Shown here: positions 1-36,138 of the stretch, one piece after another
Numbering within the stretch: position 1 is the first letter of the stretch
Layout of the letters: each line of letters begins with the position of its first letter
NCBI GenBank assembly: GCA_902542925.1
Contig: CACBWF010000006.1
Coordinates: 1-36,138, forward strand
DNA: 36,138 nucleotides
Source of the DNA: an uncultured Alphaproteobacteria bacterium
Lineage (GTDB): Bacteria; Pseudomonadota; Alphaproteobacteria; Methylaequorales; Methylaequoraceae
Direction: 5' to 3'
The notes under the pieces: generated by a model
Told to the model about the DNA's origin: nothing
What the model saw: only the letters and a program-made list of their open reading frames with translations
The model's database searches: none
Position numbers and translations under genes: made by a program

Positions 1-1
1 T

Positions 2-2512
<2,511 letters not shown>

Positions 2513-2526
<14 letters not shown>

Positions 2527-3886
2527 TTCCTTTAATCATATCAACTAATGTTTGAGAAATATGATTTGTAAGTTTCAGAGATCTGGATTGAACCATAATA
2601 CGTAACAAATTTTCTGTTCCAGATTTTCTAATTAATATTTTAGGCTCATCTTGTTTATTATCTAAAAAATTTAAAATGGTTTTATTCAATCGACTATTAA
2701 TAAATATTTTCTTAGTATCGGAGTGTAAATCAAGATTTACAAGCGTTTGTGGAAAAATATTAAAATCATCAAGTAGTTCGTGAATCTGCTTATTTTCAAT
2801 TTGTAAAATTGTAAAAACTTGGAGGGCGCTTAAAATACCATCACCAGAAAAACTATGATCAGAGAATATTAAATGTCCAGACTGTTCTCCTCCCAAATTA
2901 ACATTTCTTCTTTTCATTTCATTCATTACATACCTATCACCTACATCTGTTAGAAAAAGTTTAATTCCTCTTTCATTCAAATAGTCCTCAAGTCCTATAT
3001 TTGCCATCTTAGTTGATACAATAGCTTTACGTTTCAATTTTTTTTGTTTGAGCATACTTGATGCTGCTATTGCTAAAATTTTATCTCCATTAATTATTTG
3101 GCCATTTTTATCACACACAATTAATCGATCTGAATCTCCATCAAAAGATATCCCTAAATCTGCTTTATGCTTCTTCACCAATTTTGAGAGATTTTTTGGG
3201 TATAAAGCCCCACATTTTTTGTTTATATTTTTCCCATCAGGTTTTACAGATTCTCGAATTAGATTTATACCAACTTCAGAAAATATTTCCGGTGCAACTT
3301 TGTAAGCTGAGCCATTAGCACAATCCACAACTACTTTAAGCCCAGAAAAGTTCATTTTTTTCGGGATAGTAGATAATAGATATTTTTTATAATTCTCGTA
3401 CACATCATCATTTTTTTGAACTCTACCTATTTTTAAGCCCGTGCATAAAGGGCTTTGTTTTTTAAGGCTAATTATTTCCTCTATTTGTAATTCTTCGTTA
3501 TCTGTCAATTTCTCACCTTTTTTATTGAATATTTTTATACCGTTATCCTCAAAGGAATTATGAGAAGCAGAAATCATTATTCCGAAATCAAAGTCTCCTA
3601 TTTTAATAGCTCTAGATATTGCTGAGGTTGGTATCACACCAATGCTAACACAATTCCAACCTCTTGACAGCATAACGCCAGTTATTATAGATTCAACCAT
3701 ATAACTTGATAATCTAGTATCTTTACCAATAATAATTTTTCTATTCAGCGATTTATTTTTTCCGAAAAAAACACTTAGTGCTATTGATAGTTCAGATAAA
3801 AACTTTTCATTAATTAGTGATTGATTTGTTTTTCCTCTAATGCCATCTGTACCAAAATATTTTTTTGATTTTTGGATTTTCTTCAT
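2513..3886 (-). CDS. glmM: Phosphoglucosamine mutase GlmM
   Basis: Cytoplasmic enzyme that interconverts glucosamine-6-phosphate and glucosamine-1-phosphate on the route to UDP-GlcNAc for peptidoglycan and LPS. Landmarks in order: KYFGTDGIRG at the N-terminus; the phosphoserine loop SASHN at about residues 106-110; the metal-binding loop DGDSDR; the sugar-binding GGEQSGH; and the C-terminal phosphate-binding RKSGTEN. All alpha-phosphohexomutase signatures are intact, and 457 residues is the usual length. The start codon overlaps the folP stop as ATGA. The ftsH-folP-glmM order is a classic proteobacterial arrangement. Confidence 0.96.
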
Positions 3887-4956
3887 TTTTTTTCACCTGC
3901 ATACCTCCACGCCTCAAGCGCCTGAAAAGTTTCTTTAACATCGTGAACTCTAAAAATTTCAACACCTTGATTAAAAGCATGTAAGGCAAAAGAAATAGAC
4001 CCCCCTATCCTTTCGTTTGATAAATTAGGAGACCCTAAATTTGAAATTAATCTTTTTCTTGATACACCAAGCATAATTGGACACCCTAAGGAATGAAAAA
4101 TAGATATATTTTTTATCAAATTTATATTTTCATTATTATTCTTCCCGAAACCAATACCAGGGTCAACAATTATTCTTTCTTTTGACAATCCATTTTTTTC
4201 ACAAAATTGAATTCTTTTATTTAAAAAATCGTAAGTATCTAATAATACGTTATTATATTTTTTCTTCATCATTGTTTTTGGTGTTCCTGGCATATGCATT
4301 AGAACAACCGATAGATTATTACTTTTAACAATTTCAAGACTATTCTTATCCCGTAAAGCACTCACATCATTAATAATAGAGATTTTATAAAAATTGCTCA
4401 TATACATAGTAGATGAATTTCTTGTATCTAGAGATATGTTAATATTTGCATTTGAAAGACTTTGAATAGTTGGTAAGACTCTCAGAATTTCATCATTTTC
4501 ATTGACCTTTTGAGCACCGGGACGAGTTGATTCTCCTCCAACATCTATAAAATCCGCACCCTCACTTTCCATCTCTTTCGCACGAATTAAACTGAGTTTT
4601 TCATTATTAAACATGCCTCCATCAGAAAAACTATCTGGTGTCACATTTAAAATTCCAAAAATTAAATAATTTTTATTCCTAAGAATGTTTTTCTTTTTTA
4701 CATATAATTTTTTTTCTAAAATAATATTCTCGTACATTTTTTTTAACATCTTGTTTTGTTTTAAAAAATTATTTTTGAAATCTTTTATTGAAACTAATTC
4801 CTCATTATTAGAAAAATTAGAAACAATTTTTATAGATCTGAAATAATGATTTCTATTGTTAAGTTTTTCAGCCTTACCAGATTTATAAAGAGATGTGCCA
4901 GTATTTTCGTCAACAAAAGAGCAAGGTATTAGATATAGCTTTTCTTTGTTAGTCAA
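3883..4956 (-). CDS. folP: Dihydropteroate synthase FolP with N-terminal extension
   Basis: Condenses p-aminobenzoate with dihydropterin pyrophosphate in folate synthesis. The TIM-barrel catalytic domain starts near residue 97: GILNVTPDSFSDGG (pterin/pyrophosphate loop), DVGGESTRPGA, VVLMHMPGTP, DPGIGFGK and GVSRKR. About 95 residues precede it, longer than the roughly 280-residue E. coli type. N-terminal extensions of this kind are, to my knowledge, common in alphaproteobacterial DHPS. The track start is TTG, eight bases after the ftsH stop, with no good Shine-Dalgarno, so the exact start is uncertain. The stop overlaps glmM by four bases. Confidence 0.93.
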   Translation of the reverse strand: MTNKEKLYLIPCSFVDENTGTSLYKSGKAEKLNNRNHYFRSIKIVSNFSNNEELVSIKDFKNNFLKQNKMLKKMYENIILEKKLYVKKKNILRNKNYLIFGILNVTPDSFSDGGMFNNEKLSLIRAKEMESEGADFIDVGGESTRPGAQKVNENDEILRVLPTIQSLSNANINISLDTRNSSTMYMSNFYKISIINDVSALRDKNSLEIVKSNNLSVVLMHMPGTPKTMMKKKYNNVLLDTYDFLNKRIQFCEKNGLSKERIIVDPGIGFGKNNNENINLIKNISIFHSLGCPIMLGVSRKRLISNLGSPNLSNERIGGSISFALHAFNQGVEIFRVHDVKETFQALEAWRYAGEKK

Positions 4957-4964
4957 AATTTGTT

Positions 4965-6896
4965 CTAGGTGCCAGGGACAATTCCGGGATTTAAAGGAAT
5001 ACCTTTTTTTGATTTAGTAACCTTTGGTTTTCTACTTTTGGGCATTGAGGTTTTTTTATTAGTAAAATCATCATCAACATTTTTAACAACTTTTTTCTTA
5101 CCTTTAATTAAATCTCTAACCTCGTCTCCGCTAAGTGTTTCAAATTCGAGGAGTGCATCAGCAAGAGCATGCAAGTGCTTTAAATGTTTCTTCAGAATCT
5201 TTCTTGCATGATTTTCTGCATTCTCAACCAAAGACCTAATTTCTTCGTCAATAATATTAGCTGTTTCATCTGACATACTTTTTCTTTGAGTTACAGATCT
5301 TCCCAGAAATACATCTTCTTCATTTTCTGAGTATCTAAGGGGTCCAAGTTTATCACTCATACCCCATTCAACTACCATCGATCGAGCTTTTTGAGTTGCC
5401 TGAAGAATGTCATTTGAAGCTCCAGAAGTAATATTGTCTTTTCCAAAAATCAGTTCCTCTGCTACCCTACCACCAAACATCATTGCAATTTTAGCCTTCA
5501 TTTCAGTTTTTGTTTCCGAGTATCTATCCCTTTCAGGTAAATTCATAGTTACACCTAAAGCTCTTCCTCTGGGAATGATTGTCACCTTATGAAGAGGGTC
5601 ATTGCCTGGTGTAAATATACCAACTAGAGCATGACCAGCTTCGTGATATGCAGTAAGTTCCTTTTCCTTTAAAGTCATTACCATAGACCTTCTTTCAGAT
5701 CCCATTAAAACTTTATCTTTCGCATCTTCAAACTCAATCATGGTCACAAGTCTTTTGTTTCTTCTAGCGGCCAATAAGGCTGCTTCATTGACCAGATTAG
5801 CTAAGTCGGCACCTGAAAAACCAGGTGTACCTCTTGCGATTACTTTAGTATTAACATCAGGTGAGAGTGGACATTTTTTGATATGAACACCAAGAATTTT
5901 ATCCCTACCAACGATGTCTGGGTTTGGGACTACGACTTGTCTGTCAAACCTACCCGGTCTTAATAATGCAGGGTCAAGGACATCAGGCCTATTCGTAGCC
6001 GCAATCAAAATAACACCTTCTGATGTATCAAAACCATCCATTTCAACTAGAAGCTGGTTGAGAGTTTGTTCTCTTTCATCGTTACCACCACCTAACCCAG
6101 CACCTCTGTGCCTTCCTACCGCATCAATTTCATCAATGAAAATGATACATGGTGCATTTTTTTTACCTTGTTCGAACATATCGCGCACTCTGCTTGCGCC
6201 GACACCAACAAACATTTCAACAAAATCTGAACCAGAAATTGTAAAAAAAGGAACATCAGCTTCACCAGCAATTGCTCTTGCCAAAAGCGTTTTACCTGTT
6301 CCAGGTGGACCCACTAATAATGCACCCTTCGGAATTTTTCCACCTAATCTTTGAAATTTAGAAGGATCTTTTAAGAATTCTACAATTTCCTCAAGTTCTG
6401 CTTTAGCTTCGTCAATTCCTGCAACATCCTTGAAGGTAACCTTACCTTTTTTTTCATTTAAAAGCTTTGCTCTAGATTTACCAAAACCCATGGCTCTTCC
6501 ACTTCCAGATTGCATTTGTCTCATAAAAAATATCCAAACACCAATTAACAATAACATCGGAAACCATGATATTAATACATCAAATAATGTAGGCGAACTT
6601 TCTTCTGGAGGAGCCGCAACTATTTCTATATTATTTGTTTGAAGCTTATCTATAAGTCCAGGATCGCCTGGTGAGAAAGTGTAAAACTCACTTCCGTCAG
6701 AATAAACTCCTTTTATATTATTCCCTGCAATTTTTACAGAGTTAATTGAGCCTTTGGATATTTGTGACAAGAACTCTGAGTAAGATATATTTGATACAGT
6801 ACTTGTTCTGGTGTTAGCATTAAAGAAGTCAAGAATTAAGAAAATTAGAAATCCAATTAATGCCCATATTGCTATATTTTTTAGAGTATTATTCAA
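4965..6896 (-). CDS. ftsH: ATP-dependent zinc metalloprotease FtsH
   Basis: Inner-membrane AAA+ protease that degrades misfolded membrane proteins and regulatory substrates. I place the start at the TTG at 6896 rather than the track's TTG at 6929. The product then begins [15 protein letters not shown] as in other alphaproteobacterial FtsH, and AGGT sits seven bases upstream. On this 643-residue numbering there is a first membrane helix near residues 7-23, a short periplasmic domain, a second helix ([15 protein letters not shown]), Walker A GPPGTGKT at 196-203, Walker B IIFIDEID, the second region of homology [20 protein letters not shown], and zinc-binding HEAGH at 418-422. It is followed closely by folP. 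Confidence 0.97.
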
Positions 6897-6917
6897 TTTG
6901 ATACCTGTTTGTATAAT

Positions 6918-6946
6918 AATATAGTACAAATGAATTTAATTACCAA
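6918..6946 (-). promoter_or_regulatory. Candidate sigma-70 promoter for ftsH
   Basis: In the 66-base gap between tilS and the revised ftsH start, the minus strand reads TTGGTA, exactly 17 bases, then TATATT. Transcription would start some 15-20 bases before the TTG start codon. The match is fair but the background is very AT-rich, so chance is possible. It would let ftsH-folP-glmM-thiD be transcribed apart from the tol-pal genes. Confidence 0.4.
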
Positions 6947-6962
6947 TAGTTTTAATGGTCAT

Positions 6963-8255
6963 TTAGATAAAATTTTTAAAATAAAAATTAATTCCATTTT
7001 CTAAAAATTTCTTTTTTTCGCTAACAAATGGTATCAAATAATAAGATTCATGTTGAATTAATGGTAAAGTTTTAATAATTGGTGCTTTTAGTTTTCTCTT
7101 ACAATCGGAAAAAAAATACTCTTTAACAAACTTCCAGTTTTCATGATCAATTTTTTTTAATCTTAACTTTTTAAATTTTGATTTAACTACAAACCTGTAA
7201 TCCCATAATTTCTCTTCATTAGGTTTTACAATAACAACATCATTCATATTTAAATGAGTCTTATTATATTCTCTGCATATTATAATTTCATTTTTTACTA
7301 AATTAATAATGCATGAATGCAAAGTGTAATTTTTTACTTTTTCACCTAAGATTTTTTTTATTAACACATGAGATGATTTGTAAGACGGATAAAAAATTTT
7401 TCCAGAACAAAATTTTAAAATTCTTCTTATAACTTCGATTTGTATAGGTTCTTTTAATGATGCGAGCTTATTTTTATTTAGTCTAAAAACTCCATAAGCC
7501 TGAAAAAAAAATCTATCTTTCAAAAAATCTCGAAACAAGTCATCTAGTTCTTTTTTTTTATTTTTAAAAAAATTAATATTTGACTCCATCTCAATTTTTT
7601 TTTTAAGATCGATGTTTTTAAGTTTATTTCTAGTTCTTACTCTTTCAAACTTCGGGTTTGTATTCGATGGGTCATTTATCCACTTCAGGTTATTAGCTTT
7701 ACATGTGTTTTCCAATATCTGCTTTTGAATTTTTAAAAATGGTCTTAATAATAATACATTATTTCTTAATGTTACGTTATCCATACAAGATAGACCATAA
7801 TTAAAAGAACTTCTTTTTTTTCTCATATAGTAGGTTTCTATTTGATCATCAAAATTATGTGCCAGACACAATTTTTTTATACCTAAATTATTGCATCCAT
7901 TAAGTAATAATTCATATCTGATATCTCTTGCTTTTTTCATTAATGCGCTTCCTGGCTTAATTCCATTCCATCTATAAATTTCTGCTTTAACTCCAATATC
8001 TTCAGATATTTTTTTTGCTTGTATTGATTCCGATTTAGAGTCTTCTCTAAGACCATGATCAACTATCATTGAAATAATTTGAAAATTATTTTTTTTTGAA
8101 AATTTATGTAAAAGAAATAACAAGGCTAGGCTGTCTGATCCGCCAGAAAATGCGATACCAATTTTTTCATTTTCTAGCTTAATATTAGTCTCAGAAAAAA
8201 AAACTTCAAAAAATTGATTTTTTAGAATTTTAATCGAATTTACTCGTCTGGACAA
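6963..8255 (-). CDS. tilS: tRNA(Ile)-lysidine synthetase TilS
   Basis: Modifies cytidine 34 of the CAU-anticodon isoleucine tRNA to lysidine so that it reads AUA codons. The N-terminal PP-loop motif SGGSDS is at about residues 37-42. It is followed by AHNFDDQIETYYMR and DPSNTNPKFERVR, both typical of TilS. The C-terminal part is lysine-rich and divergent. At 430 residues the length is normal. The start is TTG, overlapping the end of cpoB by 16 bases, with AAAAGG five bases upstream supporting it. AUA is used in this AT-rich genome (it is even the apparent rpsU start), so this activity matters here. The tilS-ftsH neighbourhood is conserved in many bacteria. Confidence 0.94.
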   Translation of the reverse strand: MSRRVNSIKILKNQFFEVFFSETNIKLENEKIGIAFSGGSDSLALLFLLHKFSKKNNFQIISMIVDHGLREDSKSESIQAKKISEDIGVKAEIYRWNGIKPGSALMKKARDIRYELLLNGCNNLGIKKLCLAHNFDDQIETYYMRKKRSSFNYGLSCMDNVTLRNNVLLLRPFLKIQKQILENTCKANNLKWINDPSNTNPKFERVRTRNKLKNIDLKKKIEMESNINFFKNKKKELDDLFRDFLKDRFFFQAYGVFRLNKNKLASLKEPIQIEVIRRILKFCSGKIFYPSYKSSHVLIKKILGEKVKNYTLHSCIINLVKNEIIICREYNKTHLNMNDVVIVKPNEEKLWDYRFVVKSKFKKLRLKKIDHENWKFVKEYFFSDCKRKLKAPIIKTLPLIQHESYYLIPFVSEKKKFLENGINFYFKNFI

Positions 8256-9106
8256 TTTAACCTTTTCTTTTCCTTTCCAGCTCTTTGTAGAACGTTTTTT
8301 GATGCATCTGGATATTTTAATTGAAGCTCTATTAAAACATTACAAGCTTCAATTTTTTTTTTAATATTTGAAAAAGACAATCCTAATTTTAACATATTAT
8401 CCGGTCCTTTAATTGATTCTGGATAATCTTTTAATCCGGTTCCAAACTCAATAATTGCTTTCTCAAAATCTTTTCTTGCATAGTGAACCTCTCCCAGCCA
8501 GTATTGGATATTTGGCATCAAATCAGTTGGATTTAAATCTCTTAGTTCTAATAACTCTTTTAATGCATCATCGTATTCGTTTGACCATAAAAGTTTTATT
8601 GCATTTTCATATTTTTTTTTTATGTCAATCTCATCATCAACTGCTACAGCATTGTCTATTTTGTCGGTTTTATTTTCATTATTATTTTCTAATAGATTAC
8701 CTAAGTCTAAATCTAAGGTAGACTCTTTTGCTGAGCTAGTTTTTTTGGTGTTTTTATTTAAAAGAATACGACTTAAATTTGAAATTTCTTCAGATATCTC
8801 TTGAAAACGCATTTCTAAGGACTGATTTTGGATATTTATATTATTTTCAATGTTATCAAGTCTATTTTCTAATTCTTCAATTTTTCCAAAATTTTTCTGT
8901 AAATCTGTTTCAATACCGTCAAATCTTTTCTCATTTCGAGAAATATAACCAGATTTTAAACTTTTTTCAGTTTTGTCCTTTGTCAAATCCGTAATATTTC
9001 TTTCAAGTCTTTCAAGTTTATTTAACAGGTCATCTGGATCTATATCTTGGCTTGATAAAAATGTTGAAAAAAAAATCCCTACAAAAAATGAAACAAAATA
9101 TTTCAA
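8240..9106 (-). CDS. cpoB: Cell division coordinator CpoB (YbgF)
   Basis: Periplasmic TPR protein that links Tol-Pal energised outer-membrane constriction with peptidoglycan synthesis (known from E. coli). The sequence has a short signal peptide (KYFVSFFVGIFFSTFLSS). An N-terminal coiled coil follows at about residues 22-115. After an acidic, low-complexity linker, C-terminal TPR-like repeats begin near residue 165 (YENAIKLLWSNEYDDALKEL; YWLGEVHYARKDFEKAIIEF). The start is TTG with AAAGGA six to seven bases before it. It sits immediately after pal, as in most proteobacteria, separated only by a strong hairpin. Confidence 0.92.
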   Translation of the reverse strand: MKYFVSFFVGIFFSTFLSSQDIDPDDLLNKLERLERNITDLTKDKTEKSLKSGYISRNEKRFDGIETDLQKNFGKIEELENRLDNIENNINIQNQSLEMRFQEISEEISNLSRILLNKNTKKTSSAKESTLDLDLGNLLENNNENKTDKIDNAVAVDDEIDIKKKYENAIKLLWSNEYDDALKELLELRDLNPTDLMPNIQYWLGEVHYARKDFEKAIIEFGTGLKDYPESIKGPDNMLKLGLSFSNIKKKIEACNVLIELQLKYPDASKNVLQRAGKEKKRLNCPDE

Positions 9107-9119
9107 TTGGTTTCCTTTT

Positions 9120-9157
9120 AAAAAAAAGGCTAATTACTTATGAATAATTAGCCTTTT
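9120..9157 (-). terminator. Intercistronic hairpin/terminator between pal and cpoB
   Basis: A perfect 13-base inverted repeat (AAAAGGCTAATTA and its complement, 9124-9136 and 9145-9157) encloses an 8-base loop. On the minus strand it is followed by eight T residues, then the AAAAGGA ribosome site of cpoB. It has the form of a rho-independent terminator just after pal, and probably reduces readthrough so that pal is more abundant than cpoB, or stabilises the 3' end of pal mRNA. Confidence 0.8.
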
Positions 9158-9177
9158 ATTATCTACTAAGAAAAAAA

Positions 9178-9654
9178 TTATTCACCAATAACAGTTACAA
9201 CTCTTCTGTTTTCAGACCAAGATTCACTTGTACTTCCCTCAGCTGCAGGTCGTTCTTTACCATAACTCACAGTCATAATACGACTAGCATCTACACCCAA
9301 TGAAACAAGAAATTCTTTTACAGAATTAGCCCTTCTTTCTCCAAGTGCGAGGTTATATTCTCTAGTGCCTCTTTCGTCGCAATGGCCTTCAAGAATGATT
9401 GTAAAGCCAGGTGTGGATTTTATCCAATTTGCTTGTGTCTCCAATTTAAAAGCTGATGAAGAATTGATATTGTGTTTATCTGTTTCAAAATAAACTCTAT
9501 CACCAACTTCATTTATTAAATAATCTTGTAAAGATGATCTTGATCCGTCACCAGTATAACCCTGGGCACCAGTTCCGTCTCCAACTCCAGATGTTGTTTC
9601 GCAACTCGCTACTAAAAACAATCCCAAGACTAATAGTAAAACATTTTTTTTCAT
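9178..9654 (-). CDS. pal: Peptidoglycan-associated lipoprotein Pal
   Basis: Outer-membrane lipoprotein that binds peptidoglycan and TolB in the Tol-Pal complex. It has a lipoprotein signal peptide ending in LVASC, with the lipidated Cys at about residue 18. A short glycine-rich linker leads to a C-terminal OmpA-like domain (EGHCDERGTREYNLALGERR) ending ENRRVVTVIGE. At 158 residues the length is typical. The ATG is preceded by TAAGGA about seven bases upstream, one of the best ribosome sites in the window. It appears to have its own promoter and a terminator. Confidence 0.97.
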   Translation of the reverse strand: MKKNVLLLVLGLFLVASCETTSGVGDGTGAQGYTGDGSRSSLQDYLINEVGDRVYFETDKHNINSSSAFKLETQANWIKSTPGFTIILEGHCDERGTREYNLALGERRANSVKEFLVSLGVDASRIMTVSYGKERPAAEGSTSESWSENRRVVTVIGE

Positions 9655-9684
9655 TTTTTTTCCTTAGAAGTTATTAATATTAAA

Positions 9685-9713
9685 CTATTACATCTTGCAT
9701 TAATATAAGTCAA
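9685..9713 (-). promoter_or_regulatory. Candidate sigma-70 promoter for pal
   Basis: In the 87-base tolB-pal gap the minus strand carries TTGACT, exactly 17 bases, then TAATAG, preceded directly by TG. TTGACT is five of six to the -35 consensus. This gap is large for this window, pal has a strong ribosome site, and a hairpin follows pal. Together these suggest an internal promoter dedicated to pal. Confidence 0.5.
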
Positions 9714-9741
9714 CGAAATACCTAAATTTTTTTTAATTAAA

Positions 9742-11055
9742 TTAGGGTAAAAGTCCTGACCATGCTGGGTCAGAAGCATCCGATGGAGTAATTAATTCTC
9801 TCAAATTTCTACCTGTTAAATCTATAACTTTGATCTTAGGGTTAGTTATATTTTTTTTTGTTTTATTCTGACTGTAAAAAGCAAGTACTCTTCCATTAGG
9901 TGCCCATGTCGGACCCTCTACTAAGTATGCCTTGTAAACCACTCTTTCACCTTTACCATCTTTATACATAACTCCAATATAAAATTCACCATTCAAAAAT
10001 TTTGTAAACGCTATAAGATCGCCACGTGGTGACCAAACTGGGGTTGCATATTTACCTTTTCCAAAACTTATTCTTTTTATTTTTTTTGACTTTAAATTCA
10101 TAGTATAAATTTGCTGCCTTCCACTTCTATCAGATTCAAAGACAATGTCTTTACCATCTGGAGAGTAAGATGGTGCAGTATCTATACCTTTAAATTTTGT
10201 TAATCTTGATAAATTCATGCTCTTTAAGTTCATTTCATATAAGTCAGTATTTCCTTCTCGTGCTAAACTCATAACTAATCTTTCGCCGTTAGGAGAAAAT
10301 CTTGGAGAAAAAGTCATACCTGGAAAGTCACCTAAAACTTTCTGCTTTCCTGTTTCTAAATCCAATAAAAAAATCCTTGGTACTCTTCCGAAATAAGATA
10401 GATATGCAACTAATTGCGATGCTGGGGAAAACCTTGGTGTAAGTGCTAGATATGAACCATCAGTAAGAAACTTGTGATTAGCTCCATCTTGATCCATGAT
10501 AGCTAATCTTTTTTTTCTTTTTGTTTTTAATCCAGACTCAGAAATATAAACAATTCTGGTATCAAAATAACCGCTTTCACCAGTTATTCTTGAATAAATT
10601 ATGTCTGAAATCACATGAGCTATTCTTCTCCAATTATTCTTGTTTGTTTGCAGTTGCTGGGCAACCATTTGTTTTTCTTGAAAAACATCCCACAATCTGA
10701 ATTCTAAACTAATTTTTTTGTTATCTAATTCAATTATTCTTCCGTGTATTAAAACCTGAGCAGTTGTTACTCTCCAGTCAGAAAAATCAGGTTTTCTATT
10801 AAAATTTACTTTTTCGGTTATAAAAGTTTCTTTTCTTAAGTTAGTGAATAATCCTGTTCTTTCTAAATTGTTTCTAATAACCCCAGATATTTTTTTTCCT
10901 AAAGAATTCATTTCCAAACTATTATTTTGAAAATCCAAAATTGCTATTGGAATTGGATTGACATTTCCTTCTGTAATATCAATTCTTACCTCTGACTTAC
11001 AATCAGAAGAAAATATGTAGAATATAAAAATTATTAAAATTTTTTTTAAATCCAT
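9742..11055 (-). CDS. tolB: Tol-Pal system periplasmic protein TolB
   Basis: Periplasmic beta-propeller that shuttles between Pal and TolA. A signal peptide (KKILIIFIFYIFSSDCKSE) is followed by the N-terminal domain (to about residue 165) that binds TolA. The propeller has WD40-like PD40 blades visible as repeated motifs: ALTPRFSPASQLVAY, TFSPRFSPNGERLVMS, DTAPSYSPDGKDIVFESDRS, ATPVWSPRGDLIAF and EGPTWAPNGRVLAFYS. At 437 residues it is full length. It lies six bases after tolA, within the canonical tolQRAB order. Confidence 0.96.
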   Translation of the reverse strand: MDLKKILIIFIFYIFSSDCKSEVRIDITEGNVNPIPIAILDFQNNSLEMNSLGKKISGVIRNNLERTGLFTNLRKETFITEKVNFNRKPDFSDWRVTTAQVLIHGRIIELDNKKISLEFRLWDVFQEKQMVAQQLQTNKNNWRRIAHVISDIIYSRITGESGYFDTRIVYISESGLKTKRKKRLAIMDQDGANHKFLTDGSYLALTPRFSPASQLVAYLSYFGRVPRIFLLDLETGKQKVLGDFPGMTFSPRFSPNGERLVMSLAREGNTDLYEMNLKSMNLSRLTKFKGIDTAPSYSPDGKDIVFESDRSGRQQIYTMNLKSKKIKRISFGKGKYATPVWSPRGDLIAFTKFLNGEFYIGVMYKDGKGERVVYKAYLVEGPTWAPNGRVLAFYSQNKTKKNITNPKIKVIDLTGRNLRELITPSDASDPAWSGLLP

Positions 11056-11061
11056 AATGAT

Positions 11062-11811
11062 TTAGTCTATGTCGCTAAGATCAAAATTTAAAGTAATATT
11101 TTTCCACATTTCATACTTTTTTTTTGGTACTTGAATTTTTTTACATGCAGGATGCTTTACAGCTCTTAAAACTGATTCTGCAACCGATTTATATGATCTA
11201 CTTTTTGAACCATAATCTCTGGAAAGTTTTGAACCTATAACATTTCCGTCAGGATCAAGTTTGAGTTTTACAGATACACTAATTTTTGAAACATCTTTAA
11301 TACCTGCAGGCACTGTCCAGCAAGGAATAAATTGTCTTCTTATTATATCTATTTCACTTATAGTAAGTTTTTCGCCTGTAAAGTCAGGAATCTTTGACTC
11401 AACTGTTTTATCTTTTACGATATCTTCTTTGTCTTGATTTTTTTTTATTTTTTCAATTGTATTTAAAATACTACTTAATCTGTCAACTTTTTTTTCATTT
11501 TTTAAATCTTCTTTTTTTATCTTTTTTTGTTGTTTTTCCAAAGGTTTTTTTTTTTCAATTTTTGCAAATTCTGGTGGTTTTGGCTTTTCAATAATTTTGG
11601 GGGGTGTGTATTCATTCTTTTTTTTAATTGACTCTTTTTTTTTTTCGATCTTCTTTGAAACTGCTTCGGACTTTTTTGCTATTTCTACTACTTCAATTGG
11701 GATATCAGTTAATTTAATTTTTTTTTTTAAACCCAGAAAATCAGATCCAAATAAGAACACCAGGATTATAAAGGAATGAAAAATTATTGATAAAAATAGA
11801 CTACCTATCAT
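11062..11811 (-). CDS. tolA: TolA-like energy transducer
   Basis: Inner-membrane protein that transmits proton-motive force from TolQR to TolB and Pal across the periplasm. It has one N-terminal membrane helix (GSLFLSIIFHSFIILVFLFG), then a Lys/Glu/Pro-rich helical segment (about residues 45-135). The C-terminal domain contains FIPCWTVPAGIKDVSKISVSVKLKLDPDGNVIG, typical of alphaproteobacterial TolA. At 249 residues it is shorter than E. coli TolA, mainly in the helix region. It is flanked by tolR and tolB. Assignment relies on both sequence and position. Confidence 0.92.
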   Translation of the reverse strand: MIGSLFLSIIFHSFIILVFLFGSDFLGLKKKIKLTDIPIEVVEIAKKSEAVSKKIEKKKESIKKKNEYTPPKIIEKPKPPEFAKIEKKKPLEKQQKKIKKEDLKNEKKVDRLSSILNTIEKIKKNQDKEDIVKDKTVESKIPDFTGEKLTISEIDIIRRQFIPCWTVPAGIKDVSKISVSVKLKLDPDGNVIGSKLSRDYGSKSRSYKSVAESVLRAVKHPACKKIQVPKKKYEMWKNITLNFDLSDID

Positions 11812-11824
11812 TTGAAAAGAATTT

Positions 11825-12238
11825 TCAATTTATTTCTGTAACTAAGGCAACTTTTTTAAAGCCAGCTCGATTTATTTCTCCCATTATTTTCATTATCTTA
11901 CCATAATTAATATCCCTATCACCTCTAATATAAATTTTTAAGTCTTGGTCTTGTTTTTTTAATTCTGAAAGTTTTTTTATCAATTTCTTAGAATCCATTT
12001 GTTTATTCTGAAGATAAATTTCTCCCTTTTTATTTATGGTAATTGTAATAGGTTCCTTTTTTTCAGATATTTGATTGGCGGCGCTTTTTGGCAAATTAAT
12101 TTTTATACCTGTTGTCAGTAAAGGAGCAGTTATCATAAAAATGATTAATAGAACAAGCATGACATCAACAAAAGGGGTAACGTTAATCTCATTCATTAAT
12201 GTTTTTTTACCCTTTTTATATCTCGAAAATATTTTCAT
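11825..12238 (-). CDS. tolR: Biopolymer transport protein TolR (ExbD/TolR family)
   Basis: Single-span inner-membrane stator subunit of the Tol proton channel. The motif [20 protein letters not shown] holds the membrane Asp that couples proton flow. A periplasmic ExbD-type domain follows ([43 protein letters not shown]). At 137 residues the length is normal. It starts two bases after the tolQ stop, so the two are probably co-translated. Confidence 0.96.
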
Positions 12239-12240
12239 TA

Positions 12241-12960
12241 TTAATCTTTAAAAACTTCTTTAGAAATAATAATCATCATTTCATTAATAAAAATTTCTAT
12301 TCTGTTACCAAATGTATTAATTCTATCAGTAATTTTATTGTAAGCCAAAACAGCAGGAATTGCCGCAACAAGGCCAAGTGCAGTTGCAAATAAAGCTTCT
12401 GCTATTCCTGGCGCAACAACTGCAAGACTTGTATTTTGAGACATCCCTATAGCTGTAAAACTATTCATAATTCCCCAAACTGTTCCAAATAAACCAACAA
12501 ACGGTGCTGTTGATCCAACTGAGGCTAAAAAATTCATATGAATAGATAAGTTGCTTAATTCTCTTTCCATTACGATATGCATTTCACGTTCGATTCGTTC
12601 GCAAAAATTTTTTTTATAGTCATTATTTTTTAGTCCAGTATTTAATTTAATTCTTTCAACATACCCCATAGCAGAAAAAAAAACTGACTCGAGAGGATGA
12701 CTTGGGTGACTACTTAATTTTTTTGATAGTTTTTGAAGTGTATCACTTGCATAAAACTTCTCTTCAAACTCATCAGACTCAGAGCCTAATCTTTTTAAGA
12801 AACTAAATTTTGAGAAAATTATAGTCCACGACCATAATGAAAAAAAAATAAGTATAATTATAACAATTTTTACTACAAGATCAGCTTCTAAAAATAAAGA
12901 ATAGGCAGAAAAATTATTTACTTCTGAAACTAAATCAATTTTTTCTACAGTATCATCCAT
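12241..12960 (-). CDS. tolQ: Proton channel protein TolQ
   Basis: Three-span inner-membrane channel subunit of the MotA/TolQ/ExbB family that powers TolA. The first helix is at about residues 28-48. The conserved pore helices are [20 protein letters not shown] and [20 protein letters not shown], exactly as in TolQ. At 239 residues the length is typical. It starts ten bases after ybgC and precedes tolR. It differs clearly from the second MotA-like gene at 21.7 kb. Confidence 0.96.
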
Positions 12961-12970
12961 ATAGATTATG

Positions 12971-13393
12971 TTATACTATGTAATTTTTTTTAAATCTAGA
13001 AATTAAATCTTCATTTATTTTTGTTGGTATTTTTTTATTTTTACCAATCCAAACAAGATCTAAATTAATATCACAAATCTCAGACCCGTTTTTTTTAATT
13101 AATTGATTTAATTTCAAATAAGTTTTTTGTATCTTTAATATTTTTGTTTCTACCGTAATTTCATCAAATAAATAACTTGGTTTAAGGAATTTGACTTCTA
13201 ATCGTCTTAATACAAAAAAATTTTCTCCATCACGCAGGATTGTTAAAAAACTCGAGTGAACTGATCTTAAAAATTCAGTACGTGCTCGCTCTGCAAATCT
13301 TAGATAAGAGGTATGATATACAATTCCCCCAGCATCGGTATCTTCATAATATATACAAGTCTTATAAACATGTTTTCTTTTTTTGTATTTCAT
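12971..13393 (-). CDS. ybgC: Acyl-CoA thioesterase YbgC (Tol-Pal associated)
   Basis: Hot-dog-fold thioesterase of the 4-hydroxybenzoyl-CoA thioesterase family, nearly always first in tol-pal operons. The active-site motif YYEDTDAGGIVYHTSYLRF, with the catalytic Asp in DTDAGG, and FAERARTEFLR identify it. At 140 residues the length is usual. Its ATG overlaps the stop of the ruvC-like gene as ATGA. Its exact cellular role, probably in phospholipid metabolism, is not settled in any organism. Confidence 0.93.
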   Translation of the reverse strand: MKYKKRKHVYKTCIYYEDTDAGGIVYHTSYLRFAERARTEFLRSVHSSFLTILRDGENFFVLRRLEVKFLKPSYLFDEITVETKILKIQKTYLKLNQLIKKNGSEICDINLDLVWIGKNKKIPTKINEDLISRFKKNYIV

Positions 13394-13872
13394 GAATTAG
13401 CGTTGCTAAATTTTTCTAGCCAGAACAAACATAGCAAAGCAGCTTCTGCTATTCCATCATTGCTTTTTTTTTTCCAAAGATTACTTTCCCCAAATTTCAT
13501 TCTTGCGAGATCTAAACTTGCTTGTTTAGATGAGTCTAATCCCATTGCTTTTTTCCATACAACTGGTGCTACATAATCAACTCTAGAAGATAATATTTGA
13601 CACAAACCTTCTATTGCACCATAACTTCTTCCGAATTGAAAACTAGAAGTAACTCCTTGTCTTGGCATTGCATGGACTTTTTCAATTACTGAAATATCTA
13701 TCTTTATCATATTTAGTTGTTTTTTTATTGTTAAAATATCGATTATCTTTTTGTTATTAATTTGAAGGGTAGGCATCTTTATAGCAAAAATAATTCTTGG
13801 CAAAGAATTTATTTCTCTTGAAACAACAGCTAAACCTCCACTTTTGCCAGGGTCTATACCAAGAACATTCAT
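13390..13872 (-). CDS. RuvC-like Holliday junction resolvase, divergent type
   Basis: RNase-H-fold nuclease that sits where ruvC normally lies, between yebC and ybgC. Visible acidic residues are Asp7 in LGIDPGKSGGLA, Glu64 in VIEKVHAMPRQG, and Asp139/Glu143 in NDGIAEAALL. The stretch VHAMPRQGVTSSFQFGRSYG resembles the small RuvC-like resolvases found in phages and some alphaproteobacteria more than classical RuvC, whose last acidic pair reads DAADA. At 160 residues it is slightly short. No ruvA or ruvB follows; the next gene overlaps by four bases. The RuvC superfamily is firm, and the phage-type affinity is inferred from motif memory. It abuts the yebC stop directly. Confidence 0.8.
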   Translation of the reverse strand: MNVLGIDPGKSGGLAVVSREINSLPRIIFAIKMPTLQINNKKIIDILTIKKQLNMIKIDISVIEKVHAMPRQGVTSSFQFGRSYGAIEGLCQILSSRVDYVAPVVWKKAMGLDSSKQASLDLARMKFGESNLWKKKSNDGIAEAALLCLFWLEKFSNANS

Positions 13873-14616
13873 CTATAAATTCTCTAAAATTTCATCACTA
13901 AAATTACAATTAAATGCAATATTTTGGACATCATCACAATCTTCTAATTTTTCAATTAATTTAATTAATTTTAAAGCATCATCATTTTGTATTTTTAAAA
14001 TTTCTTTTGACCTCCACTCCAAACTCGAAGCTTTAGGTAAACCATATTTTTTCTCTAAGGAATCCAATACAATATGAAAATTTTCTAATTTCGTAATAAT
14101 TTCATAATCACCATCAACTTCTTCTATATCATTTATATGATTCGAAACAGAAAATTCAAAGATTTCATCAAATGAACAAATTTTACTTGAAAAAGAAATA
14201 ATTCCAATTTTTTCAAAAAAGTGCTTAACTGATCCATTAGAACCTAAATTTCCACCATACTTATTAAATGTTGATCTTATCTCGGAAGCAGTCCTATTTT
14301 TATTATCAGTCATTGCTTCTATAATAATTGCAACTCCTGCAGGTCCAAATCCCTCATAGGTAATTTCTTCAATTTGGGTTGATGAATCACTTTCAGAGTT
14401 TTTTTTTATGGCTCTATCAATGTTATCTTTAGGCATATTTGCAGATAATGCATTATTAATTGCGGTTCTTAATCTTGGGTTAGAATTTGGATCTGGTAGA
14501 CCAAGTTTTGTTGCAACTGATATTTCACGAATCAGTCTTGCAAATAATTTAGCTCTCTTTTTGTCTTGAGCACCTTTCCGATGCATAATATTTTTAAATT
14601 TGGAATGGCCTGCCAC
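13873..14616 (-). CDS. yebC: YebC/PmpR family protein
   Basis: Conserved cytoplasmic protein of the TACO1/YebC family. Members have been described as DNA-binding regulators and, more recently, as ribosome-associated factors that relieve stalling. The N-terminus AGHSKFKNIMHRKGAQDKKR and the segment SANMPKDNIDRAIKK are diagnostic, followed by YEGFGPAGVAIIIEAMTDN. At 247 residues it is full length. The start is GTG with AGGAG a few bases upstream, lying inside the last codons of the preceding phosphoesterase gene. The yebC-ruvC neighbourhood is conserved. Confidence 0.95.
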   Translation of the reverse strand: MAGHSKFKNIMHRKGAQDKKRAKLFARLIREISVATKLGLPDPNSNPRLRTAINNALSANMPKDNIDRAIKKNSESDSSTQIEEITYEGFGPAGVAIIIEAMTDNKNRTASEIRSTFNKYGGNLGSNGSVKHFFEKIGIISFSSKICSFDEIFEFSVSNHINDIEEVDGDYEIITKLENFHIVLDSLEKKYGLPKASSLEWRSKEILKIQNDDALKLIKLIEKLEDCDDVQNIAFNCNFSDEILENL

Positions 14617-15417
14617 TTAATCTCCTAATATCCCTTCAATTTTAATTTGTTTGAAATCTTTAACTATTTTTGTTTTCTTATCAACTTCAAAGATGATACC
14701 ACATAATGTTGCTTTACCATCAGCAGTTTCTAGTCTAGTTTTTTTATGTTTATTTAAAAACCTTGCAATAGCATTTTCTTTTTTCATACCTAAAACTGAG
14801 TTATAATCTCCGCACATTCCAAGATCAGAAATATATAATGTACCTTTTTCCAATAAATGCAAGTCAGAAGTAGGAACATGGGTATGTGTCCCAAATACAG
14901 CTGTTACCCTTCCGTCAAGAAAGTGTCCTATACACATTTTTTCTGATGTTGCTTCTCCATGAACATCTACTAGTATTATAGGTTTTGTTGATTCGTATGA
15001 AGTCTTATTTATTATATCATCTAAAGTTTCGAAAGGGTCGTTAATTGCATCCATAAAAACTCTGCACATAATATTTATAACTAAAATTTCTGTCCCATCT
15101 TGAATTTTATATATACCAAATCCTCTTCCTGGACATTTTTTTGGGAGATTGTCAGGTCTTAGAAGTCTTAAATCCTTGTCAATAAAACTTAAGATTTCTT
15201 GTTGGTCCCAGATATGGTTGCCAGAGGTTATTACATCGACTCCATGCTTATACAAATTTTGACAAATTTTTTCTGTAATACCAAAACCACCTGCAGCATT
15301 TTCTCCATTCACAATTACAAAGTCTAGATTTTCTTTTTTTCTTAATTCTGGAATTTTGTCCTCTACAATTTCTCTTCCTGATCTGCCCACAATATCTCCA
15401 CACACAAGAACTTTCAT
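14617..15417 (-). CDS. YmdB-type metallophosphoesterase (TIGR00282 family)
   Basis: Calcineurin-like phosphoesterase related to Bacillus YmdB, a cyclic-nucleotide phosphodiesterase. Metal-site motifs are CGDIVGRSGRE, NGENAAGGFGIT, TSGNHIWDQ, VDVHGEATSEK and FGTHTHVPT, all in family order, with DLGMCGDYNSVLGM near the end. The track start is a TTG at 15420; the ATG one codon later, overlapping the upstream stop as TGATG, is more likely (266 residues). The physiological substrate in proteobacteria is unknown. It abuts yebC with no spacer. Confidence 0.88.
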   Translation of the reverse strand: MKVLVCGDIVGRSGREIVEDKIPELRKKENLDFVIVNGENAAGGFGITEKICQNLYKHGVDVITSGNHIWDQQEILSFIDKDLRLLRPDNLPKKCPGRGFGIYKIQDGTEILVINIMCRVFMDAINDPFETLDDIINKTSYESTKPIILVDVHGEATSEKMCIGHFLDGRVTAVFGTHTHVPTSDLHLLEKGTLYISDLGMCGDYNSVLGMKKENAIARFLNKHKKTRLETADGKATLCGIIFEVDKKTKIVKDFKQIKIEGILGD

Positions 15418-15980
15418 CAACTTATCACTTTGCTTTGTGTTATAATAATATCGAGTGTGATATCAAAATCTTCTGTTGGTAAGTCAGAGTAAAATTGTTG
15501 ATCGTACGCAATGCCAATACTAAAAAATTTAACTTTTTTTTTTTGTAATATATTCATTGTATAGTCATAATACCCCCCACCATAACCTAATCTATTTTTT
15601 TTTTTGTCAAAAGAAACTAATGGAACCAGAATAAAATTTGGGGTTATTTCTTCACAAGTCCATGGAATTGGTATATTAAACTTACCTCTTTTCAAAGGGG
15701 TATTATTTTTCCATGATATAAAAATTAATTTTTTTGAGTTTTCAACCATTTTTGGGACGCAAATTGTATTTTCATCAATATTTAACTCACACATTGATTG
15801 ATTTACACTTACCTCACCTCTTACTGCAAAATATCCAGCTAAACGAATATTTTGTTTTTTTTTTAAAAAAGAAAGTATATTTTCATTTAATTTCTTGTCT
15901 ACTATGTTTCTATTAGAAATTTTGCTTCTATTTTTAAGGTATAAGTCTCTAATAATTTTTTTTTTTTCCTTTATACTCAT
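15417..15980 (-). CDS. ygfA: 5-formyltetrahydrofolate cyclo-ligase
   Basis: ATP-dependent enzyme that converts 5-formyl-THF to 5,10-methenyl-THF, recovering a stored folate form. The C-terminal signature LVPLVSFDKKKNRLGYGGGYYD is diagnostic. YFAVRGEVSVNQ and the basic N-terminus also fit. At 187 residues the length is normal. Its ATG overlaps the zapA stop as ATGA. The zapA-ygfA pairing is widely conserved; the 6S RNA gene found between them in gammaproteobacteria cannot fit here. Confidence 0.93.
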   Translation of the reverse strand: MSIKEKKKIIRDLYLKNRSKISNRNIVDKKLNENILSFLKKKQNIRLAGYFAVRGEVSVNQSMCELNIDENTICVPKMVENSKKLIFISWKNNTPLKRGKFNIPIPWTCEEITPNFILVPLVSFDKKKNRLGYGGGYYDYTMNILQKKKVKFFSIGIAYDQQFYSDLPTEDFDITLDIIITQSKVIS

Positions 15981-16252
15981 AGATCCAGTATTTCTTCAAT
16001 TTTTGTGAATAGTTTATTAATTTGATTTTTCATTGATTGGTCAAAATCTCTATTATTATTTTGGGAAAGATCATTCGCAATTAGAATTGATATCATAAGA
16101 AACTTTCTTGCAAGGGGAATGTCATTTTCATTTTTGAATAAATCCATTTTTTCATTTACTATTTTAACAGCTTTTTTTAAATCATTTTCTTCGCCATCTT
16201 CGCAGTATAATGTATAATCTTTATCACCAATGTTAAATTTTAGTTCAGGCAT
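15977..16252 (-). CDS. zapA: Cell division protein ZapA
   Basis: Small FtsZ-binding protein that bundles protofilaments at the Z-ring. The N-terminal globular part (PELKFNIGDKDYTLYCEDGEENDLKKA) and the following coiled coil with KFLMISILIANDLSQ fit the family. At 91 residues it is typical. It starts ten bases downstream of a newly noted coiled-coil gene and overlaps the cyclo-ligase start. There is no clear Shine-Dalgarno, so translation may be coupled to the upstream gene. Confidence 0.9.
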   Translation of the reverse strand: MPELKFNIGDKDYTLYCEDGEENDLKKAVKIVNEKMDLFKNENDIPLARKFLMISILIANDLSQNNNRDFDQSMKNQINKLFTKIEEILDL

Positions 16253-16261
16253 TTTTTTTCA

Positions 16262-16438
16262 TTAGTCTTTTTTTAACTTTTCAATTAGTTCTTTAATTAA
16301 TTTGTTAACTTCTCTGAGTTGTTTGTTTTGTTTTTCATTATCATTGAAGTAAAATTTTTCTTTATTTTTTTTTTTTTCAATTTTTTCAATAAGCTCTATA
16401 ATTTTTTTTTTTGTATAATCAAATAATAATTGAGACAT
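16262..16438 (-). CDS. Small coiled-coil protein upstream of zapA (ZauP-like)
   Basis: This 58-residue ORF is absent from the track. It encodes MSQLLFDYTKKKIIELIEKI, a lysine/glutamate-rich stretch, then LREVNKLIKELIEKLKKD. It is almost entirely predicted coiled coil, with heptad-spaced Leu/Ile. A strong ribosome site (GGAG, seven bases before ATG) supports it as a real gene. In Caulobacter a coiled-coil protein encoded just upstream of zapA, ZauP, partners ZapA at the Z-ring. Position, size class and structure match, but sequence identity to ZauP is not demonstrable by eye. It is the first gene of the 18-gene minus-strand run. Confidence 0.72.
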   Translation of the reverse strand: MSQLLFDYTKKKIIELIEKIEKKKNKEKFYFNDNEKQNKQLREVNKLIKELIEKLKKD

Positions 16439-16519
16439 AATCTTTCTCCGTAATTATTTTATACAAACTCTTTACATTAATCTAATTAGTAATTAAAGAA
16501 TAAGTAAAAAAATAAAATT
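16439..16519. promoter_or_regulatory. Divergent promoter region zauP-like/gap
   Basis: This 81-base gap must drive both the long minus-strand run and the gap operon. Toward gap there is TTTACA (16471-16476), 17 bases, then TAAAGA. Toward the zauP-like gene the best -10 is TATAAA (16458-16463) without a good -35. Both matches are modest. No riboswitch-like structure is seen. Confidence 0.35.
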
Positions 16520-17518
16520 ATGTCAATACGTGTTGCAATTAATGGATTTGGAAGAATTGGGAGATTAACTCTTAGGGCACTTTTAGAGAGGAATGACAAA
16601 GATATAAAAATTGTAGCAATTAATGACCTTACTGATCTTAAATCAATAATGCACTTACTGAAGTATGACTCACTTCATTATGAGTTGAAAAATAATTTGA
16701 AAATTGATGGGGATTCTATTTTTATAGATGATCAAAAAATTAATTTTTTTTCTGAAAAAAACCCTGAACTTATACCATGGGATAAAACTAAAACAGACAT
16801 TGTTATTGAATCAACTGGTTTTTTTGCATCGAAAACTCAATCGGAAAAACATTTAAGAGGGAGTGTTAAAAAGGTTCTGGTATCCGCTCCTTGTAAAAAT
16901 GCTGATATTACAGTTGTATATGGAGTAAACCATAAAAAAATAGCTAAAGATCATAAAATTATTTCTAACGGTTCATGCACTACAAATTGTTTGGCACCTC
17001 TTGTTTATTTAATTGATAAAGATATAGGTATAAATTCAGGATATATGACAACTGTTCATGCTGTAACTGGAGATCAGAAAACAATTGATACATTCCATAA
17101 AGATTTAAGAAGAGCAAGAAATTCGTCTATCTCAATGATACCAACATCCACGGGAGCTGCAAAAGCAGTTGGTGAAGTGCTCCCAAATTTAGTTGGGAAA
17201 TTGGATGGTAGTGCAATAAGGGTTCCGACTGCGAATGTTTCTCTTATTGATTTTTGTTTTCAATCAAAAAGAGAGACCACATCTGATGAAATAAACAAAA
17301 TAATCAAAAATGCATCAAATAATCAATTTAAAAATATTATCCAAATTGTTAATGAACCAATGGTGTCTGTTGATTTTAATCACAATCCCCATAGTTCAAT
17401 TCTTGATGCACAAGAAACAAAAGTAATTTCAAATAGTTTCTGTAGGATTCTATCATGGTATGACAATGAATGGGGATTTTCTAATAGACTAATTGATGTA
17501 ACAAAAGAACTGTTTTAA
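16520..17518 (+). CDS. gap: Glyceraldehyde-3-phosphate dehydrogenase, type I
   Basis: NAD(P)-dependent enzyme of glycolysis and gluconeogenesis. The N-terminal nucleotide-binding motif is VAINGFGRIGRLTLRAL. The active-site segment is SNGSCTTNCLAP, with Gly in place of the more common Ala before SCTTN. It also has TVHAVTGDQKTIDT, MIPTSTGAAKAVG and the C-terminal WYDNEWGFSNRL. At 332 residues the length is standard. The usual alphaproteobacterial neighbours pgk and fba do not follow; thiE does, 15 bases downstream. Confidence 0.97.
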   Translation: MSIRVAINGFGRIGRLTLRALLERNDKDIKIVAINDLTDLKSIMHLLKYDSLHYELKNNLKIDGDSIFIDDQKINFFSEKNPELIPWDKTKTDIVIESTGFFASKTQSEKHLRGSVKKVLVSAPCKNADITVVYGVNHKKIAKDHKIISNGSCTTNCLAPLVYLIDKDIGINSGYMTTVHAVTGDQKTIDTFHKDLRRARNSSISMIPTSTGAAKAVGEVLPNLVGKLDGSAIRVPTANVSLIDFCFQSKRETTSDEINKIIKNASNNQFKNIIQIVNEPMVSVDFNHNPHSSILDAQETKVISNSFCRILSWYDNEWGFSNRLIDVTKELF

Positions 17519-17533
17519 AACTTTATAAATAGT

Positions 17534-18166
17534 ATGAATTTTTATTTGATTTCTCCACCTTTTGAAAATAAAAATTTTAATGAAGATTCTTTTGATAAAA
17601 TAACTGATATTATTAGAATAACATATTTTCAGATCAGACCTAAATATAAAGATCTCAAAAAAAATGAAAATTTTGCGGTAAAGTTTTTTGAAAAATTTAA
17701 AAAAATTTGTGAAAAAAAAAAAATTAGTTTTTTGCTAAATGATGATGTACATCTATCAAAAAAATTGGGTTATGACGGTGTACATTTGGGTCAAAATGAT
17801 ATGGATTGTAAAAATGCAAGAGAAATACTTGGGAAAAATTTTTCGATAGGTATTTCATGCAACAATTCAATAGAATTAGCTAAAAAAGCAAAAATAGATG
17901 GCGCCGATTATGTTGCATTTGGACCTGCATTTAATTCAAAAACAAAAAAAACATCAAGAGAAGTACTAAACCTAGAAAAACTTAAAAAAAAAAACATCGG
18001 TATTCCTTTTACAATTATTGGAGGAATTGATCATTCTAATATTAAAAAACTATTTAATATTGGCGCAAATAACTTTTCTTTGATAAATAGTATTTGGAAT
18101 TTTGAGAATGGACCGGTAAAATCCGCAATTAAATATAAAGAATTAGAAAATATTTATGAAAATTAA
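17534..18166 (+). CDS. thiE: Thiamine-phosphate synthase ThiE family protein
   Basis: Joins HMP-PP with thiazole phosphate to give thiamine phosphate. Family landmarks are FQIRPKYKD (equivalent to the QLR(x)K opening), LLNDDVHLSKKLGYDGVHLGQNDMD, IGISCNNSIELAKKAKIDGADYVAFGP, TIIGGIDHSNI and a terminal phosphate-binding region. Metal and pyrophosphate residues appear present. At 210 residues the length is normal. The end overlaps the efp start by 11 bases. A TenI-like paralogue is possible, but the HLGQ and GPAFNSKTKK signatures favour a true ThiE. Confidence 0.86.
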   Translation: MNFYLISPPFENKNFNEDSFDKITDIIRITYFQIRPKYKDLKKNENFAVKFFEKFKKICEKKKISFLLNDDVHLSKKLGYDGVHLGQNDMDCKNAREILGKNFSIGISCNNSIELAKKAKIDGADYVAFGPAFNSKTKKTSREVLNLEKLKKKNIGIPFTIIGGIDHSNIKKLFNIGANNFSLINSIWNFENGPVKSAIKYKELENIYEN

Positions 18167-18719
18167 TGCCAATCTAATAAGAGTAGGAAATATAATAAAG
18201 CATCAAGGTAAAATGTTTATTATACTTAATACCAGTATTATAAAACCAGGTAAAGGCGGTGCTTTTATTCAGGTCGAAATGAGGGATATTATCTCAAAAA
18301 ATAAAACTAATGATAGGTTTAGAACTTCTGACTCACTGGAAAAACTTGCTACGGAAGAAATTTCTTCAACTTTCCTTTTTGCAGATGACAAAAATTTAAC
18401 ATTCATGAGAGATGATGATTTCGAACAATTAGAGATTGAAAAATCAATATTAGAAAATAAGTTTGAATTACTTAACGATGGCATGAAAGTTACATTAGAG
18501 TATGTAGATGGAAAAATAATTAATATTAAACTACCGAAAACTGTTGAAATAAAAATTGAAACAGCAGATGCAGTTGTCAAAGGACAGACAGCTTCATCCT
18601 CATATAAACCTGCAATTACTGATAAGGGTCTTAAAGTTCTTGTGCCACCCCATATAAAACAAGGAGATAAAATTATTATTCAATCTGAAAACTTTGAATA
18701 TGTTGAAAAAGCAAAGTAA
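18156..18719 (+). CDS. efp: Translation elongation factor P
   Basis: Three-domain tRNA-mimicking factor that rescues ribosomes stalled at polyproline. The N-terminal KOW-like domain carries the modification loop KPGKGGAF. The tip residue is lysine at about position 33, as in EpmA-modified or unmodified EF-P, not the arginine of EarP-type proteins. OB domains follow, ending VLVPPHIKQGDKIIIQSENFEYVEKAK. At 187 residues it is full length. It overlaps the thiE end, so coupling is likely. The partner epmA is not in the window. Confidence 0.96.
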   Translation: MKINANLIRVGNIIKHQGKMFIILNTSIIKPGKGGAFIQVEMRDIISKNKTNDRFRTSDSLEKLATEEISSTFLFADDKNLTFMRDDDFEQLEIEKSILENKFELLNDGMKVTLEYVDGKIINIKLPKTVEIKIETADAVVKGQTASSSYKPAITDKGLKVLVPPHIKQGDKIIIQSENFEYVEKAK

Positions 18720-18727
18720 TAAAAGTA

Positions 18728-19468
18728 ATGGTATTTTTATCACCACTTCTAAATATATTATCTAGATCAGTTCGTGTTGTAGGAAAACTTTTAATAAGAG
18801 ACTTTAACGAACTGGAAAATTTGCAAACGTCAGTAATTGGAACTGATAATTTCGTTAGTACTTCCATCAAAAAATTAAAAAAAAATATTGAGGATAGTTT
18901 AATTAAAATTAAACCTGATTATCCTTGTGATCATATCTCAGAGGAAAATAATTTTGATTCATTTAAAAATTGTTGGCTTATTTCAGCTATTGATGGAATT
19001 TCAAACTTTAAACACGCAATTCCACATTTTTGTATATCAATTTCTTTAAAAGAAAATAATGAAATTATATCTTCAATTGTTTATGATCCAATTAAAGATG
19101 AAATCTTTCAAGCTCAAAAAGAAAAAGGCTGTTACCTTAATGACTTTAGAGTAAAAACTTCGTCGAGAATTTGCAATTCAGTTTTATATTCTTCTCTAAA
19201 TAAAAATTTTAATTTTCCAGATAATATTTTAGATGACTTTTCTAAAGTTAAAATTCTTGGCTCGCCCATACTGGATTTTTGTTATTTAGCGTCAGGAAGA
19301 ACAGATTTGGTTTATCATTCAGGATATAATAATAAATATTATGAAATATCAAAATTAATTCTTAGTGAGTCTGGAGCGGTTATACTAGACATTGACACTG
19401 ATAAAAAAAGTATGTTTGTGTCTAATAAAAAAACTGAACAAAAATTGAGTGATCTTTTTAAAAAATAA
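18728..19468 (+). CDS. Inositol monophosphatase-like (SuhB-like) protein, catalytic residues lost
   Basis: Clearly homologous to SuhB/IMPase along its length (LLNILSRSVRVVGKLLIRDF, PHFCISISL, IVYDPIKDEIF, GCYLNDFRV). However, the metal and catalytic positions are degenerate. The canonical DPLDGT motif reads SAIDGIS (first Asp is Ser86, second Asp89 kept), the FVTxxD Asp is Ile47, and the terminal WD is YE (Glu206). Only SEE (72-73) and Asp89 remain. Phosphatase activity is therefore doubtful. E. coli SuhB also acts in rRNA antitermination independently of catalysis, so a structural or regulatory role is possible (inference). At 246 residues it is full length and intact, eight bases after efp. 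Confidence 0.85.
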   Translation: MVFLSPLLNILSRSVRVVGKLLIRDFNELENLQTSVIGTDNFVSTSIKKLKKNIEDSLIKIKPDYPCDHISEENNFDSFKNCWLISAIDGISNFKHAIPHFCISISLKENNEIISSIVYDPIKDEIFQAQKEKGCYLNDFRVKTSSRICNSVLYSSLNKNFNFPDNILDDFSKVKILGSPILDFCYLASGRTDLVYHSGYNNKYYEISKLILSESGAVILDIDTDKKSMFVSNKKTEQKLSDLFKK

Positions 19469-19501
19469 ATGAAAATTTTATTCATTTTGTTATAATCAAT
19501 T

Positions 19502-21730
19502 ATGCAATTTGCCCTTTTTTTATTTCTTACAGCATTTCAGTTTTTGTTTTTTTCAGAAATATTGTTATCGCAAGAAACTAAACAGCAAAAACTCCAATCG
19601 GTTTACCCATCAAATAATGAAAGGATATTGCTTCCGTCAGTAAGCGATGATGAATCTAAAGAAACTATAATCCTTCAACCACCGAAAGAAATAATTGAAG
19701 CTCTTGAAAAAGAAAAAAAAATAAAAGAGGAAAAAAAACGTCAGCAAGAACTTCGTAAAGCTGAAGAAGAACGTAAACGCCAAGAAGAACTTCGTAAAGT
19801 CGAAGAAGAACGTAAACGTCAAGAAGAACTTCGTAAAGCCGAAGAAGAACGTAAACGCCAAGAAGAAATTCGTAAAGCTGAGGAGGAACGTAAGCGCCAA
19901 GAAGAAATTCGTAAAGCAGAAGAAGAACGTAAACGTCAAGAACAAATACGTAAAGCTGAAGAAGAACGTAAACGTCAAGAAGAACTTCGTAAAGCTGAGG
20001 AGGAACGTAAGCGCCAAGAAGAACTTCGTAAAGCCGAAGAAGAACGCAAACGTCAAGAAGAACTTCGTAAAGCTGAGGAAGAACGTAAGCGCCAAGAAGA
20101 ATTACGTAAAGTTGAAGAAGAACGTAAACGTCAAGAACAATTACTTAAAGCTAGAGAAGAACGTGAGAAAATAAAACAATTAAGAATTGCTGAAGAAAAA
20201 CGAAAAAAACAAGAAAGAATAGAACAAGCAAAACAGAAAAAAGAAAAACAAATTGAATTAAAAAAAGCTGAAAAAAAAAGAAAAGAATTAGAAAAGAAAG
20301 CAGATGCTAAACTTAGGCAGGAAAAAAAAGAAAGAATAGAAGAAGCAAAAAAAATTGCTAACTTAAAAAGAATAGAAAAAGAAAAAGAACTCAAGTCTCT
20401 CATAGAAAAAAAGAGTCAAGAAAGAAAGAAAATTTCTGATCAAAAGAAAGCCGATGCAGAGGAAAGACTTTTACAAAAGAAAAATAATGAGGAAAAACAA
20501 ATCTTAATGGGAAAAGAAAAAGAAATTCTTGCTGAGAAGAAAAGAGAAATTGAAAAGCTAAAAAGAGAAGAAAAAGCTGAAAAAATCAAAAGACAAAAAA
20601 TAATGCTTGCAGAAAAGAGAAAGTTAGAAGCAAAACAAAAATTGTTAAGAGAAAAAGAAAATAAAGAAAAAAAAATAAAAGAGCAAAAAGAAAAACAGAG
20701 AATTGCAGAACAAAAAAGAGCTGAAGAAAAAAACAAACGACTATTACTAGAAGAAAAAATTAAACAGGAGAAAATTGTATTAGCTGAAAAAAGAAAAAAA
20801 AAATATGAAGAACAAAAAGTATTAAACGAAAAAAACAAAAAAATTCTTCTTGAGAGACAAAAAATGAAAGAAGAAGAAGCAAAAAAAAAAAGAGTAGAAC
20901 TAAAACTTGATAGACAAAAAAAAATTGAAGAGATTTCAAAAAAAAATCAAGAATTAGCGGATAAAATAAAAATAGAAGCAAGATCTCAAAAAGTTAAAAA
21001 GAATGAAAAGAATCAAGGAGAAAATAAAAAAGTTGAGGCAAAGATAATTCAAACTGAAGTGTTTGAAGAATTAGGAAATGCTGATATTGAAAAAAACTTA
21101 GTTCAAAAAAAGATTAATGAAAAAATACTACTTAAAGAATTAGCTGAACAAAGAAATAAGGAAATACAAAAAAGGAAATATTCATATTTTAATAATGAGA
21201 GTATTTCTAAAGATATAGAAGTTGATAATACTAAATATTTTTTTGATGAAGGGATTGTTGACAAATTATCACAAAAAAAAACAAGCAAACAAGTAATCGA
21301 TGAAAAATTAGTTAAAAAGAAACTCCAGAAAAAAAAAGAAGATTATAATGATAAAAATACGAAACAATCTATTTCAGAAAATAAAATTATTTCAGCTTTC
21401 AATACTAAACCTGTCATACCATTAGAAAAGAAAAAACTTAATGAAAAAACTGAAATATTTATTTATGAATCAAATCAAATAGATTTAGACACTACTCAAA
21501 AAATGAAAATCTCAGAATACGTAAGTCTAATCAAAAATAAACCAATAAAAATACATATAAAATCAAGTATATTTGAGGATGATCTTAAAATCAACAAATC
21601 AAGAACACTTTTAGTAAGAGCATTTCTAGTAAAACTAGGTATTTCTCACAACAGAATCAAAATTGATTTTGAGAAAGAGTTTAATGATATTAATAAGGAT
21701 GAAATTGCAATAAGCTTTATTGAAATCTAA
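19502..21730 (+). CDS. Giant exported K/E-rich coiled-coil protein with repeats and OmpA-like C-terminus
   Basis: No known name. Residues 1-24 form a signal peptide or membrane anchor (FALFLFLTAFQFLFF). Residues about 60-570 are an almost uninterrupted charged helix. Within it are ten 13-residue repeats of the form KAEEERKRQEELR (residues 86-215), preceded by a partial copy and followed by a degenerate one. A less repetitive segment leads to a C-terminal domain (about 645-742) that resembles a diverged OmpA-like fold: KPIKIHIKSSIFED, NKSRTLLVRAFLVKLGISHNRIKI. The layout of anchor, long helix and small C-terminal domain resembles TolA. The next gene, a MotA/TolQ-like channel, starts one base after its stop. 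There is no clear Shine-Dalgarno; a TATAAT lies just upstream of the ATG. Confidence 0.8.
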   Translation: MQFALFLFLTAFQFLFFSEILLSQETKQQKLQSVYPSNNERILLPSVSDDESKETIILQPPKEIIEALEKEKKIKEEKKRQQELRKAEEERKRQEELRKVEEERKRQEELRKAEEERKRQEEIRKAEEERKRQEEIRKAEEERKRQEQIRKAEEERKRQEELRKAEEERKRQEELRKAEEERKRQEELRKAEEERKRQEELRKVEEERKRQEQLLKAREEREKIKQLRIAEEKRKKQERIEQAKQKKEKQIELKKAEKKRKELEKKADAKLRQEKKERIEEAKKIANLKRIEKEKELKSLIEKKSQERKKISDQKKADAEERLLQKKNNEEKQILMGKEKEILAEKKREIEKLKREEKAEKIKRQKIMLAEKRKLEAKQKLLREKENKEKKIKEQKEKQRIAEQKRAEEKNKRLLLEEKIKQEKIVLAEKRKKKYEEQKVLNEKNKKILLERQKMKEEEAKKKRVELKLDRQKKIEEISKKNQELADKIKIEARSQKVKKNEKNQGENKKVEAKIIQTEVFEELGNADIEKNLVQKKINEKILLKELAEQRNKEIQKRKYSYFNNESISKDIEVDNTKYFFDEGIVDKLSQKKTSKQVIDEKLVKKKLQKKKEDYNDKNTKQSISENKIISAFNTKPVIPLEKKKLNEKTEIFIYESNQIDLDTTQKMKISEYVSLIKNKPIKIHIKSSIFEDDLKINKSRTLLVRAFLVKLGISHNRIKIDFEKEFNDINKDEIAISFIEI
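19757..20146 (+). repeat. Ten tandem 39-base repeats encoding a 13-residue coiled-coil unit
   Basis: Ten in-frame 39-base copies, each encoding K(A/V)EEERKRQE(E/Q)(L/I)(R/L). Copies differ mostly by synonymous changes (GCT/GCC, GAA/GAG, CGT/CGC). Arginine is written CGT or CGC throughout the array, while the rest of the gene mostly uses AGA. Local GC is higher than in its surroundings. This suggests expansion by duplication from one founding unit. Copy number may vary between strains or be mis-assembled. Confidence 0.92.
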
Positions 21731-21731
21731 A

Positions 21732-22667
21732 ATGAAAATTTTTCAAAAATATATTTTAAGAATGTTTCTTTGTTCGGGTTTTTTAGTTCTTTTATCAATG
21801 TATTTTTTTGAAAAAATTCAGTCGTTTTTTTATACCAACGTAACTTTAAACAGTACTATCGTATTTATCTTAATTTTAGGTATTATTCTATTATTTAGGC
21901 AAGTGTTTATTCTGCAACCTGAAATAGATTGGTTAAATTCATTTGTTAACAAAAGAAGTAATTTAAGTATCAAATCACCAAATCTTTTAAAACCAATTTC
22001 TCAATTAATTAAAAAAAAACCAGAAAAAATTATCTTCTCTCAAATTGGAGCAAAAACTATATTAGAAAGTATTGAATCTAGATTAATTGAACAAAGAGAA
22101 ATTTCTAGATATTTAATAGGTTTATTAATTTTTTTAGGTCTTCTTGGCACATTTTGGGGATTATTAGAAACGATCCAATCTGTAAGCCAAACTATAAAAT
22201 CCCTAGATTTTTCTTCAGAAAGTCAAAAGTTATTTTTGCTACTTAAAGAAGGCCTTGAAAAACCATTAAGTGGAATGGGCACAGCTTTTAGTTCATCTTT
22301 ATTTGGTCTCGGGGGATCTTTGATACTTGGTTTTTATGACCTTCAAGCTGGTCAGGCACAAAACAGATTTTACAATGAGGTAGAGGAAAAACTTGCAAAT
22401 TACACAAAAATCTCGTCTGTATCAACAGAAAATATTAAAACAGATTTTGCTCCATCATACATTGAATCATTAATTGAGAACACTACAGAAAACTTAAAAA
22501 TGACTACAAAAGAAATTGAAAAACAAAATGTTAATCAACAAAATATTGTAAAGTCTCTAATTGAGATTAACCATTTCCTTGATCAAAATATAAGTACAAA
22601 TAGAGAAATTAAGGAGGAATTAAAAGTTTTATCAAAAACTATATCTAATACTCTTAAAAAGAACTAG
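21732..22667 (+). CDS. MotA/TolQ/ExbB-family proton channel (second, non-Tol paralogue)
   Basis: Inner-membrane channel subunit. Predicted helices are RMFLCSGFLVLLSMYFF, TIVFILILGIILLF, YLIGLLIFLGLLGTFWGLLE and AFSSSLFGLGGSLILGF. The last two hold the conserved pore motifs equivalent to GTVWG and the Ala/Gly-rich helix of TolQ. A cytoplasmic C-terminal tail of about 90 residues contains coiled-coil segments. The track's TTG start (21720) overlaps the previous gene; the ATG at 21732 is more likely (311 residues). It is paired with the MotB-like gene five bases downstream. No flagellar genes are present, so this is a dedicated envelope motor of a type I recall as widespread but uncharacterised in alphaproteobacteria. 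Confidence 0.88.
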   Translation: MKIFQKYILRMFLCSGFLVLLSMYFFEKIQSFFYTNVTLNSTIVFILILGIILLFRQVFILQPEIDWLNSFVNKRSNLSIKSPNLLKPISQLIKKKPEKIIFSQIGAKTILESIESRLIEQREISRYLIGLLIFLGLLGTFWGLLETIQSVSQTIKSLDFSSESQKLFLLLKEGLEKPLSGMGTAFSSSLFGLGGSLILGFYDLQAGQAQNRFYNEVEEKLANYTKISSVSTENIKTDFAPSYIESLIENTTENLKMTTKEIEKQNVNQQNIVKSLIEINHFLDQNISTNREIKEELKVLSKTISNTLKKN

Positions 22668-22672
22668 AAATT

Positions 22673-23782
22673 ATGGCAATTAGATCGCAAAAAAGTCTAA
22701 GTTCAGTTAATATTTGGCCAGGTTACGTTGATGTACTAGCAACACTATTAATTGTTACAATTTTTACAGTCATGATTTCAACAATTACTCAACTATATTT
22801 TAACGATGTTATAGGAGAAAAAACTAGCGAAATTTCAGAACTTGATAAGAAGATATTTGAAATTGGAAAAAAATTATCAATGGTTACTAAAGAAAGAGAA
22901 AAATTAAATGAGGAAAATAGCCTACTCCAAAGCTCAATAAAAAACCTAAATAACAAAATACTAATTTTCAAAAGAGATATTGATAAACTTAAAAAAAAAA
23001 TAAAAAAATCAAACCTGGAATTAGAAATATCAAAAGATAGAATTACTGAAACTTCAAAAAGAAATATTTTCTTAATTGACCAAATAAAAGACAAAAACTT
23101 TAAGATTAGCTTGGTTGAAGATCAAATAAAGAACACTAAAGAAGAAATTTTTCAGAAAGATAGTTCAATATCAAATTTAAAAAAAAATATCGAAGAATTA
23201 AACATTCAACTTCTTAAAATTTCAAATCTACTAGAAGCTTCTGAAGAAAAAGATAAACAAAATAAAGTTATTATTCAAAATCTAGGAAAAAAACTCAATC
23301 TTGCTTTAGCAGGTAGAGTCCAAGAGTTGAGTGAGTATCAATCCTTATTTTTAAAAAAAATGAAAAAAGCGCTATCTAATCGACAAGATGTTTTAGTTTC
23401 AGGTGATAGATTTATTCTACCATCTGAAATCTTCTTTAAAAGTGCTGATGATAATTTGGAAGAAAATGCTAAAAAAGAGTTAAATAAGATTGCAAGTACC
23501 CTAAAGGAAATTTCGCTTATTATACCACAAGAAATTGACTGGGTACTTAGGATAGATGGACATACTGATAAAAGACCAATTTTTAATGAACAATTTCGTT
23601 CAAATTGGCATTTATCAAGTGCAAGATCAATTAGAATCGTAAACTTTTTAATAGAAAAAGGGATACCACCTGATAAACTTATTGCTGCAGGGTTTGGAGA
23701 GTTTTCTCCTCTTATTAACAAAAATACCGAAGATGCTTTCAGAAAAAACAGAAGAATTGAAATTAAACTTACAAATAAATAA
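22673..23782 (+). CDS. MotB-like stator with OmpA peptidoglycan-binding domain
   Basis: Single-span partner of the preceding channel. IWPGYVDVLATLLIVTIFTVMIS holds the membrane Asp (about residue 20), equivalent to the proton-carrying Asp of MotB and TolR. A long periplasmic coiled coil (about 45-215) follows. The C-terminal OmpA/MotB domain has DRFILPSEIFFKSADDNL, DWVLRIDGHTDKRPI, SNWHLSSARSIRIVNFLIEKGIPPDKL and FRKNRRIEIKLT. At 369 residues it is larger than TolR because of the coiled coil. It ends next to the convergent DUF6787-like gene with no spacer. It likely anchors the motor to peptidoglycan (inference from family). Confidence 0.9.
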   Translation: MAIRSQKSLSSVNIWPGYVDVLATLLIVTIFTVMISTITQLYFNDVIGEKTSEISELDKKIFEIGKKLSMVTKEREKLNEENSLLQSSIKNLNNKILIFKRDIDKLKKKIKKSNLELEISKDRITETSKRNIFLIDQIKDKNFKISLVEDQIKNTKEEIFQKDSSISNLKKNIEELNIQLLKISNLLEASEEKDKQNKVIIQNLGKKLNLALAGRVQELSEYQSLFLKKMKKALSNRQDVLVSGDRFILPSEIFFKSADDNLEENAKKELNKIASTLKEISLIIPQEIDWVLRIDGHTDKRPIFNEQFRSNWHLSSARSIRIVNFLIEKGIPPDKLIAAGFGEFSPLINKNTEDAFRKNRRIEIKLTNK

Positions 23783-24082
23783 CTATTTCAAATTAATACC
23801 AATTTTTCTCAAAAATTTTTTTTCAAATTGCCAAAAATATTTAAATTCTCCAAAAAGTGTTCCAATAATTATTAATAACAGTTGGTAAATTGGAAAAATA
23901 ATAAGAATTCTAATAAATATATAAAAATAACCCAACTCGTTTTTAGATATGTCAAAAAAAATAAACAAAATATCTGAAATATAAAGCGTCAACGAACCTG
24001 TAATGCCAAATACAATAAAAACAATTAGAAGTTTGAAATTATTGTCCACTTTTAAGAAGTTTCTGATTTTTTCTAAATTCAT
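23783..24082 (-). CDS. Small membrane protein, DUF6787-like
   Basis: A 99-residue protein with two or three hydrophobic helices (LLIVFIVFGITGSLTLYISDILF; FYIFIRILIIFPIYQLLLIIIGTLFG) and a basic tail containing FGEFKYFWQFEKKFLRKIG. This layout resembles the DUF6787 family, sometimes mislabelled as diacylglyceryl transferase; the match is from memory. The start overlaps the cyaY stop as ATGA, so the two are cotranslated. Function is unknown; the link to frataxin is noteworthy but unexplained. Confidence 0.65.
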   Translation of the reverse strand: MNLEKIRNFLKVDNNFKLLIVFIVFGITGSLTLYISDILFIFFDISKNELGYFYIFIRILIIFPIYQLLLIIIGTLFGEFKYFWQFEKKFLRKIGINLK

Positions 24083-24384
24083 TTCTCGATAGTTTTGATT
24101 TCATCCAAAACAATTTTTGGAAATTCTTGTACATCATTTCGTGTGTTCACCCAAGTATTTTTTTTTTCCTCAAATCTGAAATGTAGCGCACCGCTTAAGG
24201 GCGAGGAGTACCAAATTTGAGAGGTTGGTTCATGCAGACTTACTATCAATACCTGATCGTCTGAGGTTTCAATGTTTAATACATTATCAATTAAATCAAC
24301 ATCTATATTCTCGTATTTTTCTTGTATAAGGTTTAGTAAATTTTCTAAAGATTCTTTCGCGATTTTTATAATATCTTCACTCAT
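24079..24384 (-). CDS. cyaY: Frataxin-family iron-sulfur assembly protein CyaY
   Basis: Small cytoplasmic protein that modulates iron delivery and cysteine desulfurase in Fe-S cluster assembly. It has an acidic first helix (SEDIIKIAKESLENLLNLIQ), then strands including VLNIETSDDQVLIV and the family signature EPTSQIWYSSPLSGALHFRFE. I prefer the ATG at 24384 (101 residues, close to the usual 106) over the track's 24438. The extra 18 residues do not fit the family, and a -10 element lies just before the inner ATG, implying a very short leader. It shares ATGA with the next gene. Confidence 0.85.
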   Translation of the reverse strand: MSEDIIKIAKESLENLLNLIQEKYENIDVDLIDNVLNIETSDDQVLIVSLHEPTSQIWYSSPLSGALHFRFEEKKNTWVNTRNDVQEFPKIVLDEIKTIEK

Positions 24385-24394
24385 TTTAGTACTA

Positions 24395-24423
24395 TATATA
24401 TAATTCGGTAGGATTTTAAACAA
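24395..24423 (-). promoter_or_regulatory. Candidate near-leaderless promoter for cyaY
   Basis: On the minus strand TTGTTT is followed after 17 bases by TATATA, which ends ten bases before the ATG at 24384. Transcription would begin about four bases before the start codon, consistent with the absence of a Shine-Dalgarno. AT-rich background makes the match only suggestive. Confidence 0.35.
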
Positions 24424-24488
24424 AATTTTTTTGTACATGCTTGTAAAATTAGAAATAAAAATGTAATTATATCTAAAAAAAGGTGTTT

Positions 24489-24722
24489 ATGAAAAAAAAA
24501 ATACATCCAGACTACCATAAAGTTACAATAGAACTTACTGATGGATCAAAGTTTGAGACTCGTTCTACTTATGGAAAAGAAGGAGATACTTTAAAACTTG
24601 ATATAGATCCTAATTCACATCCTGCTTGGACTGGTGGTGCCACAAAAATACTAGATACAGAAGGACAAGTCGCTAGATTCAAAAAAAGATTTCAGAATCT
24701 GAATTTTGAAAAAAATAGTTAA
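24489..24722 (+). CDS. rpmE: Ribosomal protein bL31
   Basis: Large-subunit ribosomal protein. The sequence [21 protein letters not shown], then [26 protein letters not shown], is typical of alphaproteobacterial L31. It has no CXXC pair, so it is the zinc-free form. The track starts at GTG 24483; the ATG at 24489 is better because AAAGG lies five bases upstream and homologues begin MKK (77 residues). It is first in a run with the quinone oxidoreductase and trcR. Confidence 0.96.
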
Positions 24723-24725
24723 ACT

Positions 24726-25715
24726 ATGAAGGCTATACATTTTGATGCTCCGGGTAACCCCGAGGTTATGAAAGTAGTTGATGTTAAAAACCCTTTACCA
24801 AGTGAAAACCAAGTACTAATAAAGGTAAAGGCTGCTGGTGTCAATAGACCAGATTTAATTCAAAGAGAGGGTAATTATCCGCCCCCAAATGGACACTCAA
24901 ATATTTTAGGATTAGAAGTTTCTGGTGAAATTAAAAGTTTAGGCAGGAAAGTTAAAAATTTTAAAGTTGGTGAAGCTGTTTGTGCACTTGTAAATGGTGG
25001 TGGTTATGCCGAATATTGTGTTGCAGACGCAGGAACCATAATAAAAAAACCTAAAAACTTGAACTTCATTGAAGCCGCAGCGATACCAGAATGTTTTTTT
25101 ACATGTTGGTCTAATATATTTGATCGTGGAGAAGTCAAAAATGATCAATATGTTCTTATACATGGTGGTTCAAGTGGAATTGGAACAACTGCAATACAAA
25201 TGCTAAAAATTTTTAATATTTTTACTTTTGTAACAGTTGGTAACGATAAAAAGAAAAAGCTTTGCGAAGAATTAGGTGCTAATATTGTAATTAACTATAA
25301 AAAAGAAGATTTTTTTTTAAAAATAAAAGAAATTAATAATAAGGGAGTTAATTTGATTTTAGATATGGTTGGGGGTGACTATGTACAAAAAAATATAAAT
25401 TTGTTATGTTCCGATGGTAAACTAATAAATATAGCATATCAAAAAGGGTCTAAAGTTAATATAGATCTAATGAAAGTAATGCTAAAAAGATTAATTATAA
25501 CTGGTTCAACATTAAGGATAAGAGATTCATCTTTTAAACAAAGTATAAGGAATAGTTTAATAAAAAATATTGTTCCATACATAGAAAATGGTAAAATCAA
25601 ACCTGTGATTGATTCTGTATTTTTTTTTGAGCAATCTTACAAAGCTCACAAAAGAATGTATTCAAGTGAGCACTTTGGGAAAATAGTTTTGGATATGGAA
25701 AATAAATTAGGATAA
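24726..25715 (+). CDS. Zinc-free NAD(P)H:quinone oxidoreductase (PIG3/QOR family)
   Basis: Medium-chain dehydrogenase/reductase that lacks zinc-binding cysteines. Motifs are MKAIHFDAPGNPEVM, AGVNRPDLIQREGNYPPP (PIG3-type substrate loop), GLEVSGEI, and the nucleotide-binding VLIHGGSSGIGTTAIQMLK. At 329 residues the length is normal. It starts three bases after the rpmE stop. It probably reduces quinones or enals with NADPH; the exact substrate cannot be told. Confidence 0.9.
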   Translation: MKAIHFDAPGNPEVMKVVDVKNPLPSENQVLIKVKAAGVNRPDLIQREGNYPPPNGHSNILGLEVSGEIKSLGRKVKNFKVGEAVCALVNGGGYAEYCVADAGTIIKKPKNLNFIEAAAIPECFFTCWSNIFDRGEVKNDQYVLIHGGSSGIGTTAIQMLKIFNIFTFVTVGNDKKKKLCEELGANIVINYKKEDFFLKIKEINNKGVNLILDMVGGDYVQKNINLLCSDGKLINIAYQKGSKVNIDLMKVMLKRLIITGSTLRIRDSSFKQSIRNSLIKNIVPYIENGKIKPVIDSVFFFEQSYKAHKRMYSSEHFGKIVLDMENKLG

Positions 25716-25718
25716 ATT

Positions 25719-26234
25719 ATGAAAAAACCATTAATGCCAAAAGCTACTGCTATGTGGCTTATCGATAATACAACATTAACATTTGATCAAATTGCATCAT
25801 TTGTTGGCCTTCATCCGCTAGAAATACAAGCACTTGCTGATGAAGAAGTCTCAATTGGAATTGTTCCTAGGAATCCAATTGAAAATGGAGAGCTTTCAAA
25901 AGATGAAATTCAAGCTTGCGAAAAGAATCCTAATAAAGAAATTAACATTCTTAAAACAAATATTCCTCAGCCAAAACCAAAAACTAAGGGTGCAAAGTAT
26001 ACTCCACTCTCAAAACGTGCTGACAAACCAAATGGCATTGCATGGGTGCTTAAAAACTTACCAAATCTCCCAGATTCAAAAACTTGTAGGCTAATTGGAA
26101 CTACAAAGAACACAATTAAGTCTATAAGAGATAGAACACACTGGAACACCCAAAACATCAGAGCTCAGAACCCAATTGAGCTTGGCTTTTGTACCAAAAA
26201 AGAGTTAGATTTTCTAACTCAAAAATATGGATAA
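25719..26234 (+). CDS. trcR: DUF1013 protein, cell-cycle regulator TrcR type
   Basis: Alphaproteobacteria-specific protein of 171 residues. It has an N-terminal helix-turn-helix-like segment (ATAMWLIDNTTLTFDQIASFVGLHPLEIQALADEE), a proline/lysine linker, and a C-terminal segment (TPLSKRADKPNGIAWVLKNLP...TCRLIGTTKNTIKSIRDRTHWN). These match DUF1013, which databases name transcriptional cell-cycle regulator TrcR. It follows the oxidoreductase by three bases. It is a strong lineage marker for this window. Confidence 0.86.
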   Translation: MKKPLMPKATAMWLIDNTTLTFDQIASFVGLHPLEIQALADEEVSIGIVPRNPIENGELSKDEIQACEKNPNKEINILKTNIPQPKPKTKGAKYTPLSKRADKPNGIAWVLKNLPNLPDSKTCRLIGTTKNTIKSIRDRTHWNTQNIRAQNPIELGFCTKKELDFLTQKYG

Positions 26235-26235
26235 C

Positions 26236-26415
26236 TTAGTTTTGGTTTAATCTACTAAGAATATCTTTTATTTTTAATTTTTGTTTTTTTAAATCTACAA
26301 CCTTTAACCCATCAATATGAGGTTTATTATATTCTTTTTTTAAATCATTTTCATAGAGAGTGTGCTGAGATTGTAGAATTTTTATTTTTTGTTGAGTATA
26401 ATAAGATTTTCTCAT
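26236..26415 (-). CDS. Small YdcH-like (DUF465) protein
   Basis: A 59-residue ORF absent from the track, between trcR and purE on the opposite strand. It begins MRKSYYTQQKIKILQSQHTL and ends DLKKQKLKIKDILSRLNQN. The ending resembles the YdcH/DUF465 signature (LKKxKLxLKDEIxRL), a short helical hairpin of unknown function. As I recall, YdcH-family genes often lie beside purE in alphaproteobacteria. Its stop is one base from the trcR stop. Without it this stretch would be a 220-base gap, unusually long here. Confidence 0.7.
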   Translation of the reverse strand: MRKSYYTQQKIKILQSQHTLYENDLKKEYNKPHIDGLKVVDLKKQKLKIKDILSRLNQN

Positions 26416-26456
26416 GAATATATAATAACAAACTATTGATACAAAAATCTACTAAA

Positions 26457-26957
26457 ATGAAAAAATCTATCACAAATATTAAAATTTCAATAATTATGGG
26501 TAGTCAATCTGATTGGAAAACACTTGTTAATACAGAAGAAACTCTTGAACATTTCAAGGTATCATATGAAAAAAAAATTATTTCTGCACACAGAACACCT
26601 GAAAGACTTTACAATTACGCAAAAAATCTAAAAAATACAAATATTAAGATAATTATTGCTGGTGCAGGTGGTGCTGCGCATCTGCCTGGAATGGTAGCAT
26701 CTTTAACAACATTACCCGTTCTCGGTGTACCGATAGAATCAAAGTCTCTAAAAGGTTTGGATAGTTTACTATCGATTGTTCAAATGCCAGCTGGTATATC
26801 AGTACCAACTTTTGCTATAGGTAAACCAGGTGCTATTAATGCTGCTCTTTCAGCAATTTCAATTTTAGCACTTTCAGATCAAAAACTCGAACATAAACTT
26901 AAAATTTACATGCAAAAACAAACAAAAACTGTAAAAAAATTCCCTAAGAATTCATGA
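26457..26957 (+). CDS. purE: N5-carboxyaminoimidazole ribonucleotide mutase PurE
   Basis: Class I PurE, which moves the carboxyl group of N5-CAIR to give CAIR in purine synthesis. Active-site motifs are [50 protein letters not shown] and [14 protein letters not shown]. The track starts at TTG 26436; the ATG at 26457 is likelier (166 residues). A TATAAT at 26421-26426 lies 30 bases upstream and may be its -10. The stop overlaps purK as ATGA. Confidence 0.95.
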
Positions 26958-28003
26958 AAACAAAAAAAACAATTGGTATCCTAGGTGGAGGACAACTAGG
27001 GATGTTTCTTTGTAATTCAGCAAAAAAGCAAGAAGTGAAAGTGTCAATTTTTTCTGAGGTTGATAACTGTAGTGCCAAAAGTTTTGCTGATAAGTTTTAC
27101 CTAGGAAATTTTTCTAAATTACATTCACTCGATAATTTTATAAATTCTGTTGATCTAATAACTGTTGAAACTGAAAATATACCTTTAAAAATACTTCATT
27201 ACATACAAAAAAAAAAAAAACTCTTACCAAATTCAAATGTAATTTCAATTGCACAGGACAGAATGAAGGAAAAAACATTTATTAATTCACTTAATAAAAT
27301 TAAAACAACGAATTTTAATCCTATTAATACATTTGAAGACCTTAAAATATCTCTAAATAATTTTGGTGGTAAAATTTTAATAAAATCTTGTCAATTTGGT
27401 TATGATGGTAAAAATCAATATTTAGTTAGTAATAAAAATTTGATTGATTTTAAAAACTTTGATCTATCCAATTTTATAGCAGAAGAGATTATTGATTACA
27501 AAAAAGAGTTTTCAGTTATTGTTGCAAGAGACTTTTATGGAAATATTGTGAATTATCCACCAGTTGAAAATATTCATAGAAATAACATACTTCATAAGTC
27601 AATATATCCAGCGAAAATTCCAGAAGTAATAAAAAAAGAAGCAGTAGATTTTTCAAAGTTTTTTGCAAATAAAATTGATCTAGTTGGTATTTTAGCTATT
27701 GAAATGTTCTTGTTAAAAAATAATAAAATTCTAGTAAATGAGATAGCTCCTAGACCACATAATTCTGGACACTGGACTATGGATGGATGCAATGAAAGTC
27801 AATTTGATTATTTAATAAATATTCTTTTAAGAAAAAAAATAGATATCCCAAAAATCACGAAAAAATGTACTATGACAAATGTAATTGGTGAAGATTATAA
27901 AAAAAAAACTGAGTTAAATAAAAAGTATAAGTTTTATGATTATTACAAAAAGAAAACTTCTCCAAAAAGAAAAATGGCCCATTACATAGAAACAAATAAT
28001 TAG
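26954..28003 (+). CDS. purK: N5-carboxyaminoimidazole ribonucleotide synthase PurK
   Basis: ATP-grasp enzyme that carboxylates AIR with bicarbonate and ATP to feed PurE. It has the N-terminal [19 protein letters not shown], an ATP-grasp lysine region ([21 protein letters not shown]), [18 protein letters not shown], and the metal/phosphate motif [18 protein letters not shown]. At 349 residues it is full length. It is coupled to purE by a four-base overlap and ends directly against the convergent COQ9 gene. Confidence 0.95.
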
Positions 28004-28603
28004 TTATGAAAAAAAATTTTTAATTTTTTTCTTCAAGGCTCCGAATTTTAAGACATTACTTATTTGTTTTTCTACAAAGGATTTCGTATCTCCTAAATTA
28101 TTGGATTCATCTTTTAGCCAAAAATTATAAGAAAATAAATAAACGTTCATTAATATGAATCTTTTTGAATAATAATTAAAATCTAGAGATTTATCTCCTG
28201 AAAGAAACCAAATATTATCGGCTACTTTGTAAAGTATTTTATTAGAAAAAAAAAACATACCACTTTTTAACAAATAAATGTTTAAATTATTTAAACCATT
28301 TTTGTATAGTTCAAGAATCTTTAATCTTGTTAAAATAAGTTTTGATACCTTCTCACTTATTCTAAGTTTTTTAAATCCAATATTAACTGACTTGCTTAAC
28401 TCCTGATTTGTTAGTTCATTAAAATGTAGTAACACACTTTGAATACCATTAGGAAAATTGAAATTTATAAATCTATTAACTTCCGAAAAATCTTTAAAAT
28501 TTTTTTTTACAGAGTTCAATATTTGTAATTCGGGTGAAATTTTATTGTCAAAATTTAGGATTATATCATAAGTAATGGATTTTCTAATTTTTAAACTATT
28601 CAT
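28004..28603 (-). CDS. COQ9 family ubiquinone biosynthesis protein
   Basis: Lipid-binding TetR-like-fold protein needed for ubiquinone synthesis; in eukaryotes COQ9 assists the hydroxylase COQ7. Family signature: KLILTRLKILELYK, then ILYKVADNIWFLSGDKSLDFNYYSKRFILMNVYLFSYNFWLKD and a terminal ISNVL segment. At 199 residues the length is typical. It diverges from rpsU, a pairing I recall in alphaproteobacteria. It suggests ubiquinone-based respiration, in line with the transhydrogenase nearby. Confidence 0.86.
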   Translation of the reverse strand: MNSLKIRKSITYDIILNFDNKISPELQILNSVKKNFKDFSEVNRFINFNFPNGIQSVLLHFNELTNQELSKSVNIGFKKLRISEKVSKLILTRLKILELYKNGLNNLNIYLLKSGMFFFSNKILYKVADNIWFLSGDKSLDFNYYSKRFILMNVYLFSYNFWLKDESNNLGDTKSFVEKQISNVLKFGALKKKIKNFFS

Positions 28604-28659
28604 AATTTTAAAAAAAATGGTTTACATATATTTTTATCTAATATAAATATACACTAATT

Positions 28660-28666
28660 AAAGGAG
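28660..28666 (+). promoter_or_regulatory. Shine-Dalgarno site that fixes the rpsU start
   Basis: AAAGGAG is the strongest ribosome-binding site in the window. It is placed eight bases before an ATA codon that aligns with the initiator Met of bS21. It is the main evidence that translation starts at a non-standard codon here. Confidence 0.85.
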
Positions 28667-28674
28667 ATATTAAA

Positions 28675-28881
28675 ATAATAAGAGTTCATGTAAAAGATAA
28701 TAATCTTGAAAAAGCAATGCGCGCAATGAAGAAAAAAATGCAGCGTGAAGGAGTTTTTAGAGAAATGAAACAAAGGAGGGCATATGAAAAACCCTCTGAA
28801 AAAAAAGCTAGATTACAAAATGAATCCACAAGAAGATTTAAAAAATTGCTTCGAAAAAAAATAGAATTTGACGGATTTTAA
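28675..28881 (+). CDS. rpsU: Ribosomal protein bS21 with an ATA start codon
   Basis: Missed by the track because it has no canonical start. The frame reads (ATA)[42 protein letters not shown] and a basic tail, an unmistakable bS21 of 68 residues. A perfect Shine-Dalgarno, AAAGGAG (28660-28666), lies eight bases before the ATA at 28675. A second ATA follows at 28678. No ATG, GTG or TTG occurs in frame between the ribosome site and residue 15. Either AUA initiates or one base is a sequencing error. A TTTACA at 28621 with an AT-rich -10 about 17 bases on may be the promoter. Its stop shares TTAA with the convergent pntB stop. Confidence 0.9.
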
Positions 28882-30266
28882 TCTAAGTTTTTGATTATAT
28901 TTTCAACCATTTTTTTTGCATCAGAAAATAGCATCATTGTGTTATCACGGTAAAACAACTCGTTTTGGACTCCGGCGTAACCTGAAGCCATAGACCTTTT
29001 TACAAACAAGACAGTCCCAGATTTTTCAACATCAAGTATTGGCATCCCATAAATTGGACTAGTCTTATCTGTTTTTGCAGCAGGATTAGTAATATCGTTA
29101 GCACCGATTACAAATACAGCATCAGTATTTGCAAAATCACTATTAATTTCTTCTAATTCAAGAACTTCATCATATGGAACACTCGCTTCTGCTAATAAAA
29201 CATTCATGTGACCTGGCATTCTTCCAGCTACAGGATGTATTGCGTATTTAATTTTCACACCATTTTTCTTAAGAGTATCGCACATTTCTCTTAATGCGTG
29301 TTGAGCCTGAGCAACGGCCATACCGTAACCAGGAACAATTATTACTGAATTTGCATTATTCAATATAAAAGCAGCGTCCTCTGGACTACCAGTCTTAACA
29401 GGTTTTTCTGAAACTTCTTTTGTCTGATCTCCATCTTCAACTCCGAAACCACCTAAAATAACACTAACAAACGATCTATTCATTCCCTTACACATTACGT
29501 AACTTAAAATTGCACCAGATGCCCCAACAAGTGAGCCTACTATGATCAGAAGGTGATTTGAGAGGGTAAAACCTATGCCAGCGGCTGCCCAACCTGAATA
29601 AGAATTTAACATAGAAACTACCACAGGCATATCTGCCCCTCCAATTGGAATTATCAAAAATACTCCAAGAACTAAAGATAAAACAACTATACTCCAAAAA
29701 TACATTTTTGATTCCCCAACAGTAAATAAAAATGATAGGATTATTATGGAAATGGCAAATGCGAGATTTAAAAGATGTTGGCCTTTAAACACAACAGGCG
29801 CACCGCTTAAAATTCCCTGAAGTTTGCCAAAAGCTATTATTGAGCCCGTGAACGTTATAGCTCCAATACTTACACCTATTGACATTTCCACCAAGCTAGA
29901 AATTTTAATATTGCCACCAGACGTAATACCATAACTTTCTGGAGAGTAGAATGCACTTGCAGCAACAAAAACTGCTGCCAAGCCTACTAAGGAATGAAAG
30001 GCAGCAACCAGTTCTGGTAAAGATGTCATTTCAATTTTAAGTGCTATAAAAGTTCCAATAGTTCCACCTATCAGTATACCTGCGGCTATTAATGGATAAG
30101 AAACTACTCCTGGACTTAAGAGTGTTGTCCCAATAGCTATCGTCATTCCTAAAATACCATAGAAATTTCCTCTACGAGCTGTTTCTGGGTTAGATAGACC
30201 ATTTAGCGACAATACAAAAAAAATGGCTGAAATTAGATATAAAGATGCAGTGTAATTATCAGTCAT
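28878..30266 (-). CDS. pntB: NAD(P) transhydrogenase subunit beta PntB
   Basis: Membrane and NADP(H)-binding subunit of proton-translocating transhydrogenase, which uses proton-motive force to make NADPH from NADH. There are about nine hydrophobic helices up to residue 265 ([34 protein letters not shown]). The C-terminal domain III has [53 protein letters not shown] and [13 protein letters not shown]. At 462 residues it is full length. It overlaps pntAB by ATGA and rpsU by TTAA. Confidence 0.97.
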
Positions 30267-30565
30267 TTTTTATCTTTAGTTTTTTTTTTAAACATTGATA
30301 ACATTCTATGAGATACTACAAATCCTCCAAAAATATTTACTGATGCTAAGATAATAGCAAAGAATCCCATAATAGATGAAAAATTAATTTCATCTGGGCC
30401 CGCTGCTATCAGAGCACCAACAATTATAACACTGGAAATAGCATTAGTCACAGCCATTAAAGGTGAATGCAAAGCGGAGGTGACTCCCCAAATTACGTAA
30501 TATCCTACCATACACGCAAGTACAAAAATAATAAACAATGTTAATGTTGGGTCAATATTTTCCAT
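30263..30565 (-). CDS. pntAB: NAD(P) transhydrogenase subunit alpha part 2 PntAB
   Basis: Short membrane subunit carrying helices that in E. coli form the C-terminus of PntA. It shows LFIIFVLACMVGYYVIWGVTSALHSPLMAVTNAISSVIIVGAL, typical of PntAB, and a final helix before a lysine-rich tail. At 100 residues it is normal for split transhydrogenases of alphaproteobacteria. It lies three bases after pntAA and shares ATGA with pntB. Confidence 0.96.
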   Translation of the reverse strand: MENIDPTLTLFIIFVLACMVGYYVIWGVTSALHSPLMAVTNAISSVIIVGALIAAGPDEINFSSIMGFFAIILASVNIFGGFVVSHRMLSMFKKKTKDKK

Positions 30566-30568
30566 AGA

Positions 30569-31699
30569 TTATCCTTTTGAAATGTTTTGTTTGCCATTTT
30601 TGAGAAGACAAGTTCCTATTACAAGTTCGTCATCCCAATTGAAATCGTTAAATTTTCCGTTATCTGCTGAGTTGTTTAAGAAATTTAATATATTTTTAGA
30701 AAAAAGCCTCGAAGCATCTTGAGAAACGGTTGATGCTAAATTATTGGGGCCTACAATAAATTTAGATTTATACTCAACATGCTCTCCGTGTTTAGTTAAC
30801 TCACAATTACCACCGAACTCAGATGCCAAATCATATACAACACTTCCCGATTTCATTTTATCGACCATCTTCTTTGTAATAATTTTTGGTGCTGGTTTTC
30901 CAGGAATTAAAGCAGTAGAAATAACCACATCAATCTTTGATAATGTTTCTTCAAGCAATTTTGCTTGCTTCGCTTTATAATTTTTGGTCATCTCTTTAGC
31001 ATACCCACCTGAAGTTTCTCCTCCACTATCATCAGGGACAGATACAAAATTTCCACCCAAACTCTCTACTTGTTCTTTTGTAGCCGATCGAACATCGAAA
31101 GCAAAAACAACAGCTCCTAACCTTTTTGCTGTTGCAATTGCTTGCAAACCTGCAACCCCAGCGCCAATGACTAATACCTTCGCAGGTGGGATTGTGCCTG
31201 CTGATGTCATCATCAGAGGGAATGCTTTATTATAAAAACTTGCAGCATCTACAACTGCTTTATACCCAGATAAGTTACTTTGAGATGATAAAACATCCAT
31301 ACTTTGAGCACGTGAAATTCGTGGCATTAGTTCCATAGCAAATACATTATTTTTTTTCTTTTTTAACATCTGATATTCTTTTTTAAACTTGTCTGGATAG
31401 ATAAGAGCAATTATATCCGATTTTTCATTAATTTTAGAAAACTCGTTTATCTTTCCCTTTATTGTAGGTCTATTAATCTTTACTACGAGATTTGAGTTTT
31501 TATAAAGTTCAGAAGAATTTTTACAAATCTTAGCACCAAGACTTGAATAATCTTTGTCACTGTAAGATGAAAGTTCACCAGCACCCTTTTCAATAAAAAC
31601 ATTTATCCCCATTTTTAAAATTGGTTTTACGCAATCTGGTGTTAAAGCTACTCTTCTTTCAAAGTCTATAATCTCTTTTGGTACAGCTAATTTTATCAT
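30569..31699 (-). CDS. pntAA: NAD(P) transhydrogenase subunit alpha part 1 PntAA
   Basis: Soluble NAD(H)-binding domain I of transhydrogenase, homologous to alanine dehydrogenase. The N-terminus AVPKEIIDFERRVALTPD, the central GTIPPAKVLVIGAGVAGLQAIATAKRLGA (Rossmann fold, about residue 165-195), SGGYAKEM, and MKSGSVVYDLASEFGGNCE are all diagnostic. At 376 residues the length is typical of the split form. It is the first pnt gene, 26 bases after pepF. Confidence 0.96.
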   Translation of the reverse strand: MIKLAVPKEIIDFERRVALTPDCVKPILKMGINVFIEKGAGELSSYSDKDYSSLGAKICKNSSELYKNSNLVVKINRPTIKGKINEFSKINEKSDIIALIYPDKFKKEYQMLKKKKNNVFAMELMPRISRAQSMDVLSSQSNLSGYKAVVDAASFYNKAFPLMMTSAGTIPPAKVLVIGAGVAGLQAIATAKRLGAVVFAFDVRSATKEQVESLGGNFVSVPDDSGGETSGGYAKEMTKNYKAKQAKLLEETLSKIDVVISTALIPGKPAPKIITKKMVDKMKSGSVVYDLASEFGGNCELTKHGEHVEYKSKFIVGPNNLASTVSQDASRLFSKNILNFLNNSADNGKFNDFNWDDELVIGTCLLKNGKQNISKG

Positions 31700-31725
31700 A
31701 ATTACATACTAATTTTTTTAATACA

Positions 31726-33477
31726 CTATCCTAATTGTTCTAACTCATCTATCATATTTTTAATAATATTAAGACCATCTTGCCAAAATTCTTTTTTTTC
31801 TGGATCTAAATTAAAATCTCTCAAAAGAACTTTATAATTTTTGCTTCCTCCAGATTTTAATAAATCAATGTATTTATTATTAAAATCTTCTTGCCCTTGC
31901 TCGTATTTTGCATACAAAGAATTAACTAAACAATCCCCAAAAGCATAGGCATAAACATAAAAGGGCGAATGAATAAAGTGTGGGATGTAAGACCAAAGAT
32001 ACTTATAGTCATCATTTAATTTTATTGCCTTACCTAAACTCTTCGATTGAGTTTCCATCCAAATATTATTAATTTGGTCTACAGTCAATTCACCGGAAAT
32101 TCTCTGTTCATGAAGCAATCTTTCAAATGAAAAAAAAGATATTTGTCGTACAACAGTGTTGAGCATATCTTCAATCTTTGATCTTAAAATATTCTTTTTA
32201 TCTGTTTCGGTTTTACAATTTCTTAATATTGATTGAAATGTTAGCATTTCTCCAAAAACACTTGCAGTCTCGGCTATTGTTAGAGGTGTGTCCGAAAGCA
32301 GATAACCTTGTTTATTGGCAAGATATTGATGCACACCATGTCCCAATTCGTGTGCCAAAGTCATAACGTCTCTAAGTTTATTTTGAAAATTTAATAGAAT
32401 AAATGGATGACTTGACGGAACAGTTGGATGAGAAAAAGCACCTGAAGTTTTTCCTTTAACAACTTTAGCGTCGATCCAAGATTTTTCAAAAAACTCATTT
32501 GCAATGTCTGAAACTCTTGTGTCGAATCTTGAATAGGCTTCCAAAACAATTTTTTTTGCTTCATTCCAGTTTATTTTTATTTCTTTTTGATTTGGATAAG
32601 GAGCATTTCTATCCCAATATTCAAGTTTTGATACTTTAAATTTTTTTGCTTTGTACCTATAATATCTATGTGAAAGTGTTTTATAGTTTTCAATAACTGT
32701 TTCCGTTAAACAATCAACATCTTTTTTTTCAACTTGGTTGTTTAAATGTCTAAAAGATTCACTAAATTTAAATCCCCTAATTTCTCTATCAATATCTAAG
32801 TCTTTTGAAAGTGTATTAGTTATTATAGAGAAGATATTTATATTTGATTTAAGTCCACTACTAAATGATTTAGCTGCAAGTTTTCTGGTTGAAGAATTTG
32901 ATGATGAAAGAAGATTTAAAATCTCACTTTCATTTAAATTTTTATTTTTAAATGAAAACTTTATACCTGCCATGGTCTGATCAAACAGTCTTATCCAGCT
33001 ATTCGAACTAGTTAAATTCTTATCTAATAATATTTTCTCTATCTCTTCTTTTTTTTGATAATTCTTAAATTTTCTTAAATTTTTTAACCATACAAAAAAT
33101 CTATTCCCTTCTAATAAATTAATTTTTTTTTCATTTAAAGAATTTAGTTCCAAACAAAAAAATAAAAGATTACTATCAATATTAGTAAGTTGCTCATTAA
33201 CTTTTTGGTAAAAGGCAACTATTTCTGTATCAAGTTGATTAGTACAGTAAATAAGATATATGTAACTTTTAAGCTTTCCAATTTTCTCTTCTATTATCTC
33301 AAATTCCTTTATGCTTTGAATAATTTTTTTATTACTGAGATTCTTTAAAGTATTTTTATATTTTTTATTAAACTTTATTGTAGAAGACCGGATCTTTTCT
33401 ATATCAATATTAATTTTTTCTGATTTATAAGAATCGTAAAACTCTTTTAAATTCCATTGTGGGTATGTATCATCCAT
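31726..33477 (-). CDS. pepF: M3-family oligoendopeptidase F
   Basis: Cytoplasmic zinc metallopeptidase that cleaves short peptides. The catalytic motif is HELGH within MTLAHELGHGVHQYLA, with the third-ligand region TIAETASVFGEML downstream. The N-terminus (YPQWNLKEFY) and AYAFGDCLVNSLYAKYEQG near the end fit the PepF/M3B group. At 583 residues the length is normal. It heads the pepF-pntAA-pntAB-pntB run on the minus strand and diverges from the acyl-CoA synthetase across a 71-base gap. Confidence 0.94.
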   Translation of the reverse strand: MDDTYPQWNLKEFYDSYKSEKINIDIEKIRSSTIKFNKKYKNTLKNLSNKKIIQSIKEFEIIEEKIGKLKSYIYLIYCTNQLDTEIVAFYQKVNEQLTNIDSNLLFFCLELNSLNEKKINLLEGNRFFVWLKNLRKFKNYQKKEEIEKILLDKNLTSSNSWIRLFDQTMAGIKFSFKNKNLNESEILNLLSSSNSSTRKLAAKSFSSGLKSNINIFSIITNTLSKDLDIDREIRGFKFSESFRHLNNQVEKKDVDCLTETVIENYKTLSHRYYRYKAKKFKVSKLEYWDRNAPYPNQKEIKINWNEAKKIVLEAYSRFDTRVSDIANEFFEKSWIDAKVVKGKTSGAFSHPTVPSSHPFILLNFQNKLRDVMTLAHELGHGVHQYLANKQGYLLSDTPLTIAETASVFGEMLTFQSILRNCKTETDKKNILRSKIEDMLNTVVRQISFFSFERLLHEQRISGELTVDQINNIWMETQSKSLGKAIKLNDDYKYLWSYIPHFIHSPFYVYAYAFGDCLVNSLYAKYEQGQEDFNNKYIDLLKSGGSKNYKVLLRDFNLDPEKKEFWQDGLNIIKNMIDELEQLG

Positions 33478-33548
33478 AGTATCTTAGAAATAAAATTGTT
33501 TAGTTAGGTATTAGATAGTATTTTTTCACTAAAATGGAATAGTTTATT

Positions 33549-35216
33549 ATGATAAATAATAAAATTCAAAGTCTTTATGATTTATTTACTCAACAGCTGT
33601 TGAAAAATCCAGATTCAAAATTTCTATTTGATAAAATTAATTCCAAATGGAGAGGTCTAACTCTCGGTGAAATTAATAATAAAGTTAAATCGATACAGTT
33701 TTATTTTAAAAAAAAAAATGTAAAAAAAGGGGACAGAATATTTTTATTAAGTTCAAGTAGATCTGAATGGTTTTTAATTGATATTGCCATTCAGTCAATG
33801 GGTGCCATAACTGTACCATCATTTACAACCAATAATATTTCAGACAATAAATTCATTATCGAAGACAGCAAACCTAAAATTATTTTTATAGAAAATGATG
33901 AAATTTTTAAAAAAAATAGGTCACTTTTTAAAAAAAAATTTATTATTGAAAAGATTATAATTGATGATTCAAAGTACGAAACTTCCTTTAAAGATATCTT
34001 ATCATATGATGAGAAAATAGACCTACCAAAAATAAAAAGAAGTGACATTTCCTCTATAATTTACACTTCAGGAACATCTGGAAATCCAAAAGGTGTAATT
34101 TTATCTCACAAGTCGATTATTCATAATTGCATTGCTGCATTTGAACTACTCAAAGAAATAAATTTTAAAAATGAAAAATTTCTCTCTTTTTTACCATTGT
34201 CTCATTCCTATGAGAGAATGGCAGGACTATATTTTCCTCTATATATAAATGGTCAAATTTATTTTTGTAAAAAAATGGAAAATATTCTTAGTGATTTTAA
34301 AGAGGTAAATCCGACAATTGTTACTGCAGTACCAAGGTTTTATGAAAACATCTATAAAAAAATTTATTTAAATATTAAAAAATCTAATAAAATATTCCAA
34401 AGCTTTTTTGAAATTAGCTTAAAAAATAATTTTGATGATTTATCACTTTTAAAAAAGTTTCAAGTTAAAATATTTTATCTTTTTTTAAAAAGAAAAATAA
34501 AATACATTTTTGGTCATAACTTCAAAACATTTGTTTCTGGGGGTGCTGCACTAGACTCAAAAATAAGTAATCTGTTTAAGTTTTTAGATATAGAAATTCT
34601 TCAAGGGTATGGACAAACAGAGGCAGGACCTCTGATAAGTTGTAATAATCTTAAAAATAATAATCCTCTAACCGTTGGTTTTCCAATTATGGGTATTAAA
34701 GTTAAAATATTAAATACTAATGAAATTGTAGTTAAGGGACCTAATGTGATGAATGGTTATTGGAGAAATAAAAAACTTTCAGATGAGGTGTTAAAAAATG
34801 GTTGGCTCCATACTGGTGATCTTGGATGTTTTGATAAAAATGGTAGATTAATTATTAATGGTAGAAAAAAAGATTTAATTGTAACCTCAGGTGGAGAAAA
34901 TATTTCACCTCAAAAAATTGAAAATTATTTTCAATTGTATACAGAAATATTACATACAGTAGTTTTCGGTGACTCAAAACCATTTTTGATTTGCATTTTT
35001 TCAGTTGAAAAAGGGGTTAATAAATCAAGAATCTCTAGAATAGTTGATGAAGTAAATAAAAATTTAAATTCAGTTGAAAAAATAAGGAAATTTCTAGTAG
35101 CCGAGGAGCCATTTACTTATGAAAATAATCTACTAACACAAACTTTCAAAGTTAAAAAAAAGGAAGTTTACCTTAAGTATGAAAACTTAATCAAAGAATT
35201 TTATTCTAAATTATAA
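33549..35216 (+). CDS. AMP-dependent (long-chain) acyl-CoA synthetase
   Basis: Adenylate-forming enzyme that probably activates fatty acids with ATP and CoA. The P-loop-like motif is IIYTSGTSGNPKGVILSH (about residues 170-187). It also has LSFLPLSHSYERMAGLYFPL and TAVPRFYENIYKK, which point to the long-chain FACS/FAA group. The C-terminal signatures are GYGQTEAGPLIS, GWLHTGDLGCFDKNGRLIINGRKKDLIVTSGGENISPQKIE. At 555 residues it is slightly short for the group. Its last 16 bases overlap the convergent epimerase. Confidence 0.9.
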   Translation: MINNKIQSLYDLFTQQLLKNPDSKFLFDKINSKWRGLTLGEINNKVKSIQFYFKKKNVKKGDRIFLLSSSRSEWFLIDIAIQSMGAITVPSFTTNNISDNKFIIEDSKPKIIFIENDEIFKKNRSLFKKKFIIEKIIIDDSKYETSFKDILSYDEKIDLPKIKRSDISSIIYTSGTSGNPKGVILSHKSIIHNCIAAFELLKEINFKNEKFLSFLPLSHSYERMAGLYFPLYINGQIYFCKKMENILSDFKEVNPTIVTAVPRFYENIYKKIYLNIKKSNKIFQSFFEISLKNNFDDLSLLKKFQVKIFYLFLKRKIKYIFGHNFKTFVSGGAALDSKISNLFKFLDIEILQGYGQTEAGPLISCNNLKNNNPLTVGFPIMGIKVKILNTNEIVVKGPNVMNGYWRNKKLSDEVLKNGWLHTGDLGCFDKNGRLIINGRKKDLIVTSGGENISPQKIENYFQLYTEILHTVVFGDSKPFLICIFSVEKGVNKSRISRIVDEVNKNLNSVEKIRKFLVAEEPFTYENNLLTQTFKVKKKEVYLKYENLIKEFYSKL

Positions 35217-35224
35217 AATTCTTT
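35193..35224. terminator. Perfect dyad across convergent 3' ends, possible bidirectional terminator
   Basis: AAAGAATTTTAT (35193-35204), an 8-base loop, then its exact complement (35213-35224). The dyad holds both stop codons and encodes KEFY on each strand, near the ends of the synthetase and of the epimerase. The stem is mostly A-T and lacks a long T tract, so termination strength is uncertain. Confidence 0.5.
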
Positions 35225-36138
35225 AAACCATTGAATAAATTTTGGTATTCCAACAGAAATTTTGGTTTTAGGTGAAAAATTGAGGTCCCTTTTACTTGTT
35301 TTGATATTTGCAAATGTTTCAGGAACATCACCTGGTTGTAGAGGTAGTAAATCTTTCTTTGCCTTCAAACCTAAATTTTCTTCGATTATTTTGATAAAGT
35401 CCATCAAATTTTCAGAATTATTATTTCCAAGGTTATAAATTGTATGTGCCTTTTTCTTAGATGTTATAGCCCCTTCGATTCCTTGTATGATGTCATCTAT
35501 GTAAGTAAAATCTCTTTTCATTTTTCCGAAGTTAAAAACTTTTATTTTTTTTTTATTAATTATATTTTTAGTAAATATAAATGTTGCCATATCAGGTCGT
35601 CCCCAGGGGCCATAAACAGTAAAAAATCTTAATCCTATGCACTGAAACCCAAATAGTTTTGAATAACATTCAGATATTAATTCAGATGATTTTTTTGATG
35701 CAGCGTAAAGTGAAACAGGTTGATCAACCCTATCTTCGACTGAAAAAGGTAATTTTTTATTTCCTCCATAAACCGAAGAAGAACTTGCATAAATAAATTT
35801 TTTTATTTTTTTTTTTTTTACAAATTCAAGCATGTTTAAATGACCTAAAATATTTGAATTTATATAGGCGTATGGATCTTTTAAAGAATGTCTTACTCCA
35901 GCTTGAGCAGCTAAATTAATTACACAATCAATTTTTTTTGTTTTAAAATAATTAAGAAGTTTTTTTTCCTGTATATCAATTTTATAAAAAAAAAAGTTTT
36001 TATTTTTTTTTAATTGCTGAAGTCTTTTTTTCTTTAAATTAACGTCATAGTAATTGTTTAGATTGTCAATTCCTATTACATGAGTATTTTTTCGTAAAAG
36101 TGATTTTGAAAGATGAAATCCAATAAATCCTGCAGCCC
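35201..36138 (-). CDS. NAD-dependent epimerase, UDP-glucuronate 4-epimerase type (5' end outside window)
   Basis: Extended short-chain dehydrogenase acting on nucleotide sugars, likely for surface polysaccharide. The track begins at an internal Met (35833), but the frame is open to the right edge. It reads AAGFIGFHLSKSLL (end of the GXXGXXG motif), IGIDNLNNYYDVNLKKKRL, and NLAAQAGVRHSLKDPYAYI before it. Within the track ORF, YASSSSVYGG and SLYAASKK hold the Ser-Tyr-Lys triad, followed by GLRFFTVYGPWGRPDMA and KMKRDFTYIDDI, typical of UDP-glucuronate 4-epimerases. About 311 residues are visible; roughly ten are missing. Confidence 0.92.
   Translation of the reverse strand, partial: AAGFIGFHLSKSLLRKNTHVIGIDNLNNYYDVNLKKKRLQQLKKNKNFFFYKIDIQEKKLLNYFKTKKIDCVINLAAQAGVRHSLKDPYAYINSNILGHLNMLEFVKKKKIKKFIYASSSSVYGGNKKLPFSVEDRVDQPVSLYAASKKSSELISECYSKLFGFQCIGLRFFTVYGPWGRPDMATFIFTKNIINKKKIKVFNFGKMKRDFTYIDDIIQGIEGAITSKKKAHTIYNLGNNNSENLMDFIKIIEENLGLKAKKDLLPLQPGDVPETFANIKTSKRDLNFSPKTKISVGIPKFIQWFKEFYNLE

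Follow-up and report, generated by a model that had tools for sequence, protein, structure and literature searches.

Chloroplast MOC1 is the closest described counterpart of the enzyme discussed here, with NtMOC1 and ZmMOC1 as its representatives (PMC7078210, PMC11183143). In NtMOC1, the catalytic tetrad consists of D116, D118, E175, and E258, while a mutation of D253 remained without effect (PMC7078210). MOC1 resolves the junctions within the chloroplast, and a loss of plant RECG destabilizes organelle genomes (PMC8159992), which makes this organelle a possible parallel. Further systems for comparison are the phage resolvases of PHROG 1770, with homologues, for example, in Vibrio phage phi50-12 and Salmonella phage epsilon15, the RuvC of Lactococcus phage 67 (4KTW), and bacterial RuvC (PF02075; E. 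coli RuvC, 1HJR). The RuvC of Lactococcus phage 67 acts without RuvAB.

The window, i.e., the whole stretch of 36,138 nucleotides that was analyzed, is one complete contig (C6; CACBWF010000006.1) of an 872-kb assembly (GCA_902542925.1; 54% complete) of an uncultured alphaproteobacterium of the family Methylaequoraceae. The gene order tilS-ybgF-pal-tolBARQ-ybgC-X-yebC-ymdB-fthC-zapA-gap is common to the family genomes as determined by tblastn, and the cluster from tilS to zapA served as the frame for comparing the contents of position X, hereafter the slot, with gene names given by position and sequence. In the window, the slot holds a single gene with an ATG start, which follows yebC without any gap (Table 1). 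The initial annotation, made from the sequence alone, had stated that a RuvC-like gene directly adjoins yebC and shares four bases with ybgC, leaving no room for ruvAB. This was confirmed by the coordinates and the Pfam matches, as the space between yebC and ybgC is too small for ruvA or ruvB beside the resolvase gene. The usual order yebC-ruvC-ruvA-ruvB-ybgC, which it had assumed, also held within the family: classical RuvC adjoins yebC in all 18 of the 18 genomes having it, and by our tally 17 of them have RuvB adjacent on the contig that carries RuvC. In the seven relatives that were inspected closely, ybgC and yebC are approximately 2.1 kb apart, compared with the single gene in the window. 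No phage genes other than the resolvase were found in the window neighborhood, and a prophage remnant was ruled out on these grounds.

Table 1. Coordinates of the resolvase gene, its predicted functional codons, and its neighbors within the window.
Feature	Position	Strand	Basis
MOC1-type / PHROG 1770 Holliday-junction resolvase, phage origin, 160 aa, in the ruvC-ruvA-ruvB slot	13390..13872	-	PHROG_1770 E=4e-24; MOC1 structures best by profile and fold; nested in phage proteins in the tree
Codon of D7, first catalytic acid (NtMOC1 D116)	13852..13854	-	D in 47/47 homologues; MOC1 alignment; tetrad from PMC7078210
Codon of E64, second catalytic acid (NtMOC1 E175)	13681..13683	-	E in 47/47; MOC1 alignment; PMC7078210
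Codon of E143, third catalytic acid (NtMOC1 E258)	13444..13446	-	E in 31, D in 16 of 47; MOC1 alignment; PMC7078210
Codons of M69-Q72, loop equivalent to the MOC1 base-recognition loop (Y180...D183)	13657..13668	-	Ungapped NtMOC1 alignment; Q72 in 46/47
yebC, upstream neighbor, ruv-locus marker	13873..14616	-	Pfam TACO1/YebC E=5e-48
ybgC thioesterase, downstream neighbor; start overlaps resolvase stop by 4 bases	12971..13393	-	Pfam 4HBT_2 E=7e-13
Conserved cluster tilS-ybgF-pal-tolB-tolA-tolR-tolQ-ybgC-[slot]-yebC-ymdB-fthC-zapA	6963..16252	-	tblastn vs relatives

The encoded protein matched the phage Holliday-junction resolvase family PHROG_1770 over residues 3 to 157 (E=4e-24), whereas the Pfam RuvC model (PF02075) reached 17.6 bits and stayed below its curated cut-off of 22.2. 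A search of NCBIfam, including its RuvC model, gave no match. When a profile of 47 homologues was compared with solved structures, chloroplast MOC1 was matched with E=1e-27 over residues 3 to 150, compared with 0.004 for E. coli RuvC. The AlphaFold model (pLDDT 92.6, pTM 0.88) meets the criterion of a predicted RNase H (RuvC-like) fold, and its comparison with the PDB placed MOC1 structures first (TM of approximately 0.8) and bacterial RuvC next (approximately 0.63 to 0.72). The RuvC of Lactococcus phage 67 is likewise a phage resolvase of the RuvC fold, but its fold match was weaker than that of MOC1 (E=3e-6, TM of approximately 0.64 to 0.69) at 17% identity.

In the alignment, the NtMOC1 tetrad corresponds to D7, G9, E64, and E143 of the window protein. 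The three acids are thus retained, whereas position 9 is an invariant glycine in 47 of 47 homologues, including all aligned phage relatives, and the second Asp (D118) of the plant DPD motif is absent. The replacement of this second metal-binding acid is a point that speaks against a MOC1-like resolvase function. The dispensable D253 of NtMOC1, which adjoins the active site, is likewise not conserved in the window protein and its homologues; D139 of the window protein varies among the 47 homologues. Besides an identity of about 25%, a further difference from MOC1 lies in the loop, where Y180 and D183 are replaced by M69 and Q72, from which we infer that the sequence preference probably differs. 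Moreover, the window protein comes from a prokaryote, is derived from phages, and has its gene in the ruv slot.

In a tree of 94 resolvase sequences, alphaproteobacterial RuvC formed one side of a branch with 100/100 support, and the window protein was found on the other side, nested among phage proteins. It grouped with L105 and L107 from another bacterial lineage (100/97), this group adjoined the marine viral proteins L208 and L209 (99/83), and the surrounding clade (100/92) includes 10 viral proteins, namely these two and eight more. The identity of the window protein was 34–38% to isolate phages and 55% to the marine viral contigs L208 and L209. In L050, L051, L208, and L211, the homologue is flanked by a primase/helicase-like gene on one side and by terminase-like genes on the other (roles assigned from sequence), whereas the window gene is chromosomal, placed between yebC and ybgC and not by terminase genes. 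A quick tree put MOC1 nearest to the phage rows and not to canonical RuvC, although without firm support. Compared with bacterial RuvC, the window protein thus shares the RNase H fold, the acidic active site, and the chromosomal position, but differs in its sub-cut-off Pfam score, its separation in the tree, and the lack of adjacent RuvA and RuvB. The proposed closeness to phage-like RuvC relatives therefore held. Both motifs named in its support are present, HAMPRQGVTSSFQFGRSYG at residues 67–85 and NDGIAEA at residues 138–144, with the correction that the latter, described as an ending, is near the C-terminus and not at it. As a side observation, a nearly identical MOC1-type gene occurs on the bacterial-bin contig L115 and on the viral contig L227; some MOC1-type copies in bacterial bins are therefore phage or prophage sequence.

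With regard to a single contig from a 54% complete bin, whose locus is missing in the sister genome, it could be argued that the contig was mis-binned or chimeric, originating from SAR11 or another lineage. However, the flanking genes with better conservation, namely tolB, tolQ, yebC, ymdB, and gap, are approximately 56–76% identical to those of the family, compared with approximately 44–60% to G128, G236, and G148, and GAPDH reached 62–68% within the family and at most 57% outside it in that search. In the species tree built from flanking genes, the window falls inside its family (100/100), among carriers of ruvCAB. Furthermore, the 4-bp overlap joins the resolvase to the gene order, and the arrangement recurs in unrelated assemblies, some of them complete. 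Contamination was rejected on the flanking-gene identities and the species tree, so that this explanation is all but excluded. L105-L107 are located elsewhere in the species tree. They share a resolvase clade with the window but belong to a different clade of species, which leaves two scenarios: a transfer of the gene between these lineages or two separate donations by related phages.

Within the window's own assembly (54% complete), neither a classical RuvC nor RuvA was found, and the search for RuvB yielded nothing beyond AAA+ matches with low scores of about 25 bits. The loss of RuvAB in this genome consequently rests on the slot, since both genes could lie in the missing part. Among the family genomes, the window genome is the only one with yebC but without classical ruvC; wherever else ruvC is missing, yebC is missing with it, so that gaps in the assembly are a better explanation than gene loss. 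The joint absence of yebC and the ruv genes was seen in G001, G002, G005, G009-G011, G014-G016, G023, G027, and G031 at a completeness of up to 90%, suggesting that the whole region often remains unassembled or unbinned. In the sister genome G001 (82% complete), the resolvase locus is not assembled, and the swap in the window's genus therefore rests on one contig. A protein-only search of 80 relatives returned the window itself as the sole match to the resolvase.

Outside the family, the distribution was followed with a pattern scan built on a tighter alignment (A2), as the first one (A1) was too diverse. Among named genomes, 80 loci were found, chiefly from SAR11 (Pelagibacteraceae). The resolvase copies on bacterial contigs were accompanied by yebC or tol genes in 73 cases, and in every locus inspected the resolvase lay between yebC and ybgC or tolQ. 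L090 and many SAR11 loci (e.g., L116-L118, L120, L121) showed no ybgC match, with tolQ directly following the resolvase, while other SAR11 keep ybgC. The MOC1-type gene occupies the slot in SAR11, the L105-L107 lineage, and G148. Our Pelagibacterales sample comprised 147 genomes (106 of them at least 90% complete), by our tally 94 of family f98 and 53 of family f159. The identification of f98 as Pelagibacteraceae relies on its member G128, which clusters closely with loci of named Pelagibacteraceae and whose resolvase protein is identical to the one from L111, a bacterium named as Pelagibacteraceae. The MOC1-type gene was present in 87 of the 94 f98 genomes, in the same slot wherever inspected, and matched in none of the 53 f159 genomes. 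RuvB was found in none of the 147 genomes, the best match reaching 33.9 bits compared with the 170–275 bits obtained when real RuvB is matched over its full length, and RuvA was not found in any RuvB-less genome tested, but was present in two family controls. RecG was detected in 19 of 20 genomes checked; it was missing only from the incomplete window genome (G000), whose sister carries it.

These data also bear on the possibility that RuvAB moved elsewhere in the genome and now partners a phage-type RuvC, as the initial annotation had considered. Such a relocation could have been missed in a 54% complete assembly. However, all relatives with classical ruvC keep the genes in the slot, and SAR11 genomes that share this arrangement and are nearly complete lack RuvB as well as, in those tested, RuvA. 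We therefore regard relocation as very unlikely, whereas the other option named, a replacement of the classical resolvase with loss of RuvAB, is supported.

In other streamlined lineages without RuvB or RuvA, the slot is occupied by nucleases resembling the PD-(D/E)xK type. The slot proteins of G060 (a single 1.41-Mb contig) and G053 matched PHROG 2002, and those of G079 and G332, the latter being the f159 protein tested, matched PHROG 244 and Pfam PDDEXK_15; both PHROGs are labeled as Holliday-junction resolvases. Sampling of these slots was thin, with four f159 genomes and one genome for each of the other lineages. The loci with phage-type PD-(D/E)xK resolvases of PHROG 2002 or PHROG 244 in the slot after yebC, in place of a RuvC-fold gene, are L196, L202, L199, L200, L203, L204, and L201, all from lineages without RuvABC. 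At L201 / L290 (G079), no tol-pal match was found beside yebC, and tilS follows the slot nuclease. A third suggestion from the sequence alone, that of a lineage-specific route of junction processing, proved too narrow, because the slot was refilled in several lineages by at least three phage resolvase families. Two simpler histories were rejected by AU tests, in which the constrained groups were set by chromosomal position and not taken from the tree: one ancestral acquisition of all in-slot MOC1-type copies (p=0.00023) and the window clade together with SAR11 as a single group (p=0.0004). The phage-type resolvase thus apparently took over the ruv slot repeatedly, in several independent events.

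Taken together, we consider it likely that a phage-derived Holliday-junction resolvase of the MOC1 type replaced the ruvC-ruvA-ruvB block in place. The position, the phage affinity, the catalytic acids, the purifying selection in SAR11, and the absence of RuvAB from near-complete genomes of other lineages sharing the arrangement are shown, and the fold is predicted, while junction cleavage, independence from RuvAB, and the hand-off to RecG are inferred. With no activity data at hand, the resolvase function itself is deduced from homology, catalytic residues, and purifying selection. A dimeric enzyme of the RNase H fold would bind the four-way junction and set paired symmetric nicks at the crossover via metal ions held by D7, E64, and E143, as inferred for a metal-dependent dimer. 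The RuvAB branch-migration motor would not be needed, an inference drawn because phage enzymes of this kind come as single genes, and branch migration, where required, may fall to the RecG kept by these lineages.

Alternatively, the gene could be a phage relic or passenger that no longer resolves host junctions, with RuvX/YqgF or RecG alone doing the job. In favor of this, close homologues lie beside phage terminase-like genes, where their presumed task is to remove branches from the DNA for packaging, and RecG is retained. However, the SAR11 copies are under strong purifying selection (median dN/dS of 0.075 across 355 pairs), the catalytic acids are kept, the slot was occupied repeatedly and even by unrelated junction-resolvase families, and the neighborhood holds no further phage genes, which makes a relic unlikely. 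Beyond the in-place replacement in the window, a bolder reading is one we favor by a small margin: the ruv slot of streamlined marine alphaproteobacteria, including SAR11, would be a recurrent exchange slot, where single-gene resolvases from phages, belonging to no fewer than three families (the MOC1 type as well as PHROG 2002 and PHROG 244 of the PD-(D/E)xK type), took the place of RuvABC on several occasions, and recombination would then be completed in a chloroplast-like manner by resolvase and RecG without RuvAB.

In the open-access literature searched on SAR11 or Pelagibacter together with ruv genes or Holliday junctions, a swap of RuvABC was not described, with most subscription papers being outside this scope. 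Pelagibacter has reportedly been described as having lost additional genes for repair and recombination (doi 10.1093/molbev/msr203), and an earlier notice of the ruvAB loss can therefore not be excluded. A 'putative Holliday junction resolvase' of the SAR11 core was listed without details (PMC3686209) and is possibly the slot gene or YqgF. According to a review that cites the first genome paper, Ca. Pelagibacter ubique yielded no phage genes (PMC4285135), a statement that a core repair gene of phage origin would qualify. SAR11 is among the most abundant organisms of the ocean; if its recombination is indeed finished without RuvABC, by an enzyme taken from phages, the place that textbooks give RuvABC as the standard machine of bacteria would have a large natural exception. 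That unrelated nucleases with only junction cutting in common replaced the same block repeatedly would be natural evidence that this activity is retained while RuvAB is dispensable, and the parallel to chloroplast MOC1 makes the idea directly testable with existing assays.

Elsewhere in the window, positions 19502-21730 of the plus strand encode a 742-aa protein, which consists mostly of a long, highly charged repetitive stretch of RKAEEERKRQEE units and is followed downstream by genes resembling a MotA/TolQ-like protein and an OmpA-like protein.
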